NCBI RefSeq assembly: GCF_002968295.1
Contig: NZ_CP134399.1
Location: 5,084,001-5,148,000, forward strand
DNA from: Mycobacterium sp. ITM-2016-00317
GTDB lineage: Bacteria; Actinomycetota; Actinomycetes; Mycobacteriales; Mycobacteriaceae
Length of the DNA: 64,000 nucleotides
Direction of reading: 5' to 3'
Part shown: positions 1 through 64,000 of the stretch, one piece after another
Numbering within the stretch: position 1 is the stretch's first letter
How the letters are laid out: each line of letters begins with the position of its first letter
Notes under the pieces: model-generated
What the model saw: the letters and a program-made list of their open reading frames with translations, nothing else
Told to the model about the DNA's origin: nothing
Database searches by the model: none
Position numbers and translations under genes: made by a program

Positions 1-1478
1 CGCTGCTGACCACCGAGCAGGACCAAGCCGCCGTGAAGAAGCCGACCCTGATCACCGCGGTGGTCAACGTGGTCAACAGCATGCTGGACTGGGCCCGCCA
101 GAAGGCCGAGGCCAAGCCGGGCGACGCCCCCACCCCGCCGTTCCTGTGGGCGCTGTTGTCCTTCGCGCGCCGTGAACTCGACAACCTGTTCGCCGCGCGC
201 TCCACCACCAACGCCCCGCGGGGTGTCGTGGTGACGCCGACCAGTCTCGCGCTGGCCGACGACGCGGCCGCTGCCGCCGCGCTGGTTCCGTCGTACTCAC
301 CCTGGCTCAACCCGCAGGTGAGCGCGTCGACGCGGTTCATCAGCTGGGTGACCGGCACGACGGTCTACGGCGGCAACAAGGAACTCGCCAATACGCTGGC
401 CCGGTTCGGGGTCCACGGCACCGACGTCGGGGTCATGTGGGACAACGGCATGGTCGACGATCCCAACACCGACTTCGACGAGCGCCAGATCCTGATCGCC
501 GTCGGCGACACCTTCGGCGCCAAGGGCATGACCGGCCGGTGGATCTACAACACGCTGTTCCGCAGCTCCGACCGCGACCTGTCCGACGGCATGACGATCC
601 CGGACGGCGAGTGGTACAACGGCAACATGTTCGGCGGTGCGCCACTGTCCGGCCCGACCGAGGCGCGCCCGATCATCAATCGTCCGTCCTGGCTGCCGAA
701 TTCGGTGACGCTGATCCCCACCGCCGGGGTCTCGCTGCCCACCGAGGTCACCGAGGACACCCCGTTCGGCACCATCCAGTACGTCAGCTTCATGTCGGTG
801 TCGAACTGGGGTCAGGCCGGCCGCTGGAGCACCAACTACTCGGCGATCGCGTACTCCACCGACAACGGTGAGAACTTCAAGGTCGCACCCGAAAGTGTCC
901 GCTACAACTCGTTTTTGAGCGGCAACCGCAACTTCCAGCAGTCGGCGTTCGTCAAGGGCAACGACGGCTACGTCTACGTCTACGGCACCCCGAACGGCCG
1001 TCAGGGCGCGGCCTATGTGGCGCGCGTGGCCCCCGAGGACATCCTCAACGTGGGCAAGTACGAGTACTACAAGGCCGCCTCGACCGGCTGGTTCGGCGGC
1101 TCGCCGGCCAAGTGGGTCAAGAACAGCCCGTCGTCGGCCTCGGCGGTCATCGGCAAGTCCGGCGGAGCGTGCGGGTCCACCAAACCCGGCTATACCGTCA
1201 GTGAGATGTCGGTGCAGTACAACGAGTACCTGCAGAAGTACGTGGTGCTCTACGGCGATCAGTTCAACAACATCGTGATGCGCACCTCCGACACCCCGGA
1301 GGGTGGCTGGTCGGACGCCAAGGTGCTGATGGGACAGCAGAGCGGCGGCATCTACGCGCCGATGCTGCACCCGTGGTCGCCGTCGACCCAGGGCACCGGG
1401 TCGGACCTCTACTGGAACCTGTCGCTGTGGTCGGACTACAACATCATGCTGATGAAGACCGACCTGACCAAGCTGTGA
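1..1478 (+). CDS. DUF4185 domain protein, 5' end outside window
   Basis: The reading frame is open to the left edge (codons from position 3), so the true start lies upstream; the internal GTG at 33 is probably not the start. The visible part holds an N-terminal linker of the kind found in large mycobacterial secreted proteins, followed from about residue 95 by a DUF4185 domain with Trp/Gly/Asn-rich beta-propeller-like segments (for example SNWGQAGRWSTNYSA). DUF4185 is known from actinobacterial secreted proteins, often glycan-related; no enzymatic role can be assigned here. It ends 3 bp before the convergent DKNYY gene. Confidence 0.8.
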   Translation, partial: LLTTEQDQAAVKKPTLITAVVNVVNSMLDWARQKAEAKPGDAPTPPFLWALLSFARRELDNLFAARSTTNAPRGVVVTPTSLALADDAAAAAALVPSYSPWLNPQVSASTRFISWVTGTTVYGGNKELANTLARFGVHGTDVGVMWDNGMVDDPNTDFDERQILIAVGDTFGAKGMTGRWIYNTLFRSSDRDLSDGMTIPDGEWYNGNMFGGAPLSGPTEARPIINRPSWLPNSVTLIPTAGVSLPTEVTEDTPFGTIQYVSFMSVSNWGQAGRWSTNYSAIAYSTDNGENFKVAPESVRYNSFLSGNRNFQQSAFVKGNDGYVYVYGTPNGRQGAAYVARVAPEDILNVGKYEYYKAASTGWFGGSPAKWVKNSPSSASAVIGKSGGACGSTKPGYTVSEMSVQYNEYLQKYVVLYGDQFNNIVMRTSDTPEGGWSDAKVLMGQQSGGIYAPMLHPWSPSTQGTGSDLYWNLSLWSDYNIMLMKTDLTKL

Positions 1479-1481
1479 TCC

Positions 1482-2378
1482 TCACTCCGCGAACGAGATC
1501 GTCGTCCTCGAACATCCGGTGACGGGGCGGCCGGCCGGGAACGTCGCAGGGTCGGCACCGGCGATCTCGGTCTGCCGGTAGAACGCTCGGCTGCGGTCGG
1601 CCGAACATTCGAAGTTGGCGTTGAGTACCTCGAACGTGGCCGGGTCGGCATCGGCGATGACGTCGCCCATCCAGTAGACCCGGGCCGCATCCGTCGCGTA
1701 CGGACTCTGCAGCACCCGGAACGTGTCGACGTCGGCCCCGGGAATCGGCCGGTCGAAGTGGAAGGCGCCGTGGTCGTCGCGGGAGTACGCGCCCTGCAGC
1801 ACCCGGAACGTCGCGGGTCGCGCGCCAGCGATCACGTTGCCGTTGACGAACACAGCGCTGCCGTCCTTGGCGTAGAGATAGCCGTCCTCGTCGGAGATGA
1901 TTACGAAATGCGCTGGTTCGCTGGACAACACGTCCCCATCGAGCCAGTACACACGGCTTCCGTCCCGGGCCAGTTCGTCGGCCAGCAGTTCGAAGTTGTC
2001 GGGGTCGGTGCTGATCGGGGCGTCATGCCGGTACACCCGGTTGCGGTCCCGGGAGAAGCCGGGACGGTCCAGCAGACGGAACGTCTCGGCGTGCGCGCCC
2101 GGTAGCTGATGGCCGTTGACGTAGACGTGCTCGCGGTCGCGGGCATAGGTGCGGTCCAACGTCTCGAACGTGTCGGCCTCCGCGCCCTCGACCCGAACGG
2201 CCTTGCCGGGAAACGGGTTCAGATAATAGACCGCACTGCCACGCACGTGGTAACCGGCGTCGTCGATCAACGAGTCCGGTGGCGGCTCACCGCGGCTGCA
2301 CGCCGTCCCCGCGGTGACGGCAAGCGCGACAACGACGGCCAAAGCCATTGCCCTGGCTGTGGTGACGACTCCGCGCAT
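1482..2378 (-). CDS. DKNYY-repeat protein, probable lipoprotein
   Basis: About 298 residues from ATG 2378; an upstream in-frame start at 2411 would overlap the next gene and would add residues before the signal sequence. Residues 1-28 form a signal peptide ending in GTAC, a weak lipobox, so membrane anchoring is likely but not certain. The rest is roughly eight degenerate repeats of about 30 residues with the pattern ATFxxLxxxYxRDxxxVY, typical of the DKNYY family of extracytoplasmic repeat proteins. Function of the family is unknown. It lies 16 bp downstream of the VanX-like gene on the same strand and may be cotranscribed. Confidence 0.75.
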   Translation of the reverse strand: MRGVVTTARAMALAVVVALAVTAGTACSRGEPPPDSLIDDAGYHVRGSAVYYLNPFPGKAVRVEGAEADTFETLDRTYARDREHVYVNGHQLPGAHAETFRLLDRPGFSRDRNRVYRHDAPISTDPDNFELLADELARDGSRVYWLDGDVLSSEPAHFVIISDEDGYLYAKDGSAVFVNGNVIAGARPATFRVLQGAYSRDDHGAFHFDRPIPGADVDTFRVLQSPYATDAARVYWMGDVIADADPATFEVLNANFECSADRSRAFYRQTEIAGADPATFPAGRPVTGCSRTTISFAE

Positions 2379-2394
2379 GCGCCCATCGAAGCAC

Positions 2395-3060
2395 CTAAAC
2401 GATCGGCACATCGAGAATCGGGCGTCCCACCGCCGCGCCGGGCCCGTCGAAATGCCACCACTCGCCGTCGTAGACGGTGAAGCCGCCCGCAGTCATCGCG
2501 TCGCGCAACCGGGCCCGGTTGGCCTGCGCGGCGGCGCTGACCCCGTCAGTGGCGAACGCCGGACTGCGCGGCGAGAAGTCGTCGAAATCGGTGCCCATGT
2601 CGACCAGACCGTCGGCGCCGGCCACGGTCACGTCCACCGAGCGGCCCGCCACATGGCTGCGCGCGTACGGACCCGGCCGCGCCACCCACGCCGGGTCCGG
2701 CACCACCTCGAACATCCGGACCTGCACCGCGTGCGGCCGATAGCAGTCCCAGAACACCAGCCGCTCACCACCGGAGCGCAACAGATCCGCGGCGACCGCC
2801 AGCCCAGGCGCCAGCGACTCGTGCACCATGCAGCGGGCCCCCGCCGGGTACAGCGGCACGCCGACGAAGTTGTCCGGCGTCGCGTAGCGCAGGTCGATCA
2901 CCGCATCCGGGACCACGCTGCGCACGTCGACGAATCCGGCCGCGCGGGCGGCGTCCGACACCGGCGGCGGCGGTGACGCCGCACCGGTCGTGGACGGTCC
3001 CACCGCGGCGACTGCGGCCAGCGCGCCAATGATCAAGCAGCGCAGGGTGACAACGTTCAT
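2395..3060 (-). CDS. D-Ala-D-Ala dipeptidase family (VanX/M15D), secreted
   Basis: 221 residues with an N-terminal signal peptide (about residues 1-27, ending TTGAA). It carries the M15D zinc signature: SHVAGRSVDVT (His and Asp ligands), the upstream DCYRP motif and the C-terminal EWWHF with catalytic Glu and third ligand His. The family hydrolyses D-Ala-D-Ala dipeptides; an exported actinobacterial member more likely acts in cell-wall recycling than in vancomycin resistance, since no vanH/vanA genes are present. It diverges from xdhC with only 28 bp between the starts. Confidence 0.85.
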   Translation of the reverse strand: MNVVTLRCLIIGALAAVAAVGPSTTGAASPPPPVSDAARAAGFVDVRSVVPDAVIDLRYATPDNFVGVPLYPAGARCMVHESLAPGLAVAADLLRSGGERLVFWDCYRPHAVQVRMFEVVPDPAWVARPGPYARSHVAGRSVDVTVAGADGLVDMGTDFDDFSPRSPAFATDGVSAAAQANRARLRDAMTAGGFTVYDGEWWHFDGPGAAVGRPILDVPIV

Positions 3061-3076
3061 CCGCCCACACTAGGCA

Positions 3077-3082
3077 TACACT
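3077..3082 (+). promoter_or_regulatory. -10 element TACACT for leaderless xdhC
   Basis: TACACT fits the mycobacterial TANNNT -10 consensus. Its last base is 7 nt upstream of the G of GTG at 3089, so transcription would begin at the start codon (leaderless). No Shine-Dalgarno is visible, which agrees. Confidence 0.45.
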
Positions 3083-3088
3083 GCGCTG

Positions 3089-4210
3089 GTGCGCGACGTC
3101 CTCGACGACTTGCTGGCCGTGTGGCGGTCCGGCGCGACGGCCGGACTGGCCACGGTGGTGCGCACGATCCGGTCCGCACCGCGCGCACCCGGCGCGGCGA
3201 TGGTGGTGGCCCCCGACGGGTCGGTGGCCGGATCGGTGTCCGGCGGATGCGTCGAGGCGGCCGTCTACGACGCCGCCAACGAGGTGGTGGCCGACGGGAC
3301 CCCGCAGCTGCAGCGGTACGGGATCAGCGACGACGACGCCTTCTCCGTCGGCCTGACCTGCGGCGGCACCATCGACATCTTCACCGAACCGGTGTCGCAG
3401 CAGACGTTTCCGCAGTTGCAGCAGGTCGCCGACGACATCGCCGCCCATCGCCCCGTCGCCGTGGCGACGGTGATCGCCCACCCCGACCCGCAGCGGGTGG
3501 GGCTGCGGATGATCGTGGGACCCGACTCGCGGCAGGGGTCGCTGGGCTCCCCGCGGGCCGACGACGCGGTGGCCGACGATGCGCGCGGCCTGCTGCTGGC
3601 GGGACGGTCCGCGGCCCTGTCCTACGGCGCGGACGGTCAACGTCAGGAGTCGGGCATGGAGGTGTTCGTCTCCAGCCATGCTCCCCGCCCCCGGATGCTG
3701 GTCTTCGGAGCCATCGATTTCGCGTCCGCGCTGGCCACCCAGGCGGCGTTCCTGGGTTACCGGGTGACCGTGTGCGACGCCAGGCCGGTGTTCGCGACCG
3801 CGGCCCGCTTCCCCGCCGCCGAAGAGGTGGTCGTCGACTGGCCCGACCGGTATCTGCGCGCGCAAGCCGAGGCGGGTGAGATCGACGCGCGCACCGCGAT
3901 CTGCGTGCTGACCCACGACCCCAAGTTCGACGTGCCCGCTCTCGAGGTGGCGCTGCGGCTACCCGAGGTCGGCTACATCGGCGTGATGGGGTCGCGCCGC
4001 ACCCACGACGACCGCCTCGGCCGGCTACGCGAGGCGGGTCTGACCGACGCGGAGTTGGCGCGGCTGTCCAGCCCGATCGGGCTGGATCTGGGCGCTCGCA
4101 CGCCGGAGGAGACCGCGGTCTCGATCGCCGCGGAGATCATCGCCCGGCGCTGGGGTGGCGGTGGTCGCCCGCTGACCGAGACCCAGGGGCGCATCCACCA
4201 CGAGGCGTGA
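3089..4210 (+). CDS. XdhC/CoxI family molybdenum cofactor maturation protein
   Basis: 373 residues starting with GTG. The N-terminal XdhC domain has SVSGGCVEAAVYDAA and LTCGGTIDIF (conserved Cys residues), and the C-terminal Rossmann half has YIGVMGSRRTHDDR and a PIGLDLGARTPEE segment. XdhC proteins bind Mo cofactor and deliver its sulfurated form to xanthine dehydrogenase-type enzymes. The hydroxylase operon begins 87 bp downstream on the same strand, so this is the maturation factor of that enzyme. Confidence 0.88.
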   Translation: MRDVLDDLLAVWRSGATAGLATVVRTIRSAPRAPGAAMVVAPDGSVAGSVSGGCVEAAVYDAANEVVADGTPQLQRYGISDDDAFSVGLTCGGTIDIFTEPVSQQTFPQLQQVADDIAAHRPVAVATVIAHPDPQRVGLRMIVGPDSRQGSLGSPRADDAVADDARGLLLAGRSAALSYGADGQRQESGMEVFVSSHAPRPRMLVFGAIDFASALATQAAFLGYRVTVCDARPVFATAARFPAAEEVVVDWPDRYLRAQAEAGEIDARTAICVLTHDPKFDVPALEVALRLPEVGYIGVMGSRRTHDDRLGRLREAGLTDAELARLSSPIGLDLGARTPEETAVSIAAEIIARRWGGGGRPLTETQGRIHHEA

Positions 4211-4243
4211 GACGCGCACTCGTGAGACACCAACAGTGGAAAT

Positions 4244-4272
4244 GTCGCTCTCCGATGCGATAACGTCGCTCT
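4244..4272 (+). promoter_or_regulatory. Direct repeat GTCGCTCT ahead of molybdenum hydroxylase
   Basis: GTCGCTCT occurs at 4244-4251 and again at 4265-4272, 21 bp apart (two helical turns), in the 87-bp gap before the large-subunit GTG. Same-face spacing is typical of an activator or repressor pair site. The cognate regulator is not visible in the window. Confidence 0.3.
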
Positions 4273-4297
4273 TCAAGCCCGAGGAGTGTGATCCACC

Positions 4298-6652
4298 GTG
4301 ACCGACATCGCCGTCAACGCTGCCGACGCCGTCACCGCGCGCTACGCCGGCCAGCGCGTTCCGCGCGTGGAGGACAGCCGTCTGCTCACCGGGCACGGCC
4401 GTTTCGTCGATGACATCAGCCGGCCCGGCATGCTGCACGCCTGCTTCGTCCGAAGCCCGTTCGCCCACGCCAGGATCAACGGCATCGATGCGTCGGCCGC
4501 GCTGGCGCTGCCCGGGGTGCACGCGGTGTTCACGGCCGCGGACCTGAACCCGGACGTCCGGGAGTCCTGGCACGCGGTCGCGGGTAAGGACGTCCCCGAC
4601 ACTCCGCGCCCGCCGCTGGCCGAGGGCGAGGTGAAGTTCGTCGGTGACCCGGTCGCCCTCGTGGTCGCCGACAGCCGGTACCTGGCCGAGGACGCCGTCG
4701 ACCTGGTCGAGGTCGACTACGACCCACTGCCCGCGGTGGTCGACTTCCGCAAGGCCGTCGGCGGCGCCGAGGCCGGGGTCGCGGTGGTGCACGAGGCCTA
4801 CCCCGACAACGTCGCCGGCGGGATGGGCGGCCTGCCGCCGGACGAGGAACTCTTCGCGACCGCCCCGCACGTGGTCGAGGAACACATCTATCAGCAGATG
4901 TACGTCCCGGTGCCGATGGAGACCCGCGGGATGGTCGTCGAGTGGACGTCGACGACCGACGAGTTGACGATCTGGGCCTCCACCCAGACACCGCATGAAC
5001 TTCGCGCTTTCGCCGCGCGCCTGCTCGGGATCCCCGCCCAGGGCGTCCGGGTGATCATGCGCGACACCGGCGGGGCGTTCGGCCAGAAGGTCGTGCCGAT
5101 GCGCGAGGACATGTGCATCCTGCTGGCCGCGCGGAAAGTGCCTTCGGCATTGAAGTGGATCGAGGACCGCCGCGAGAACCTGATGTCGGCCGGGCAGTCC
5201 CGCCACGTCGACGGCAAGGTGCGGATGGCGTTCGACGAGGACGGCAAGATCCTCGCCGCCGACATCGACTTCGTCCAGGACGTCGGCTCCTACCCGACGC
5301 CGTATCCGGTGCTCACCACCGCAGCGATCGGCATGTTCTTCCCCGGCCCCTACCGGGTGCCCAAGGCGAGCTTCAACTACAAGACGGTGTTCTCCAACAC
5401 CCCCGGCCTGCACGCCTACCGCGGACCGTGGCAGTACGAAACCCTCACCCGGGAAATGCTTCTCGACTGCGCGGCCCGCAAGATCGGGATGGACCCGGTG
5501 GAGTTGCGCCGGATCAACATCCTGCGCGGCGACGAGATGCCGTTCTTCAACGCCAACGGCATGCCCTACGACAACTGCGCGCCCGCCGACACCTTCGAAC
5601 AGGCCGTGAAGATCCTCGACCACGAGGGCTTCCGCAAGGAGCAGGCCGAGGCGCTGGCCCAGGGCCGCTACCTCGGGCTGGGCTTCTCGGCCTACATCGA
5701 ACCCACCGGGGCCGCGACCGGGAACCTCGCGACCGAGGGCGCGACGATCCGGATGGAGTCCACCGGCAAGATCAACGTCTACGTCAACGGCGGCTCGGCC
5801 GGCAACAGCATCGAGACCACCGTGGTACAGCTGACCGCAGATGCGTTGGGCGCCAACATCGAAGACGTGGCGACCATCCAGGGCGACACCGCGGTCACCC
5901 CGTACGGCGCAGGCACCCAGGGCAGCCGCAGCGCCCCGATGACCGCCGGCGCGGTCCACGAGGCCGGAGCGATCCTGCGCGCGCAGATCATCGCGATCGC
6001 GGCGCAGATACTCGGCGTCGAGGGCTCCGACATCGAGCTCGCGAACTCCAGGGCCGCCGTGCGCAGCGATCCCGACAAGAGTGTGAGCTTCGCCGACATC
6101 GCCTACCGCTCGTACTACGACCCCGCCCAGCTGGGCGGCGTCTCCCCCACCCTCGAAGCCACCGCGCGATTCAATTCGCAGGCGATGATCCACTGGGCCA
6201 ACGCCACTCACGTGTGCACCTGCGAGGTTGACGTCGAAACCGGCCAGGTCACTCTGACCCGCTACATCGTCAGCGAAGACGTCGGTCCGATGATCAACCC
6301 GAACGTGGTGGAGGGCCAGGTCGCCGGTGGCACCGTGCAGGGCATCGGCGGCGCGCTGCTGGAGCAGCTCGCCTATGACGAGGCCGGCAACCCGGTGGCG
6401 TCCACCTTCGTCGACTACCTGCTGCCGACGGCGACCGAGGTGCCGCCGATCGAGTTCGGGCACGTGGAGATTCCGGGACCCGGCGTCGGCGGGTACAAGG
6501 GCGCCGGTGAAGGCGGGGCGATCGGCTCACCGCCGGCGGTCATCAACGCGATCAACGACGCGCTGGCCCCACTCGGCGTGACGCTCACCCAACTCCCGGC
6601 CACCCCCGCCACGATCGTCGAGCTCATCGAGCGCGCAGGAAAGGACCACTGA
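4298..6652 (+). CDS. Molybdenum hydroxylase large subunit (xanthine DH/CODH-like)
   Basis: 784 residues from GTG 4298. It is the molybdopterin-binding subunit of an xanthine oxidase-family enzyme: TGGAFGQK (cofactor binding) and the C-terminal KGAGEGGAIGSPPAV with the base Glu. The active-site loop reads AYRGPWQYE. Form I CO dehydrogenases have AYXCSFR and form II enzymes AYRGAGR, so this is neither; a CO dehydrogenase name would be unsafe. Substrate is unknown, probably an aromatic or aldehyde-type compound hydroxylated with water-derived oxygen. First structural gene of a tight operon (2 bp to coxG-like gene). Confidence 0.88.
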   Translation: MTDIAVNAADAVTARYAGQRVPRVEDSRLLTGHGRFVDDISRPGMLHACFVRSPFAHARINGIDASAALALPGVHAVFTAADLNPDVRESWHAVAGKDVPDTPRPPLAEGEVKFVGDPVALVVADSRYLAEDAVDLVEVDYDPLPAVVDFRKAVGGAEAGVAVVHEAYPDNVAGGMGGLPPDEELFATAPHVVEEHIYQQMYVPVPMETRGMVVEWTSTTDELTIWASTQTPHELRAFAARLLGIPAQGVRVIMRDTGGAFGQKVVPMREDMCILLAARKVPSALKWIEDRRENLMSAGQSRHVDGKVRMAFDEDGKILAADIDFVQDVGSYPTPYPVLTTAAIGMFFPGPYRVPKASFNYKTVFSNTPGLHAYRGPWQYETLTREMLLDCAARKIGMDPVELRRINILRGDEMPFFNANGMPYDNCAPADTFEQAVKILDHEGFRKEQAEALAQGRYLGLGFSAYIEPTGAATGNLATEGATIRMESTGKINVYVNGGSAGNSIETTVVQLTADALGANIEDVATIQGDTAVTPYGAGTQGSRSAPMTAGAVHEAGAILRAQIIAIAAQILGVEGSDIELANSRAAVRSDPDKSVSFADIAYRSYYDPAQLGGVSPTLEATARFNSQAMIHWANATHVCTCEVDVETGQVTLTRYIVSEDVGPMINPNVVEGQVAGGTVQGIGGALLEQLAYDEAGNPVASTFVDYLLPTATEVPPIEFGHVEIPGPGVGGYKGAGEGGAIGSPPAVINAINDALAPLGVTLTQLPATPATIVELIERAGKDH

Positions 6653-6654
6653 CG

Positions 6655-7347
6655 GTGGAACTGAACAACGAATTCCGGGTCGCGGTCCCGCCCGCGAAGG
6701 TCTGGGACGTCTTCACCGACGTCGAACGGGTCGCACCGTGTCTTCCGGGGGCGACCCTGCTGTCCGTCGACGGCGACACCTTCCACGGCGCCGTGAAAGT
6801 CAAGGTCGGCCCGATCACGGTGTCCTACAAGGGTGTTGCGTCCTATCAGGAGAAGGACGCGGCGGCGCGCAGAATCGTGCTGCGCGCCGAGGGCAAGGAG
6901 ACCCGCGGCAGCGGCACCGCCGCGGCGACCGTCACCGCCCAGCTCAAGGACGAGGGCGATTCGACGTACGTGGGCATCACCACCGACCTGGCGATCTCGG
7001 GCAAGGCGGCGCAGTTCGGCCGCGGCGTGCTCGCCGACGTCTCCGGCAACCTGATCGCCCAGTTCGCCCGCAGCCTGGAGGGCGAACTCCTGGGCAGCGC
7101 GGCCCCGGGCACCACGACGGCGCCGACGGCCGAGACGGCGGCAGCCGCCGCGCAACCCAGCGGAGATTCCGTCGACCTGCTCAAGGTGGTCGCGGTGCCG
7201 ATGGCCAAGCGGTTCGCGCCGGCGATCGGCGCCGCGGTGGCTGCGGGGGCCATCGGTTTCCTGATCGGCCGGCGCAGGCGCCGCGTCCCGGCCACGACGG
7301 TGCTGGCCGAGGACCTGCAGGCCGCGCTCGCCCGGCTGCTGGGGTGA
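6655..7347 (+). CDS. CoxG-type SRPBCC protein, C-terminal membrane anchor
   Basis: 230 residues. Residues 1-145 are a CoxG/SRPBCC fold (start ELNNEFRVAVPPAKVWDVF, then ERVAPCLPGATL), followed by an Ala/Thr-rich linker and a hydrophobic helix around 190-212 ending in RRRRR-like basic residues, which suggests a membrane anchor. In Oligotropha, CoxG recruits CO dehydrogenase to the membrane; the same role is inferred for this hydroxylase. It starts 2 bp after the large-subunit stop and ends 10 bp before the FAD subunit. Confidence 0.85.
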   Translation: MELNNEFRVAVPPAKVWDVFTDVERVAPCLPGATLLSVDGDTFHGAVKVKVGPITVSYKGVASYQEKDAAARRIVLRAEGKETRGSGTAAATVTAQLKDEGDSTYVGITTDLAISGKAAQFGRGVLADVSGNLIAQFARSLEGELLGSAAPGTTTAPTAETAAAAAQPSGDSVDLLKVVAVPMAKRFAPAIGAAVAAGAIGFLIGRRRRRVPATTVLAEDLQAALARLLG

Positions 7348-7357
7348 CGGCGGACTC

Positions 7358-8260
7358 ATGAAGGCAGCCCCGTTCGACTATCACCGCCCCGACACCGTGG
7401 CCGATGCGGTGTCAATGCTCGGCGAACTCGGTGACGACGCGAAGATCCTCGCCGGTGGACAGAGCCTGGTGCCGATGCTCGCGATGCGACTCACCCACTT
7501 CGAGCACCTGATCGACATCTCCAGGATCGAGCAGTTGCGCAACATCGAGCTCCGCAACGACCCGGAACCGTCGGTGTGGATCGGAGCGGGCACCCCGCAC
7601 GCCTTCGTCGGCATGGATGACGAAGTGGCCGAGTCGGTTCCGCTGCTGACGCTGTCCACCCCGCATATCGGGCACTTTCAGATCCGCACCCGCGGCACCC
7701 TCGGCGGGGCGATCGCCCACGCCGATCCGGCAGCCGAGTACGCGGCGGTCGCGTTGGCGCTCGACGCCGAGATCGAGGCGACCTCGGCGCGTGGCAGCCG
7801 CCGCATCCCGGCGGCCGAGTTCTTCACCGGCCTGTGGGAGACCGCGCTGGCCCCAGACGAGATCCTGACCGCGGTCGCGTTCCCGGTGTGGTCGGGACAC
7901 TGCGGCTTCGCCGTTCAGGAGTTCGCCCGCAGGCACGGCGATTTCGCGATCGCGGGCGCAACCGTGGCCATCGAGCTCGACGACCAGGACAGGGTGACGC
8001 GCTGCGGCATCGGGCTGCTCGGGCTGGGCTCCACGCCGGAGCGGGGCACCCCGGCCGAAGAGGCGGTCGTCGGCCGTCCGGTCACCGACATCACCGCCGA
8101 GGAGTTCGGGCGCCTGGCCGTCTCCGCGCTCACAGACGTACCGGCGGACCTGCAGGGCACCGCGGCGTACCGCACCAAGGTCGGCGCCACCATGGCCGCG
8201 CGGGCATGGTCACAGGCAACCGCCGCTGCGCTGGAAACGAGGGAGGCCGTCAATGCATGA
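7358..8260 (+). CDS. Molybdenum hydroxylase FAD-binding medium subunit
   Basis: 300 residues; contains the two FAD motifs of the CoxM/CutM family, AGGQSLVPMLAMRL near residue 32 and TLGGAIAHADPAAE near residue 110. It passes electrons from the 2Fe-2S subunit to the terminal acceptor. The stop overlaps the start of the small subunit by 8 bp, which indicates translational coupling and a stoichiometric complex. Confidence 0.9.
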   Translation: MKAAPFDYHRPDTVADAVSMLGELGDDAKILAGGQSLVPMLAMRLTHFEHLIDISRIEQLRNIELRNDPEPSVWIGAGTPHAFVGMDDEVAESVPLLTLSTPHIGHFQIRTRGTLGGAIAHADPAAEYAAVALALDAEIEATSARGSRRIPAAEFFTGLWETALAPDEILTAVAFPVWSGHCGFAVQEFARRHGDFAIAGATVAIELDDQDRVTRCGIGLLGLGSTPERGTPAEEAVVGRPVTDITAEEFGRLAVSALTDVPADLQGTAAYRTKVGATMAARAWSQATAAALETREAVNA

Positions 8261-8726
8261 ACACCCCGTCGAGGTCTCGGTCAACGGCAGGCGCTACGCC
8301 GGGACGGTCGAACCGCGACTGACGCTCGCCGACTACCTGCGGGACAAGTGCGGCCTGACCGGCACCCACCTGGGTTGTGAGCACGGCGCGTGCGGCGCCT
8401 GCACGGTACTGCTCGACGGCCAGGCCGTACGGTCGTGCCTCGTCTTCGCCGTGCAGGTCGACGGCCAGGAGGTCACCACGGTCGAGGGCATCGCCGGCGA
8501 GGACGGTGCGCTGTCCCCGGTGCAGGCCGCGATGCGCGAATGCCACGGCCTGCAATGCGGCTTCTGCACACCGGGATTCGTCACCAGCATCACCGCACTG
8601 CTGCGGGACAACCCGACGCCCAGCGAGGAGGAGATCCGCGAGGGGCTGTCCGGCAACTTCTGCCGGTGCACCGGTTACCAGGGCATCGTCAACGCCGTGA
8701 AGCTCGCCGCCGAGACCACCGGCTGA
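8253..8726 (+). CDS. Molybdenum hydroxylase [2Fe-2S] small subunit
   Basis: 157 residues, the usual length. N-terminal plant-type cluster motif CEHGACGACTV and C-terminal cluster motifs QCGFCTPGF and FCRCTGYQGI are all intact, so both [2Fe-2S] centres should form. Last gene of the xdhC/large/CoxG/FAD/2Fe-2S unit. The 75 bp after it carry no clear terminator. Confidence 0.92.
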   Translation: MHEHPVEVSVNGRRYAGTVEPRLTLADYLRDKCGLTGTHLGCEHGACGACTVLLDGQAVRSCLVFAVQVDGQEVTTVEGIAGEDGALSPVQAAMRECHGLQCGFCTPGFVTSITALLRDNPTPSEEEIREGLSGNFCRCTGYQGIVNAVKLAAETTG

Positions 8727-8801
8727 CACCCACGCCGGGACTGCCCGCACAAATCCGGCCGAGGCTTTGCGCGGAGCGCGATTCCGGCGCAGGGTGTCGG
8801 T

Positions 8802-9692
8802 ATGAGGATCGGATTCATCGGGCTGGGCAACATGGGCTCGGGCATGGCCGCCAATCTGTTGACCGCCGGTCACGAGGTCATCGCATACAACAGGTCGCCG
8901 GCCAAGGTCACCGCGCTGGCCCACCGCGGCGCCACCGCCGCACCGACGGTCGCCGCGGCCTGTGCGGCCGACGTCGTGATCTCGATGCTGGCCGACGACA
9001 CCGCCGTGGACGCGGTGACCTTCGGTGACGACGGCATCCTCGCGTCACTGCCGGACGGCGCCACCCACGTGTCCTCCAGCACGATCAGCGTCGCGCTGGC
9101 CGAGCGGCTGACGGCCGCGCACGCCGAGGCCGGGCAGGTGTTCGTGTCCGCACCGGTGTTCGGCAGGCCGGAGGCCGCCGCCGCGGCCAAGCTGTTCGTG
9201 GTGGCCGCGGGCCCGGGCCCGGCCGTGGCCGGCCTGCAATCGGTCTTCGACGCGATCGGGCAGCGCACCTTCGTCCTGGGCGAGGACCCGCACACCGCCA
9301 ACCTGGTGAAGCTGTCCGGCAATTTCCTGATCGCATCGGTGATCGAATCGCTCGGCGAGGCGATGGCGCTGGTCGGCAAGGCCGGCGTCGACAAGACGGA
9401 GTATCTGGAGCTGCTGACGTCCACATTGTTCGGCGCTCCCGCGTACCGGACCTACGGCGGACTGCTCGCCGGCGGCGAGTTCGAGCCCGCCGGTTTCGCC
9501 GCCCATCTCGGCCTCAAGGACGTCCGACTGGTGCTGGCCGCCGGCGAACAGCTGCAAGTGCCGATGCCGGTCGCCAGCCTGATCCGCGACCGGTTTCTGG
9601 CGCTGCTGGCCGGCGGCGGCCGCGACCTGGACTGGTCGGCGCTGGGGGCGCTGGCCGCGTGGGAGGCCGGCGGCCCCAAACCGGGCCACTGA
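8802..9692 (+). CDS. NAD(P)-dependent beta-hydroxyacid dehydrogenase (3-HIBADH family)
   Basis: 296 residues. N-terminal Rossmann motif FIGLGNMGSGMAANL, substrate motif region SSSTIS, and the catalytic Lys in NLVKLSGNFL match the 3-hydroxyisobutyrate dehydrogenase / 6-phosphogluconate dehydrogenase-like family. Exact substrate (3-hydroxyisobutyrate, tartronate semialdehyde or another small acid) cannot be read from sequence. It follows the hydroxylase genes by 75 bp on the same strand and ends at a hairpin facing a convergent SDR. Confidence 0.82.
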   Translation: MRIGFIGLGNMGSGMAANLLTAGHEVIAYNRSPAKVTALAHRGATAAPTVAAACAADVVISMLADDTAVDAVTFGDDGILASLPDGATHVSSSTISVALAERLTAAHAEAGQVFVSAPVFGRPEAAAAAKLFVVAAGPGPAVAGLQSVFDAIGQRTFVLGEDPHTANLVKLSGNFLIASVIESLGEAMALVGKAGVDKTEYLELLTSTLFGAPAYRTYGGLLAGGEFEPAGFAAHLGLKDVRLVLAAGEQLQVPMPVASLIRDRFLALLAGGGRDLDWSALGALAAWEAGGPKPGH

Positions 9693-9696
9693 CCCC

Positions 9697-9757
9697 GCCG
9701 AGATTGCATTCCACGCGGCCGTGGGCGCCCGCAGTCCGCGTGGAATGCAGTTTCGGC
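9697..9757. terminator. Long hairpin between convergent genes (family member 1)
   Basis: A 22-nt arm at 9697-9718 pairs with 9736-9757 with two mismatches, leaving a 17-nt loop. The core is ATTGCATTCCACGCGG on the left and CCGCGTGGAATGCA on the right. It fills the 66-bp gap between two convergent genes, so a bidirectional terminator is likely. No U-run follows, as is common in mycobacteria. The same core recurs at 39414-39468. Confidence 0.65.
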
Positions 9758-9758
9758 G

Positions 9759-10610
9759 CTAGTTGGAGACGACGCCCCGCAGGCCGTCGGCACCGAACAG
9801 CGGCTCCAGCATCCCGGACAGGTCAGGGCCGCGCCGCAGCCCGTGGCCGCCGTCGACGTTGATCACTTGCCCGGTGATGAAACTCGCCGCGTCGCTGAGC
9901 AGGAACACCGCCAGGTTGGCGACGTCCTCGACCTCGCCGACGCGGGGCAGCGGTGTGCAGGCGCGGTAGTCCTCGCTGATCGCCGGCGACTCCATGATCG
10001 GGGCGACCATGTCGGTGCGCGTCAGCCCCGGGCGGATCCCGTTGACCCGCACCCACGACGGCCCGAGCTCGTCGGCCGCCACCATCATCAGGTGGTCGAG
10101 CGCGGCCTTGCTCGGCCCGTAGGCGCCGAACCAGCGGTGCGTGTTGCTCGACGCGATCGACGAGATGCCGATGAACGAGCCCCCGCCGCCGCGGACCATC
10201 TCCCGTGCGGCGTGCTTGAGGACATACATGGTGCCGTTGACGTTCAGGTCGACCGTGTTGCGCCATGCGGCGGAATCGATCTGGGTCAGCGGGCCGATGG
10301 TCTCGGACCCACCCGCACTGTGTACCACGCCGTCCAGCCGCCCGTGCCACGCGGTGGCGGCCTCCACCAAGCGGGCCGCCTGGTCCTCGTCGGTCACGTC
10401 GGCAGGCTCGTAGATCACCTGGCCGGCCCCGTCGCCGTTCTTCGCCGCGATCTCCCGGATCTCCTGGGCGGCACCGTCCAGCTTGTCGGCGTTGCGGCCG
10501 GCCAGCACCACGTTGCCGCCGGAGGCGACGACCGCGGCGGCCACGCCCTTGCCGATCCCGCTGCCACCCCCGGTGACCAGGTATGTGCGATCGGTCAACG
10601 AGAGCAGCAT
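9759..10610 (-). CDS. Short-chain dehydrogenase/reductase
   Basis: 283 residues from ATG 10610, preferred over TTG 10631 because GAAGGGA sits just upstream of the ATG. Classical SDR: cofactor motif VTGGGSGIGKG near residue 12, and the YGPSK active-site motif. The C-terminus keeps GQVINVDGGHGL. Substrate unknown; neighbours (a crotonase and a KstR-like palindrome) suggest acyl-CoA or steroid chemistry, which is inference. A palindrome at 10643-10656 lies 33 bp upstream. Confidence 0.82.
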   Translation of the reverse strand: MLLSLTDRTYLVTGGGSGIGKGVAAAVVASGGNVVLAGRNADKLDGAAQEIREIAAKNGDGAGQVIYEPADVTDEDQAARLVEAATAWHGRLDGVVHSAGGSETIGPLTQIDSAAWRNTVDLNVNGTMYVLKHAAREMVRGGGGSFIGISSIASSNTHRWFGAYGPSKAALDHLMMVAADELGPSWVRVNGIRPGLTRTDMVAPIMESPAISEDYRACTPLPRVGEVEDVANLAVFLLSDAASFITGQVINVDGGHGLRRGPDLSGMLEPLFGADGLRGVVSN

Positions 10611-10642
10611 TGAAGTCCCTTCGAGTCCCAAGCCCGGCTAAC

Positions 10643-10656
10643 TAAAACAGGTTTCA
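10643..10656. promoter_or_regulatory. KstR-like palindrome TAAAACAGGTTTCA
   Basis: Fits the KstR consensus TnnAACnnGTTnnA at every fixed position, but the outer bases differ from the TAGAAC...GTTCTA form of the other sites in the window. It lies in the 54 bp between the crotonase stop and the SDR start on the minus strand. Another TetR-family acyl-CoA regulator with an AAACnnGTTT site is equally possible. Confidence 0.4.
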
Positions 10657-10664
10657 GTTATACG

Positions 10665-11570
10665 TCACGGCTCGTCACGGCGGGACAGTTTCGGCGCGCC
10701 CAGCGTGCGCCAGTCCGGTACCTCCGGCGGAAGACCGACCGGGAAGCGGTTCTCGTTGTGGGCCGCCCAGTGCGCATGGCCGAGCTCGTGGATGTGGAAC
10801 GCGTGCCGCAGCGCCTCGGCGAAGCCCATCGCGTCGCTGGCCGCGTTCACCGAATCCTTGACCAGCAGGGCCGCCATGGTGGGCCGCTCGGCGATCCGCC
10901 GCGCGAACTCGAGGGTCTTGTCCTCCAGTTCGGCGCGCGGGAACACCTTCGACACCATGCCGAGCCGGTGCGCCTCGTCGGCATCGATCGCGTCGCCGGT
11001 CAGCAGCAGTTCCTTGGCCTTGCGCGCGCCGAACTCCCACGGGTGCGCGTAGTACTCGACGCCGGGCATGCCCATCCGGACCGCGACCACGTCGCTGAAC
11101 TTCGCGTCGTCCGACGCGACGATCAGGTCGCAGGCCCAGATCAGCATCAGACCGGCCGAGATCGCGTTGCCCTGGACCTGGGCGATGGTGATCTTGCGCA
11201 GATCGCGCCAGCGGCTGGTGTTGTTGAAGAAGTAGTGCCATTCCTGCAAATAGGTCCGCTCACTGACGGCGTCGCGGGTGGCGCCGTTGCACGTGAACGT
11301 CGGGTGCTGACCTGGTCCGGGCGCCCGTTCGGCCAGCGCCTCCTCGGAGCCGAGGTCGTGTCCGGCCGAGAAGTTCCTCCCCCGTGCGGCGAGGATGACC
11401 ACCCGCACCACGTCGTCGGCCTCGGCCCGGCCGAACGCCTCGTCGAGCGCCACCAGCAGCGTCCGGGACTGCGCGTTCTGCGCCTCCGGCCGGTTCAGCC
11501 AGATCCGCGCGATGCGACCCTCGTCGAGAGTCTCGTATGTCACCTGCTCCTGATCACCCACGCGTGACAC
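10665..11570 (-). CDS. Enoyl-CoA hydratase/isomerase family protein, divergent active site
   Basis: 301 residues from GTG 11570. Crotonase fold: NRPEAQNAQS, the oxyanion-hole segments FSAGHDL and QGNAISAGL. The two acid/base glutamates of classical hydratase are not visible: the GGGCEL position reads SAGLML and the QPE position reads DVV. A simple hydration reaction is therefore doubtful; decarboxylase, thioesterase or isomerase activity as in other crotonases is possible. It may be cotranscribed with the downstream SDR (54-bp gap). Confidence 0.8.
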   Translation of the reverse strand: MSRVGDQEQVTYETLDEGRIARIWLNRPEAQNAQSRTLLVALDEAFGRAEADDVVRVVILAARGRNFSAGHDLGSEEALAERAPGPGQHPTFTCNGATRDAVSERTYLQEWHYFFNNTSRWRDLRKITIAQVQGNAISAGLMLIWACDLIVASDDAKFSDVVAVRMGMPGVEYYAHPWEFGARKAKELLLTGDAIDADEAHRLGMVSKVFPRAELEDKTLEFARRIAERPTMAALLVKDSVNAASDAMGFAEALRHAFHIHELGHAHWAAHNENRFPVGLPPEVPDWRTLGAPKLSRRDEP

Positions 11571-11628
11571 ATTACGGCCGAAGTGTCATGCCCGAGTACA
11601 GCACCCCGGCGCCTACCCCACAGTTGGC

Positions 11629-11634
11629 TACAGT
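11629..11634 (+). promoter_or_regulatory. -10 element TACAGT, leaderless promoter of the otsA pair
   Basis: TACAGT (TANNNT) ends 7 nt before the A of ATG 11641 and is preceded by GGC. No Shine-Dalgarno is present before the ATG, consistent with a leaderless transcript covering the small ORF and otsA. Confidence 0.5.
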
Positions 11635-11640
11635 TGTGTC

Positions 11641-11808
11641 ATGCCTGCGAAACCTGATCCCGCCGAGATCGGCGACGTCGAACCCATCGCCGATGTCACC
11701 GAGCGTCAGGCGCGTCGCGTGGTCGCCGCCTACGCGACCGACGCCGACGAGTGCCGCGTCTTCCTCTCGATGCTCGGCATCGGACCGGCGAAGCTCGCCG
11801 ACGCCTGA
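11641..11808 (+). CDS. Small conserved protein upstream of otsA (Rv3489-like)
   Basis: 55 residues, ATG 11641 to TGA 11806-11808. The sequence is mostly helical and acidic (ends [12 protein letters not shown]). Its stop overlaps the otsA start (TGATG), so translation is coupled. M. tuberculosis has a small ORF of unknown function, Rv3489, directly upstream of otsA; size and place match, by memory. A role in trehalose-phosphate synthesis or its control is only inferred from the coupling. Confidence 0.7.
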
Positions 11809-13313
11809 TGGGCCCGGCGAGCGGTCCCGAGGTCCGCTCCGGCTCGGCGTCCACGGTGCCGCCCTCTGCGTCGGCGGATTTCGTCGTGGTCGCCAACCGG
11901 TTGCCCATCGACATGGTGCGGCTTCCCGACGGCACCACGGAATTCAAGCGCAGCCCGGGCGGCCTGGTGACCGCACTGGAGCCGCTGCTGCGGCGCCGAC
12001 AGGGCGCGTGGATCGGCTGGCCCGGCGTTCCCGAGGACGCCGACGATCCCGACGCGACCACCGAGCCGATCGAACAGGACGGGATGACGCTGGTCCCGGT
12101 CCGGCTCAGCGCCGAGGACGTCGCGCTGTACTACGAGGGTTTCTCCAACGGCACGCTGTGGCCGCTGTATCACGACGTGATCGTCAAGCCGATCTACCAC
12201 CGGCAGTGGTGGGATCGGTACGTCGAGGTCAACCGGCGCTTCGCCGAGGCCGCCGCGCAGACCGCGGCCGAGGGCGCGACCGTGTGGGTGCAGGACTATC
12301 AGCTTCAGCTGGTGCCCAAGATGCTGCGGATGTTGCGGCCGGACCTGACCATCGGGTTCTTCCTGCACATCCCGTTCCCGCCGGTCGAGCTGTTCATGCA
12401 GCTGCCGTGGCGCTCGGAGATCATCGACGGCCTGCTCGGCGCCGACCTGGTCGGCTTCCATCTGCCCGGCGGCGCCCAGAACTTCCTGATCCTGGCCCGA
12501 AGGCTGGTGGGGGCGCCCGCGTCTCGTGCCAGTGTCGGCGTGCGCTCCCGGTTCGGTGAGGTCCAGGTCGGCTTCCGCACCGTCAAGGTGGGCGCCTTCC
12601 CGATCTCCATCGACTCCGCCGACCTCGACCAGCAGGCACGCAGTCGCGCGATCCGGCAGCGGGCCAAGGCGATCCGCGCCGAGCTGGGCAACCCGCGCAA
12701 GATCCTGCTCGGTGTGGACCGACTGGACTACACCAAGGGCATCGACGTCCGCCTCAACGCGTTCTCCGAGCTTCTCGAGGATGGGCGGGTCAACCGCGAG
12801 GACACCGTGCTGGTGCAGCTGGCGACACCCAGCCGCGAGCGGGTGGAGAGCTACATCGCCATGCGGGAGGACATCGAGCGCCAGGTCGGCCACATCAACG
12901 GCGAGTACGGCGAGGTGGGCCACCCGGTGGTGCACTACCTGCACCGGCCGATACCGCGCGAGGATCTCGTCGCGTTCTTCGTCGCCGCCGACGTCATGCT
13001 CGTCACGCCGCTGCGCGACGGCATGAACCTCGTCGCCAAGGAGTACGTGGCCTGCCGCAGCGACCTTGGCGGTGCGCTGGTGCTCAGCGAATTCACCGGC
13101 GCCGCAGCAGAATTGCGCCAGGCGTACCTGTGCAACCCGCACCACACCCAGGGTGTCAAGGATGCGATCGAGGCCGCGCTCAACCAGACGCCCGAGGAGG
13201 GCAGGCGCCGGATGCGTGCGCTGCGCAGGCAGGTGCTCGCCCACGACGTCGACCGGTGGGCGCGGTCCTTCCTGAGTGCACTCGCGTCGGAGGAACCGCC
13301 CCCCGAGGAGTGA
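11808..13313 (+). CDS. otsA: Alpha,alpha-trehalose-phosphate synthase (OtsA)
   Basis: 501 residues from ATG 11808 (an upstream in-frame start at 11751 would run through the small ORF). GT20 fold: [10 protein letters not shown] at the N-terminus, [34 protein letters not shown] and [13 protein letters not shown], which hold the donor and glucose-6-phosphate contacts. It makes trehalose-6-phosphate from a nucleotide-glucose and glucose-6-phosphate in the cytosol; trehalose is needed for mycobacterial glycolipid assembly. All motifs are intact. Confidence 0.95.
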
Positions 13314-13377
13314 CACCGGAGTCGGCTAGTGTTCCGGTACCGGCGGAATCGACACCGACGCAGGCGAAAGGCACATC

Positions 13378-14217
13378 ATGGGGACCTACGCGATCACCGG
13401 CTCGGCCTCCGGGATGGGCGCCGCCGCGGTGGCCCAGTTGAGGGCGCAGGGGCACACGGTCATCACCGTGGACATCAAGGAAGCCGACGTGGTGGCCGAC
13501 CTGTCCACGCCCGACGGCCGCAGCCACGCCGCCGAACAGGTGCTCACCGCGTGCGCGGGCCGCCTCGACGGCGCGCTGCTTGCCGCCGGGCTCGGCCCGG
13601 GCAGAGGCGCCGACCGACCCCGGCTGATCGCCACGGTCAACTACCTCGGGGTGGTCGACCTGCTGCAGCGCTGGCGGCCGGCGCTCGCCGTGGCACGCAA
13701 CGCCAAAGTTGTTGTGGTAGGGAGCAACTCGACGACCGTCACGCCGGGGGTGCCGCGCCGGGCGGTGCGCGCACTGCTGGCCGGCGACGTCGACCGCGCC
13801 CTGCGCGCCACGCGTTTCCACGGCCCCGGCCGGGCCGCGATGGTGTACGCGGCCTCCAAGATCGCGGTCACCCGTTGGGCCAGGCGCACCGCGGTCCTCC
13901 CGGAGTGGGCCGGAGCCGGGATCAGGCTCAACGTAGTGGCCCCGGGCGCGGTGATGACGCCGCTGCTGCAGGAGCAACTGGACGACAACCGCCAGGCCAA
14001 GCTCGTCGAGCGATTCCCGGTGCCCCTCGGCGGATACGGCGACCCCGACCTGTTGGCCCGGTGGATGTGTTTCATGCTCTCCGATGCCGCCGACTTCTCC
14101 TGCGGCAGCGTGATCTTCATCGACGGGGGCACGGACGCGCTGTTCCGCGCGGACGACTGGCCGCGCCCGTACCCGCTCCGCCGGATCGTCGGTTACCTCC
14201 GGCGGTACCGCGGCTGA
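13378..14217 (+). CDS. SDR resembling 3-alpha-hydroxysteroid dehydrogenase/carbonyl reductase
   Basis: 279 residues from ATG 13378 with GAAAGG before it. N-terminal AITGSASGMGAA and a following VADLSTPDGR segment resemble Comamonas HsdA-type reductases; active site YAASK near residue 159; C-terminal FIDGGTDAL. The HsdA likeness plus the sterol setting suggests a hydroxysteroid substrate, but mycobacteria have many such SDRs and this is inference. It follows otsA by 64 bp, probably as a separate unit. Confidence 0.78.
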   Translation: MGTYAITGSASGMGAAAVAQLRAQGHTVITVDIKEADVVADLSTPDGRSHAAEQVLTACAGRLDGALLAAGLGPGRGADRPRLIATVNYLGVVDLLQRWRPALAVARNAKVVVVGSNSTTVTPGVPRRAVRALLAGDVDRALRATRFHGPGRAAMVYAASKIAVTRWARRTAVLPEWAGAGIRLNVVAPGAVMTPLLQEQLDDNRQAKLVERFPVPLGGYGDPDLLARWMCFMLSDAADFSCGSVIFIDGGTDALFRADDWPRPYPLRRIVGYLRRYRG

Positions 14218-14249
14218 CCGACGATGGGACACTGCAGACCCGGATCGCC

Positions 14250-15261
14250 CTACTGCTGGCCGGCGCCGTAGCGTCCCGGCACACCGGTTGACCGCCCGAA
14301 CGATTCGATGATGGCCTCGCGAGGCGAGCGCCAGGTCAGGCCCAGATCCTCGGTGGTGGCGCGATCGTCGGTCGGCGTGGCCGCGGTGAGCAGCAGGGCC
14401 GCCTCGTAGCTGAGCCCGTCACCGAGCGGCACGAAGCGCCCGAGCGCATCGGAGAGCCGCCCCGTTGCCAGCAGCACCTTCGGCGACAGGGGGATTCGCC
14501 GCACCGGCCAGGCCCAGCCCCGCCTCCAATGCGTCGATCATCTGGTCGAAGGTCAGCATCACCCCGCCACAGACATACCGGTGCGGCCCGCGTCCGGGGC
14601 GCATCAGCCGGGTGTGGACGTCGGCCACGTCGCGGACGTCGATCATCTGCATGCCCGCCCGCACCTTCGGGGCGATGCGGGCCCGCACGATCGGCGCCCA
14701 TCCGCGCTCGGTGACTCCCACCGCGGTGCCGAACGCCGCGCCGACGACGCTGGACGGATAGGTCACCACGACGGGGGCACCCGCGCCCTGCAGGCGGCGG
14801 GCCACCCGATCGGCGTACCCCTTGGTCTTGGCATAGGTGCTGCGGCCGTCGGAGGTCGGCGAGTCCGCCGAGATGACACCGTCCGGCGGCGGGAACAGCG
14901 CGCTGTAGCTGCTCACCGAGACCACCGGGTCCAGGCCAAGCTCGACCGCGCGCGTCAGCACGTGTTCTGTCGCATAGGCATTGATGTCCCACATCAGCTG
15001 TGCGCGGCGTTCGTCGGTGCCAACCACGCCCGCGGCGTGCACGACCGCGTCCACACCGGTCAGCAGTGCGGTCACGGTCGACTCGGCGCGGACGTCGCCG
15101 ACGACGACGTCGACCTCGCCCAGCGCGCGCAGCCGCCCGATGACCGGGGCGTCCTGCTCCTGCGGCAGCACCAGCAGCCTGATCCGGTGCTGCGCTTCGA
15201 GTAACGCGCGAACCGTGTGCGCGCCCAGGTAGCCGATGCCCCCGGTGACCGCGATGTACAT
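14250..15261 (-). pseudogene. NAD-dependent epimerase/dehydratase, frameshifted
   Basis: The N-terminal part (ATG 15261) is an extended SDR: AVTGGIGYLGAHTVRALL, VVHAAG, catalytic YAKTK near residue 143 and a substrate-domain segment MQMIDVRDVADVHTR. The frame is lost near residue 250, and the expected C-terminal sequence (VRRIPLSPKVLLATGRLSD through TWRSPREAIIESF) continues in another frame down to 14250. Removing one base at about 14510 (an A in GGCCAGGCC on the plus strand) restores a roughly 337-residue protein reading GLGRPVRRIP. Either a recent mutation or a sequencing error; otherwise a normal NAD(P)-dependent oxidoreductase. Confidence 0.75.
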
Positions 15262-15332
15262 AGTCGTCTCCCTCGTCGCACCGGCTGCCCGCAGTTAAGG
15301 TACCGATGGCATCGAAACAGGTGCGGCCGGGC

Positions 15333-15827
15333 TCAGATCGGCGTGATGTACGCGATCAGCCACTTGCCGTCGACCTTCTTGTAGTCGACGCGCAGCCGGC
15401 TTCCGTCGTAGACGGACTCCTTGCCCTTGTCGGTCACGGTGCGGTTCATGTAGACCATCACCGACGCCGAGGTGCGCTGGGCGTCAAGGAGTCCCGCGCC
15501 GACCGAATGTGCCTGGCTGATCAGCTGGCGGTCCCGCGCCTGGGGGATGATCTCGTTGGTGACGCGGTCCTCGAACTCCTTGCGGTACTCCGGCGTGAGC
15601 ATCGGATACACCTCGGCGAAACTGCGTTCCACCGTCTGGTAGTCGAAGCCGAACACCCGCGGGATCTGCTCCGCGGCCAGCGGTGGCAGCTCGTCACGGG
15701 CCTGGTCCTCGCTGCGCAGCACCACCCCGTTCCAGTACAGCGATCCGCCGACTGCCGCGAGCGCGACGAAACCCGTTGCCAGCAACACCCCGAGCGCCCC
15801 GACGAGCTTGCCGGGCCATTCGCGCAT
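15333..15827 (-). CDS. Mce-associated membrane protein (Mam4B, Rv3492c-like)
   Basis: 164 residues. One N-terminal transmembrane helix (about 8-30) and an extracytoplasmic domain with SFAEVYPMLTPEYRKEF and a C-terminal VDGKWLIAYITPI. Mam proteins accompany mce operons, and some stabilise Mce complexes. Its start overlaps the stop of the preceding Mam gene, making it the last cistron of the mce4 operon; no strong hairpin is obvious in the 71 bp before the convergent-side epimerase gene. Confidence 0.85.
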   Translation of the reverse strand: MREWPGKLVGALGVLLATGFVALAAVGGSLYWNGVVLRSEDQARDELPPLAAEQIPRVFGFDYQTVERSFAEVYPMLTPEYRKEFEDRVTNEIIPQARDRQLISQAHSVGAGLLDAQRTSASVMVYMNRTVTDKGKESVYDGSRLRVDYKKVDGKWLIAYITPI

Positions 15828-16510
15828 CAGTTGCCGCCGTCCGGGTATTTGAGGTCGTAGGCCGTCATGTGGCCGTTGTCGTCCTCGTGGATGATCACGC
15901 GCATCCGGTACGGCTCCGACGGTGCGTTGTTGCCGTCCAGGTCGGTCACGGTGACCCGCACCGACACCAGAACCGCTGCGTTCTTGGCGATTTCGTCGAT
16001 CTTCTCCAGCGCGGCGCCGTTGACCACCGCCTCCGAGCTGGCGTTGGTGTCACGGAACAGCAGTTTGAGGTTCTCGACGTTGCCCTCTTGGGTCATCATC
16101 GCGCGCAGCGGGCCGCTGGTGCCGTTGACGAACCGGTCCACGCTCTCGTCGATGGTGTTCTGGGTGTAGCTGAACATGTTGACCACCGACTGCGCGGCGG
16201 TGTCGACGAACCGGCGCTCACGCTCCTGTTTGGCCTCGATCGTGCGCTGGCCGCCGACCATCACGATGACGGCGGCCACGAGTGCGAGCACCGCGACGAG
16301 CGTGGTCGCGATCGACAGGATCGCCACCAGCTTCCGGTGCGGTCGCCGCCGCGGCGGAGGACCGACCGGTCGCGAGGACCGGACCGGGGTGGGCAGCTCG
16401 ACGCTCACCTCGCCGGGAGGCGGCGCGGTCGTGACTGCGGCCGGACCTGCGGCGCGCGACGCGCGGCGGCGCAACCGCCGCTGGGGAGCGGAAACCGTTT
16501 CTTGCACCAT
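15827..16510 (-). CDS. Mce-associated membrane protein (Mam4A, Rv3493c-like)
   Basis: 227 residues from ATG 16510, which overlaps the mce4F TGA (TGATG); a longer frame to 16792 would lie inside mce4F and is rejected. Basic, Pro-rich cytoplasmic N-terminus (1-60), transmembrane helix at about 62-85 and an extracytoplasmic domain with FVDTAAQSVVNMFSYTQ. Predicted accessory subunit of the Mce4 sterol importer. Confidence 0.85.
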   Translation of the reverse strand: MVQETVSAPQRRLRRRASRAAGPAAVTTAPPPGEVSVELPTPVRSSRPVGPPPRRRPHRKLVAILSIATTLVAVLALVAAVIVMVGGQRTIEAKQERERRFVDTAAQSVVNMFSYTQNTIDESVDRFVNGTSGPLRAMMTQEGNVENLKLLFRDTNASSEAVVNGAALEKIDEIAKNAAVLVSVRVTVTDLDGNNAPSEPYRMRVIIHEDDNGHMTAYDLKYPDGGN

Positions 16511-18204
16511 CACACCTGCTTCGGCGCCAACATCAGATCCACCCAGTTCTCCGCTGGCGCCAGCTTGTCGGAACCGGGCGCGTACACACCGACCCCACCT
16601 GCCGGGTCGACGAACTTGCCGTTGTGATCGTAGGTGGCCACCGATGTGGAGCTGGCCAAGGGGGCCTCGGCCGGCGCAGGCGCGGGAACGGGCGCCGGAG
16701 CAGGCACAGGTGCGGGAGCGGGCGCGGGTGGCGCCAGCGGCGGACGGCCGTACGGCGGCACCACCTGGTCCGGCGGCGAGAAGTACGGCCACGGCGCCGG
16801 CTGCGGACCCTGCTCGTTCGGCGGTACCGGCAGCGGGAACGGCGCGTGCGGCGCCGGTCCGGGACCGGGGGTGACTCCCGGCGGCAACTGCACCGACGGG
16901 GGACCCGGGTCGGGATCGACCTGCGGCGGGATGTTCGGGAACTTGTTGGGCGGCAGGATGTTACGGCCGTCCCCGATCGGGGTGCCGGCCGGGACCGGGG
17001 GCCCGCGCCACGGGTTGCTGCCGATCGGCACATAGCCGCGGGGGTCGCGGCAGAGCTGCACGGTGGGCGCCCGCTTGCCCGGGAACTCCTGGCACGGGTA
17101 GTTGCGCGCACCGCGCACCACGCTCGGGTCGTTCTGCGGGACCTTGCAGTACAGGTCGGTGGGCAGATCCCGAAGCGTGGTGTCCGCCGGCGACCGGATC
17201 TGGGTCGCCGGGATGAACCCGGTCGCGCACGGTGGCGGATCCTGCAGGTGGATCTTGAAGTCGAGCTTGCCGCCCTCGTCGCTGGGCACGCCGCCGGCCA
17301 CGGTGTTCAGTGCGGCCATCAGCGCCGGGAACACCACCAGCGAGTGCTCGATCGACTTGTGGTAGATCACGCCGATCCGGCCGATGTTGGCGAGGTTGGC
17401 AGCCAGCATCGGGAACGACGGCCGGATCCCGTCGAACGTCTCGTTGGCCACGGTCGCCGTGCCGGGGACAGTCTGCAGCGTGGTCCGCAGCTGCGGATCT
17501 GCGGCGGCCACCTCGGTGGTCAACCGGCCCAGCGACTCGGCCAACGACCGGATGTCGTCCCCGCTGCGGATCTGCGCTTCCAGGAACGGACCGGCCTGGT
17601 CGATGAGTTGGGTGGTCTGCGGGATGTTGGCGTTGGCCTCGTCGACCAGCAGCCGGGACGACTGGATCAGCCGGGCCAGCTCGGGGCCTGCGCCGTTGAA
17701 CGCCTTGAACGCCTCGCGCAACAGGTCCTGCAACCGGCTGTTGCTCACGCTGCGGACCAGTGTGTCGGCCTCGGCCAGCAGTCCGGCGACGTCCTGCCCG
17801 ATGGCGGTGCGGTCCACGCCGATGTCGGAGCCCTCGCGCAGCATCGCCCCGGACGCGTCCGCCGGCGGCACCAGGTCGACGTACTGCTCGCCGATCGCAG
17901 AAACGCTCTTGACCGTCGCGGTCACGTTCTCCGGAACCGGTGTGCCGCTGTTCAACTGCATGTGCGCGACGACGCCGGTGTCGGACAGGCCGACCGATCG
18001 CACGTGGCCGACGGTGACGCCGCGGTAGGTCACGTTCGCGTTCTCGTACAGGCCGCCGGCGGCGACGAAATTGGCGGTCACGTTGTAGGCGCCGATCCCG
18101 ACCGCGGCAGGCACGTGAAGGTAGAACAGCGCCACCGCACCGACACTGAGCACGGTGACGATCGAGAAGATCGTGAGTTGCAGGCGCGTCAGACGATCGA
18201 GCAT
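16510..18204 (-). CDS. mce4F: Mce family protein Mce4F
   Basis: 564 residues. N-terminal transmembrane helix (10-30), MlaD/MCE domain (about 37-115, with YRGVTVGHV), a long helical region, then a proline/alanine-rich tail (about 395-520) that includes several copies of APVPAPAP before a conserved-looking end. Mce4A-F form a periplasm-spanning hexameric conduit that passes cholesterol to the YrbE4 permease. Sixth Mce subunit; overlaps both neighbours by 1 bp. The long tail may cross the cell envelope or reach peptidoglycan. Confidence 0.92.
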   Translation of the reverse strand: MLDRLTRLQLTIFSIVTVLSVGAVALFYLHVPAAVGIGAYNVTANFVAAGGLYENANVTYRGVTVGHVRSVGLSDTGVVAHMQLNSGTPVPENVTATVKSVSAIGEQYVDLVPPADASGAMLREGSDIGVDRTAIGQDVAGLLAEADTLVRSVSNSRLQDLLREAFKAFNGAGPELARLIQSSRLLVDEANANIPQTTQLIDQAGPFLEAQIRSGDDIRSLAESLGRLTTEVAAADPQLRTTLQTVPGTATVANETFDGIRPSFPMLAANLANIGRIGVIYHKSIEHSLVVFPALMAALNTVAGGVPSDEGGKLDFKIHLQDPPPCATGFIPATQIRSPADTTLRDLPTDLYCKVPQNDPSVVRGARNYPCQEFPGKRAPTVQLCRDPRGYVPIGSNPWRGPPVPAGTPIGDGRNILPPNKFPNIPPQVDPDPGPPSVQLPPGVTPGPGPAPHAPFPLPVPPNEQGPQPAPWPYFSPPDQVVPPYGRPPLAPPAPAPAPVPAPAPVPAPAPAEAPLASSTSVATYDHNGKFVDPAGGVGVYAPGSDKLAPAENWVDLMLAPKQV

Positions 18205-19358
18205 TACGGCGCCCCCTCGTGCTGTGTCGCCGTGCCCGGCGGGATCTTGAACGGATCCGCGGCCTGACCGGAGAGGTTGGCCATCGAGCCGGTGAGGAAG
18301 TCGGGCGGGTTGACGACCTCGCTGATGCGCTTCATGTTCGGATCCAGCCCCAGCGAGGTGGTGAAGATCGACTCACCGACGCGGCGCAGCGTCAGGTCGA
18401 AGGTCGTGTACACGTTCAGGTAGTCCCCGCGCACGGCGTTGCGCAGGTACTTGTAGTGGAACGGGAACGTCGGGAGCAGTTCCAGATCCTTGATCAGGTA
18501 GTCGACGTGGTCGTTGAGTTCCTTGATGACCGGGAAGGCATCCTTGAGGTCCGCGGTGAAATCGTCCTTGGTCTCCTGCAGCACCCGCGACGCGACGGTC
18601 GCGAAGCTGCGCAGCGCGGTGAACGCGTCGACGATCTGGGCGCGGTTGTCGTTGAGCACCGTGAGCGCCTCGGGCAGCGTGTCCAGCGTCCGGCCCAGAC
18701 TGTCCTTGCTACGGGCCAGGATCCCGGCGAACCGGTCCAGCCCCTCGACCGCGGCGATGATGTCGGCGGTCTGCCGGTCCAGCGACGCGGTCAGTTCGGC
18801 AAGCCTGGGCAGCAGACCCGCGAAGGTGCCCGACCGGCCCGCCACCGCGTTGTAGGTCTCGTCGGTGATGTCTTGCAGCGCACCGAGATTACCCTTGTTG
18901 ACCACCATGCCGAGCGACGACAGCACCTGTTCGGTGGTGGGGTAGCTGCCGGTGCGGTAGATCGGGATCTCGCCGCCCTCGGCCAGCGTGCCGGTGCCGT
19001 CCTCCGGCGCGGTCAGCTCGATGTGCTGGGAACCGAGCAGCGAGGTCTGCGCAACCTTCGCCGTCGCGTTGGCCGGCAGCGTCACGCCGCCGTCGAGGGA
19101 CACGGTGAGCTTGGCGTAGAAGGTGCCGTCGGGCCGCTGCACCGCCTCCACCCCCGACACACTGCCGACGGTCACGTCGTCGACCATCACCGGCGAGTTC
19201 TGCGGCAGCGTCGAGACGTCGGGCAGCTGCACCGAGATCGTGTACGAACCCGCGCCGTGTCCGGCGGTGCCGGGCATGTTCAGCGAGTTCAGCCCCCCGA
19301 ACTGGCAACCGGCCAGCAGCAGCGTGACTGACGAGAGCCCCAGTGCGCGGCGGATCAT
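18204..19358 (-). CDS. mce4E: Mce family lipoprotein Mce4E (LprN-like)
   Basis: 384 residues from ATG 19358, which overlaps the mce4D TGA (ATGA); the longer frame to 19529 lies inside mce4D. Signal peptide with lipobox LLAGC places a diacylglyceryl cysteine at about residue 17, matching the lipoprotein subunit found at the fifth position of every mce operon. MCE domain at about 38-120 (VMVDDVTVGSVSGVE). Part of the cholesterol-import complex. Confidence 0.92.
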   Translation of the reverse strand: MIRRALGLSSVTLLLAGCQFGGLNSLNMPGTAGHGAGSYTISVQLPDVSTLPQNSPVMVDDVTVGSVSGVEAVQRPDGTFYAKLTVSLDGGVTLPANATAKVAQTSLLGSQHIELTAPEDGTGTLAEGGEIPIYRTGSYPTTEQVLSSLGMVVNKGNLGALQDITDETYNAVAGRSGTFAGLLPRLAELTASLDRQTADIIAAVEGLDRFAGILARSKDSLGRTLDTLPEALTVLNDNRAQIVDAFTALRSFATVASRVLQETKDDFTADLKDAFPVIKELNDHVDYLIKDLELLPTFPFHYKYLRNAVRGDYLNVYTTFDLTLRRVGESIFTTSLGLDPNMKRISEVVNPPDFLTGSMANLSGQAADPFKIPPGTATQHEGAP

Positions 19359-20734
19359 CGGCCCGCCTCCGCGGGTGCGGGTGCGGCGGGCCCGGTCGGC
19401 GCCGGTCCCGTCGTGGGACCGCCGGCGTGCGACGTCGACGCCTCCGGCCCCTCGGCGGGAACCAGCAGCGAGGTCAGGTCGGCGTCGGGCGCCACCGTCG
19501 GCGGGGTCACGCCGGGGGCGTTCTGCCACTGCAGGTACGGCACCGGCGTCTCCGCCTTGGCCTCGGTGGCCGGTGTGTCGTAGATGATCTGCCCCTTGTA
19601 GGCGGTGATGCTGTTGATCGGATGGAACAGCAGCGGCGGGTAGTTCATGGTGATTCGCTTGAACACCGGCCCCATCCGCTGGCGGCAGATCTCGGCGCGC
19701 TTGTAGTTGTCCGGGGTGGCCGCGGCGTCGAAGGTGCCACCGCAGATGAACTGCACCGGGTTGCCGAAGTTCGGCAGTGTCAGCAGCCCGCCGACCGTGC
19801 CCTGGGCGGGGTTGTAGATGTTGTAGAAGTTGCTCAGCCCGTTCGGCGCGATGTGCAGGATCTGCTCGATGTCGTCGCTGTGCTCGGTCAGCAGGTTGGT
19901 GAAGTCGGTCAGCCGGTTGACCTGACCGATCAGCGCGTCGTTGCTCTCCCCCAGGAAGCCCCGCACGTCGGAGAGCGCCTGGTTCAGGGTGCCCAGCGTC
20001 AGATCGAGGTCGGTGGTGGCGTCGGCGAGCACCTGTGACACCGACGCGACGTGGTTGGAGAACTGCACGATCTGCTCGTTGCTGTTCGACAGCGCGTCGA
20101 CCAGCACCTGCAGATTGCGGATGGTGCCGAACAGGTCGGTGCGCGAATCTCCGAGCCGCCCCGCGGTCTGCGACAGCTCACGCAGTGCCCGCCGGAAGGT
20201 GTCGCCGTTGCCGTCGAACGTGTCGGCGGCCTGGTTGACGAACGCGGTGAGCGGGCCCTGCACCGATCCCTGCTGCGGGCCGAGCTGGGTACTGAGCTGG
20301 GTCAGCTGTTCCTTGACCTCGTCCCATTCGACCGGCACCGCGGTGCGGTCCAGCCCGATCTCGCCACCGTCGGGCAGTTCGCTGCCGCCCGTGTAGGCGG
20401 GCGCGAGCTGAACGAACCTGGCCGACACCAGGTTCGGCGAGATCACCAGCGCCTTCGCCTCGGCCGGGATCTTGACACCCTTGTCGATGGTCATCGTGAT
20501 CTTCACGTCGCCGGCGCGGGGCTCGATCGAATCGATCTTGCCGATCGGGACACCGACCACCCGGACGTCGTCGCCCGGGTACAGGCCGACCGCGGAGGTG
20601 AAGTACGCGATCACCTTCTGCCCGGTGCGGTTGGGCCACACCAGGTACGCCCCGACGATCAGCGTCGCGACCAGCACGCAGATCAGCGCGGTTCGCATCC
20701 AGCGGCTCCGCTGCACTGTGTTCCCTTGCGTCAT
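19355..20734 (-). CDS. mce4D: Mce family protein Mce4D
   Basis: 459 residues. Transmembrane helix at 13-33, MCE domain about 38-118 (VRVVGVPIGKIDSIEP), long amphipathic helical stretch, and a Pro/Ala-rich C-terminus. Start ATG 20734 overlaps the mce4C stop by 4 bp. Subunit of the Mce4 sterol importer. Confidence 0.92.
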   Translation of the reverse strand: MTQGNTVQRSRWMRTALICVLVATLIVGAYLVWPNRTGQKVIAYFTSAVGLYPGDDVRVVGVPIGKIDSIEPRAGDVKITMTIDKGVKIPAEAKALVISPNLVSARFVQLAPAYTGGSELPDGGEIGLDRTAVPVEWDEVKEQLTQLSTQLGPQQGSVQGPLTAFVNQAADTFDGNGDTFRRALRELSQTAGRLGDSRTDLFGTIRNLQVLVDALSNSNEQIVQFSNHVASVSQVLADATTDLDLTLGTLNQALSDVRGFLGESNDALIGQVNRLTDFTNLLTEHSDDIEQILHIAPNGLSNFYNIYNPAQGTVGGLLTLPNFGNPVQFICGGTFDAAATPDNYKRAEICRQRMGPVFKRITMNYPPLLFHPINSITAYKGQIIYDTPATEAKAETPVPYLQWQNAPGVTPPTVAPDADLTSLLVPAEGPEASTSHAGGPTTGPAPTGPAAPAPAEAGR

Positions 20735-21798
20735 GGCGACTTCGGCCTGATGATCATCCGCTCCGAGATGTAGCCGCGGAGCATGTCGGACAGACTGTCG
20801 GGCAGCTTGCCCGGCTGGAAGTAGGTATCGAGCAGTACCTCGGCGATCGGCGCGGGCGGCAGACCGTAGAGGTTGATCTGGAATCCCGGCCCGGAGCCGA
20901 CGACCTCGCCCAGCGCGGTCGCATACGGGGGCAGCCGCTTGAGGGCCTCGCCGATGTGTTCGCGGCGCTCGAGCAGGTTGTCCAGCACCAGGTTCAGCTT
21001 CTCCAGGGCGGGCTTGAACTCCCGGCGGTTGTCGGCGACGAAACCGGACAACTGGGTGGCGAGGTCGTCGATGCCGGCGATCAGGTTGCTCAGCGCCTGG
21101 CGTCGCTCGTCGAGCGCGGCGAACAGCAGGTTGCCGTCGGTGATCAGCTGATTGACCTGACCGGCGCGCTGCGCCAGCGTGTCCGACACGTTCTTCGCGT
21201 GTGCCAGAAGCTGATCCAGCGCTTCATCGCGGGCATTGAGGCTGCGGGACAGGTTCGTTACGCCGTCGAGCGCGCTGCGCAGTTGCGGCGTGGCGTCGCG
21301 CAACGAATCCGTCAGTGTCTGCAGCGCGGTCTCGAACCTCGGCTTGTCCAGTGCGCTGACGTTCTGCCCGAGGTCCTGCAGGGCGGTGTTGAGGGTGTAC
21401 GCGGTGGTGGTGCGCCCCAACGGGATCACCGTCGACTCGCCGCCGCCCTTGGGCGTGATCGCCAGTGACTTCTCGCCGAGCACGGTGTCGGTCTTGATCG
21501 CGACCAGCGACTGGTCCCCGACCTTCACCCCGCGGTCGACGGTGAACGTGATCTTGGCGGCGTCGCCGGCCAGTTCGACGGCACTGACCTTGCCGACCGC
21601 GATGCCCGAGATGTTGACGTCGTTGCCCGGCAGGATGCCGCCGGCGTCGGCGAAGTACGCCTCGTACGGCTTGCCCTGCGGGAAGAACGGCAGCGTGGAG
21701 TACCCGAAGGACACCAGCACCAGGCATGTGACCAGGACGATGCCGAAGATCCCGGTGCGCAACGGGTTCGAGTCTTCTGACCTACTCAACCTCGGCAC
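20731..21798 (-). CDS. mce4C: Mce family protein Mce4C
   Basis: 355 residues from GTG 21798; overlaps the end of mce4B by 17 bp and the start of mce4D by 4 bp. Transmembrane helix about 13-35, MCE domain about 40-120 (VNISGIAVGKVSAVEL), then a helical domain. No long proline tail, unlike Mce4D and Mce4F. Subunit of the Mce4 importer. Confidence 0.92.
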   Translation of the reverse strand: MPRLSRSEDSNPLRTGIFGIVLVTCLVLVSFGYSTLPFFPQGKPYEAYFADAGGILPGNDVNISGIAVGKVSAVELAGDAAKITFTVDRGVKVGDQSLVAIKTDTVLGEKSLAITPKGGGESTVIPLGRTTTAYTLNTALQDLGQNVSALDKPRFETALQTLTDSLRDATPQLRSALDGVTNLSRSLNARDEALDQLLAHAKNVSDTLAQRAGQVNQLITDGNLLFAALDERRQALSNLIAGIDDLATQLSGFVADNRREFKPALEKLNLVLDNLLERREHIGEALKRLPPYATALGEVVGSGPGFQINLYGLPPAPIAEVLLDTYFQPGKLPDSLSDMLRGYISERMIIRPKSP

Positions 21799-22813
21799 AC
21801 CTCCCCTTACTCGGATCCGGTGGTCCGCCGAACGGGACCAGGATGTCGCTGCCCGCCGGGCCGTTGATCTTCAGCCGGGTCGAGCAGTAGAAGATGTTGA
21901 AGAACGAGCCGTAGGCGCCAAGGGCGTTGAGTCGCAGATAGTTCTCGGCGAGCGGCTCGATGACCTTGTTGACGTCGGCCTTGCGCTCGTCGAACCGCTG
22001 GGCGAACGGCCGGACGTTCTCGATCACGCCCTGGATCGGCCTGCGGGTCTCCTCGAGCATCTCGGTCAGGTCGGTCTCGGCCGACGCCAGTGGCCCGATG
22101 GCCCCGGCGATCGGATCCCGGCCCTCGGCCAGCCCGGTGATGAGTTTCTGCAACTGGTCGACACTGACGTTGAACTGGGCGCCCTTCTCGTCGACGGTGC
22201 CCAGCACGGTGTTCAGGTTCGTGATCACATCGCCGATGAGCTGATCGCGCGCGGCGAGGGTCTGGGTGAACGCACTGGTGTTGGCCAGCATCGCCGACAA
22301 CGCCCCGCCCTCGCCCTGCAGCAATTCGATGACGGCGTTGCTGATCTCGGTGACCTTGGTGCCGTCCAGACCCTTGAGCACCGGCCGCAGACCGCCCAGC
22401 AGCGCGTCCAGGTCCAGCGCCGGTTCGGTGTTGGTGATCATGCCGCCCTTGGGCAGCTTGACCAGATCCCCGGGGCCCGAGGTGATCTCCAGGTACCGGT
22501 CGCCGACGAGGTTCTCGTAGCGGACCACGGCCTTGGTCGAGGTGTACAGCTGATACCGGTCGTTGACGCTGAACGCCACGTCGACGGTGTTGTCCGGGTT
22601 GAGCTTGACGCCTTCGACGGTGCCGACCGGGACGCCGGCGATGCGGACGTCCTGTCCGGCCTCCAGCCGTGACGCGTCGGCGAACGTCGCGTGGTACTTC
22701 TCCTCCGAGGCGAACCTGAACTCACCGAAGACGACCACGAGCATCGCCGCGACCAGGAGCATCGCGACGGTGAAGATGCTGACGCTGACGAGCGTCTTGT
22801 TGTCCCGGTTCAC
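21782..22813 (-). CDS. mce4B: Mce family protein Mce4B
   Basis: 343 residues from GTG 22813, sharing one base with the mce4A TAG stop. Transmembrane helix about 9-30, MCE domain about 35-118 (VRIAGVPVGTVEGVKL), helical domain with conserved FFNIFYCSTRLKI near the C-terminus. Subunit of the Mce4 importer. Confidence 0.92.
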   Translation of the reverse strand: MNRDNKTLVSVSIFTVAMLLVAAMLVVVFGEFRFASEEKYHATFADASRLEAGQDVRIAGVPVGTVEGVKLNPDNTVDVAFSVNDRYQLYTSTKAVVRYENLVGDRYLEITSGPGDLVKLPKGGMITNTEPALDLDALLGGLRPVLKGLDGTKVTEISNAVIELLQGEGGALSAMLANTSAFTQTLAARDQLIGDVITNLNTVLGTVDEKGAQFNVSVDQLQKLITGLAEGRDPIAGAIGPLASAETDLTEMLEETRRPIQGVIENVRPFAQRFDERKADVNKVIEPLAENYLRLNALGAYGSFFNIFYCSTRLKINGPAGSDILVPFGGPPDPSKGRCAEVE

Positions 22814-24015
22814 TAGTAGTCGTCCCTTTCCGCGTAGGCGCCGTTGAACAGGAACTGCAGCGTCGACGGTGCGTCGAACTGCAACTCGGTGTTCGGCTGA
22901 TACGGGACGTAGGCGTTGTCGGTGACCAGGAACGGTGTGTGGTACCAGGACCCGCCGTACTGCTTGCTCGGAACGTCGGGCAGGCCACGGCAGTTCGGGC
23001 CGCCGGAGGCGTTGACGATCGGCAGGCTCTCCGGATACGTGTAGGCCGGTGAACCGGGCAGGAAGTTCGACGACACGAACAGGCCCGGCCGGATTCCGCC
23101 GATGATGGGGGCGAACCGGTCGGTCGCGGCGGCCGTGCCCTTGAGTGTGCAGCCGAACACCGGCGAGTATTCGGCGGCCACCTTCAGCGGGGCGCGCAAC
23201 CGCTGCACCGTGGCGATGTAGTCGTCGGCGGCGGGCTCGAAGGTCGCCGTGCCGTTGTTGGCCAGCCCGGTCGCCGCCAGCAGCGCCGTGTTCAGGTTGT
23301 CCTGTTCGTCGACGATCGTCTTGCTGATCGCCGGCGCGTTCTCCAGGATCCGGACCAGGTCCGGGCCTGCGTCGCCGTAGATGTCGGCGACCGCCGCGGT
23401 GCGGCGCAGATCCTCGTGCAGCGCGGGAAGTTTCGGGTTCATCTGCTCCAGGTAGGAGTTCAGCCCGGACAGCAGGGCGCCGACGTCGTCGCCGTTGCCA
23501 CGCAACCCTTCACCGAGCGCCGACAGCGCGGCGTTGAGGTTGATCGGGTCGATCTTGCCCAGCAGGTCGGTCAGCGTCTGGAACAGCGTGTTGACCTCCA
23601 GCTGCACGCTGTCGGCCTTGACCTCGGCGCCGGGGCGCAGCGACTGGCTGTCCGGATACTCGGGGGCCAGAAACTCGACGCCCTTGGCGCCGAAGATCGT
23701 GGTGCCGCCGATGCGCACGGGGGCGTCGGCGGGGATGTAGCGCATGTCCTTGCGGTTGATGGCCAGCGTGAGCTTGGCTCCGTCGCCGGCGTATTCGATC
23801 GACTCCACCTTGCCGACCTGGATTCCGCGGTACTTGACCTTGGCGTCGATGTCCATCACCAGACCGGCCCGCGGCGAGAGCACGGTCACCTTGTCGGTCG
23901 GGGTGAACGCCGCGGTGTAGGACAGGTAGGTGAAGACGACAGCGAGCAGCACCAGCACAGCGAGGATCGCTGCAGCGATCCTCACGTGGCTGCGCTTGGC
24001 GTCACCGTCGGCCAT
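22813..24015 (-). CDS. mce4A: Mce family protein Mce4A
   Basis: 400 residues from ATG 24015, with AGGAAA upstream and 12 bp after yrbE4B. Transmembrane helix about 12-34, MCE domain about 40-120 (KYRGIQVGKVESIEY), helical region and the C-terminal Mce4-type domain with paired cysteines. Mce4A is the first-position Mce subunit of the cholesterol importer in mycobacteria. Confidence 0.93.
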   Translation of the reverse strand: MADGDAKRSHVRIAAAILAVLVLLAVVFTYLSYTAAFTPTDKVTVLSPRAGLVMDIDAKVKYRGIQVGKVESIEYAGDGAKLTLAINRKDMRYIPADAPVRIGGTTIFGAKGVEFLAPEYPDSQSLRPGAEVKADSVQLEVNTLFQTLTDLLGKIDPINLNAALSALGEGLRGNGDDVGALLSGLNSYLEQMNPKLPALHEDLRRTAAVADIYGDAGPDLVRILENAPAISKTIVDEQDNLNTALLAATGLANNGTATFEPAADDYIATVQRLRAPLKVAAEYSPVFGCTLKGTAAATDRFAPIIGGIRPGLFVSSNFLPGSPAYTYPESLPIVNASGGPNCRGLPDVPSKQYGGSWYHTPFLVTDNAYVPYQPNTELQFDAPSTLQFLFNGAYAERDDY

Positions 24016-24027
24016 CGATTTCCTGCC

Positions 24028-24870
24028 TTACCCGGAGAGGTTGAAGTTGCCGGACGCGCCGTAGACGGCGAGTGAGATCAACAGGACGATCGTCACGACG
24101 ACGATCAGCGACGTGCGCACCGCCTGGCCCACGGCGATACCCACACCGACCGGCCCGCCCGAGGCGTTGTAGCCGTAATAGGTGTGCACGAGCATCACCG
24201 CGATCGCCATCACGATCGCCTGCAGGAACGACCAGAGCAGATCGGTCGGGATCAGGAACGTGTTGAAGTAGTGGTCGTACAGACCCGCGGACTGGCCGTT
24301 GATGTAGACGGTGGTGAACCGCGCGGCGAAGAACGCCGCCAGCACCGACAGCGCGTAGAGGGGCACGATCGCGATCAGGCCGGCGATCAGCCTGGTGGAC
24401 ACCAGATACGAGATCGAGTGCACGGCCATCGATTCGACCGCATCGATCTCCTCGGCGACCCGCATGGCGCCCAGCTGTGCGGTGGCACCCGCGCCGATGG
24501 TGGCCGCCAGCGCGATGCCGGCGATCACCGGCGCCACGATGCGCACGTTCAGGAACGCCGAGAGGAACCCGGTGAGCGCCTCGATGCCGATGTTGCCCAG
24601 CGACGAGTACCCCTGCACGGCGATCACGCCGCCGGAGGCCAGCGTCATGAATGCCGCGACCCCCACGGTCCCGCCGATCATCACCAGAGCGCCGGTGCCC
24701 ATCGACATCTCGGCGATGAGCCGGATCGTCTCCTTGCGGTACCGGGTCACCGCGTTCGGGACGTAGCGGAACGTCTCGCCGTAGAAGAGCGCCTGCTCGC
24801 CGACGGTGTCCACGACGCGTGGCACCACGCGGAGCATTCTGCGGAGGCGGATGGTGGCGTCGTAGCTCAC
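24028..24870 (-). CDS. yrbE4B: Mce permease subunit YrbE4B
   Basis: 280 residues from GTG 24870, overlapping the yrbE4A TGA (GTGA); longer frames upstream lie inside yrbE4A. MlaE-type permease: multiple hydrophobic helices and the conserved AEEIDAVESMAVHSISYLV loop that couples to the Mce ATPase (MceG, encoded elsewhere). Inner-membrane half of the Mce4 transporter. Confidence 0.92.
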   Translation of the reverse strand: MSYDATIRLRRMLRVVPRVVDTVGEQALFYGETFRYVPNAVTRYRKETIRLIAEMSMGTGALVMIGGTVGVAAFMTLASGGVIAVQGYSSLGNIGIEALTGFLSAFLNVRIVAPVIAGIALAATIGAGATAQLGAMRVAEEIDAVESMAVHSISYLVSTRLIAGLIAIVPLYALSVLAAFFAARFTTVYINGQSAGLYDHYFNTFLIPTDLLWSFLQAIVMAIAVMLVHTYYGYNASGGPVGVGIAVGQAVRTSLIVVVTIVLLISLAVYGASGNFNLSG

Positions 24871-25675
24871 AGCACCCTCACCCCGACCGCCGTCAAGATC
24901 ACGTTGATGACGAACAGGCAGATGAACGCGTAGACCACGGTCTCGTTGACCGCGTTGCCGACGCCTTTCGGGCCGCCCTTGACGGTCAGCCCGCGGTAGC
25001 AGCCGACCAGCCCGGCGACCAGGCCGAACAACAGCGCCTTGATCTCGGCGAGAATCAGCTCGGGCAGTCCGGTCAGCACCGTCAGCCCGTTGATGAACGA
25101 TCCGGGGTTGACGCCCTGCAGGAACACCGAGAACACGTATCCGCCGGACAGCCCGATCAGGCAGACCAGCCCGTTGAGCAACAGCGCAACGAAGGTGGAC
25201 GCCAGCACGCGCGGCACGACCAGGCGCTGGATCGGGTCGATGCCCAGCACGCGCATCGCGTCGATCTCCTCGCGGATGGTGCGCGCACCGAGGTCGGCGC
25301 AGATCGCGGTGGCGCCCGCGCCGGCGACCACGAGCACCGTGACGACGGGGCCGAGCTGGGTGATGGTGCCGAACGCGGTGCCGGCCCCGGAGAGGTCCGC
25401 GGCGCCGATCTCGCGCAGCAGGATGTTCAGCGTGAACGCCACCAGCACGGTGAACGGGATGGCGACCAGCAGTGTCGGCACCAACGAGACGCGCGCGATC
25501 ATCCACGTCTGCTCGAGGAACTCGCGGAACTGGAAGGGCGGCGGAAGGTCTTGGCGAACGTCTCCAAGGACATCTCGACGAACCCGCCCACGGCCCGCGC
25601 CGGCGCCGCAAGCTGTTCGATCAACCTCGGCTCCGTTCTCGGGACGTGGGATTCGGGAGGAACGACGGTCGGCAT
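24867..25675 (-). CDS. yrbE4A: Mce permease subunit YrbE4A, apparent frameshift near N-terminus
   Basis: The main frame 24867-25502 encodes 211 residues beginning MIARVSLVPTLL and carries the MlaE permease core, including the REEIDAMRVLGIDPIQRLV coupling loop. Family members have about 40-55 more N-terminal residues. These are present upstream in another frame: from ATG 25675 or TTG 25624, IEQLAAPARAVGGFVEMS through TFRRP. The frames join if one C is added to the CCC run at 25536-25538 (plus-strand GGG), giving TFRRPFQFREFLEQTW. So the gene as written is broken, or the sequence lacks one base in a homopolymer. First gene of the operon. Confidence 0.85.
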
Positions 25676-25774
25676 CGTGTGGCGAATTTTGCTGCGCTGG
25701 GAGCCGACGTCGTGTTCCGATCCCTGGGATCAGCGCTACTTCTGACGGTTCTTAGTGGGCCGGATCATAGTAAC

Positions 25775-25788
25775 TAGAACATGTTCGC
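25775..25788. promoter_or_regulatory. KstR-type site TAGAACATGTTCGC (one mismatch)
   Basis: Matches TnnAACnnGTTnnA except for the last base. It lies 100 bp upstream of the likely yrbE4A start and pairs with a perfect site 76 bp further upstream. Probably part of the mce4 control region. Confidence 0.6.
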
Positions 25789-25863
25789 AGTGTCAAAGAA
25801 CGGCAAATACCGTCACGTTCCCAATATTTACGCAGCTCAAGGCTATTGTGACACAGCTCATCC

Positions 25864-25877
25864 TAGAACGTGTTCTA
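25864..25877. promoter_or_regulatory. KstR operator TAGAACGTGTTCTA
   Basis: Perfect 14-bp palindrome for the cholesterol-responsive TetR repressor KstR. It stands between the end of the hsd4A-like gene and the mce4 operon, both on the minus strand. Known KstR control of mce4 in mycobacteria supports the assignment. The surrounding 232-bp gap holds no gene. Confidence 0.85.
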
Positions 25878-25907
25878 GTAGCGCGAAACGGCTGGCAACC
25901 GAGACCG

Positions 25908-26852
25908 TCAGTCTGGGTCGCCAAGACCCATCGCGGCCGAGAAACTCCGCTCCGGGTCACGATCAGCAAAGTAATTCTGCAGGGTGTCGGACAACGACGA
26001 GGGGTCCCACGCGTCACCGTCGGCGCTGAACTGCCGCTCTGCCGTCGGTGCCGCGAGGAGGGTCACGGTCGGACCATAGACGATAAAGAGCTGTCCGTTG
26101 ACCCCTTCCGAGGCTGGGGAAGCTAAGAATCGGACCAGGTTCACGACGTGGTCGGGCGAGAGCGGATCCACCGCGCCCGCCGGCAGCTCCGGCGCGTCGC
26201 CGAAAACCCCGGCCGTCATCGCCGTGCGGGCCCGTGGTGCGATCGCGTTGGCCCGCACCCCGAACCGGCCGAGCGCCCGGGCCGCCGACAGTGTCAACGC
26301 GGTGATGCCCGCCTTGGCCGCGCCGTAGTTGGGCTGGCCGACCGGGCCGGACAGCCCGGCCTCCGAGGAGGTGTTGATGATCCGGCCGTACACCGTGCCC
26401 GCGCCGTCGTCGCCGCCGGCCTTGGCCTTCGAGCGCCAGTAGGTCGCCGCGTTGCGGGTCAGCAGGAAGTGGCCGCGCAGGTGCACCGCGATGACCGCGT
26501 CCCACTCGTCGTCGGTCATGTTGAACAGGATGCGGTCGCGGGTGATGCCCGCGTTGTTCACCACGATCCCGAGCCCGCCCAGACCGTCGGCGGTGTCGAC
26601 CAGCTCGTCGGCCGTGGACCGCGCGCTGATGTCGCCGGCGACGGCCACGCCCTTGGCGCCCGCCGCGGCGATCTCGTCGAGGACGTCGGATTTGTCCAGT
26701 GCGGGGGCGATGTCGTTGACGACGACGGTGGCTCCGGCTTTCGCCAGTCCGATGGCTTCGGCACGGCCGAGCCCGGCGGCGGCCCCGGTGACGACAGCGA
26801 CGCGGCCGGAAAGATCAATTTGGCTCCCACGCGGGGAGGAAGAATCGGACAC
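25908..26852 (-). CDS. hsd4A: SDR, 17-beta-HSD/3-hydroxyacyl-CoA dehydrogenase type (Rv3502c, hsd4A-like)
   Basis: 314 residues from GTG 26852. MaoC-less HSD4-type SDR: AVVTGAAAGLGRAEA, NNAGITRD, active site YGAAK with preceding NTSSEAG. The C-terminal 50 residues extend beyond a classic SDR. Rv3502c-type enzymes are placed at the mce4-fdxD junction and act in sterol side-chain beta-oxidation; a 17-beta-hydroxysteroid activity has been reported for Hsd4A in sterol-degrading mycobacteria. Exact substrate is inferred. It is 13 bp from fdxD and likely shares its KstR operator. Confidence 0.85.
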   Translation of the reverse strand: MSDSSSPRGSQIDLSGRVAVVTGAAAGLGRAEAIGLAKAGATVVVNDIAPALDKSDVLDEIAAAGAKGVAVAGDISARSTADELVDTADGLGGLGIVVNNAGITRDRILFNMTDDEWDAVIAVHLRGHFLLTRNAATYWRSKAKAGGDDGAGTVYGRIINTSSEAGLSGPVGQPNYGAAKAGITALTLSAARALGRFGVRANAIAPRARTAMTAGVFGDAPELPAGAVDPLSPDHVVNLVRFLASPASEGVNGQLFIVYGPTVTLLAAPTAERQFSADGDAWDPSSLSDTLQNYFADRDPERSFSAAMGLGDPD

Positions 26853-26865
26853 AGTACTAATACCT

Positions 26866-27057
26866 CTAGTCGTGACGGATCAGGGCGGCGCGGGGGCACT
26901 CGGCGACGGACTGCTCGGCGACGGCCTCTTCGCCCGGGGGCACCGGGTCAGCCTTGACGACGGCGTAGTCGTCGTCATCGAGCTCGAACAGGTCGGGCGC
27001 TATTCCGACGCACACCGCGTTGCCTTCGCAGCGGTCGCGATCCACTTCCACTCGCAT
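26866..27057 (-). CDS. fdxD: Ferredoxin FdxD, single-cluster type
   Basis: 63 residues from ATG 27057, chosen because GGAGG lies just upstream; a longer start at 27117 would include implausible residues. Cysteine pattern CEGNAVC followed by CP: the usual central cysteine of a 4Fe-4S ferredoxin is Asn, as in mycobacterial [3Fe-4S] ferredoxins that serve cytochromes P450. It may feed CYP142 or CYP125, an inference from the regulon. Divergent from fadE26, sharing a KstR operator. Confidence 0.88.
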   Translation of the reverse strand: MRVEVDRDRCEGNAVCVGIAPDLFELDDDDYAVVKADPVPPGEEAVAEQSVAECPRAALIRHD

Positions 27058-27154
27058 CTGATCCTCCTGTCGGTCCGGGCTGTTGGTCCGATCCTGCCTG
27101 GGCGCACAGTGTGCCATCGACCCGCACCCCTGACACCACCCTGGACCCCAACAC

Positions 27155-27168
27155 TAGAACGTGTTACA
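27155..27168. promoter_or_regulatory. KstR operator TAGAACGTGTTACA
   Basis: Fits TnnAACnnGTTnnA exactly. It is in the 191-bp divergent gap between fdxD and fadE26, 98 bp and 81 bp from the two starts, so one site can control both directions. Confidence 0.85.
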
Positions 27169-27248
27169 ACCGGGGAACACCGGAGGTATGCCCCGGCGGC
27201 CGGGACGGCACCTCCGGACAAGGCTCTCAGACAAGTGAGGACGGCGCG

Positions 27249-28430
27249 ATGCGGATCGGTTACACCCCCGAGCAGGAGGAGTTGCGGCGCGAACTGCGTG
27301 CGTACTTCACCAAGCTCATGACACCCGAGCGCGCCGAGGCGCTGGCGTCCAACGACGGCGAGATGGGGCGGGGAAACGTCTACCGCGAGACCGTCGAGCA
27401 GATGGGCAAGGACGGCTGGCTCACGCTGTCCTGGCCCGAGGAGTTCGGCGGTCAGGCGCGGCCGCCGATGGACGGGCTGATCTTCAACGACGAGGCCGCG
27501 ATCGCCAACGTGCCGGTGCCGTTCCTGACGATCAACAGCGTCGCGCCGACCATCATGCACTTCGGCACCGACGAGCAGAAGAAGTTCTTCCTGCCCAAGA
27601 TCGCCGCCGGCAAGCTGCACTTCTCGATCGGCTACTCCGAGCCCGGCGCGGGCACCGACCTGGCGGCGCTGCGGACCACCGCGGTGCACGACGGGGACGA
27701 CTACGTCATCAACGGCCAGAAGATGTGGACCAGCCTGATCGCCTACGCCGACTACGTGTGGCTGGCCGTGCGGACGAATCCCGACGCCAAGAAGCACCGT
27801 GGGATCTCGATGCTCATCGTGCCCACCACCGCCGAAGGCTTCTCCTGGACGCCGGTGCACACGATGTCCGGGGTGGACACCAGCGCGACCTACTACCAGG
27901 ACGTGCGGGTTCCGAAGTCGGCGTTGGTCGGCGAGGAGAACGGCGGCTGGAAGCTGGTCACCAACCAGCTCAACCACGAGCGGGTGGCGCTGGTGTCGGC
28001 GCAGCCGATCTTCGTCGCGCTCAACGGGGTCCGCGAATGGGCGCAGAACACCAAGGACGCCCACGGAAACCGGCTGATCGATTCGCAGTGGGTGCAGCTG
28101 AACCTGGCACGCGTGCACGCCAAGGCCGAGGTGCTCAAGCTGATCAACTGGGAGCTGGCCTCGGCGCAGGACGCGGCCCCCTCCCCCGCCGACGCGTCGG
28201 CGGCCAAGGTGTACGGCACCGAGCTGGCGACCGAGGCCTACCGGCTGCTGATGGAGGTGCTGGGCACCGCCGCGACGTTGCGCACAGGCTCCCCCGGCGC
28301 GGTGCTGCGCGGCCGCATCGAGCGCATGCACCGGTCCTGCCTGATCCTGACCTTCGGCGGCGGCACCAACGAGATCCAGCGCGACATCATCGGCATGGTC
28401 GCGCTCGGCCTGCCCCGAGTGAACCGGTAA
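27249..28430 (+). CDS. fadE26: Acyl-CoA dehydrogenase FadE26 (ChsE4-type)
   Basis: 393 residues from ATG 27249; a longer frame from 27111 would pass over the KstR operator. Acyl-CoA dehydrogenase fold with FSIGYSEPGAGTDLAALRT (FAD/substrate loop near 130) and a C-terminal FGGGTNEIQRDIIG. FadE26 and FadE27 form an alpha2beta2 enzyme in mycobacteria that desaturates steroid-CoA thioesters with the intact C8 side chain. The partner gene begins 13 bp downstream. Confidence 0.9.
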   Translation: MRIGYTPEQEELRRELRAYFTKLMTPERAEALASNDGEMGRGNVYRETVEQMGKDGWLTLSWPEEFGGQARPPMDGLIFNDEAAIANVPVPFLTINSVAPTIMHFGTDEQKKFFLPKIAAGKLHFSIGYSEPGAGTDLAALRTTAVHDGDDYVINGQKMWTSLIAYADYVWLAVRTNPDAKKHRGISMLIVPTTAEGFSWTPVHTMSGVDTSATYYQDVRVPKSALVGEENGGWKLVTNQLNHERVALVSAQPIFVALNGVREWAQNTKDAHGNRLIDSQWVQLNLARVHAKAEVLKLINWELASAQDAAPSPADASAAKVYGTELATEAYRLLMEVLGTAATLRTGSPGAVLRGRIERMHRSCLILTFGGGTNEIQRDIIGMVALGLPRVNR

Positions 28431-28443
28431 AGGGACTTCAGAC

Positions 28444-29553
28444 ATGGATTTCAAGACGACCGAAGCAGGCGACGACCTCGGCGGCCTGGTGCGCACGATC
28501 ACCGAGTCGGTGGTCACCGCCGAGCACCAGCGCGCCCTCGACGGGCTCGGCCGGGAGTCGGGCGGACGGTTCGACCGCGACCTGTGGCGCAAGCTGATCG
28601 ACGCCGACATCCTGTCCACGACCGCATCGGAGTCCCTGGGCGGCGGTGGGTTCGGGGTGCTGGAGGAGGTCGCGGTGCTCGTGGCACTCGGGCGCCAGCT
28701 CTCCGCGGTCCCCTACCTCGAATCGGTGGTGCTCTCCGCGGGCGCGCTGGCCAAGTTCGGATCCGAGGCGCTGCGACAGGACTGGGCGGTGCCGGCGATC
28801 AAGGGCGAAAAGGTGCTCGCGGTGGCCCTCGACGGCGAGATGGGTGAGGGCCCGGTCCGGGCACAGGCGTCCGGAGACCGCGTCACGCTCACCGGCACCC
28901 GAACCCAGGTCGCGTTCGGACTGAACGCCGACGCGTTCCTGGTGCCCGTCGAAACCGATTCCGGCATCGGCGTCTTCCTGGTCAGCTCTGCCGACGACGG
29001 GGCGACGGTCGGCGTGCTGGACACCACCGGGCACGGAAGTGTGGCCTCGCTGCAGTTGCAGGGCGTCAGCGTCGGCGCGGACCGCCGCATCGGCGGCGCT
29101 GAGGTGCTGGACTGGTTGGCGACCCGGCATGCGTTGGGCCGCAGCGCCTACCAGCTCGGCGTGCTGGAACGGGCGTTGGAGCTGACGGCCACCTATGCGC
29201 GTGAGCGCGAGCAGTTCGACCGCCCGATCGGCAGCTTCCAGGCCGTGTCCTCGCGGCTGGCCGACGGCTACATCGACATCAAGGGCCTGCGCCTGACGCT
29301 GACCCAGGCGGCGTGGCGGCTGTCCGAGGACCTGCCCGCCGACGTCGACGTGGCCTCCGCGGCGTTCTGGGCCGCCGAGGCCGGGCACCGCGTCGCGCAC
29401 ACCGCGGTGCACGTCCACGGTGGCGTCGGCATCGACGTCGACCATCCGGTGCACCGCTACTTCCTGGCCGCCAAGCAGACCGAGTTCGCACTCGGCGGCG
29501 CCACCGGACAGCTGCTGCACATCGGCCGTGAACTGGCCGACACCCCGGTCTGA
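28444..29553 (+). CDS. fadE27: Acyl-CoA dehydrogenase FadE27 (ChsE5-type)
   Basis: 369 residues. Second, more diverged subunit of the heteromeric steroid-CoA dehydrogenase; conserved C-terminal YAREREQFDRPIGSFQAV and VHVHGGVGIDVDHPVHRYF. In such two-gene enzymes, FAD and catalytic residues are split over the subunits. Operon member after fadE26. Confidence 0.9.
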   Translation: MDFKTTEAGDDLGGLVRTITESVVTAEHQRALDGLGRESGGRFDRDLWRKLIDADILSTTASESLGGGGFGVLEEVAVLVALGRQLSAVPYLESVVLSAGALAKFGSEALRQDWAVPAIKGEKVLAVALDGEMGEGPVRAQASGDRVTLTGTRTQVAFGLNADAFLVPVETDSGIGVFLVSSADDGATVGVLDTTGHGSVASLQLQGVSVGADRRIGGAEVLDWLATRHALGRSAYQLGVLERALELTATYAREREQFDRPIGSFQAVSSRLADGYIDIKGLRLTLTQAAWRLSEDLPADVDVASAAFWAAEAGHRVAHTAVHVHGGVGIDVDHPVHRYFLAAKQTEFALGGATGQLLHIGRELADTPV

Positions 29554-29564
29554 ACCACCCACCG

Positions 29565-31073
29565 GTGACCACCGTCTCGTCCTTGCTGGCGAAACTCACC
29601 GACGTCGACGACCGAGGAGTGCACTGGGTCGACGCCGACACCGGATCGGTGTCGTTCACCAGCTGGCGCAACCACATTCATGACGGCGCGGCGCTCGCGT
29701 CAGCGCTGCGGGCCCGCCTGGATCCGGCCCGCCCGCCGCACGTCGGGGTGCTGCTCGCCAACACGCCGTTCTTCGGTACTGTCCTGGTGGCCGCAGCGCT
29801 GTCGGGCATCGTGCCCGTCGGCCTGAACCCGACGCGTCGCGGTCAGGCGCTGCGCCGCGACGCCAACCATGCCGACTGCCAACTGGTGCTGGCCGACGGC
29901 GACCACCACGGCGACGGAGTCGCGGTGGTGGACGTCGAATCGTCGTCTTTCGCAGCCGAATTGGACGCTCACCGGGACGCAGCGGTCGACTTCCCCGATC
30001 CCGATCCCGGGGACCTGTTCATGCTGATCTTCACCTCGGGCACCAGCGGGGATCCGAAGGCGGTGCGCTGCACGCACGAGAAGGTCGCGTTCCCCGGGGT
30101 GATGCTCGCGCAGCGGTTCGGGCTCGGACCCGGCGACACGTGCTACCTGTCGATGCCGCTGTTCCACTCGAACGCGATCATGGCCGGCTGGGCGCCGGCG
30201 GTGGCGGCCGGCGCATCGATCGCGTTGCGCCGCAAGTTCTCCGCGTCGCAGTTCTTCCCGGATGTACGCCGGTTCGGCGCGACCTACGCCAACTACGTCG
30301 GCAAGCCGCTGTCCTACATCCTGGCTGCGCCCGAACGTCCGGACGACGCCGACAACCCACTGCGCATTGCCTACGGCAACGAGGCCGCACCCCGGGATCT
30401 GAGCCGGTTCGCCGAACGCTTCGGGGTCACCGTGGTCGACGGCTTCGGCTCCAGCGAGGGCGGGGTGTCCATCGCACGGACCCCCGACACCCCGGAAGGG
30501 GCACTGGGCCCGCTCACCGGCGGGGTGACGATCCTCGACGTCGACACCGGCGCCGAATGCCCGTCCGGGGTCGTCGGCGAACTGGTGAACACCGAAGGGC
30601 CCGGCCAGTTCCGGGGCTACTACAAGGATCCGGCCGCCGAGGCCGAGCGCATGCGGGGCGGCGTCTACCACAGCGGGGACCTGGCCTACCGGGACGAGAA
30701 CGGTTTCGCCTACTTCGCCAGGCTCGGCGACTGGATGCGCGTCGACGGCGAGAACCTCGGCACCGCGCCGATCGAACGCATCCTGATGCGATTCCCCGGC
30801 GTCACCGAGGTCGCGGTGTACCCGATCCCCGACCCCGCCGTCGGGGATCAGGTGATGGCGGCGATGGTCCTGCCCGAGGATCGTCCGTTCGATCCGGCGG
30901 CGTTCACCCGGTTCCTTAGCGAGCAGACCGATCTGGGGCCCAAGCAGTGGCCGAAGTTCGTGCGCACTGCCGACGCGCTGCCACGCACCGAGACCTTCAA
31001 GGTCCTCAAACGCCGCCTCTCCGCCGAAGGCGTGGACTGCGCGGACCCGGTCCACCCGATCACCCGGCCATGA
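29565..31073 (+). CDS. fadD17: Acyl-CoA synthetase FadD17-like
   Basis: 502 residues from GTG 29565. AMP-binding motif IFTSGTSGDPKAV near residue 155, GFGSSEGG, YHSGDLAYRDENG and the C-terminal Lys in FKVLKRRLS. FadD17 activates steroid side-chain carboxylates to CoA thioesters (C24/C22 acids in mycobacteria). Located 11 bp after fadE27, as in M. tuberculosis. Its stop overlaps the next gene's ATG. Confidence 0.88.
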   Translation: MTTVSSLLAKLTDVDDRGVHWVDADTGSVSFTSWRNHIHDGAALASALRARLDPARPPHVGVLLANTPFFGTVLVAAALSGIVPVGLNPTRRGQALRRDANHADCQLVLADGDHHGDGVAVVDVESSSFAAELDAHRDAAVDFPDPDPGDLFMLIFTSGTSGDPKAVRCTHEKVAFPGVMLAQRFGLGPGDTCYLSMPLFHSNAIMAGWAPAVAAGASIALRRKFSASQFFPDVRRFGATYANYVGKPLSYILAAPERPDDADNPLRIAYGNEAAPRDLSRFAERFGVTVVDGFGSSEGGVSIARTPDTPEGALGPLTGGVTILDVDTGAECPSGVVGELVNTEGPGQFRGYYKDPAAEAERMRGGVYHSGDLAYRDENGFAYFARLGDWMRVDGENLGTAPIERILMRFPGVTEVAVYPIPDPAVGDQVMAAMVLPEDRPFDPAAFTRFLSEQTDLGPKQWPKFVRTADALPRTETFKVLKRRLSAEGVDCADPVHPITRP

Positions 31074-32728
31074 CCGCCCGCCGCGATGACATCGCCGCCA
31101 TGCTGCTCGACCGCATCGGCGACCAGCGGCCCGGCCTGCGCACCCGCGAGCGGGACTGGACATGGGACGAGGTGGTCCGCGAGTCGGCGGCGCGCGCGTC
31201 TTACACCGCGGCGCTGCCCGACCTGAACCCCCCGCACATCGGGGTGCTGCTGGACAACGTGCCGGACTTCGTGTTCTGGCTGGGCGCTGCCGCGCTGGCC
31301 GGCGCCACCGTCGTCGGGCTGAACCCCACCCGCGGGTCGGAAGGGCTGGCCGCCGACATCCGGCACGCCGACTGCGGCCTGATCGTCACCGACGAGGCCG
31401 GGGCGCAGCGCCTGGCCCGGATCGACCATGGCGTGGCATCCGAGCGGGTGTTGCGGGTCGAGGACCCCGGCTACCGGGATCTGCTGCGGGCCCACCGCGC
31501 CGAGCCGAAAGCCGCACCGGGGGTGGGCGCCGAATCGCTGATCCTGCTGCTGTTCACCTCGGGCACCACCGGGACGTCCAAGGCCGTCAGGTGCAGCCAG
31601 GGCCGCCTGGCGCGCATCGCATACGCGGCCACCGACAAGTTCGGCCATCACCGCGACGACGTCGACTACTGCTGTATGCCGCTGTTCCACGGCAACGCGA
31701 TCATGGCGCTGTGGGCGCCCGCACTGGCCAACGGCGCCACCGTGTGCCTGACCCCGACCTTCTCCGCGTCCCGATTCCTGTCCGACGTGCGGTTTTTCGG
31801 CGCGACGTTCTTCACCTACGTCGGCAAGGCGCTGGCCTACCTGCTGGCCACACCGGAGGCCGGCGACGACGCGGACAACCCGCTGCAGCGCGGCTTCGGC
31901 ACCGAGGCGTCCCCGGAGGACCAGCGGGAGTTCCGCCGCCGGTTCGCCGCGCAACTGTTCGAGGGTTACGGCTCCAGTGAGGGTGGGGCGGTCGCCACGC
32001 CCGACCCGTCGGCTCCGCCGTCGGCGCTGGGCCGGCCCGCACACCCCGATGTTGTGGTCGTCGACCCCGACACCATGGCGCCCTGTGCGACAGCGGTTCT
32101 CGACCCGCGCGGCCGGGTGCTCAATTCCGACGAGGCGATCGGCGAGATCGTCGACCGCCGCGGCGCCCGCGACTTCGAGGGGTACTACAAGAACGACGCC
32201 GCCGACGCCGAGCGGACCCGCAACGGGTGGTACTGGTCCGGCGACCTGGGTTACCTCGACTCCGACGGGTTCCTCTACTTCGCGGGCCGCCGGGGCGACT
32301 GGTTGCGCGTCGACGGGGAGAACACCTCGACGTTGACCATCGAGCGGGTGCTGCGGCGCCACCCCGACGTGGTCGCCGCCGCGGTGTACGGCGTCCCCGA
32401 CCCGCGGTCGGGCGACCAGGTGATGGCCGCTGTGGAGGTCGCCGATCCCGACTCGTTAGACGTCGACGGCTTCTCGTCGTTCCTGGCCGGTCAGGACGAC
32501 CTGGGCGCCAAGGGATTCCCGCGACTGCTGCGGGTCTCGGCGAAGCTGCCCGCCACCGGGTCGAACAAGGTGCTCAAACGCCAGTTGCAGACCGAACGCT
32601 GGCACACCGGTGACGCGGTCTACCGGTGGGCGGGCCGCGGGCGCCCGCAGTACCGGCGGATGACCGCCGCCGACCGCGACGCGCTCGACGAGGAGTTCAC
32701 CGCACCCGGGAGGAACCACCATGTATGA
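31070..32728 (+). CDS. Second FadD17-like acyl-CoA synthetase (tandem paralog)
   Basis: 552 residues from ATG 31070, overlapping the fadD17 TGA (ATGA); a longer frame from 30947 lies inside fadD17. Motifs LFTSGTTGTSKAV, GYGSSEGG, YWSGDLGYLDSDG and NKVLKRQL. Parallel segments with the preceding protein (for example HIGVLLDNVP versus HVGVLLANTP, GLNPTR, YVGKALAYLLA versus YVGKPLSYILA) show tandem duplication followed by divergence. M. tuberculosis has only one copy here by memory. Probably activates another steroid or side-chain acid. Confidence 0.87.
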   Translation: MTARRDDIAAMLLDRIGDQRPGLRTRERDWTWDEVVRESAARASYTAALPDLNPPHIGVLLDNVPDFVFWLGAAALAGATVVGLNPTRGSEGLAADIRHADCGLIVTDEAGAQRLARIDHGVASERVLRVEDPGYRDLLRAHRAEPKAAPGVGAESLILLLFTSGTTGTSKAVRCSQGRLARIAYAATDKFGHHRDDVDYCCMPLFHGNAIMALWAPALANGATVCLTPTFSASRFLSDVRFFGATFFTYVGKALAYLLATPEAGDDADNPLQRGFGTEASPEDQREFRRRFAAQLFEGYGSSEGGAVATPDPSAPPSALGRPAHPDVVVVDPDTMAPCATAVLDPRGRVLNSDEAIGEIVDRRGARDFEGYYKNDAADAERTRNGWYWSGDLGYLDSDGFLYFAGRRGDWLRVDGENTSTLTIERVLRRHPDVVAAAVYGVPDPRSGDQVMAAVEVADPDSLDVDGFSSFLAGQDDLGAKGFPRLLRVSAKLPATGSNKVLKRQLQTERWHTGDAVYRWAGRGRPQYRRMTAADRDALDEEFTAPGRNHHV

Positions 32729-34271
32729 CTGGGACGAGACCACCGACGTGCTGATCGCCGGGTCCGGCGCGGGTGGGGCGACCGGCGCCTACACCGCGGC
32801 GCGGGAGGGCCTGGAGGTGATCCTGGTGGAGGCGACCGACAAGTTCGGCGGCACCACCGCATACTCGGCCGGTGGCGGAATGTGGTTCCCGTGCAACCCG
32901 GTGCTGGTGCGGGCCGGGGCCGACGACACCCTCGACGACGCCGTGGAGTACTACGCCGCGGTGGTCGGTGACCGGACGCCGCGGGCGCTGCAGGAGACCT
33001 ACGTCCGCAGCGGCGCGCCGCTGATCGAGTATCTGGAAGCCGATGAGCTGCTGAAGTTCTCGCTGCTGCCCTGGCCGGACTACTTCGGTAAGGCGCCCAA
33101 GGCCCGGGCCGACGGGATGCGCCACATCGCGGCCCGGCCGCTCAAGGTCGCTGCCGCCCCGCACCTGCGCGAGCTTGTCCGCGGCCCACTGGACGCCGAC
33201 CGGCTGGGGCATCCGCAGCCCGAGGACTACTTCGTCGGCGGCCGGGCGCTGATCGCCCGGCTGTTGGCCGCCGCGGGCCGCCACCCGCACTGGTCGGCCC
33301 GGCGCAACACCACCCTCACCGATCTCGTCGTCGAGGACGGCAGGGTCGTCGGCGCGGTCGTCGAGTCCGACGGCCGGCGCCGCGCGATCCGCGCCCGGCG
33401 CGGAGTCCTGCTCGCCGCGGGCGGATTCGAGCGCAACGACGAGATGCGGGCCCGCTACGGCGTACCAGGGTCGTCGCGGGACACCATGGGGCCCTCGGGA
33501 AATCAGGGACGGGCCCATCTGGCCGCCATCGCGGCCGGGGCCGACACCGATCTGATGGACCAGGCGTGGTGGTCGCCCGGGCTGACGCATCCCAACGGCT
33601 CGTCGGCATTCGCGCTGTGGTTCACCGGCGGCATCTTCGTCGACGACCGGGGCAGGCGCTTCACCAACGAGTCGGCCGCCTACGACAGACTCGGCCGGGA
33701 CGTCCTCGCCGCGATGGCCGCCGGTACCGTCAGCCTGCCGCTCTGGATGATCTACGACGACAGGGACGGCCTGGTTCCGCCGGTGAAGGCGACCAACGTC
33801 TCGATGGTCGAACCGGAAAAGTACGTCGCGGCCGGGCTGTGGCGCACCGCGGACACGCTCGAGGAGCTCGCGGCGGCGATCGGCGTGCCGCCGCGGAATC
33901 TGGTCGAGACAGTGGCGCGGTTCAACGAGTTCGTGCGGGCCGGCCGCGACGAGGACTTCGGCCGCGGTGACGAGCCCTACGACCGGGCGTTCTCCGGCGG
34001 CGCGCCGCCGCTGTATCCGATCGACACCGGCCCGTTCCACGCCGCCGCGTTCGGGGTGTCGGATTTGGGCACCAAGGGAGGATTGCGCACCGATACCGCC
34101 GCGCGGGTGCTCGATTCGGCGGACAATGTGATTCCCGGCCTGTACGCGGCGGGCAACACGATGGCCGCACCCAGCGGCACCGTCTACCCCGGCGGCGGCA
34201 ATCCGATCGGCACCAGCATGGTGTTCAGCCATCTGGCCGTGTCGGACATGGCGAAAGGATCCCCGCGATGA
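32721..34271 (+). CDS. FAD-dependent 3-ketosteroid dehydrogenase-like protein
   Basis: 516 residues; overlaps the preceding gene by 8 bp. N-terminal FAD site VLIAGSGAGGATGAY and GGTTAYSAGGGMWFP, and a C-terminal block LYAAGNTMAAPSGTVYPGGG with GTSMVFSHLA, which is the KstD-family second FAD segment including the active-site Tyr region. The family covers 3-ketosteroid delta-1- and delta-4-dehydrogenases and fumarate reductase-like flavoproteins. Not the main KstD (normally beside hsaE/F/G). Coupled to a KshA-like oxygenase by an ATGA overlap, so ring oxidation is likely. Confidence 0.83.
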   Translation: MYDWDETTDVLIAGSGAGGATGAYTAAREGLEVILVEATDKFGGTTAYSAGGGMWFPCNPVLVRAGADDTLDDAVEYYAAVVGDRTPRALQETYVRSGAPLIEYLEADELLKFSLLPWPDYFGKAPKARADGMRHIAARPLKVAAAPHLRELVRGPLDADRLGHPQPEDYFVGGRALIARLLAAAGRHPHWSARRNTTLTDLVVEDGRVVGAVVESDGRRRAIRARRGVLLAAGGFERNDEMRARYGVPGSSRDTMGPSGNQGRAHLAAIAAGADTDLMDQAWWSPGLTHPNGSSAFALWFTGGIFVDDRGRRFTNESAAYDRLGRDVLAAMAAGTVSLPLWMIYDDRDGLVPPVKATNVSMVEPEKYVAAGLWRTADTLEELAAAIGVPPRNLVETVARFNEFVRAGRDEDFGRGDEPYDRAFSGGAPPLYPIDTGPFHAAAFGVSDLGTKGGLRTDTAARVLDSADNVIPGLYAAGNTMAAPSGTVYPGGGNPIGTSMVFSHLAVSDMAKGSPR

Positions 34272-35416
34272 GCGACACCGGAACCGGCGGCGCCGTCCGC
34301 GACATCGACACCGGCAGGCAGATGACGCGGTACGCCCGCGGCTGGCACTGCCTCGGGCTCGCGGAGTCCTTCCGCGACGGACAGCCGCACGGCGTCGACG
34401 CATTCGGCACCCTGCTGGTGGTGTTCGCCGATTCGCAGGGCGCGCTGCGAGTCCTGGACGGCTACTGCCGGCACATGGGCGGCAACCTCGCCCAGGGCAC
34501 CGTCAAGGGCGACGAGATCGCCTGCCCGTTCCACGACTGGCGCTGGGGCGGCGACGGCAGGTGCAAGCTCGTCCCCTACGCCAAACGCACCCCCCGCCTG
34601 GCCCGCACCCGCGCCTGGCACACCACCGAGGTCAACGGGCAGCTGCTGGTCTGGCACGACCCCGAGGGTTCCGCTCCGCCCGCGGAACTGACCCCGCCGA
34701 CCATCGAGGGGTTCGACGAGGGCCGCTGGTCGCCGTGGCAGTGGAACTCGATCCTGATCGAGGGCGCGCACTGCCGCGAGATCGTCGACAACAACGTCGA
34801 CATGGCGCACTTCTTCTACATCCACCACGCCTACCCGACGTACTTCAAGAACGTGATCGAGGGTCACACCGCCAGCCAGTTCATGGAGTCCAAGCCGCGC
34901 CCCGACGTCGTCGCCGACCCCGACAAACTCTGGGAGGGAACCTATCTGCGCTCCGAGGCGACCTATTTCGGCCCGGCGTACATGATCAACTGGCTGCACA
35001 ACGACCTGGCGCCCGGCTTCACGGTCGAGGTGGCGCTGATCAACTGCCACTACCCCGTCACCCACGACTCGTTCACGTTGCAGTGGGGCGTGGCGGTGCG
35101 CGAGATGCCGGAGCTGCCCGCCGCCAAGGCGGCCGGACTCGCGGCGGCGCTGAACCGTTCGTTCGGCGAGGGTTTCCTCGAAGACGTCGAGATCTGGAAG
35201 AACAAGTCGCCGATCGAAAACCCGTTGCTCACCGAAGAGGACGGACCTGTCTACCAGCACCGCCGCTGGTACCACCAGTTCTACGTCGACGCCGCCGACG
35301 TCACCGCCGACATGACCGACCGCTACGAGCAGGAGGTCGACACCACCCACGCGTACGACCTGTGGCAGCAGGAGGTCGAGCAGAACCTCGCCGCCAGAAG
35401 GCACGCCACCCCGTAG
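34268..35416 (+). CDS. KshA-like Rieske oxygenase, second copy
   Basis: 382 residues from ATG 34268 (ATGA overlap). Rieske centre CxH-x16-CxxH with Cys67, His69, Cys86 and His89; mononuclear iron site in IVDNNVDMAHFFYIHH. Strongly similar to the KshA at 51673, above all in residues about 66-120, where the DNA is almost identical. KshA is the terminal oxygenase of 3-ketosteroid 9-alpha-hydroxylase; it needs the reductase KshB, not present here. Actinobacteria often have several KshA copies with different substrate ranges (free steroids versus CoA esters). Confidence 0.87.
   Translation: MSDTGTGGAVRDIDTGRQMTRYARGWHCLGLAESFRDGQPHGVDAFGTLLVVFADSQGALRVLDGYCRHMGGNLAQGTVKGDEIACPFHDWRWGGDGRCKLVPYAKRTPRLARTRAWHTTEVNGQLLVWHDPEGSAPPAELTPPTIEGFDEGRWSPWQWNSILIEGAHCREIVDNNVDMAHFFYIHHAYPTYFKNVIEGHTASQFMESKPRPDVVADPDKLWEGTYLRSEATYFGPAYMINWLHNDLAPGFTVEVALINCHYPVTHDSFTLQWGVAVREMPELPAAKAAGLAAALNRSFGEGFLEDVEIWKNKSPIENPLLTEEDGPVYQHRRWYHQFYVDAADVTADMTDRYEQEVDTTHAYDLWQQEVEQNLAARRHATP
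34460..34624 (+). repeat. 165-bp block nearly identical to 51871-52035
   Basis: The Rieske-coding part of this gene matches the other kshA at 162 of 165 bases (differences at 34469, 34560 and 34567), including synonymous sites. Flanking sequence on both sides is clearly more diverged. The pattern points to gene conversion between paralogs. Confidence 0.75.
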
Positions 35417-35539
35417 AACCGGAATACCCGGGCTGTCACCCGTGTCGCCGCAATCGCGGCCGGCTGTGGTTGCGACGTTGCACCACGTCGGCGCGAAGCC
35501 GGTGTGGCAGTCCTACGCCCCCGAAACCCAACTAGAAGA

Positions 35540-35725
35540 ATGGAATTCGCCATGCAAGACAACGACGCTGTCTGTCAGATGTGCTTCATACGCGGCAAGA
35601 AAGACGTCCCCGCCTACGCCAGCGCCCGCCTCGCCGGGTCGTGGTGGTACGTGTGCCGGCGACACTTCCGCGAGTTCGAAAAGGTCGTCGGCGACGACGA
35701 CAACCGGCTGCTCAACCCCGAGTAG
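35540..35725 (+). CDS. Small Cys/His protein, zinc-finger candidate
   Basis: 61 residues from ATG 35540 (a second ATG is at 35552). Cys12, Cys15, Cys39 and His42 form CxxC-x23-CxxH (CQMC ... CRRH), a treble-clef-like zinc site, with an aromatic stretch SWWYVC before the second pair. Function unknown. It follows the KshA-like gene by 123 bp on the same strand and may be the last gene of the fadE26-led unit. The preceding gap holds no other gene. Confidence 0.6.
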   Translation: MEFAMQDNDAVCQMCFIRGKKDVPAYASARLAGSWWYVCRRHFREFEKVVGDDDNRLLNPE

Positions 35726-35765
35726 CCACCCTCCCCGCCCGGACAAATCCAGGTGTCGTCCCCGA

Positions 35766-36887
35766 TCAGGACTCGCGGATGCCGTCCAACCTCTTGGACG
35801 CTTCCTCGAACCCGCTCACCAGCTCGGCGATGATGTCGGCCACGGGGCGGATCTCGTTCATCCGCCCCACGATCTGTCCCACCGGCATCGCGACGGCGGT
35901 CGGGTCGGTGGACTCGCTCATCCGCTGGTGGGCTTCGCTGACGAGGATGTTCTGCAGCGGCATCGGCAGCGGCTGCGGCGCACCATCGGCGTCCCACGCG
36001 TCGGTCCAGCGGCTCTTGAGCAGCCGGGCAGGTTTGCCGGTGTAGATGCGTCTGCGCACGGTGTCGGCCGACGTCGCGTTGAGCATGGCCTCCTGCACCA
36101 CCGACCGGCCCGACGGCAGACGCACGCCCAGGTCGTACTCGGCCGAGGTCAGGAACGCCGAACCCATCCAAACACCCTGCGCGCCTAGGGCGAGCGCGGC
36201 GGCGACCTGCCTGCCGGTGCCTATCCCGCCTGCGGCCAGCACGGGCGCCTTGCCACCGAGGGCGTCGACGATCTCTGGCCACAGCACCATCGAGCCGATC
36301 TCACCGGTGTGCCCGCCGGCTTCGTGGCCCTGGGCGACAACGATGTCGACGCCGTTCTCCACATGGCGCAGAGCGTGTTTGGCCGAACCGGCCAGCGCCG
36401 CCACCGGCACCCCGGCCTGGTGGGCCTGGTCGATGACGTCCTTGGGCGGCGAGCCGAGCGCGTTGGCGATCAGCTTGATGGGGTGCTTGAGCGCCACCTC
36501 GACATGGCTGCGCGCCACCGAATGCAGCCAGCCCAGCACGCCTTCGGACTTCGCCTCGTCCTCCGGCAAAGGCGGCACGCCGAGATCGGCGAGGGTCTTG
36601 TCGACGAACTCGCGGTGCTCGGCCGGGATGAGCTTGTTGATGTCGACCGAGGTGCCCTCGGTCGGCACCTTGGCGGGCATCACGATGTCGACGCCGTAGG
36701 GCTTGCCGTCGGTATTGGCGTCCATCCACTGCAGGACGTTCTCCAGGTCGTCGGCGTCGTTGAACCGCACGCAGCCCAGCACGCCGAGGCCGCCGGCCTT
36801 GCTGACCGCGGCGGCCACCTTCTCCGACGGGGTGAAGACGAACAGTGGGTACTCGATGCCGAAGCGATCGCAGAGTTCGGTACGCAT
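35766..36887 (-). CDS. Nitronate monooxygenase-family FMN protein
   Basis: 373 residues from ATG 36887, overlapping the fadD19 TGA (ATGA); a longer frame reaches into fadD19. 2-nitropropane dioxygenase-like TIM barrel: AGGLGVLG, AQGHEAGGHTG and PVLAAGGIGTGRQVAAALALGAQGV (split conserved glycine loops for FMN phosphate). In sterol degraders, relatives such as IpdC act as flavin-dependent steroid-CoA enzymes and not on nitroalkanes, so a role in sterol catabolism is plausible. Translationally coupled to fadD19. Confidence 0.84.
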   Translation of the reverse strand: MRTELCDRFGIEYPLFVFTPSEKVAAAVSKAGGLGVLGCVRFNDADDLENVLQWMDANTDGKPYGVDIVMPAKVPTEGTSVDINKLIPAEHREFVDKTLADLGVPPLPEDEAKSEGVLGWLHSVARSHVEVALKHPIKLIANALGSPPKDVIDQAHQAGVPVAALAGSAKHALRHVENGVDIVVAQGHEAGGHTGEIGSMVLWPEIVDALGGKAPVLAAGGIGTGRQVAAALALGAQGVWMGSAFLTSAEYDLGVRLPSGRSVVQEAMLNATSADTVRRRIYTGKPARLLKSRWTDAWDADGAPQPLPMPLQNILVSEAHQRMSESTDPTAVAMPVGQIVGRMNEIRPVADIIAELVSGFEEASKRLDGIRES

Positions 36888-38539
36888 CAGGCTTGTGCTC
36901 CAACGTGTTTGGCGTGAACTTCGTCGGCGGGCCGTTCTTCCGTGGTGTCCTTGGCCCACCGGTAGTCGGGCTTACCCGCAGGCGACCGCTTGACCTCGTC
37001 GACCAGCCAGAGACTGCGCGGCACTTTGTATCCTGCGATCTCGCTGCGCACGAACGCATCCAGATCGGCCAACGTCGGGCGAGTGCCCTCTCGGGGCTGG
37101 ACGACGGCCGCGACATGCTGACCGAAGCGCGGGTCGGGCACGCCGACCACCAGCGCGTCGAACACATCCGGGTGACCCTTCAGCGCGGCCTCCACCTCTT
37201 CGGGGTAGATCTTCTCGCCACCGGAGTTGATCGACACCGAGCCGCGGCCCAGCATCGTCACAGTGCCGTCGGCCTCGACCTCGGCGTAGTCACCCGGAAT
37301 CGCGTACCGCACACCGTTGATCGTCTTGAACGTCTCGGCGGTCTTCTTCTCGTCCTTGTAGTAGCCGAGCGGAATGTGGCCACGCTTGGCTATCACGCCA
37401 CGGACGCCGCTGCCCGGCTTGACCTCGTTGCCGTCGTCGTCGAGCACCACCACGTTCTTGTCGATCGTGACGCGCGGTCCGCCCGTGTGCGACTCGCCCT
37501 TGGCGACCACACTGCTGCCGCCGAAACCGGTCTCCGACGAACCGATCGAGTCCGTGATGATGCGGTTGGGCAGGAGTTCGAGGAACTTCTCCTTGAGGCT
37601 GGTGGAGAACAGGGCCGCGGTGCTGGCCAGCAGAAACAGGCTCGACAGCTCGTAGGTGTTGCCCGCTTCCTGATGCGCCAGCAGCGCGTCGAGCAACGGG
37701 CGGGCCATCGCGTCACCGGTGAAGAACAGCAGGTTCACCTTGTGCTTGTCGATGGTGCGCCACACCTCGTCAGGGTCGAACTCGGGCACCAGCAGTGTGG
37801 TCTGCCCGGCGAACAGGGCCATCCAGGTGGCCGACTGCGTCGCGCCGTGAATCATCGGCGGGATCGGGTAGCGCACCATGGGCGCGTTCTCCACCGCCTG
37901 CTTGGCCAGGCCGTACTCGTCGGCGATCGGCTCGCCGGTCGCGAAGTCGGTGCCGCCGAACAGAACTCGGTAGATGTCCTCGTGGCGCCACATCACGCCC
38001 TTCGGGAAGCCGGTGGTACCGCCGGTGTAGAGCAGGTAGATGTCGTCCTCGCTGCGCGGCCCGAAGTCCCGCTCCGGCGAACTCTGCTCCAGCGCGGCGT
38101 AGAACTCGACGCCCCCGTAGCGCTGGAAATCGTCGTCCGTTCCGTCCTCGACGACCAGGACCGTCTTGACGTTCGGCGTCTCGGGCAGCACGTTGGCCAC
38201 CCGGTCTGCGTAGCGGCGCTCGTGCACGAGCGCGACCATGTCCGAGTTGTCGAACAGGTACTTCAGCTCGCCCTCGACGTAGCGGAAGTTGATGTTCACC
38301 AGGATGGCGCCGGCCTTGATGATGCCGAGCATCGCGATGACGATCTCGATGCGGTTGCGGCAGTAGAGCCCGACCTTGTCGTCCTTCTGCACCCCCTGGT
38401 CGAGCAGGTAGTGCGCGAACCGGTTGGCCTTGTCCTCCAACTCGGCGTACGTCAGCTGGTCGTCACCCGAGATCAGGGCGACGCGGTCAGGCACGGCGTC
38501 GATGGCGTGCTCGGCGAGATCGGCGATATTCAGGGCCAC
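36887..38539 (-). CDS. fadD19: Steroid-acid CoA ligase FadD19
   Basis: 550 residues. AMP-binding motif LLYTGGTTGFPKGVMW near residue 175, SIGSSETGFGG, and the C-terminal catalytic Lys in SPAGKPDYRWAKD. FadD19 activates the C26 carboxylate of cholest-4-en-3-one-26-oate and related C24-branched acids, starting side-chain beta-oxidation. KstR operator 11 bp upstream of the start; divergent from echA19. Confidence 0.92.
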   Translation of the reverse strand: MALNIADLAEHAIDAVPDRVALISGDDQLTYAELEDKANRFAHYLLDQGVQKDDKVGLYCRNRIEIVIAMLGIIKAGAILVNINFRYVEGELKYLFDNSDMVALVHERRYADRVANVLPETPNVKTVLVVEDGTDDDFQRYGGVEFYAALEQSSPERDFGPRSEDDIYLLYTGGTTGFPKGVMWRHEDIYRVLFGGTDFATGEPIADEYGLAKQAVENAPMVRYPIPPMIHGATQSATWMALFAGQTTLLVPEFDPDEVWRTIDKHKVNLLFFTGDAMARPLLDALLAHQEAGNTYELSSLFLLASTAALFSTSLKEKFLELLPNRIITDSIGSSETGFGGSSVVAKGESHTGGPRVTIDKNVVVLDDDGNEVKPGSGVRGVIAKRGHIPLGYYKDEKKTAETFKTINGVRYAIPGDYAEVEADGTVTMLGRGSVSINSGGEKIYPEEVEAALKGHPDVFDALVVGVPDPRFGQHVAAVVQPREGTRPTLADLDAFVRSEIAGYKVPRSLWLVDEVKRSPAGKPDYRWAKDTTEERPADEVHAKHVGAQA

Positions 38540-38549
38540 GGCTCTAAAT

Positions 38550-38563
38550 TAGAACGTGTTACA
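38550..38563. promoter_or_regulatory. KstR operator TAGAACGTGTTACA
   Basis: Fits TnnAACnnGTTnnA exactly and lies in the 68-bp divergent gap between fadD19 and echA19. Only 10 bp separate it from the fadD19 start, so it must overlap the promoters. Confidence 0.85.
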
Positions 38564-38607
38564 TTTTCAGACAAGTCGCTGTCTTCGATGATGAAAGGCG
38601 GACGCCC

Positions 38608-39408
38608 GTGAGCGAGCCCCACAAAGGTCCCGACGCCCTGGTTGAGCAGCGCGGACACACGCTGATCCTGACGCTGAACCGACCGGAGGCGCGCAACGCG
38701 CTGTCCACTGAGATGCTCTCGATCATGGTCGACACCTGGAACCGCGTCGACGAGGATCCGGAGATCCGGACCTGCATCCTGACCGGCGCCGGCGGTTACT
38801 TCTGCGCGGGTATGGACCTGAAGGCGGCGAGCAAGAAACCGCCGGGCGATTCGTTCAAGGACGGCAGCTACGACCCGTCGCGGATCGAGGGCCTGCTGAA
38901 GGGCCGGCGCCTGACGAAGCCGCTGATCGCGGCCGTCGAGGGTCCCGCGATCGCCGGCGGCACCGAGATCCTGCAGGGCACCGACATCCGGGTGGCGGGC
39001 GAGAGCGCGAAGTTCGGCATCTCCGAGGCGAAGTGGAGCCTGTACCCGATGGGCGGGTCGGCGGTCCGACTCCCGCGCCAGATCCCGTACACGATCGCGT
39101 GCGATCTGCTCTTGACCGGACGCCACATCACCGCCGCCGAGGCGCTGCAGTACGGGCTGATCGGTTACGTCGTGCCGGACGGCACCGCGCTGGACAAGGC
39201 GCTGGAGATCGCCGAGGTGATCAACAACAACGGACCGCTGGCGGTGCAGGCGATCCTGAAGACCATCCGCGAGGCCGAAGGGCTGCACGAGAACGACGCG
39301 TTCAAGCCCGACACCGCCAACGGCATCCCGGTGTTCCTGTCCGAGGATGCCAAGGAAGGCCCGCGGGCGTTCAAAGAGAAGCGCGCCCCCAACTTCCAGA
39401 TGAAGTAA
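38608..39408 (+). CDS. echA19: Enoyl-CoA hydratase EchA19
   Basis: 266 residues from GTG 38608. Crotonase with both catalytic glutamates present (AGGTEIL and GISEAKW) and oxyanion segment FCAGMDL. EchA19 hydrates the side-chain enoyl-CoA formed by the FadE26/27-type dehydrogenase. Divergent from fadD19, sharing a KstR operator. Confidence 0.92.
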
Positions 39409-39413
39409 CCCGC

Positions 39414-39468
39414 GAAATTGCATTCCACGCGGTCAAGTCGAGGAAAACAGCGCATGGAATGCAATTTC
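39414..39468. terminator. Hairpin between convergent genes (family member 2)
   Basis: GAAATTGCATTCCA at 39414-39427 pairs perfectly with TGGAATGCAATTTC at 39455-39468, and GCG/CGC extend it with one mismatch. It lies between echA19 and the convergent azoreductase gene. Core and flanking bases (CACGCGG left, GGCGCC right) are the same as in the hairpin at 9697-9757. Confidence 0.65.
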
Positions 39469-39488
39469 GGCGCCGGTTGCCAGGCGGC

Positions 39489-40085
39489 CTACGCGGCGTT
39501 CTCTCCGACCCGCCACAGCCGGTCGATCGCGGCCTCGCCGTCGGCCAGGCTCTGCGCCGCCTGCGGCTTCAGCTGGGCCATGGCCGGATTGGTGTCGGCC
39601 ATCGTGAGCTCCACGACGATGAAACGCGGGCTCAGGCCCGTGAGCGACACCCCGTGGGTCAGCCAAGTCTGGGCGTGATCCCAGCCCTCCCGGGGCGTGC
39701 CGGGACCATAGCCGCCCCCACGCGTCTCGATCGCGACGAGTTCGGTGCCGCCGAGAAGGCCCGCACCGGTCTCCGCGTCGATCGACAGGCCCGGCGCGAC
39801 GATGTGGTCCACCCAGGCCTTGACGGTGCTGGGCGGCCCGAAGTTGTAGAGCGGCAGGCCGAGCAGGACGGTGTCGGCGGCTTTGATCTCCTCGACCAGG
39901 ACCGCGCTGAGCGCTGCCGACGACCGTGGGTCCAGATGGGGTAGCGGATCGGCGGCCAGGTCGCGGTAGGTGACCGCGCCGCCGGGGTGAGCGGCCTGCC
40001 ACCGGGCGGCCGCCCGCGCGGTGAGACGACGACTGACGGACTGCTCGCCCTGCACCGACGAGTCGATGTGGAGAAGATGCGACAT
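39489..40085 (-). CDS. FMN-dependent NADH:quinone/azo reductase
   Basis: 198 residues. AzoR/AcpD-type flavodoxin fold: HIDSSVQGEQSVSRRLT at the N-terminus, PLYNFGPPSTVKAWVDH and TRGGGYGPGTPREGWD. Two-electron reductase of quinones or azo compounds, usually for detoxification. Divergently paired with a MarR regulator, a common redox-sensing arrangement. This pair occupies the place of Rv3517 and has no clear KstR site. Confidence 0.88.
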   Translation of the reverse strand: MSHLLHIDSSVQGEQSVSRRLTARAAARWQAAHPGGAVTYRDLAADPLPHLDPRSSAALSAVLVEEIKAADTVLLGLPLYNFGPPSTVKAWVDHIVAPGLSIDAETGAGLLGGTELVAIETRGGGYGPGTPREGWDHAQTWLTHGVSLTGLSPRFIVVELTMADTNPAMAQLKPQAAQSLADGEAAIDRLWRVGENAA

Positions 40086-40098
40086 ACCTGACCTCCTA

Positions 40099-40129
40099 TA
40101 GATAGTTAGTGGAACACAAACTATATCTA
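40099..40129. promoter_or_regulatory. Imperfect inverted repeat, probable MarR operator
   Basis: TAGATA at 40099-40104 mirrors TATCTA at 40124-40129, with inner GTT/AAC pairs (shifted by 2 bp). The site is AT-rich against a GC-rich background and lies in the 83-bp divergent gap between the azoreductase and MarR genes. Confidence 0.5.
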
Positions 40130-40168
40130 CACTAGGAAGCCTTAGTCCATTCCCGTAGCCTTGCGCAG

Positions 40169-40645
40169 GTGAGTGCGGGCGCGCGGTCGGAGTTGCTACT
40201 CGGCCCTTTGCTGGACCTGGTGCTGCGGCGGCTTCGGGGCGCCGCCGAGATCGAGGTCGGCAAGGTCGGGTTGCGGACCCGGCACGTCATCGCGCTGACC
40301 GTGCTGCGCGATTTCGGCGAGCAGAGTCAGGCGGGTCTCGCCGAATCGCTCGGCATCGATCCGACGAACGTCGTCGCGCTGCTCAACGACCTGGAGTCCG
40401 CAGGCCTGGTGGAACGTCGGCGTTCGCCGCAGGACCGGCGCAGGCACACCGTGATCCTGACCCCGTCCGGCGCCGATCGGCTGGCGCAGGCCGAGACCGC
40501 GCTCGCCGCCGTCGAGCACCGGATGTTCGCCGCGCTGGAACACGACGAGCTGGCTGCGCTGCATGCACTGCTGCAGCGGGCCGCCATGGTGACCGCCGGT
40601 GGACCGGAGTTCCCGGCGGGATGCGTCGAGGACCGCAGCTGTTAG
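40169..40645 (+). CDS. MarR-family transcriptional regulator
   Basis: 158 residues from GTG 40169. Winged helix with LAESLGIDPTNVVALLNDLE as recognition helix and LVERRRSPQDRRRHTVILT as wing. Predicted repressor of the divergent azoreductase gene and of itself through the inverted repeat between them. Ligand unknown, probably a quinone or electrophile. Confidence 0.88.
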   Translation: MSAGARSELLLGPLLDLVLRRLRGAAEIEVGKVGLRTRHVIALTVLRDFGEQSQAGLAESLGIDPTNVVALLNDLESAGLVERRRSPQDRRRHTVILTPSGADRLAQAETALAAVEHRMFAALEHDELAALHALLQRAAMVTAGGPEFPAGCVEDRSC

Positions 40646-40662
40646 CGGCCGAGTCGCTCAAA

Positions 40663-40712
40663 TGTGGGCCCTGTGCACGCAAATCGACCGAAATCCGTGC
40701 ACGAGGCCCACA
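40663..40712. terminator. 17-bp-stem hairpin between convergent genes
   Basis: Arm 40663-40679 (TGTGGGCCCTGTGCACG) pairs with 40696-40712 with two central mismatches; loop 16 nt. It sits between marR and convergent cyp142 and most likely terminates both. Its sequence differs from the ATTGCATTCCA family. Confidence 0.6.
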
Positions 40713-40727
40713 GTCCTCGCTGAGGTG

Positions 40728-41936
40728 TTACCCCAGGACCGGCTTGGACGGGGTGAACACCACGGGCATCGACTCCAGGCCACTGACGAAGTTCGCCGGC
40801 CGCAGCGGCAGCATGCCTTCGTCGGCCAACCGGAGATCGGGCATGCGCTCCAGCACCTTGGTCAGCATCAGCCGCAGTTCCAGCCGGGCCAGCTGATTGC
40901 CCAGACAGAAATGCGTGCCGAATCCGAACGCCATGTGGCCGTTCGGGTTCCGGTGGATGTCGAACTCGTCGGGGTTGCCGAAGACCGTCTCGTCGAAGTT
41001 CGCGGACTCGAACATCAGCATGATCTTCTCGCCCGACTTCAGCGATGTGCCGTGGAATTCGGTGTCGGCGGTCAGCGTCCGGCACATGTTCTTCACCGGG
41101 GAGGTCCAGCGCAGCATCTCCTCGATCGCCCCCGGCAGCAGCTCCGGATCCGCGACGGCCTGGCGCCACTGATCCTGGTGTCGCAGAAGCTGTTCGGTGC
41201 CGCCCGAGAGTGTGTGCCGGGTCGTCTCGTCCCCGCCGATCAGGATCAACAGTGTCTCGAAGACGATCTCGTCGTCCGACATCCGCGAACCCTCGACCTC
41301 GGCGTTGACCAGCACCGAGAACAGGTCGTCGCGTGGGTGGGCCCTGCGGTCGGCGATCACCCCCATGGTGAACCCGGTGTACGCGGCGAACGTGTCCATC
41401 AGCTTCTGGATGGCCTGCTCGTCGACCGTCGAGGACAGGCCGCTGACCAGGTCGTCGGACCACGTGAGCAACATGTCGCGCTCGTCGGGCAGCACGCCGA
41501 GCATGTCCCCGATGACGGCCATCGGCAACGGCGCGGCGATGTCGCGGACGAAGTCGCACTCGCCGCGTTCGCAGACCGCGTCGATGAGCGTGTCGCACAG
41601 CCGCTCGATCGAGGGCACCTTGTCCATCACCCGCTTACGGGTGAAGCCGGAGTTGACCAGCTTGCGCCGCAGCAGATGCGACGGATCGTCCATGTCGATC
41701 ATGTACGGCATGCCGGGTTGGTCCGGCCGGATACCGCCGGTGCTGGAGAACAGCTCCGGGCTGCGCTCGGCGTCGAGCACCGCCTGGTAGGTGGTGGCCG
41801 CGGCCAGCCCGTTGCGGTCGCGGAACACCGGCTGGTTGGCGCGCATCCACTTGTAGGCCGCGCGCGCAGCGGTGCCGTCGGCGTAGAAGTTGCCGTCGGC
41901 GAGGTCGACGTCGAGGGCCGGAAGGGTGGAAGTCAT
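40728..41936 (-). CDS. cyp142: Cytochrome P450 CYP142, steroid C26/27-hydroxylase
   Basis: 402 residues. Haem-binding FGFGTHFCLGNQLA with Cys at about 344, I-helix GGDETTRHT, and ExxR in EEMLRW. Position between echA19 and the Rv3519-type gene matches CYP142A1 of mycobacteria, which oxidises the cholesterol side chain terminus in parallel with CYP125. Electron supply could come from FdxD. Its start overlaps the upstream gene's stop (ATGA). Confidence 0.9.
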   Translation of the reverse strand: MTSTLPALDVDLADGNFYADGTAARAAYKWMRANQPVFRDRNGLAAATTYQAVLDAERSPELFSSTGGIRPDQPGMPYMIDMDDPSHLLRRKLVNSGFTRKRVMDKVPSIERLCDTLIDAVCERGECDFVRDIAAPLPMAVIGDMLGVLPDERDMLLTWSDDLVSGLSSTVDEQAIQKLMDTFAAYTGFTMGVIADRRAHPRDDLFSVLVNAEVEGSRMSDDEIVFETLLILIGGDETTRHTLSGGTEQLLRHQDQWRQAVADPELLPGAIEEMLRWTSPVKNMCRTLTADTEFHGTSLKSGEKIMLMFESANFDETVFGNPDEFDIHRNPNGHMAFGFGTHFCLGNQLARLELRLMLTKVLERMPDLRLADEGMLPLRPANFVSGLESMPVVFTPSKPVLG

Positions 41937-42661
41937 GCCTCTCCTACGATTCGGGAGTCGGCGAACGTCATGTCGACGTTGGCAGCCGAACTCGACACCA
42001 ATGCACGTTTGGGCAACCCCAGCGCGGAAAGCTCTGCGGCGTAGGAGTGTTCCCCGAGCCGCAGCGTGACACCGCCGGGCCGGTAACGCACACCCGACAG
42101 CACCATCTGCCCCTCGGTCTCACGGGTCACGCCGTCGAGGTGGGAGTAGGTCGAGTGCACCTGCGGTTTGCCGGCCAGCGCCGCCGGTACCGGGAGGCCC
42201 GGCGCGAACTCCATGCTCACCGCGTGCTGCCCGTCGATGGTGACGTCGAAACCGAAGTGGCGTCCGTTTCGAATGGTGAAGTCGGCCATCACCTTCGGGT
42301 AACCCCAGATGGTCCGGCCTGCTTCGAGCGTGAACGCCTGGTCCACCGGCAGATGGTGCACGAATGCGCCCGCCGACTGCAGTGCCTGCATCCCCGTGGC
42401 GTCCGATCCGGGCGGGTTCACCATCACGTTGGTGCCGTACTCGTAGTACTGACCCAGGTCGGTGTCCTCGTAGCGCATCAGCATCAGCACCACCATCGCC
42501 CGGCGGTCACCTCTGCCGAAGCGGCACACCCGGAGGCCGCTGTAGTCGATCATGCGCTGGGCGGCGTCGGCGTCGACGACGAACATCGCAGTGTGCTGGT
42601 GCGCCGTGCGCACCCGCACCGGCATCGTCAGGACGGTTCCGGCGATGGTGTGTTGTGTCAC
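41933..42661 (-). CDS. Acetoacetate decarboxylase-family protein (Rv3519-like)
   Basis: 242 residues from GTG 42661; a longer start at 42691 would overlap a palindromic site. ADC-fold beta-barrel protein with TIWGYPKVMADF, which keeps one Lys of the ADC active-site motif GFPKK. Whether it decarboxylates or performs aldol-like or hydratase chemistry, as other ADC-fold proteins do, is unknown. Translationally coupled to cyp142, so a role on a sterol side-chain intermediate is inferred. Confidence 0.78.
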   Translation of the reverse strand: MTQHTIAGTVLTMPVRVRTAHQHTAMFVVDADAAQRMIDYSGLRVCRFGRGDRRAMVVLMLMRYEDTDLGQYYEYGTNVMVNPPGSDATGMQALQSAGAFVHHLPVDQAFTLEAGRTIWGYPKVMADFTIRNGRHFGFDVTIDGQHAVSMEFAPGLPVPAALAGKPQVHSTYSHLDGVTRETEGQMVLSGVRYRPGGVTLRLGEHSYAAELSALGLPKRALVSSSAANVDMTFADSRIVGEA

Positions 42662-42672
42662 ACCGCACAATC

Positions 42673-42686
42673 TAGAGCGTGCGCTA
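42673..42686. promoter_or_regulatory. Degenerate KstR-like palindrome TAGAGCGTGCGCTA
   Basis: Keeps the TAG....CTA outer arms of the KstR operator but has AGC/GCG instead of AAC/GTT in the core. It lies 11 bp upstream of the ADC-family start, at the head of the cyp142 operon. Could be a weakened KstR site or the site of another TetR regulator. Confidence 0.4.
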
Positions 42687-42719
42687 GACACTCGGCAAGG
42701 AAGTGTCTAGTCGGGGTGG

Positions 42720-43751
42720 TCAGACGAGCGCAGCCAGGTCGCGGATCTGTTCCGGTGAGCGGGCGCCGACGACCATCATGGTGACGCCGGCGGCTTCCCA
42801 GGCCTTGATCTGTTCCTGCACGTAGCCGAGGTCGCCGACGATCGCCGAGTCGTCCACCAGCTCGTCGGGGATGATCTTGGCCGCCTCGTCTTTGCGGTCA
42901 CTACGGAAGAGCCGGGTCACGTCGTCGACCACCTCGGCGTACCCCATCCGGCGGTAGACGTCGGCGTGGAAATTGGTGTCCTCGGCACCCATTCCGCCCA
43001 TGTAGAGCGCCAGGTGCGGCTTCATCAACTCCATGATCTCGGCGCGGTCGTCGGTGACGACCACCTGCGCGGTCGCGCAGATCTCGAACGTCTCCCGGGT
43101 CCGGCGGGCACCCGGACGGGCGAACCCTTCGTCGAGCCACTCGTTGTACATGCCGGCGATGCGTGGCGAGTAGAAGATCGGCAGCCAGCCGTCGCAGATC
43201 TCGGCGGCCAGTGCGACGTTCTTGGGGCCCTCGGCGCCGAGCATCACCGGGATGTCGGCACGGAGCGGGTGGGTGATCGGCTTGAGGCTCTTGCCGAGGC
43301 CGGTGGTGCCCTCGCCGGTCAGCGGCAGCGGGTAATGCGGGCCGTCGCTGCGCACCGGGGCCTCGCGGGCCCACACCTGGCGCAGGATGTCGACGTATTC
43401 GCGGGTGCGCGCCAGCGGCTTGGGGAACTTCTGGCCGTACCAGCCCTCGACGACCTGCGGGCCGGAGACACCGAGGCCGAGGATGTGCCGGCCGCCGGAC
43501 AGATGGTCCAGCGTCAGCGCCGCCATCGCGCAGGCGGTCGGAGTGCGCGCGGACAGCTGGATCACCGACGTGCCCAATCGCATCCGGGTGGTCTCACGAC
43601 CCCACCAGGCCAGCGGCGTGTAGGCGTCCGAGCCCCACGCCTCGGCGGTGAAGACCGTGTCGAAGCCGGCCTCCTCGGCGGTGGCGACGAGCTCCGCGTG
43701 GTTGGTCGGAGGCTGCGCGCCCCAGTAACCCAACTGAAGTCCCAGCTTCAC
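42720..43751 (-). CDS. LLM-class F420-dependent oxidoreductase (Rv3520c-like)
   Basis: 343 residues from GTG 43751; a longer frame would cross the KstR operator. Luciferase-like TIM barrel: KLGLQLGYWGAQPP at the N-terminus, IQLSARTPTACAM and HILGLGVSGPQV. F420 is the likely cofactor in mycobacteria. Role in sterol degradation is suggested by the KstR operator 47 bp upstream; reaction unknown. Confidence 0.84.
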   Translation of the reverse strand: MKLGLQLGYWGAQPPTNHAELVATAEEAGFDTVFTAEAWGSDAYTPLAWWGRETTRMRLGTSVIQLSARTPTACAMAALTLDHLSGGRHILGLGVSGPQVVEGWYGQKFPKPLARTREYVDILRQVWAREAPVRSDGPHYPLPLTGEGTTGLGKSLKPITHPLRADIPVMLGAEGPKNVALAAEICDGWLPIFYSPRIAGMYNEWLDEGFARPGARRTRETFEICATAQVVVTDDRAEIMELMKPHLALYMGGMGAEDTNFHADVYRRMGYAEVVDDVTRLFRSDRKDEAAKIIPDELVDDSAIVGDLGYVQEQIKAWEAAGVTMMVVGARSPEQIRDLAALV

Positions 43752-43798
43752 GGCACCCGTCCTTCCGGGCCGCCAGGCCCGCTCCTTGAAACCATTCT

Positions 43799-43812
43799 TA
43801 GAACCTGTTCTA
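43799..43812. promoter_or_regulatory. KstR operator TAGAACCTGTTCTA
   Basis: Perfect palindrome in the 70-bp divergent gap between the LLM gene and the DUF35 gene. It ends 9 bp before the GTG at 43822, so it covers that gene's promoter. Confidence 0.87.
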
Positions 43813-43821
43813 CTCGATGCC

Positions 43822-44814
43822 GTGACCACCAGCCAAAGCAGCCCGGTGCAGATCGATCCGCATGAGCCGCCGCTTTCCGCGCCGCTGAAGCTCGCATTCG
43901 ACTACACCCGTTCAGTAGGACCACTCCTGGGTGAGTTCTTCACCGCCCTGCGGGGGCGGCGCATCGTCGGGGTGCGCGGCTCGGACGGTAGGGTGCTGGT
44001 CCCGCCCGCCGAGTACGACCCCGTCACCTGGGAGCAATTGACCGAAATCGTACCGGTGGCCAGTGTCGGAACGGTGCTGTCGTGGACGTGGCAGCCCGAG
44101 CCGCTGGAGGGCCAGCCGCTGGACCGGCCGTTCGCGTGGGCCCTGATCAAGCTCGACGGTGCCGACACTCCCCTGCTGCACGCGGTGGCGGCCGACGGAC
44201 CCGAGGCCGTCAGCACCGGCGCGCGGGTGCACGCGCACTGGGTGGACGAGCCCGTCGGCGCGATCACCGACATCGCCTACTTCGCGCTCGGCGACCAGGC
44301 CGAGGACGTCCCGCCGCCGCCGGAGGGCCTCGACCCGGTCACCATGCTCGTCTCACCGAGCACGATCGAGATTCAGCACACCGCGTCGCAGCCCGAGAGC
44401 GCGTTCCTGCGCGCCCTCGAGCAGGGCAAGCTCCTCGGTGCGCGGTCCGCGCCGGACGGCAAGGTGTATTTCCCGCCGCGCGAGGCCAATCCGACGACCG
44501 GGCGGCCGCTGGACGAGTTCGTCGAACTGCCCGACAAGGGCACCGTCACGACGTTCGCGATCATCAACATCCCGTTCGCCGGTCAGCGCATCAAACCGCC
44601 GTACGTCGCCGCCTACGTGCTGCTCGACGGCGCGGACATCCCGGTGCTGCACCTGGTCTCGGACATCGAGGCCGACAAGGTGCGGATGGGCATGCGGGTG
44701 CAGGCGGTGTGGAAGCCCGAGGAGCAGTGGGGCCTGGGCATCGACAACATCGAGTACTTCAAGCCGACGGGTGAGCCCGACGCCGACTACGACACCTACA
44801 AGCATCACCTCTGA
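43822..44814 (+). CDS. Double DUF35 OB-fold protein without zinc cysteines (Rv3521-like)
   Basis: 330 residues from GTG 43822. Two DUF35-type halves are visible, each starting with an FxxALxxGxxxGxR-like helix-strand (FFTALRGRRIVGVR and FLRALEQGKLLGAR) and each with PPR/PPxEY and an OB-fold barrel. There are no cysteines at all, so the zinc ribbon that normally precedes the OB fold cannot bind metal. DUF35 proteins pair with thiolase-like enzymes such as Ltp2; ltp4 and ltp3 follow directly, so it is probably their partner. Confidence 0.83.
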   Translation: MTTSQSSPVQIDPHEPPLSAPLKLAFDYTRSVGPLLGEFFTALRGRRIVGVRGSDGRVLVPPAEYDPVTWEQLTEIVPVASVGTVLSWTWQPEPLEGQPLDRPFAWALIKLDGADTPLLHAVAADGPEAVSTGARVHAHWVDEPVGAITDIAYFALGDQAEDVPPPPEGLDPVTMLVSPSTIEIQHTASQPESAFLRALEQGKLLGARSAPDGKVYFPPREANPTTGRPLDEFVELPDKGTVTTFAIINIPFAGQRIKPPYVAAYVLLDGADIPVLHLVSDIEADKVRMGMRVQAVWKPEEQWGLGIDNIEYFKPTGEPDADYDTYKHHL

Positions 44815-44822
44815 GGACGGAC

Positions 44823-45878
44823 ATGACTGAAGTAGCTGTGGTCGGGTTCGCGCACGCACCGCATGTGCGCCGCACCGACGGCACCACCAACGGCGTCGAG
44901 ATGCTGATGCCGTGCTTCAAATCGATCTACGACGATTTGGGCATCACCAAGTCCGACATCGGTTTCTGGTGCTCGGGATCCTCCGATTACCTTGCCGGGC
45001 GTGCATTCTCGTTCATCTCCGCGATCGACTCGATCGGCGCAGTGCCGCCGATCAACGAGTCGCACGTGGAGATGGACGCGGCGTGGGCGTTGTACGAGGC
45101 CTACATCAAGATCCTGACCGGTGAGGTCGAGACCGCCCTGGTGTACGGGTTCGGCAAGTCCTCGGCCGGCACCCTCCGCCGTGTGCTGGCCCTGCAGACG
45201 GATCCCTACACCGTGGCCCCGCTGTGGCCGGACTCGGTGAGCATGGCCGGGTTGCAGGCGCGCTTCGGGCTGGACTCGGGCAAGTGGACCGCCGAACAGA
45301 TGGCCCAGGTCGCCCTCGACGCCCAGGCTGCGTCGCCACGAGTGGACCGGCTGGAGCCGGGCACCAGTGTCGAAGAGCTACTGGAGCGTCCGTACTTCGC
45401 AGAACCGTTGCGCCGCCACGACATCGCACCGATCACCGACGGCGCGTCGGCGATCGTGCTGGCCGCCGGGGACCGCGCGCGGGAATTGCGGGAGCGCCCG
45501 GCCTGGATCGCCGGGTTCGAGCACCGGATCGAGACACCGGTGCTGGGTGCGCGCGACCTGACGGTGTCGCCGTCGACAGCGGCGTCGGCGGCGGCCGCGA
45601 CCGGCGGGGACACCTCGTCGATCGAGATCGCCGAGATCTACGCGCCGTTCAGCCATCAGCAGCTGATCCTCACCGAAGCCATCGGCCTGTCCGGTGCGAC
45701 GAAGATCAACCCGTCCGGTGGCGCGCTGGCGGCCAACCCGATGTTCTCTGCGGGCCTGGAGCGCATCGGTTTCGCGGCACGGCACATCTTCGACGGCAAC
45801 GCCTCGCGCGTACTGGCCCACGCGACGAGCGGGCCTGCGTTGCAACAGAATCTGGTCGCGGTCTTGGAGGGTAAGTAA
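44823..45878 (+). CDS. ltp4: Thiolase-like lipid-transfer protein Ltp4 (Rv3522-like)
   Basis: 351 residues, 8 bp after the DUF35 gene. Thiolase fold with C-terminal INPSGGALAANPMFSAG. The usual nucleophilic-Cys position is occupied by NESHVEMDAAW, so normal thiolysis is unlikely; Ltp2-type enzymes without this Cys act as steroid side-chain retro-aldolases. Function on the sterol side chain is inferred from the operon and KstR site. Confidence 0.84.
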   Translation: MTEVAVVGFAHAPHVRRTDGTTNGVEMLMPCFKSIYDDLGITKSDIGFWCSGSSDYLAGRAFSFISAIDSIGAVPPINESHVEMDAAWALYEAYIKILTGEVETALVYGFGKSSAGTLRRVLALQTDPYTVAPLWPDSVSMAGLQARFGLDSGKWTAEQMAQVALDAQAASPRVDRLEPGTSVEELLERPYFAEPLRRHDIAPITDGASAIVLAAGDRARELRERPAWIAGFEHRIETPVLGARDLTVSPSTAASAAAATGGDTSSIEIAEIYAPFSHQQLILTEAIGLSGATKINPSGGALAANPMFSAGLERIGFAARHIFDGNASRVLAHATSGPALQQNLVAVLEGK

Positions 45879-45880
45879 CG

Positions 45881-47053
45881 ATGAGTAAGAAACTCGCCGC
45901 CGTCCTGGGCACCGGACAGACCAAGTACGTCGCCAAGCGCAAGGACGTGTCGATGAACGGCCTCGTCCGCGAGGCGATCGACCGAGCGCTTGAGGACGCC
46001 GGAGTGACGCTCGCCGACATCGACGCTGTCGTGGTCGGCAAGGCGCCGGACTTCTTCGAGGGCGTGATGATGCCCGAGCTGTTCATGGCCGATGCGACGG
46101 GCGCCAGCGGCAAACCTCTGATCCGCGTCCACACCGCGGGCTCGGTGGGCGGATCGACCGCGATCGTGGCCGCCAGCCTGGTGCAGTCCGGCAAGTACCG
46201 TCGGGTGCTGACGATGGCGTGGGAGAAGCAGTCCGAGTCCAATGCGATGTGGGCGCTGAGCATCCCGGTGCCGTTCACCAAGCCGGTGGGCGCCGGCGCA
46301 GGCGGCTATTTCGCCCCGCACGTGCGCGCCTACATCCGCCGCTCCGGGGCGCCGAACCACATCGGCGCGATGGTCGCGGTGAAGGACCGGCTCAACGGGG
46401 CCAAGAACCCACTGGCCCACTTGCAGCAGGCCGACATCACGCTGGAGAAGGTCATGGAGTCCCCGATGCTGTGGGATCCCATCCGCTACGACGAGACGTG
46501 CCCGTCCTCCGACGGGGCGGCGGCGATGGTGATCGGAGACGAGGCCAGCGCGGATGCCCGTGTCGCCGAGGGACATCCGGTGGCGTGGATCCACGCCACC
46601 GCGCTGCGCACCGAGCCGCTGGCCTACGCGGGACGCGACCAGGTCAACCCGCAGGCCAGCCGTGATGCCGCCGCGGCGCTGTGGAAGTCGGCCGGCATCG
46701 AGAGCCCGATAGACGAGATCGACGTGGCCGAGGTGTACGTGCCGTTCTCCTGGTACGAGCCGATGTGGCTGGAGAGCCTGGGATTCGCGCAGGAGGGCGA
46801 GGGCTGGAAGCTCACCGAGGCGGGCGAGACCGCGATCGGCGGGCGCATCCCGTTCAACCCGTCCGGTGGCGTGCTGTCGTCCAACCCGATCGGCGCCTCG
46901 GGCATGATCCGGTTCGCCGAGTCCGCGATCCAGGTGATGGGCAAGGCGGGCGCACACCAGGTCGAGGGCGCCCGCAAGGCTCTCGGTCACGCCTACGGCG
47001 GTGGCGCACAGTACTACTCCATGTGGGTGGTCAGTGCGGACAAGCCGGCCTGA
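45881..47053 (+). CDS. ltp3: Thiolase-like lipid-transfer protein Ltp3 (Rv3523-like)
   Basis: 390 residues, GAGGGT upstream and 2 bp after ltp4. Thiolase fold with C-terminal NPSGGVLSSNPIGASG. The nucleophile region reads HTAGSVGGS without Cys. It may form a heteromer with Ltp4 and the DUF35 protein, which is inference from adjacency. Its stop overlaps the next ATG. Confidence 0.84.
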   Translation: MSKKLAAVLGTGQTKYVAKRKDVSMNGLVREAIDRALEDAGVTLADIDAVVVGKAPDFFEGVMMPELFMADATGASGKPLIRVHTAGSVGGSTAIVAASLVQSGKYRRVLTMAWEKQSESNAMWALSIPVPFTKPVGAGAGGYFAPHVRAYIRRSGAPNHIGAMVAVKDRLNGAKNPLAHLQQADITLEKVMESPMLWDPIRYDETCPSSDGAAAMVIGDEASADARVAEGHPVAWIHATALRTEPLAYAGRDQVNPQASRDAAAALWKSAGIESPIDEIDVAEVYVPFSWYEPMWLESLGFAQEGEGWKLTEAGETAIGGRIPFNPSGGVLSSNPIGASGMIRFAESAIQVMGKAGAHQVEGARKALGHAYGGGAQYYSMWVVSADKPA

Positions 47054-47931
47054 TGAAGTACACCTGCAGCGTCGCGATGGGTCCGGTCGACCAGCTCATC
47101 GAGATCGCCAGGACGGCCGAAGAGGTCGGGTTCGACGCGATCGCGCTGCCCGACTCCCTGTTCTACATGGAGAAGCAGTCCACGGACTATCCCTACACCC
47201 CGGACGGCTCCCGGATGTGGAACGAGGACACCCCGTGGGTCGATCCGCTGATCGCCGCGGCCGCGATGGGCGCGGTGACCTCGACGCTGCGCTTCTACAC
47301 CAATGTCCTCAAGCTCGGCTCCCGCAATCCCCTGCTGTTGGCGCGCCAGGTCGGCTCGGTGGCCAACCTGACGAACAACCGCTTCGGGTTCGGTGTCGGG
47401 ATCGGCTGGGCACCCGAGGAATTCGAGTGGTGCGGGGTCCCGTACGCCAAGCGGGGCAAGCGGGTCGACGAGATGATCGAGGTCATCAAGCTCGTGCTGG
47501 CCGGCGGCATGGTCGAGTTCCACGGTGAGTTCTTCGATTTCGACCGGTTGCAGATGAGTCCCGCTCCCACGGTGCCGGTGCCGTTCTACGTCGGCGGCCA
47601 CACCGAGGTGGCGCTCAAGCGCGCGGCCCGGGTCGGCGACGGGTGGACCAGCGCGATGATGACCGGAGACCAACTCGCCGAGACCATCACCGCGATCAAC
47701 GCGCTGCGTGCCGAGTACGGCCGCGCCGAGGCACCGTTCGAGTTCCAAGCGGTGTGCATCGACAAGTTCGGTGTCGACGGGCACCGGGAGCTCGCCGAGG
47801 CCGGCGTCACCGACAACATCGTGATCCCGTGGGTGTTCGACGGGCTGAGCTTCGACGCGCCGGTCGAGAAGAAGAAGGACTCGCTGAAGCGCTTCGCCGA
47901 CACCTACATCCACTCCGGCTGGCAGGACTGA
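47053..47931 (+). CDS. LLM-class F420-dependent oxidoreductase, second copy
   Basis: 292 residues from ATG 47053 overlapping the ltp3 TGA (TGATG); longer frames lie inside ltp3. Luciferase-like TIM barrel: VGFDAIALPDS, TLRFYTNVLKLGSRNPLLLARQ (split FMN/F420 loop) and GFGVGIGWAPEEF. Last gene of the DUF35-ltp4-ltp3 operon, so probably a redox step of sterol side-chain or ring degradation. Distinct from the Rv3520c-like protein upstream. Confidence 0.84.
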   Translation: MKYTCSVAMGPVDQLIEIARTAEEVGFDAIALPDSLFYMEKQSTDYPYTPDGSRMWNEDTPWVDPLIAAAAMGAVTSTLRFYTNVLKLGSRNPLLLARQVGSVANLTNNRFGFGVGIGWAPEEFEWCGVPYAKRGKRVDEMIEVIKLVLAGGMVEFHGEFFDFDRLQMSPAPTVPVPFYVGGHTEVALKRAARVGDGWTSAMMTGDQLAETITAINALRAEYGRAEAPFEFQAVCIDKFGVDGHRELAEAGVTDNIVIPWVFDGLSFDAPVEKKKDSLKRFADTYIHSGWQD

Positions 47932-47951
47932 CGGCTCGCTGGCGCCAGGCT

Positions 47952-49526
47952 TCAGTACAGGCGGGTCCGGTGTTCGACCACCAGGTGGTCCCCGCTGCAC
48001 AGGACGCTGCTCGTGGTGCCGGCCAGAATGCCCTCGGGTACCTCCCCCACCGCGTGGTCGCGAGTGTCGATGAAGTAGAACTCGTCGGGCGAGCCGGTTT
48101 CGTAGCTGGCCTGTTTCGCCGTCAATCGCCCGTCGGTGGCGAGCCAGATCAGCGCGGCATTGTTCGAGATGCGTGCAGCGACCGGCACGTCCGCGATGCG
48201 CGCCAGGCACGCGTGGTCCTGGCCGCCCAGCTGTACCGCGCTGAGGTCTCCGTCGCGGGTCGGCCGCACCAAATCCGTTGTGACAGAGAAGACCATCCCG
48301 GCCAGCCACAGGACCATCAGCAACTTTCCGGCGGTCCGGCCGACGCGAAGGACGCCGGACGGCCGTTCGGCGTCGGACGCGACGACGTAGCTGTAGACCA
48401 GCCACATGACCGCCACCGGCAGTACCGGCAGCAGGAATCGTGGCGAGATCGGGTCGACCAGCGTGGTAACCGCCCTCCAGTACAGAATCGCTGCGTACGC
48501 GCCGATCCCGCTCCATGTCCACACGGTGAAACGCCGGTATTCCTCGTCGCCGGCGCACCATGCGGCTCGGGCGGTTCGCACCGACAACACGATCAGCACA
48601 AGCGCCACGACAGCGCCGACGGCAACCTCGTAGCGGAACAGCGGAAAGTGCCACCGCGCCACGAGGAGCTGCCAGAACGTCGCCGCCGAGAACATGAGCG
48701 TCTTACGCAGCACGTCGCCCTGAGACACCAGCGCACCGGTCAAGGTGCCTGCTGTCGCCAGGTTGATCAGTACCGCGCTGACCGTCCCGGCAATGCCGCC
48801 GACCATCGGCACCACGGCGCGGCGCCCGAGCTCGCGGGCATCGGGGTCACGGAGAAGCAGAAGCACCACCGCACCGACGGCCAATCCCAGTGCTGCGGCG
48901 ACGCCGATGAAGCGGATGTTCGGAAGTAGGAATGCGGCCACCACGCCCACTGCCAGATCGAGTCGCCGCGGGGCCTCCGGGGTGAGAAGACTTCTGACGA
49001 TCACGTGATAGAAGAAGGCCAAGCCGACGCAGGTGAACAGCATTTCCGACTCCAGCAGCGGAGTGGAATCGACCACCGCGGGGCTGGCGAGCACGGCGGC
49101 CGCTCCGACCAGGTACGCACCGGACGGGCGGTACACGTCCAGCCGTCGGGCGATGAGCACCAAATACCCTGCCACTCCGGCCAGCGCCCCGAGTTGGAGG
49201 ACGAACCCAAGGTCGACCATCGCCCGGGCGCTGGCGCCTAGCGTGGCCAGCGCGGCCGGGTAGCCGTAGGGCCAGAGGCCGCTTTGCGCCCCGCTCCAGT
49301 GGGTGAATTCCAAGTGGCGCAAACCTTCTGCCATCGACAGATAGGACACGCCGTCAACAGTCGCCGCGGTGCCGCGCACGATCACGCCGAGCGCGATCAG
49401 GGCGAACGTCGACACGACAAGAAACCGGGCAGCGACATCGGACCGATTGCCGGATGGACTCAGTACCCGATCCGGTCTTGTACTGGAAGTCCGCGTGCGC
49501 GATGGCGGTCCACCAGGCGGTGTCAT
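47952..49526 (-). CDS. Polytopic membrane protein, possible GT-C glycosyltransferase
   Basis: 524 residues with roughly 11-12 hydrophobic helices, beginning near residue 33. A short loop after helix 1 (GTAATVDGVSYLSMAEG) followed by HWSGAQSGLWPYGYPA resembles the first periplasmic loop of GT-C enzymes, with Asp as possible metal/lipid-phosphate ligand; C-terminal 110 residues are soluble. Family not recognised with confidence. Base composition is visibly less GC-rich than the flanking sterol genes, and no counterpart is expected at this place in M. tuberculosis, suggesting insertion. Leaderless promoter upstream. Confidence 0.6.
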   Translation of the reverse strand: MTPPGGPPSRTRTSSTRPDRVLSPSGNRSDVAARFLVVSTFALIALGVIVRGTAATVDGVSYLSMAEGLRHLEFTHWSGAQSGLWPYGYPAALATLGASARAMVDLGFVLQLGALAGVAGYLVLIARRLDVYRPSGAYLVGAAAVLASPAVVDSTPLLESEMLFTCVGLAFFYHVIVRSLLTPEAPRRLDLAVGVVAAFLLPNIRFIGVAAALGLAVGAVVLLLLRDPDARELGRRAVVPMVGGIAGTVSAVLINLATAGTLTGALVSQGDVLRKTLMFSAATFWQLLVARWHFPLFRYEVAVGAVVALVLIVLSVRTARAAWCAGDEEYRRFTVWTWSGIGAYAAILYWRAVTTLVDPISPRFLLPVLPVAVMWLVYSYVVASDAERPSGVLRVGRTAGKLLMVLWLAGMVFSVTTDLVRPTRDGDLSAVQLGGQDHACLARIADVPVAARISNNAALIWLATDGRLTAKQASYETGSPDEFYFIDTRDHAVGEVPEGILAGTTSSVLCSGDHLVVEHRTRLY

Positions 49527-49531
49527 GGTGC

Positions 49532-49563
49532 ATTATGCGCACATTGCTGCAGGTAGTGCAGCA
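49532..49563 (-). promoter_or_regulatory. Leaderless promoter with perfect palindrome
   Basis: CATAAT (complement of 49532-49537) ends 6 nt before ATG 49526, a leaderless arrangement. TGCTGCA at 49545-49551 and TGCAGCA at 49557-49563 form a perfect 7-bp inverted repeat over the -35 region, a likely operator. The 168-bp gap up to 49694 is AT-richer than average and holds nothing else recognisable. Confidence 0.45.
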
Positions 49564-49694
49564 AACTCCACTGCCATGCTTACCGTGGTGTTTGAGCAGG
49601 TAAGAACATTACTCGCGCATTCAAGCATCCCGTCATGCCTTACCAGCACCGGCTTGTTTATTCGCTGACGCCAGCGAACTCGAAATGTTCGTTG

Positions 49695-50288
49695 CTAGGG
49701 CAGGCAGCCTCGCCAGACCGTCTGCACCAGTCGGGTGATCGCGTCGCCGTCCAGGGGCGTCATCCCGGCCACCAACCGGTAGTACGGCGGCGAGACCAGC
49801 GCGTCGACGGTGACCTCGACGTCGACGTCGTCGCGCAGTTCCCCCCGGGTGACGGCCTCGTGCAGCGTGGCGGCGACAGCGGCGCGGCGCGGCAGGATCC
49901 ACTGGTCGAGCAGCGCCCGTTCGATCGCCGGGTCTGACGGCGACGCGGCGATCACGTTGCGCAGCACCGGTCCGGTTGTCGGGTCGGCGAGCAGCGCGTT
50001 GAGCGACGTGACGTGGTGGGTCACCGCCTCGACCGCTGTGCTGCCCGGTGGCCGGGTGATGGATTCGCGCACCGCGTCGAGCAGCCCCTCCAGCACGATC
50101 GCCGCCGCCGACGGCCACCACTTGTAGATGGTCGTGCGACTGACCGCGGCGCGTCTGGCGATGGCGTCCACGGTGGCCGCGGCGGGCCCGCCGGCGAGCG
50201 CGAGTTCGGCGGCCGCCGACAGCACCGCGGTGCGAACCGCTTCGCTGCGCGGACGCCCGCGGCGCCCCGCAGACCGGCTCTCCACCAC
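49695..50288 (-). CDS. TetR-family transcriptional regulator
   Basis: 197 residues from GTG 50288. N-terminal helix-turn-helix AIARRAAVSRTTIYKWW; C-terminal domain resembles TetR_C type with a VTHHVTSLNALL segment. It follows the MFS gene by 10 bp on the same strand, so efflux pump and regulator are cotranscribed. The palindrome at the MFS promoter is the likely target. Confidence 0.87.
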   Translation of the reverse strand: MVESRSAGRRGRPRSEAVRTAVLSAAAELALAGGPAAATVDAIARRAAVSRTTIYKWWPSAAAIVLEGLLDAVRESITRPPGSTAVEAVTHHVTSLNALLADPTTGPVLRNVIAASPSDPAIERALLDQWILPRRAAVAATLHEAVTRGELRDDVDVEVTVDALVSPPYYRLVAGMTPLDGDAITRLVQTVWRGCLP

Positions 50289-50298
50289 GTGGCTCAGC

Positions 50299-51507
50299 TT
50301 ATTGCGCGCGCCGCCGCGATCCCGCCATCGCGACGGCCATGGTGAGCACCGCGGCCAGCGCTCCGAACCCGAACATCACCGGATAACTGAAGGACCGCCC
50401 CACGACCGCAAGCACCGCGGGCACCGCGAAACCCAGGTAGGTCAGGCTGTAGAACACGGCGGTCATCCCGGCGAGGTCGTCGGGGCCGGCGATGCGCTGG
50501 ATCTGTTGCAGACCCGCCAACAGACCCATCCCGTATCCGGCGCCGAGCACGCCCGCGGCGATCAGGGCCGCCCAGATCGTCAGCACCGACGCGGCCCACG
50601 CCGCCAGGACCATGCCAGACGCGATCAGGCTCAGCGCGATGACCACACCGACGCCACCACCGGCGTCGAGGTGGCGCGCGAGGTTCTGCACCGCGAAGGC
50701 CACGCCGAGCGCCACCAGACACATCAGCGCCGAGAAGGCGATGGGCGCGGCGGCGGCGCGCTCCGCCATCAGCGCGGGCAGCACCGCATAGGCCGATGCG
50801 CCTGCGCCGAACACCCAGGGCGCCAGCGGCACGATCACGAACAGGAATCGGCGGTGCGCTGCGCCGGGCACCGCGAGGTCGGTCCACCACGGACGTCCGG
50901 ACTCGTGCCGGGCACGTGTCTCGGGTGCGGTGCGCAGCAGCACCGCCGCGCCCAGGGCCAGCACGATGTTCACCACGTAGGGCAGCACGGTGGGCGCCGG
51001 TCCCCACTGGGCCAGCGCACCCGCGACCCCAGCGCCGAGACCGAACCCGGAGGTCAGGCTCATCGCGGCCCTTCGGGCGCCCGCGTCACCGTCGTCCCAC
51101 GGCGGGCTGGACAGTTCCTTGAGCCAGCTTCCGCCGACCGCCATGGCAAGTCCGAGGGCCAGTCCGCTGAAGACCCGGCCCACGGCCAGCATCAGCGCCG
51201 ATTCGGCCCCCAGCGCCAGAATCGCAGAACCCACCGCCGCGAGCACGGGTGCGGGCAGCATCAGCGGCCGCCGGCCGAACCGGTCGGACAGCGGACCCCC
51301 GACCAACAGTGCGGGCACGATGCCCAGCACATAGGCGAACAGCAGGAGATCGACGGTCACCGCGGAGAACGTGTCGCCGGCCCGGTACATCACCAGAAGC
51401 GGGGTGAACTCGTTTCCGCCCCACGCGATGGCGAAGGTGGCCACCGCGACCGCCAGCCAGCGGCGCTTCGGACCGGTGCGTTCCGCCGTGGTGGAAGCGA
51501 CCGTCAC
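50299..51507 (-). CDS. MFS transporter
   Basis: 402 residues if translation starts at GTG 51507; upstream in-frame starts would lie in the -10/operator region. Twelve hydrophobic helices and the MFS motif A-like GGPLSDRFGRRPLM after helix 2. Probably a drug or metabolite exporter controlled by the downstream TetR gene. Substrate unknown. Confidence 0.85.
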   Translation of the reverse strand: MTVASTTAERTGPKRRWLAVAVATFAIAWGGNEFTPLLVMYRAGDTFSAVTVDLLLFAYVLGIVPALLVGGPLSDRFGRRPLMLPAPVLAAVGSAILALGAESALMLAVGRVFSGLALGLAMAVGGSWLKELSSPPWDDGDAGARRAAMSLTSGFGLGAGVAGALAQWGPAPTVLPYVVNIVLALGAAVLLRTAPETRARHESGRPWWTDLAVPGAAHRRFLFVIVPLAPWVFGAGASAYAVLPALMAERAAAAPIAFSALMCLVALGVAFAVQNLARHLDAGGGVGVVIALSLIASGMVLAAWAASVLTIWAALIAAGVLGAGYGMGLLAGLQQIQRIAGPDDLAGMTAVFYSLTYLGFAVPAVLAVVGRSFSYPVMFGFGALAAVLTMAVAMAGSRRRAQ

Positions 51508-51512
51508 ATTAC

Positions 51513-51532
51513 TGGACACTTTGTCCACTATA
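51513..51532 (-). promoter_or_regulatory. -10 TATAGT with TetR-type operator TGGACAnnnTGTCCA
   Basis: TGGACA at 51513-51518 and TGTCCA at 51522-51527 form a perfect inverted repeat with a 3-bp spacer. It directly abuts a TATAGT -10 (minus strand, 51527-51532), so a bound repressor would block initiation of the MFS-TetR operon. Confidence 0.6.
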
Positions 51533-51628
51533 TAGACGGGGCGCGAGCGGGTATACGCCAAGCCACGTGGCGAAGGCAACATTCTGCGCAGGTGGGCGGC
51601 TATCGGTTGTGCTGGACGGAGCAAAAAC

Positions 51629-51642
51629 TGTAACGTGTTCTA
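51629..51642. promoter_or_regulatory. KstR operator TGTAACGTGTTCTA
   Basis: Fits TnnAACnnGTTnnA exactly, 30 bp upstream of the kshA GTG. The opposite-strand MFS gene starts 121 bp away and has its own operator, so the KstR site most likely serves kshA. Confidence 0.82.
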
Positions 51643-51672
51643 GTTAGAAGCCGAGATTTGGGAGGGCCCGAG

Positions 51673-52836
51673 GTGACTACCGATTCAACTGCGGCAAGCG
51701 CAGGGATTCGCGAGATCGACACCGGCACGCTGCCCGACCGCTATGCGCGCGGGTGGCACTGCCTGGGGCCGGTGAAGAACTTCCTGGACGGGGAGCCGCA
51801 CGGGATCGAGATCTTCGGGACCATGCTGGTGGTGTTCGCCGACTCGCAAGGCGAGATCCAGATCCTCGACGGCTACTGCAGGCACATGGGCGGCAACCTC
51901 GCCCAGGGCACCGTCAAGGGCGACGAGATCGCCTGCCCGTTCCACGACTGGCGCTGGGGCGGCGACGGCAAGTGCAAACTCGTCCCCTACGCCAAACGCA
52001 CCCCCCGCCTGGCCCGCACCCGCGCCTGGCACACCGATGTGCGCGGCGGCCTGCTGTTCGTGTGGCACGACCACGAGGGGAACCCACCGCAGCCCGAGGT
52101 CCGCATTCCGGAGATCCCGCAGTGGTCCAGCGGCGAGTGGACCGACTGGAAGTGGAACACGATGCTGATCGAGGGCAGCAACTGCCGCGAGATCATCGAC
52201 AACGTCACCGACATGGCGCACTTCTTCTACATCCACTTCGGGTTGCCGACCTACTTCAAGAACGTCTTCGAAGGCCACATCGCCAGCCAGTACCTGCACA
52301 ACGTCGGCCGCCCCGACGTCAACGACATGGGCACGGCCTACGGTGACGCGTCGCTGGACTCCGAGGCCAGCTACTTCGGCCCGTCGTTCATGATCAACTG
52401 GCTGCACAACACCTACGGCGACTTCAAGGCCGAGTCGATCCTGATCAACTGCCACTACCCGGTCTCACAGGACTCGTTCGTGCTGCAGTGGGGCGTCATC
52501 GTCGAGAAGCCCCAGGGCCTGGACGACAAGACCACCGAGAAGCTGGCCGACGCGTTCACCGACGGGGTCAGCAAGGGCTTCCTGCAGGACGTGGAGATCT
52601 GGAAGCACAAGACGCGCATCGACAACCCGCTGCTGGTCGAAGAAGACGGCGCGGTGTACCAGATGCGCCGCTGGTACCAGCAGTTCTACGTCGACGTCGC
52701 CGACGTCACCCCCGAAATGACCGACCGGTTCGAGATGGAGGTCGACACGACGATCGCCAACGAGAAGTGGCACGTCGAGGTCGAACAGAACCTGAAGGCC
52801 AGGGAAGCCGAGAAGGCAGAACAGCCGGCGACATGA
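51673..52836 (+). CDS. kshA: 3-ketosteroid 9-alpha-monooxygenase oxygenase subunit KshA
   Basis: 387 residues from GTG 51673 preceded by GGGAGGG. Rieske ligands Cys69, His71, Cys88, His91 (CxH-x16-CxxH) and the iron site IIDNVTDMAHFFYIHF. KshA hydroxylates C9 of 3-ketosteroids, which with delta-1-dehydrogenation opens ring B. Needs KshB, encoded elsewhere. KstR operator directly upstream and Rv3527-like gene coupled downstream, as in M. tuberculosis Rv3526-Rv3527. Residues 68-122 are almost identical to the paralog at 34268. Confidence 0.93.
   Translation: MTTDSTAASAGIREIDTGTLPDRYARGWHCLGPVKNFLDGEPHGIEIFGTMLVVFADSQGEIQILDGYCRHMGGNLAQGTVKGDEIACPFHDWRWGGDGKCKLVPYAKRTPRLARTRAWHTDVRGGLLFVWHDHEGNPPQPEVRIPEIPQWSSGEWTDWKWNTMLIEGSNCREIIDNVTDMAHFFYIHFGLPTYFKNVFEGHIASQYLHNVGRPDVNDMGTAYGDASLDSEASYFGPSFMINWLHNTYGDFKAESILINCHYPVSQDSFVLQWGVIVEKPQGLDDKTTEKLADAFTDGVSKGFLQDVEIWKHKTRIDNPLLVEEDGAVYQMRRWYQQFYVDVADVTPEMTDRFEMEVDTTIANEKWHVEVEQNLKAREAEKAEQPAT
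51871..52035 (+). repeat. 165-bp block nearly identical to 34460-34624
   Basis: Second copy of the Rieske-coding repeat, with three differences in 165 bases. Same orientation, 17,411 bp from the first copy, so the two could recombine and delete the DNA between them. Confidence 0.75.
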
Positions 52837-53297
52837 GTCAGCCACCGGATGTGGACCGCCTCGCCAAGTCGATGCTGCTGCTGCACGGGCACGACGACGA
52901 GGGGCACGAGCACGGCCACACTCCGGGGCACACCGATGACAAGCCCGGATCATGGCGTAAGGCACCGGATTTCGCGTCGGACCCTGATCGCGCGGCGGCC
53001 GTGCGGGCGGCCACCCAGGCCGACCGCGAGCGCTACCTCACGTCGGGGCTGGCCGAGGTCGACTGCCGGTTCTGCCACGTGGCGGTCAAGGTGAAGAAGC
53101 TGGGCCCGACCCACACCTCGGTGCAGTGGAACAGCGAGGCGACCCAGCGCTGCGCCCATTTCGCCGAGATCCGGGCGGCCGGCGGTGAGCCCGCCCGGTC
53201 ACCGTCCTGCCCGCGGCTGGCCGACAGCATCAGGCACGCCGTCGCCGAAGGTTGCCTGGAGGAGTACTCCAGCGCGCCGCCGCCCGGTGACGGGTAG
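52833..53297 (+). CDS. Rv3527-like protein with His-rich N-terminus
   Basis: 154 residues from ATG 52833, overlapping the kshA TGA (ATGA). Residues 18-33 are a His/Asp/Glu-rich stretch (HGHDDEGHEHGHTPGH), and the rest has CRFCH, RCAHF, SCPRL and GCLEE cysteines, so metal binding is likely. No known domain recognised. The coupling to kshA suggests a role in assembling or supporting the oxygenase, which is inference. Confidence 0.75.
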   Translation: MSQPPDVDRLAKSMLLLHGHDDEGHEHGHTPGHTDDKPGSWRKAPDFASDPDRAAAVRAATQADRERYLTSGLAEVDCRFCHVAVKVKKLGPTHTSVQWNSEATQRCAHFAEIRAAGGEPARSPSCPRLADSIRHAVAEGCLEEYSSAPPPGDG

Positions 53298-53320
53298 GCA
53301 CACGGTTCCGGTGCGCCGCT

Positions 53321-54781
53321 TCAGGAACGAATCCGTTCCAACGCGGCCGCACGCTCGGTGACCCAGGAGCGCAGTGACTCGGCCTCGTCCCGCAAGGCCT
53401 GCTCGCTGAGGCCGGCGCTGAGCGGCACGGTCGCCACCAGTTCGTCGAGGAGTTCCACCGCGCGCCCGTCGGCGTACATCTGCCCGTAGAGCTCCCAGTA
53501 CGCCGTCTCGTACAGGTCGGTGAACGCGCGGGACTCCAGGAACCGCTTCTTCAGGGTGTTGCCCCTCAGCCATGGCGGCACTTCACCGGGCGCGGCGCCC
53601 GGCGGTGGCCCTGGAGGTGGCGGGAACCCGGACGGGAAGACCATCTCGACCGGATCGTGCGGGCCGGTGGTGGGGTCGCCCATCAGCATGGCCAGGTTCA
53701 GATCCCAGGACACCACCGACAGTTTGCGGGTGTCCAGGTCGTACCACAGGTAGTAGTTCTGGCCCGGGCCCGACATGTCGTCGGCGTTCACCAGCAGGTT
53801 CTGTGTCGCGACGTAGCGCGCGAGGGATTCCACGTCCACCCATTGCGGCAGCGACGCGTCGAACTCAGCCGCATCGGCGGTGTCGAGCCATTTCAGGAAG
53901 TCGATGAGGGGCTGCAGGTTTCCGGAGTCCACCGCGTTGATCTGCTTGAACTCGCCCGCATAGATCGACTGGTCGGAGCCCCGGTATTTGAACTGGGATC
54001 CGGCCCGAGCCTTGTAGAGGTAGCCGGCGGACTCGTAGAGGGTGTTGGCATAGGTGTCGTCGGGATGCTCGAGGACGAGCTTCGTCGTGGTGTCGCCGTT
54101 GATCGAATATCTCACGTGGGCGTAGCGCTGCGTGGGTTGGCCGGTCCCAGCGGTCAACGACAACGCCAATGCCTCGTTGAGCATCGATGTCCCGGGCCGC
54201 ACCGTCAGCTCGGTCCTCCCCTGGTAGCCGCGCCCGTCGGCGTTCTCGTCGAAGCTGATCAACAGCGGCAGCGAGGTCGGGACATCGGCGGACACGGCGC
54301 CCATCGGGCCGAAGGAAGGCGGTATGGAGAAGCCTTCCAGCCCGGGCGGCGGCGGCCGCAGTCCCATCAGCGTCGAGTTGCCTTTGAGCCGGACCGCGAC
54401 GTCGTCGATCACCGTGCCGTCGATGGTCAGGTCGGCGCTGACCCACTTCTTGTCGCCGTCGGCGGTGAACTGGGTCAGCATGTGGCGAAGTTCGGCGTCG
54501 GCGATCTCGATCGACAGGGTGTGCTCGACCGTGGGGTCGAAAAGGTCGACGGTGCCGGGGATGTCGTGGGTGATTTGCGAGGCGATGACGGACACGTCGC
54601 CGGTGATGTAGGGCCGCAGGCGGACCTGCCCGAACACCAGCCCCACCACCGCGGCGAAAACGATCAGGGTGGCCAACAACTTCCAGTGTTGGCGCACCGA
54701 TCTCGGAACCCGGCGGACGAGCCGCCGTGCCCCGGTGGGGCGCACGGGCGCGGTAACGTCCTCAGATGTCGGTCTGGTCAT
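53321..54781 (-). CDS. CotH kinase-family protein, membrane-anchored
   Basis: 486 residues. Transmembrane helix about 33-52 and an extracytoplasmic CotH domain: VRLKGNSTLMG, FDENADGRGYQGRTEL, TYESAGYLYKA-like segment and NADDMSGPGQNYYLWYD followed by VVSWDLNLAM, the position of the catalytic/metal Asp. CotH proteins are atypical secreted kinases that phosphorylate proteins. Overlaps the DUF4956 gene by 20 bp and is coupled to it. Confidence 0.82.
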   Translation of the reverse strand: MTRPTSEDVTAPVRPTGARRLVRRVPRSVRQHWKLLATLIVFAAVVGLVFGQVRLRPYITGDVSVIASQITHDIPGTVDLFDPTVEHTLSIEIADAELRHMLTQFTADGDKKWVSADLTIDGTVIDDVAVRLKGNSTLMGLRPPPPGLEGFSIPPSFGPMGAVSADVPTSLPLLISFDENADGRGYQGRTELTVRPGTSMLNEALALSLTAGTGQPTQRYAHVRYSINGDTTTKLVLEHPDDTYANTLYESAGYLYKARAGSQFKYRGSDQSIYAGEFKQINAVDSGNLQPLIDFLKWLDTADAAEFDASLPQWVDVESLARYVATQNLLVNADDMSGPGQNYYLWYDLDTRKLSVVSWDLNLAMLMGDPTTGPHDPVEMVFPSGFPPPPGPPPGAAPGEVPPWLRGNTLKKRFLESRAFTDLYETAYWELYGQMYADGRAVELLDELVATVPLSAGLSEQALRDEAESLRSWVTERAAALERIRS

Positions 54782-55439
54782 AGCCGGTCAGCACCGTCAC
54801 CCGTTGCCCGCTGTTCACCCCGCTCAGCGCGGCGATCAGGTCGTTGCCGGTCCTGCCCTTCTTCAGCCGGGCCGTGTAGTACAGCTCGTGAAGGGCGCCG
54901 GAACGCACCGATTCGGTTGACACCAACTCGAATTCGGAACAGTGCTCGATCAGCACGTCCTCGACGCGCGCAGAGTACTCGTGTTCGGGCGGCACCTGCA
55001 CCTTCACCACCTGGCGCTTGACGTCGAGCTTGAACAGATTGAACTTGCTCATGATCACCAGCACCAGGCAGATGGCGACGGTGGCGGCCACCGCCAGGAG
55101 ATAGAACCGGGTACCGCAGGTCATCCCGACCGCCATCACCAGGAAGACGAATCCGATGTCCCGGGTTTCCTTGATGGCGTTGCGGAATCGGATCACCGAC
55201 AGCGCACCGACCAGGGCGAAGGCCCGGGCGATGTTCGACCCGACCACCAGCATGATGACGGAGATGATCATGCAGACCATCACCAGCGTCTGGACGAACG
55301 ACTGGCTGTAGGAGACGTTCTTGTGGGTGTACCGGTACACCCACCCGATGACGAGAGCGAGCACGAAGGACAGCGACAACGACGCGACGACGTCGAAGAC
55401 GGTGAAGGTGCCGCTGAGGTCCTGCAGATTGATGTTCAC
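54762..55439 (-). CDS. DUF4956 membrane protein
   Basis: 225 residues from GTG 55439. About four transmembrane helices in residues 10-130 (including SLSLSFVLALVIGWVY), the DUF4956 signature GALSVIRFRNAIKETRDIGF on the cytoplasmic side, and a soluble C-terminal domain of about 90 residues (VQVPPEHEYSARVEDVLIE). Family function unknown, but it recurs next to VTC-domain and CotH genes in many bacteria. Confidence 0.83.
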   Translation of the reverse strand: MNINLQDLSGTFTVFDVVASLSLSFVLALVIGWVYRYTHKNVSYSQSFVQTLVMVCMIISVIMLVVGSNIARAFALVGALSVIRFRNAIKETRDIGFVFLVMAVGMTCGTRFYLLAVAATVAICLVLVIMSKFNLFKLDVKRQVVKVQVPPEHEYSARVEDVLIEHCSEFELVSTESVRSGALHELYYTARLKKGRTGNDLIAALSGVNSGQRVTVLTGYDQTDI

Positions 55440-55458
55440 AAGAGGCTTTCTGATTCGA

Positions 55459-56388
55459 TCACTTGTCGGGTAACGATTTTCGCGCGGCCGCCGGGCTGCC
55501 TGACTCCAGCAGAGCGGCGGGTACGGGTTCTGCGGCGTCCGGCGGCACCAGCTCGGGAGAGCCGGACAGCGACCGGGGCGCGAGGTCGAAGGCCTGCACC
55601 GACTGGCAGTACTTCGATATCCGGACGACCGACATGTCGATGCGGGCCAACAGATCGGTGATCCAGTACGGCACCCGCTCGTTGGCCTTGACCTCCACGA
55701 TCGCCAGCTTCGGCGGGATGGTGAAGCGGTTGGGGGCATCCGAGGCGAAATGGAAGTCCCTGTCGCGGCCGTGCACCTTGTGGTCGATGGTCACCCGCAG
55801 TCCCATGTCGGCGTCCCGACCGACGAATGCCTCGCGCAGGTAGCCGGTGGTGACGACGGGCCGTAGGTCCAGATTGCCGACCAGTGTCGACACCTCGTCG
55901 ACGAACGGACGCTGCGTGGGGTCGCAGTCGATCTCCTCGCGGTCGTTCAGCCAGCGCAGCGCGGTGGCGTAAGGCAGTTCGATGCGACGTTTCTGTGTCA
56001 CCCGGTTCACCCGTTGCTTGATCTCGACCTGCACCGGGGTGTCGGCCGTGCAGGCTGACGGCGGGCCGTACAGGCGCATGCGCAGTTTGCGGCGGAACCG
56101 CAGTCCTTCGATCTTCTCCCAGTAGAACCGCAGATCGGGGGTGTCGTAGTACAGCGAGGTCACCGGGTACCCACCGCGCGGCGAATACGGATCGCTGTTC
56201 ATGCGGGCCGCCAGCTCGGTTCGAAGTGCCGGCACCATCAGTTCGTCGACGAAGTACTTGATCTCGTACCGATTGAAGGCGTGCAGCTTGCTCGCCGTCT
56301 GTTGATAGCCGGTCGGCCGTGTCGGGACGTCGTCGTACGGGCGCGACGACTGGCCCGCGCGGGCGCGGCGCAACCCGAACAGATTCAT
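55459..56388 (-). CDS. VTC-domain (polyphosphate polymerase-like) protein
   Basis: 309 residues. Triphosphate tunnel fold: NRYEIKYFVDE (ExK motif), TSLYYDTPDLRFYWEK, RFRRKLRMRLYG, VEIKQRVNRVTQKRR, LAIVEVKANERVPYW and ISKYCQSV. These basic and acidic tunnel residues match the catalytic core of yeast Vtc4, which makes polyphosphate from ATP. The bacterial family is not well characterised. First gene of the VTC-DUF4956-CotH operon; TTCA-type repeats lie upstream. Confidence 0.85.
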   Translation of the reverse strand: MNLFGLRRARAGQSSRPYDDVPTRPTGYQQTASKLHAFNRYEIKYFVDELMVPALRTELAARMNSDPYSPRGGYPVTSLYYDTPDLRFYWEKIEGLRFRRKLRMRLYGPPSACTADTPVQVEIKQRVNRVTQKRRIELPYATALRWLNDREEIDCDPTQRPFVDEVSTLVGNLDLRPVVTTGYLREAFVGRDADMGLRVTIDHKVHGRDRDFHFASDAPNRFTIPPKLAIVEVKANERVPYWITDLLARIDMSVVRISKYCQSVQAFDLAPRSLSGSPELVPPDAAEPVPAALLESGSPAAARKSLPDK

Positions 56389-56440
56389 GTCTCCTGCGCT
56401 TCTGGTCAGCTGGGGGTCACTTCGAGATGAGCGGGAAGTG

Positions 56441-56484
56441 AACAGCTAGTGAAGCTAACAGTATGAAGCTATGAAGGAGCTATG
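56441..56484 (-). promoter_or_regulatory. TTCAYW direct repeats upstream of the VTC gene
   Basis: On the minus strand TTCATA, TTCATA, TTCACT and TTCACT occur in line, starting 8, 14 and 11 bp apart, within about 53-95 bp of the VTC start. Spaced direct repeats of this kind are typical of OmpR/PhoB-family response regulators. The cognate regulator is not in the window. The remaining gap to 56568 shows nothing else. Confidence 0.35.
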
Positions 56485-56568
56485 TGTGCCGGCCGCGCAT
56501 CCGCCGGGTACCGGATGACCTGGGGGTTCAGGCGGCGATGATGTCGGTCACACATGGCCCGGTCGCGG

Positions 56569-57711
56569 TCAGAGGCTCTCGAACCGTTCCTTGACCTGCG
56601 CCGCGGTGAGTCCGTAGTCAGCCAGCGAGTAGGTGTGCTTCGGCGCGCGGGGGCCCTTCTTGCTGTCCTCGTGGGTCTTCGTCATCGCCGCACGGGCCTC
56701 GTCGGTGAACTCGATGCCGAAGGCTCGGTAGATGTCCCCGACGACGCCGACGGGATCCTCGATCAACGAGAAATAGTCCAGGTCGTAGAACTGCGCCGGA
56801 TCATGCTTGGCACGTTCGGCGTTGAACAACTCCAGGCCCCGCGACCAGGTCTCCATCGAGTCTGCGCCGATGACATCGCCGGCGAACGTGTGAGACCACC
56901 CCTCGGTGGTGTGCTGGGCGAGTGAACACATCGACGCCATGATCGTCTCGGCCGGCCGGTGGCACTGCACCACCAGCGCGTCGGGATAGGTCGCGAACAG
57001 CGCGTCGAGGGCGAACAGGTGACTGGGATTCTTCAGCACCCACCGCTTCTCGCGGTCGTTGAGGCCGATCAACTGCAGGTTGCGCCGGTGCCGCTGATAG
57101 GACTTGGTCCAGTCCTGGCGGGCCAGCCACTGCGAGTAGGTCGGCACGTGGGCCAGCGTCTCGTAGGACACCGAATGCAGGGACTGGCGCAGCAGCTGCC
57201 AGCACTCCTCCACCTCGTCGGCGGTCATGAAGTGCAGCCCGGTGTAGTCCGGGTTCTCCTCGTGCGCCTTGGTGAACTGTGCGTCGAGCTGCTGGAAAAC
57301 GGGGTTCTGCGACCAGGTTTCGCGTGGCGGGCGCGGCTGGGGAAACTCGGCCAGCCACAGTTCCAGACCCTGGTGGCGGGGATCGGCGGCCAGCAGGCGG
57401 TGCACGGCGGTGGTTCCGGTACGCGGCAACCCGGTGACGAAGATCGGCCGCTCGATCGCGACGTCAGCGTGCTCGGGGTGCTGCTTGAACGCCGCCTCCG
57501 AAACCAGACGGGCGACCAACGCGTTCCTGAGGAAGAAGCGCTGCATCTTGCTGCCGAGTTCGGTGAGGTCGGCGTCGCGCTGGTACGAGTCCAGCAGAAC
57601 GCCGAGCGCCTCACGGTAGTTGTCGTCGTCCGGGCCGAAATCATCCAGGCCGCAGGCCTTCACAGCCGACGCGTGCAGATCCTCCACGGTGCCGACGTTG
57701 GTGCGCGTCAT
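56569..57711 (-). CDS. Sulfotransferase-family protein (Rv3529c-like)
   Basis: 380 residues. PAPS-binding P-loop-like motif FVTGLPRTGTTAVHRLL at 91-107 and RPAETIMASMCSL, the 3'-phosphate region. PAPS-dependent sulfotransferase fold; substrate unknown, but its place in the KstR-type cluster between kshA and hsaF suggests a steroid or lipid. Start ATG 57711 overlaps the SDR stop (ATGA). Confidence 0.84.
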   Translation of the reverse strand: MTRTNVGTVEDLHASAVKACGLDDFGPDDDNYREALGVLLDSYQRDADLTELGSKMQRFFLRNALVARLVSEAAFKQHPEHADVAIERPIFVTGLPRTGTTAVHRLLAADPRHQGLELWLAEFPQPRPPRETWSQNPVFQQLDAQFTKAHEENPDYTGLHFMTADEVEECWQLLRQSLHSVSYETLAHVPTYSQWLARQDWTKSYQRHRRNLQLIGLNDREKRWVLKNPSHLFALDALFATYPDALVVQCHRPAETIMASMCSLAQHTTEGWSHTFAGDVIGADSMETWSRGLELFNAERAKHDPAQFYDLDYFSLIEDPVGVVGDIYRAFGIEFTDEARAAMTKTHEDSKKGPRAPKHTYSLADYGLTAAQVKERFESL

Positions 57712-58493
57712 GCCTTGAACTCCCCGCAGTTGACGTCGAGCGCCTGGCCGGTGATGCCGCTGGACAGGTCGCTGGCCATGAACAGGATCGCCGAGGCCAC
57801 CTCGTCCTCGGTGGGCAACCGCTTGAGGTCCGACGCAGCCGCGGTGGCCTTGTAGATCTCCTCGACGGTGGTGCCGTACTTGCCGGCCTGATGGGTGAAG
57901 TAGGACTCCAGCGTTCCGCCCCAGATGTAGCCGGGCAGCACCGAATTGACCCGGATTCCCTGCTCCCCCAGTTCGGTGGCCAACGTCTGCGACATCGCCA
58001 GCAGCGCCGACTTGGCCATCTTGTATGCGCCGTACTTGGCCTGGGAGTGGCGCACCACCATCGAGTTCACGTTCACGACGGACCCATGTGCCTCCGCCAG
58101 TGCCGGGGTGAACGCCTGCACCATGCGCAGTGCGCCGAAGACCGTCAACTCGATCGCTTCGCGCATGTGATCGAAGGTGGTGTTGGCGAACGGCTTCATC
58201 GACGGCACCCGAAACGCGTTGTTGATCAACACATCCACCCGGCCGTAGGCCTTGAGCGACTCGTCGACCAGGTTGGCCACCTGCGCGCCGTCGGTGATGT
58301 CCGTGCCCACCGACACCGCTCGCCGCCCGAGACCGGCGATCTGCCCGGCGACGTCCTCGAGTCGCTCCACGGTGCGCGCGGCGAGCACCAGGTCCGCCCC
58401 CTCCTCGGCGCAGCGCCGCGCCAAGGTGGTACCCAGCGCCGGGCCGACGCCGCTGATGACGACAACCTTGTCCTTCAGGAGACCGAAGGCCAT
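57708..58493 (-). CDS. SDR (Rv3530c-like)
   Basis: 261 residues from ATG 58493; longer frames run into the next gene. SDR with cofactor loop ISGVGPALGTTLAR, NNA motif INNAFRVP and active site YGAYK. The glycine motif GVGPALG is a common variant in actinobacterial steroid SDRs. Middle gene of a three-gene operon led by a KstR operator. Confidence 0.85.
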   Translation of the reverse strand: MAFGLLKDKVVVISGVGPALGTTLARRCAEEGADLVLAARTVERLEDVAGQIAGLGRRAVSVGTDITDGAQVANLVDESLKAYGRVDVLINNAFRVPSMKPFANTTFDHMREAIELTVFGALRMVQAFTPALAEAHGSVVNVNSMVVRHSQAKYGAYKMAKSALLAMSQTLATELGEQGIRVNSVLPGYIWGGTLESYFTHQAGKYGTTVEEIYKATAAASDLKRLPTEDEVASAILFMASDLSSGITGQALDVNCGEFKA

Positions 58494-58494
58494 C

Positions 58495-59622
58495 TCAACC
58501 CACCATTCTCTCGCCGATCTGCTTCTGGCGCAGCGCGATCCGCGCTCGCCAGTCCTCATCCGAGATCTTGTTCGATTCGTGGTACGGCAGCGCCGCGGCC
58601 ACCTCGCCGACGTCGACCAACTCCACCGTGGGCCCGTCCTCGGGCGTCAGTTCGCGGGACACCCGCTGCCAGCGGAACTGCAGGAAGCCCTTGCGATGCC
58701 CGAGCGTCTCCACCCAGTTCGTCACTCCCGGATTGCGGTCGGACACCACGATGCGGATCTTGCCGTCCGGATCCGCCTGCGCCTGAGTGCCGTTCAGCGA
58801 GGTCTGATGGTTGATGTAGTCCAGCGAGATGTACCAGAGGCTGCCGAGCTGGAAGCCGAGATACGGCGCGTCCGGGACCGGCACGGTGATCACCAGCGCC
58901 TGGTCCTCGCGCAGGTCGAACTGCCCGGCCGACGAGTACTGGGTCGCCAGTCCGCCGGGAGTGAGCCGGGGAGCCACCATCGTGTTGGGCGGGCTGTCGT
59001 TGTAGAACCACTGCGGGAACTGCAGCCAGGTCTTGACGCGCTGCACCAACTGCTTACCTGCGACCGCGTAGCGCTTCTCGATGAGTTCGCGGGTCAGCGG
59101 GGGCGGAGCGGTGCCCGCGGTATCGGTGCGGGCGATCGCGAACGTGCCGCGGTGGGCAGCCCAGTCGTTGTACACCTCACGGATCACCAGCTGCGACGGG
59201 ACCTCCGGGGTGAACCTCCATTCGAACGTTCCGTCGGCGGCGATGTCGAGCTTGCGGTCGTCGAAAGCGGTGTCACTGTCGGGCACCACTTCGTCGGTGT
59301 ACTCGCCGCCGAGCAGTTGGAAGCTCACATCGGTGGTGGTTCCTCGCCGGCCGGTGACGACGTACTCGTAGCCGGGCTGCACCCGGGTGCCGAAGTACAT
59401 GGTGTCGGGGTTGTCGAGACCCATCTTGGTGAACGGCCCGGTGCCGCTGTGCAGGAACGGATGGTCCCGGTCGTAGTCGAACGCCACATGCGTACAAGCA
59501 GCGACACAGCCGGCCAGATACTGCAGACCCTCGAGCAGGTCGGCCTCGGATTCGATGAACGGGGCGGCGGTGACGAGTTTCTCGGCTTCGGCGATGGCCT
59601 CGGCCAGTGGCTGCGCGAACAC
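58495..59622 (-). CDS. DUF1214-type protein (Rv3531c-like)
   Basis: 375 residues from GTG 59622, just 11 bp from the KstR operator; a longer frame to 59742 would include the operator. C-terminal DUF1214-like segment (TVPVPDAPYLGFQLGSLWY) and N-terminal helical region. Family function unknown. The stop is 1 bp from the SDR start, so the operon runs Rv3531c-, Rv3530c-, Rv3529c-like. Confidence 0.82.
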   Translation of the reverse strand: MFAQPLAEAIAEAEKLVTAAPFIESEADLLEGLQYLAGCVAACTHVAFDYDRDHPFLHSGTGPFTKMGLDNPDTMYFGTRVQPGYEYVVTGRRGTTTDVSFQLLGGEYTDEVVPDSDTAFDDRKLDIAADGTFEWRFTPEVPSQLVIREVYNDWAAHRGTFAIARTDTAGTAPPPLTRELIEKRYAVAGKQLVQRVKTWLQFPQWFYNDSPPNTMVAPRLTPGGLATQYSSAGQFDLREDQALVITVPVPDAPYLGFQLGSLWYISLDYINHQTSLNGTQAQADPDGKIRIVVSDRNPGVTNWVETLGHRKGFLQFRWQRVSRELTPEDGPTVELVDVGEVAAALPYHESNKISDEDWRARIALRQKQIGERMVG

Positions 59623-59633
59623 AGGGGCCAAAC

Positions 59634-59647
59634 TAGAACCTGTTCTA
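59634..59647. promoter_or_regulatory. KstR operator TAGAACCTGTTCTA
   Basis: Perfect palindrome in the divergent gap between the DUF1214-type gene and the IclR gene, adjacent to the former. Identical to the site at 43799-43812. Confidence 0.87.
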
Positions 59648-59675
59648 CCTCTAGTCAATATATCGACCGATCTGT

Positions 59676-59701
59676 TCCAAATATGGACCTTGCGGTACGG
59701 T
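59676..59701 (+). promoter_or_regulatory. IclR gene promoter: TCCAAATATGGA palindrome and -10 TACGGT
   Basis: TCCA/TGGA inverted repeat at 59676-59687 lies about 20 bp before the start and could be an IclR autoregulatory site. TACGGT at 59696-59701 ends 7 nt before ATG 59709, so the transcript would be leaderless. Confidence 0.4.
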
Positions 59702-59708
59702 GGCCGCC

Positions 59709-60628
59709 ATGCCGCCGTCGGCCCCTGGACGGGCGTCGCCACCGACCGACCGCGTGGTGCGCGTCCTCGACTTCCTCGCCCGCCATCCGCAGGACCGGTA
59801 CGGGGTGTCCGAACTCGCCCGCCGGGTCGGCCTGACCAAGCCGACGTGCCTGGGCATCGTCACCACCCTCAGCGAGGCCGGCTACCTCGTCCGCGATCCG
59901 GCCGACAAGACCTATCGGCTGGGGCCGTCGCTGATCACCCTCGGCCACCGGGCCCAGGAGTCCATGCGGGTCAGTCCCACGGCCCGGGAGCAGTTGCGTG
60001 TGCTGTCGTCGCGGTTCGGTGCGACGGCGGCGCTCTCGGCGGTGGTCGACGACCGCATCACGTTGTTGGACCTGGTTGCCCCTGCCGGGAGCGGCCCGGC
60101 GTGGAGGTGGGCCAGAGCTACCCGTTCGCACCACCGGTCGGCCTGATGTTCGTGCTGTGGGACGACGAAGCCGAGCGTGACTGGCTCAGCAGGCCGTCCA
60201 CGATTCCGTTGCGCACCGACACCGACCGGCTCCAGCGCGTGGTGGCCGCGTGCCGCGCCGACGGCTATCTCGTCGAGCGGCAGACCCCGGGCGGGCGGCG
60301 GCTGTACTCCCTGATGGCAGGCATGCCGACCGAGCTGCCCGACGAACTGCGCGCGCTACTGGGCGAGTTGGTCTCCGACATCGGCGAGCGGGTGTATCTG
60401 CGTGACGAGAGCCGCTCCGAAGGACGACGCCGCGGTGCCCGTTCCGACATCAGCGTGATCTCGGCGCCGGTGTACGACCACCACCGCAGGCAGGTGATGG
60501 TGGCGTCCCTGCACGTCGGAAAACCGCTGACCGACAACGAGATCACCGAGCGGGCCCGGGCGGTGGTGGCGGCCGCGGACGCGGTCACCGGCCAACTCGG
60601 CGGAGTCGTCGGCCCGCATGACGGTTGA
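59709..60628 (+). pseudogene. IclR-family regulator, frameshifted
   Basis: First part (ATG 59709) has the IclR winged helix: DRVVRVLDFLARHPQ, ELARRVGLTKPTCLGIV. The frame breaks after LLDLVAPAG and ends at 60146, but the effector domain continues in another frame (ERPGVEVGQSYPFAPPVGLMFVLW to 60628). Adding one G to the GGG at 60087-60089 joins the two parts into about 306 residues. Either a pseudogene or a missing base in a homopolymer. As an intact gene it would be a local regulator next to the KstR-controlled operon. Confidence 0.78.
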
Positions 60629-60654
60629 CCACCCCGGCTGGCCACCCGCCTCGC

Positions 60655-62727
60655 TCAGCTGACAGCGGCCAGCGCGAACGGCAGCACCTCGGCCGCTCCC
60701 GCGGCGCGCACCGCCCTGGCGGCCATCGTCAGCGTCCACCCCGTGTCGGTCAGGTCGTCGACCAGGAGCACCCGGGCTCCGGACACCCCGGCCGGCGGGA
60801 CCCAGGCTCCGTGCAACGCTGCCACCCGGTACGCCGAGTTCGCGGCCGCGACCGGGCGATGCGACGGCGAGTACTCCAGGAGGCCGAGGTTCTCCAGCCG
60901 TCCCACCTCGGCCAAGCGCGCCGCCAGAGAGAAGATCAGCTTCGGGCGAGTCGCCGAATCCAGCGCAAGCACCGCCGTGGGTCGCTGCTGCCACTCCCAC
61001 GCCTTCAGCACCGCGATGGCCGCGCCCACCACATCCTCGGACACCTCGGCGTCCGGTTCTGCCAACAGCTTCCGCAGACGCGCACCCCATCCGAGGTCGG
61101 TCAGCCGCCCGATCGCGCGGCCCGCGGACGGTCCGTCACTGATGCGGCCCGACATCTCCAGGCCGAGCTTGGCCAGACCCGTCGGCCACTGCTTGCGCGG
61201 GGCGATCTCGACTCCCGGTCGCATCAGCCGCTCCCGGGTGGCCTCCGCCGCGCCCTCGTCGACGTCGGCGCGGTACCGCGGCCCGGCACAGTTGTCGCAC
61301 CGGCCGCACGGCTCGGGACCGAGTTCGGGGTCGTCGAGTTGACTGCGCAGGAACGACATTCGGCATCCGTCGGTGCTCTGATAGTCGAGCATCGCCTGCT
61401 GTTCGCGTTTGCGCGCCTCGTCCAGTCGGCGGTAGCGGTCCTCGTCGTACACCCACGGCTGACCGGTGCTGATCCAGCCACCCTTGACCCGGCGCACCGC
61501 ACCGTCGACATCGAGCACCTTGAGCACCATCTCCAACCGTGACCGGTTGAGGTCCACCAGCGGCTCGAGCGCCGCCGTGGACTGTGCGCGGCCAGGCTCC
61601 AACGCATCGATCACCTTGCGCACCAGCGGTTCTGACGGGAACGCCACCGATGCGAAGTACCGCCACACGTCGGCGTCCTCCCGTCCCGGCAGCAGGATCA
61701 CCTCGGCGCTGGACGTGGCGCGGCCGGCGCGGCCGACCTGCTGGTAGTAGGCGATCGGCGACGACGGCGCCCCCAGGTGGACGACGAAACCGAGGTCCGG
61801 CTTGTCGAAACCCATGCCCAGCGCCGACGTGGCGATCAGCGCCTTGACCCGGTTGGCCAGCAGATCGGCTTCGAGCTGCTCCCGTTCGGCGGCCTCGGTG
61901 CCTCCCGTGTAGGCCGCGACGGTATGTCCCTGCTCGCGCAGCAGCGCCGCGATGTCGTTGGCCTGCGAGACGGTCAGGGTGTAGACGATCCCCGACCCCG
62001 GTAGCGACTCCATGTGTGCGGCAAGCCAGGCCGCGCGCTGAGTGGGCCCACCGGCGTGCACCACGGACAGCCTCAGCGACTCGCGGTCCAGCCCGCCGCG
62101 CAACACCAGGGTGTCGGTTCCGCCGACACCCAACTGCGCGGCCACGTCTGCGACCACCCGGTCGTTGGCGGTCGCGGTGGTCGCGAGCACCGGGACGTCG
62201 GCGCCCAGTTCGGCGATGAGCGTGCGGATACGCCGATAGTCGGGACGGAAGTCATGGCCCCAGTCCGAAACGCAGTGTGCTTCGTCGACCACCACCAGAC
62301 CGGCGTCGGCGGCCAGCGCGGGCAGGACCGCGTCGCGGAAGTCGGGGTTGTTCAAGCGTTCCGGGCTGACCAGCAGCACGTCGAGTTCACCGGCGTTGAC
62401 CTGTTGGTGGACGGCGTCCCATTCGGTGACGTTGCCGGAGTTGATGGTCGCCGCGCGCACGCCGGCCCGGCCGGCCGCGGCGACCTGGTTGCGCATCAGC
62501 GCCAACAGCGGGGACACGATCACGGTCGGCCCCCGGCAGGCCGCGCGCAGGAGTTTCGCGGCGATGAAGTACACCGCGGACTTCCCCCAGCCGGTGCGTT
62601 GAACGACCAGCGCCCGACGGCGTTGCACCACCAGTGCCTCGATGGCCGTCCACTGGTCGTCGCGCAACCGGGCCTCGGGCCCGGCGAGTTGTTCAAGAAG
62701 CGCCTGGGCCTCGGTTCGCGTCGCCAT
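60655..62727 (-). CDS. RecQ-type DNA helicase fused to a phosphoribosyltransferase-like domain
   Basis: 690 residues from ATG 62727; the longer frame to 62769 adds non-conserved residues. SF2 helicase: RTGWGKSAVYF (Walker A), VVVDEAHCVSDWGHDFRP, TATAND, and QVGRAGR; RecQ zinc site with CGRCDNC near residue 450. The C-terminal 110 residues contain VLLVDDLTDTGWT (653-665), a PRPP-binding motif of type I phosphoribosyltransferases. This fusion is seen in actinobacteria; the role of the second domain is unknown. Confidence 0.88.
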   Translation of the reverse strand: MATRTEAQALLEQLAGPEARLRDDQWTAIEALVVQRRRALVVQRTGWGKSAVYFIAAKLLRAACRGPTVIVSPLLALMRNQVAAAGRAGVRAATINSGNVTEWDAVHQQVNAGELDVLLVSPERLNNPDFRDAVLPALAADAGLVVVDEAHCVSDWGHDFRPDYRRIRTLIAELGADVPVLATTATANDRVVADVAAQLGVGGTDTLVLRGGLDRESLRLSVVHAGGPTQRAAWLAAHMESLPGSGIVYTLTVSQANDIAALLREQGHTVAAYTGGTEAAEREQLEADLLANRVKALIATSALGMGFDKPDLGFVVHLGAPSSPIAYYQQVGRAGRATSSAEVILLPGREDADVWRYFASVAFPSEPLVRKVIDALEPGRAQSTAALEPLVDLNRSRLEMVLKVLDVDGAVRRVKGGWISTGQPWVYDEDRYRRLDEARKREQQAMLDYQSTDGCRMSFLRSQLDDPELGPEPCGRCDNCAGPRYRADVDEGAAEATRERLMRPGVEIAPRKQWPTGLAKLGLEMSGRISDGPSAGRAIGRLTDLGWGARLRKLLAEPDAEVSEDVVGAAIAVLKAWEWQQRPTAVLALDSATRPKLIFSLAARLAEVGRLENLGLLEYSPSHRPVAAANSAYRVAALHGAWVPPAGVSGARVLLVDDLTDTGWTLTMAARAVRAAGAAEVLPFALAAVS

Positions 62728-62766
62728 CACCCCATCCTGCCCGGCGGCCCCGACAGCACCGAACGG

Positions 62767-62807
62767 CACTTGCCGTGCCTGCGCTCAGCGCGCGGGCACG
62801 GCAAGTG
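62767..62807. terminator. 13-bp perfect hairpin after the hemophore gene
   Basis: CACTTGCCGTGCC at 62767-62779 pairs perfectly with 62795-62807; loop 15 nt. It follows the stop of the hemophore-like gene (minus strand) by 23 bp and precedes recQ, so it should insulate recQ from read-through. Confidence 0.65.
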
Positions 62808-62829
62808 ATGGTTCGTGAAGAGCGAAGGG

Positions 62830-63360
62830 TCAGCTGGCCGGTGCAGCCGGAACCTCGACGGCCCCCGGAGCCTGCGGATCGGCCGGCATCGGCGGGACCA
62901 TCGACGGCTCCACGACCTGCGGGACCTCGGCGCCGACGTTCTCGCTGCTCCACACCGCACGCGCCACCGGAGTGGGCGCCACCTCGATGCCGCACTGCGT
63001 CTGCAGGGCGCTCACCGGCTGGTGGATATTCTTGAGCTGCTCCTCGACCTGCGGATTCTGGGCGAAGAACGCCTGGTAGGCAGTCTGCGCCTCAGCTGCG
63101 GGCTGAGCCGAGATGGTGGAGAGCGCCTCGTTGGTCTGCGGGTTCGCGGTCAGAAAGGCACCCTCGGACGCGGTGGCGGTGCTGACGGTTCCCGCCACGC
63201 TGCTGGCCGAGCAGTCCGCCGGTGCCGGACCCGGTGCAGGTGCCGGACCGGGCTGAGCATTGGCCACCGGGGCGATGATCGCCGCCGACCCGAAGACCAG
63301 CAGGCCACCGGCAAACATGCCGAACATGCCGCGGCGCACGGTCGTTGCGGACGCGTTCAT
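62830..63360 (-). CDS. Secreted hemophore-related protein
   Basis: 176 residues from ATG 63360 with AGGAGT upstream. Signal peptide about 1-36 (ends VANA), then a mycobacterial haem-binding (Rv0203-type) domain: paired Cys in DCSASS and TQCGIE, and NPQTNEALSTISAQP with AYQAFFAQNP. The C-terminus is Pro-rich. Such proteins carry haem outside the cell; binding here is inferred. No KstR site nearby. Confidence 0.82.
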   Translation of the reverse strand: MNASATTVRRGMFGMFAGGLLVFGSAAIIAPVANAQPGPAPAPGPAPADCSASSVAGTVSTATASEGAFLTANPQTNEALSTISAQPAAEAQTAYQAFFAQNPQVEEQLKNIHQPVSALQTQCGIEVAPTPVARAVWSSENVGAEVPQVVEPSMVPPMPADPQAPGAVEVPAAPAS

Positions 63361-63384
63361 AAAAATCACTCCTAGGCGAATAGG

Positions 63385-63400
63385 CAACGTTGCGACGTTG
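63385..63400. promoter_or_regulatory. Inverted repeat CAACGT-TGCG-ACGTTG
   Basis: Perfect 6-bp arms with 4-bp spacer, 24 bp upstream of the hemophore-like ATG on the minus strand. Candidate operator; regulator unknown. The remaining gap to hsaF (63401-63537) has only a weak GTAGCCGC/GCGGCTAC pairing. Confidence 0.35.
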
Positions 63401-63537
63401 GTCGCACCCCCAATGCCTAGCCCCTGACCCGCGAGGTCAAACCCCGCGCCGGCGAACGCATGCGACAGCGAACCGAGTAGCCGCAGGTCAGGACGACTTC
63501 CGCGAGCAGGAGATCCTTCCGAACCGCGGCTACTTGG

Positions 63538-64000
63538 TCAGCGCGTAGCCGCCTGCCCGGACTCCTGCTCCCGCTTGATCTCCAATGCGATGTCGATCAG
63601 CTGGTCTTCCTGGCCACCGATGAGCTTGCGCTGTCCGGCCCGGTGCAACAGCTGGTGGGCGGGCACCCCGTAGCGCTCGGACTGACGGATGGCGTGCTTG
63701 AGGAAACTCGAGTACACCCCCGAGTAGCCCATGATCAGCGCGTTGCGGTCCAGCAGGCACTCGGCGGGCATCGCCGGGGCGACGACCTCTTCGGCGGCGT
63801 CGGCGATGTCGAAGAAGTCGATGCCGGTCTTCACACCGATCTTGTCGAACACGCCGATCAGCGCCTCGACCGGTGCGTTACCGGCGCCCGCGCCGAACCG
63901 TCGGCACGACCCGTCGATCTGCTTGGCGCCGGCGCGGACCGCCTCGATCGAGTTCGCGACACCAAGCCCGAGATTCTCGTGACCGTGGAAACCCACCTGC
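63538..64000 (-). CDS. hsaF: 4-hydroxy-2-oxovalerate aldolase HsaF, C-terminal part
   Basis: About 154 C-terminal residues are visible; the start lies beyond the right edge (full length near 340). [15 protein letters not shown] gives the two His metal ligands of the DmpG/HsaF family, followed by the communication domain. HsaF cleaves 4-hydroxy-2-oxo-acids from sterol rings A/B and C/D into pyruvate and an aldehyde passed to HsaG. The hsaE-hsaG-kstD genes should lie just outside the window. Confidence 0.93.

Follow-up and report, generated by a model that had tools for sequence, protein, structure and literature searches.

A VTC–DUF4956–CotH operon shared by mycobacteria and other actinobacteria carries an apparently phosphate-controlled promoter

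Three genes packed together on the minus strand of Mycobacterium sp. ITM-2016-00317 encode a VTC-domain protein, a DUF4956 membrane protein and a CotH-family kinase (positions 53321-56388 of the window, the 64,000-nucleotide stretch of contig NZ_CP134399.1 analysed here). We consider it about an even chance (probability roughly 0.5) that the operon encodes a phosphate-regulated, membrane-bound module of three parts, namely a VTC polymerase, its DUF4956 partner and an outward-facing CotH. The trio is already known as a set of accessory genes of Pel loci (PMC7112168, PMC12345266); what appears to be new is that its position in a region of sterol genes is incidental and that the operon looks phosphate-controlled.

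Results

Organisation of the operon

The operon and its surroundings comprise the following features.

55459-56388, minus strand: VTC-domain protein, predicted polyphosphate polymerase, 309 aa (PF09359, E 2.3e-47)
54762-55439, minus strand: DUF4956 membrane protein, 225 aa, GTG start (PF16316, E 1.6e-29)
53321-54781, minus strand: CotH-family kinase, 486 aa (PF08757, E 1.1e-25)
56389-56568, minus strand: intergenic region 5' of the operon, 180 nt, from gene coordinates and sequence
56427-56454, minus strand: PHO-box-like site made up of three GTTCAC-like units spaced 11 nt apart and lying from 66 to 39 nt ahead of the VTC start
56569-57711, minus strand: Rv3529c-like sulfotransferase-family gene, upstream flank (PF13469)
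52833-53297, plus strand: convergent gene, downstream flank
51658-52836, plus strand: KshA-like Rieske oxygenase gene, downstream of the convergent gene (PF19298)

Since the coordinates leave a gap of 19 nt between the VTC and DUF4956 genes and an overlap of 20 nt between those for DUF4956 and CotH, the three genes are likely to be read as one transcript. A sequence-only reading of this DNA had described three tightly packed minus-strand genes of these families; its positions were exact, and all three families lie above their Pfam cut-offs (162 bits against 23 for VTC, 103.3 against 30.6 for DUF4956 and 91.3 against 23.8 for CotH), while NCBIfam models gave no match to any of the three proteins at E 0.01. 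The genome is a single contig of 6.06 Mb in which each family has one match. It also encodes a PPK1-type polyphosphate kinase, so that polyphosphate need not come from VTC, a point against our preferred explanation. Of the named relatives found, Mycolicibacterium vaccae is the nearest; its trio and the adjoining proteins match those of the window at 87-99%.

Linkage of the three families across genomes

Across 151 genomes of the family to which the window belongs, its own among them, a search for co-occurrence, as the sequence-only reading had proposed, found VTC and DUF4956 in an identical set of 29. CotH was present in 32 of the 151, 27 of which hold the VTC-DUF4956 pair and five of which lack it; by their coordinates, the genes stand side by side in all 27 genomes with all three. 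The pair occurs without CotH in two genomes of one genus (G054 and G101), whose DUF4956 proteins score far higher on PF16316 and therefore belong to another subfamily. Within the genus of the window the trio is patchy, as it was found in 2 of the 10 genomes listed (own included).

The same analysis across 246 Actinomycetota genomes again placed VTC and DUF4956 in an identical set, of 25 genomes, counting one DUF4956 match below cut-off, with the two genes adjacent in each. CotH was found in 19 of the 246, together with the pair in 18, where it adjoins the pair in 16 and lies on another contig in 2. In one genome (G349) no DUF4956 was detected beside the third of its VTC genes, which counts against our preferred explanation. 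Among 14 control genomes, only Bacteroides ihuae, Corynebacterium glutamicum and Methanosarcina acetivorans possess both VTC and DUF4956.

We extended the comparison to 80 named DUF4956 loci (the best 80 of 275), several of which come from the same genomes as loci L035-L060 and some of which end at contig ends. VTC and CotH were present at 80 of 80, a figure conditional on the actinobacterial DUF4956 subfamily whose two peptide patterns were used to find these loci; the order is VTC-DUF4956-CotH in 77 and DUF4956-CotH-VTC in 3. The trio counts rest on tblastn and family searches, gene calls having missed or mis-framed some genes, as with the antisense calls in L049.

In a plasmid collection, profiles identified 8 DUF4956 records, one of them actinobacterial, with VTC adjoining in 6 and CotH in 4; Pfam agrees for all five of the VTC proteins scanned. 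Outside Actinomycetota, no VTC was found at two of seven plasmid DUF4956 loci, which again counts against our explanation. The DUF4956 gene of a Sinorhizobium meliloti plasmid adjoins a caspase-domain gene, and that of a Hymenobacter plasmid a gene for a protein without any Pfam match.

Given these counts in the 151 family genomes, the 246 Actinomycetota genomes and the 80 named loci, the arrangement is due to more than chance. The linkage is conserved, contrary to the condition that the sequence-only reading had named as refuting its interpretation.

A PHO-box-like element upstream of the operon

Upstream of the VTC gene of the window, the sequence CTTCAC-N5-GTTCAC-N5-GCTCAT extends from -66 to -39. 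With both strands of the genome searched, no other site comes within one mismatch of the triple pattern. At two mismatches there are two further sites, giving three real sites at up to two mismatches against one for the reversed-pattern control, a background that weighs against our preferred explanation. A second one-mismatch triple box was absent from the whole genome, and a wider set of Pho targets was not found by this pattern.

The element was then compared across trio upstream regions. Sixteen of 27 such regions (the window and 26 other loci) scored within the highest 5% of 168 upstream regions used as controls, and pairs of GTTCAC-like units at spacings of 11, 22 and 33 nt occurred in 7, 9 and 3 of the 27, with 0.16, 0.64 and 0.64 expected. 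For 81 upstream regions (the window and the best 80 of 275 named loci), 42 ranked within the top 5% of 487 controls, 31 of them even within the top 1%; the same pairs occurred in 22, 23 and 13 of the 81, with 0.67, 1.66 and 1.33 expected. A GTTCAC pair at 11 or 22 nt was found at 32 of the 81 loci, a count that includes related and phylogenetically non-independent loci, against 3 of 272 control upstreams (random stretches), and in 17 of 25 genus-level groups (Mycobacterium and Mycolicibacterium merged, Rhodococcus hoagii placed under Rhodococcus, and one group at family level). Other spacings d or 2d, with d from 8 to 20, gave pairs in 2 to 10 of the 81. Two counts run against our explanation: 49 of the 81 upstream regions lack an 11- or 22-nt pair, and in mycobacteria the pair is present at 3 of 16 loci, those of the window, its near-identical relative M. 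vaccae and M. komossense.

This motif is identical to the PolR site GTTCACnnnnnGTTCaC, which in Microlunatus is bound at the promoters of pit, ppgk, ppk and pstS (PMC6754071), and to the GTTCACC unit in the PHO box of Streptomyces coelicolor (PMC4415409). The latter review gives SenX3-RegX3 as the Pho system of M. smegmatis; it also notes that some confirmed PHO boxes stand at genes without obvious phosphate regulation, which counts against our explanation. The operon thus resembles targets of PolR, PhoP and RegX3 in having GTTCAC direct repeats with an 11-nt period upstream (PMC6754071, PMC4415409). It differs from known Pho regulon operons in its gene content: VTC is unmentioned in PMC6754071, VTC and CotH are unmentioned in PMC7866108, and neither occurs among the literature matches listed. 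On the strength of the repeats, which stand out statistically, the operon looks phosphate-controlled; we infer the regulator and the direction of control, and in this species, too, the operon would be under such control.

Phosphate-related genes beside the trio

The genes found next to the trio in other genomes point the same way. A response regulator and a histidine kinase adjoin it in 9 of 26 loci, in varying position, and the regulator of one of these (L046) has PhoP structures as its best match (E 3.3e-120 to 3r0j, from M. tuberculosis). A regulator with 45% identity or more to that of L046 was found at 9 of the 26 loci and at 28 of the 80 named ones, against 1 of 40 control stretches (random 20-kb stretches from eight genomes); at a threshold of at least 70%, the counts were 8 of 26, 5 of 80 and 0 of 40. 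For most regulators beside the named loci, identity to the PhoP orthologue is only 45-70%, so that paralogues of PhoP may account for many of the 28.

In addition, the trio is directly adjoined by genes for PhoU_div (DUF47) and a PHO4-type phosphate transporter at 4 of the 26 loci and at 5 of the 80 named ones. At a sixth named locus (L116) a transporter gene lies nearby on the opposite strand; genes of either kind were absent from all 40 control stretches. When gene calls within 7 kb were clustered, the PhoP-type pair, present in 8 loci, was alone in recurring beyond three; PhoU-Pit was recovered in 2 loci by this clustering and in 4 by tblastn. An Enterococcus faecalis plasmid has the order VTC-DUF4956-response regulator-histidine kinase-CotH. 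A phosphate connection thus gains independent support from the PHO-box-like repeats and from the PhoP-type and PhoU-Pit neighbours.

Relation to Pel loci and to surface glycans

Pel clusters of streptococci and clostridia are described as having accessory genes for CotH, a polyphosphate polymerase, DUF4956 and DUF4832, with a cyclase/phosphodiesterase gene replacing DUF4832 in bifidobacterial clusters (PMC7112168). In the mutant data of a 2025 study of Streptococcus intermedius, loss of DUF4956 raised and loss of CotH lowered the amount of Pel, and both mutants aggregated less in sputum medium (PMC12345266). In the same data Pel was still made in each single-gene deletion, a result that counts against our preferred explanation and also against the glycan-based rival considered next. 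For a Clostridium perfringens locus, the published gene list includes VTC, 'tubulin' and CotH, with HEAT-repeat and glycosyltransferase genes close to VTC and CotH (PMC2879425); our guess is that these 'tubulin' genes encode DUF4956.

Some of these observations favour what is at present the chief rival to our interpretation, an envelope-glycan module in which CotH would phosphorylate an exported polysaccharide or matrix protein, VTC and DUF4956 would tune the process, and the phosphate link would reflect only the remodelling of surface polymers at phosphate shortage. Besides the shared genes beside pelDEADAFG (PMC7112168) and the mutant phenotypes, it draws on two plasmids: one from Pseudobutyrivibrio, where CotH-VTC-DUF4956 lies amid glycosyltransferase and pyruvyl-transferase genes, and one from Planococcus, where VTC-DUF4956-CotH is followed by HEAT-repeat and GT2 genes, much like the NELoc-2 gene list given for C. 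perfringens (PMC2879425). Against it, glycan-synthesis genes numbered 0 in the neighbour clusters of the actinobacterial trio and among the 20 neighbouring proteins scanned, and PelG exceeded its cut-off in 0 of the 151 family genomes. Such a module, a reading that comes from Firmicutes, is clearly less likely than our main reading, with which it may be compatible.

The sole PelG match was a weak one, in a genome without VTC (G057), and on these PelG results a dependence of the trio on Pel was rejected for the Mycobacteriaceae sample. The trio loci described here lie outside a Pel locus, in contrast with the statement in PMC12345266 that the three genes were not found together elsewhere. With the Pel accessory genes of S. 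intermedius (SIR_1592-1594) they share the same three families in mutual adjacency; they differ in that the operon of the window stands alone, with no PelG over cut-off in its genome, in its PHO-box-like promoter, and in having relatives with phosphate-gene neighbours. The sequence-only reading was right that no joint function is established, but the trio has prior art in Gram-positive Pel loci. Among the literature matches listed, no study dealt with the function of the trio outside Pel loci.

Predicted properties of the three proteins

PF09359 is the sole Pfam domain in the 309-residue VTC protein, which lacks an SPX or membrane domain. Both pairwise alignments with yeast Vtc4, weak as they are (E 0.0014 at best, residue numbers being derived from alignment coordinates), place K44, R103, R105, R185 and R198 opposite K200, R264, R266, R361 and R373, which we take to be catalytic positions. 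These five residues are conserved in 29 or 30 of 30 divergent VTC rows, from which seven duplicate loci were left out and in which one duplicate pair (L170, L176) remained. K124 stands opposite Vtc4 K281 in one alignment only, the other pairing this stretch differently. E232 is invariant in one alignment and present in 29 of the 30 divergent rows, in a part that the pairwise Vtc4 alignments cover unreliably; in Vtc4 itself, E426 is presumably the metal-binding glutamate. Structure comparison found the predicted model closest to yeast Vtc4. Judged by alignment and model, the tunnel is of a conserved polymerase type, not the inactive one that would have spoken against the earlier interpretation, and the protein would be expected to make polyphosphate from ATP.

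The VTC protein might instead be a tunnel phosphatase or another CYTH-type enzyme, with DUF4956 regulating the use of phosphate or ATP in the manner of MgtC. We regard this as improbable: polyphosphate polymerases were clearly the best matches in sequence, fold and Z, and the five Vtc4 positions have conserved equivalents. The MgtC domain (PF02308) scored below cut-off in the DUF4956 protein (27.7 bits against 31.4).

The DUF4956 model has five predicted helices and an ACT/ferredoxin-like C-terminal domain (mean pLDDT 68, pTM 0.47). A fold search of solved structures gave no match with E < 0.001 and left the membrane part without a relative, the matches listed being mostly short, ferredoxin-like and to the C-terminal part; a profile search of the PDB gave two weak and unrelated-looking matches only. 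The missing structural match for the membrane part counts against our preferred explanation. Row counts for this family again left out seven duplicate loci, and the 29 rows include one gene present as two fragments (L151).

Hydropathy places a hydrophobic segment at about residues 31-57 of CotH, which would act as an N-terminal anchor with the kinase domain outside the membrane. A PDB search with this protein alone gave no match, and its profile matched B. cereus CotH (5jd9/5jda) weakly (5jd9, E 0.0024). D334, D335, N342 and D360, presumably in catalytic Asp/Asn roles, are invariant in 14 aligned rows and paired with 5jd9 in this weak match. The protein thus shares with CotH spore-coat kinases its Pfam family and, in the profile alignment, the N-D...N and W-D positions; it differs in its predicted membrane anchor, in the G/P-rich insertions seen in the alignment and in being matched to the PDB by profile only.

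Position in the sterol gene region

The site between KshA-like and Rv3529c-like genes is common to 3 of the 80 named loci (best 80 of 275), those of M. vaccae, Mycobacterium sp. GA-2829 and M. aurum. A strong Rv3529c-like match is present in 13 of 15 genomes of the genus (own included); taking the best such locus in each genome, at all 12 of the other same-genus sites an Rv3527-like gene lies no more than about 1 kb away, and VTC, DUF4956 and CotH are missing in between. The trio either was inserted here as an accessory element or has survived repeated loss and, with so few loci sharing it and the other sites empty, the sterol surroundings say little about function. A part in sterol catabolism, as the flanking genes, the shared position and the KshA-like genes within a few kb of the trio at three loci (L037, L049, L050) might suggest, is very improbable on these position data, which largely refute it, and the trio stands at other places in many other actinobacterial genera. 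A tie to the sterol genes is therefore not supported, and the interpretation given by the sequence-only reading is, as a whole, partly supported.

Discussion

In the mechanism that we favour, a cytosolic VTC-type polymerase would convert ATP to polyphosphate, as its fold and conserved tunnel suggest. Its co-occurrence pairs DUF4956 with VTC as what would be a dedicated membrane partner, most likely one that anchors the enzyme, gates it or passes the polymer. Yeast VTC subunits carry a membrane part of their own, which DUF4956 would here replace. The protein described here thus shares with the yeast VTC complex the fold of the polymerase domain and the residues that line its tunnel, and differs in lacking SPX and fused membrane domains and in having a separate DUF4956 protein as its constant partner. 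The membrane-anchored CotH, its kinase domain predicted to lie outside, would phosphorylate a surface protein or glycan, and the 11-nt-repeat PHO box would be read by a regulator of the RegX3/PhoP class that switches the operon with phosphate supply.

A bolder version of this mechanism, under the same phosphate-starvation control, would make the operon a split VTC machine, in which VTC threads the nascent polyphosphate through DUF4956 and the exported polymer, in place of ATP, is the phosphoryl donor of CotH. Such export of the polymer and its use by CotH are speculative, as was the suggestion in the sequence-only reading that a polyphosphate or inositol-phosphate-type product feeds CotH, and we hold the version as a whole to be improbable.

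We know of no established joint role for bacterial VTC proteins, DUF4956 proteins and extracytoplasmic CotH kinases. The exact co-occurrence of VTC and DUF4956 in two actinobacterial samples, the frequent presence of CotH, the absence of PelG over its cut-off and the many PHO-box-like promoters turn them into a testable phosphate-linked pathway, encoded by an operon found not only in this relative of M. vaccae but also in many other actinobacteria. If export were true, bacteria would have in this operon a counterpart of the polyphosphate translocase of yeast vacuoles, which could also explain the source of phosphate for kinases that act outside the membrane.

Two-component genes adjoin the VTC-DUF4956-CotH trio in nine loci of same-family relatives (L039, L046, L049, L050, L053, L056, L057, L058 and L060), and both the side on which the pair lies and its orientation vary from one locus to the next. 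This variation favours a functional linkage between the two-component pair and the trio over frozen gene order. A two-component system was also found within the set itself at L187, on Enterococcus faecalis plasmid LR962858.1 (6172-11299), where it separates DUF4956 from CotH.

Two of these relatives carry interrupted trio genes: an additional segment of ~1.4 kb divides the CotH gene of L039 (about 11459-12847), and one of ~0.8 kb divides the DUF4956 gene of L057 (about 10150-10932). These extra segments may be insertions or assembly effects.

KshA-like Rieske genes lie a few kb or less from the trio in the window and at L037, L049 and L050, the latter three being at chromosomal places other than the window's site; this proximity may be coincidence. 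In five same-genus genomes that lack the trio (L189, L194, L195, L196 and L199), the Rv3529c-like and Rv3527-like genes are separated by a wider gap of ~0.6-1.0 kb, in place of a few tens of bases.

In two same-family genomes of one genus, G101 (L061) and G054 (L062), VTC occurs with a DUF4956 of another subfamily, and CotH was not found in either genome; at L061, a histidine kinase and a PhoP-like regulator lie a few kb from it. VTC was not found at the DUF4956 locus L182 of Sinorhizobium meliloti psymA (5251-7621), where the DUF4956 gene immediately follows a caspase-domain (PF00656) gene, an alternative partner of this family of membrane proteins.
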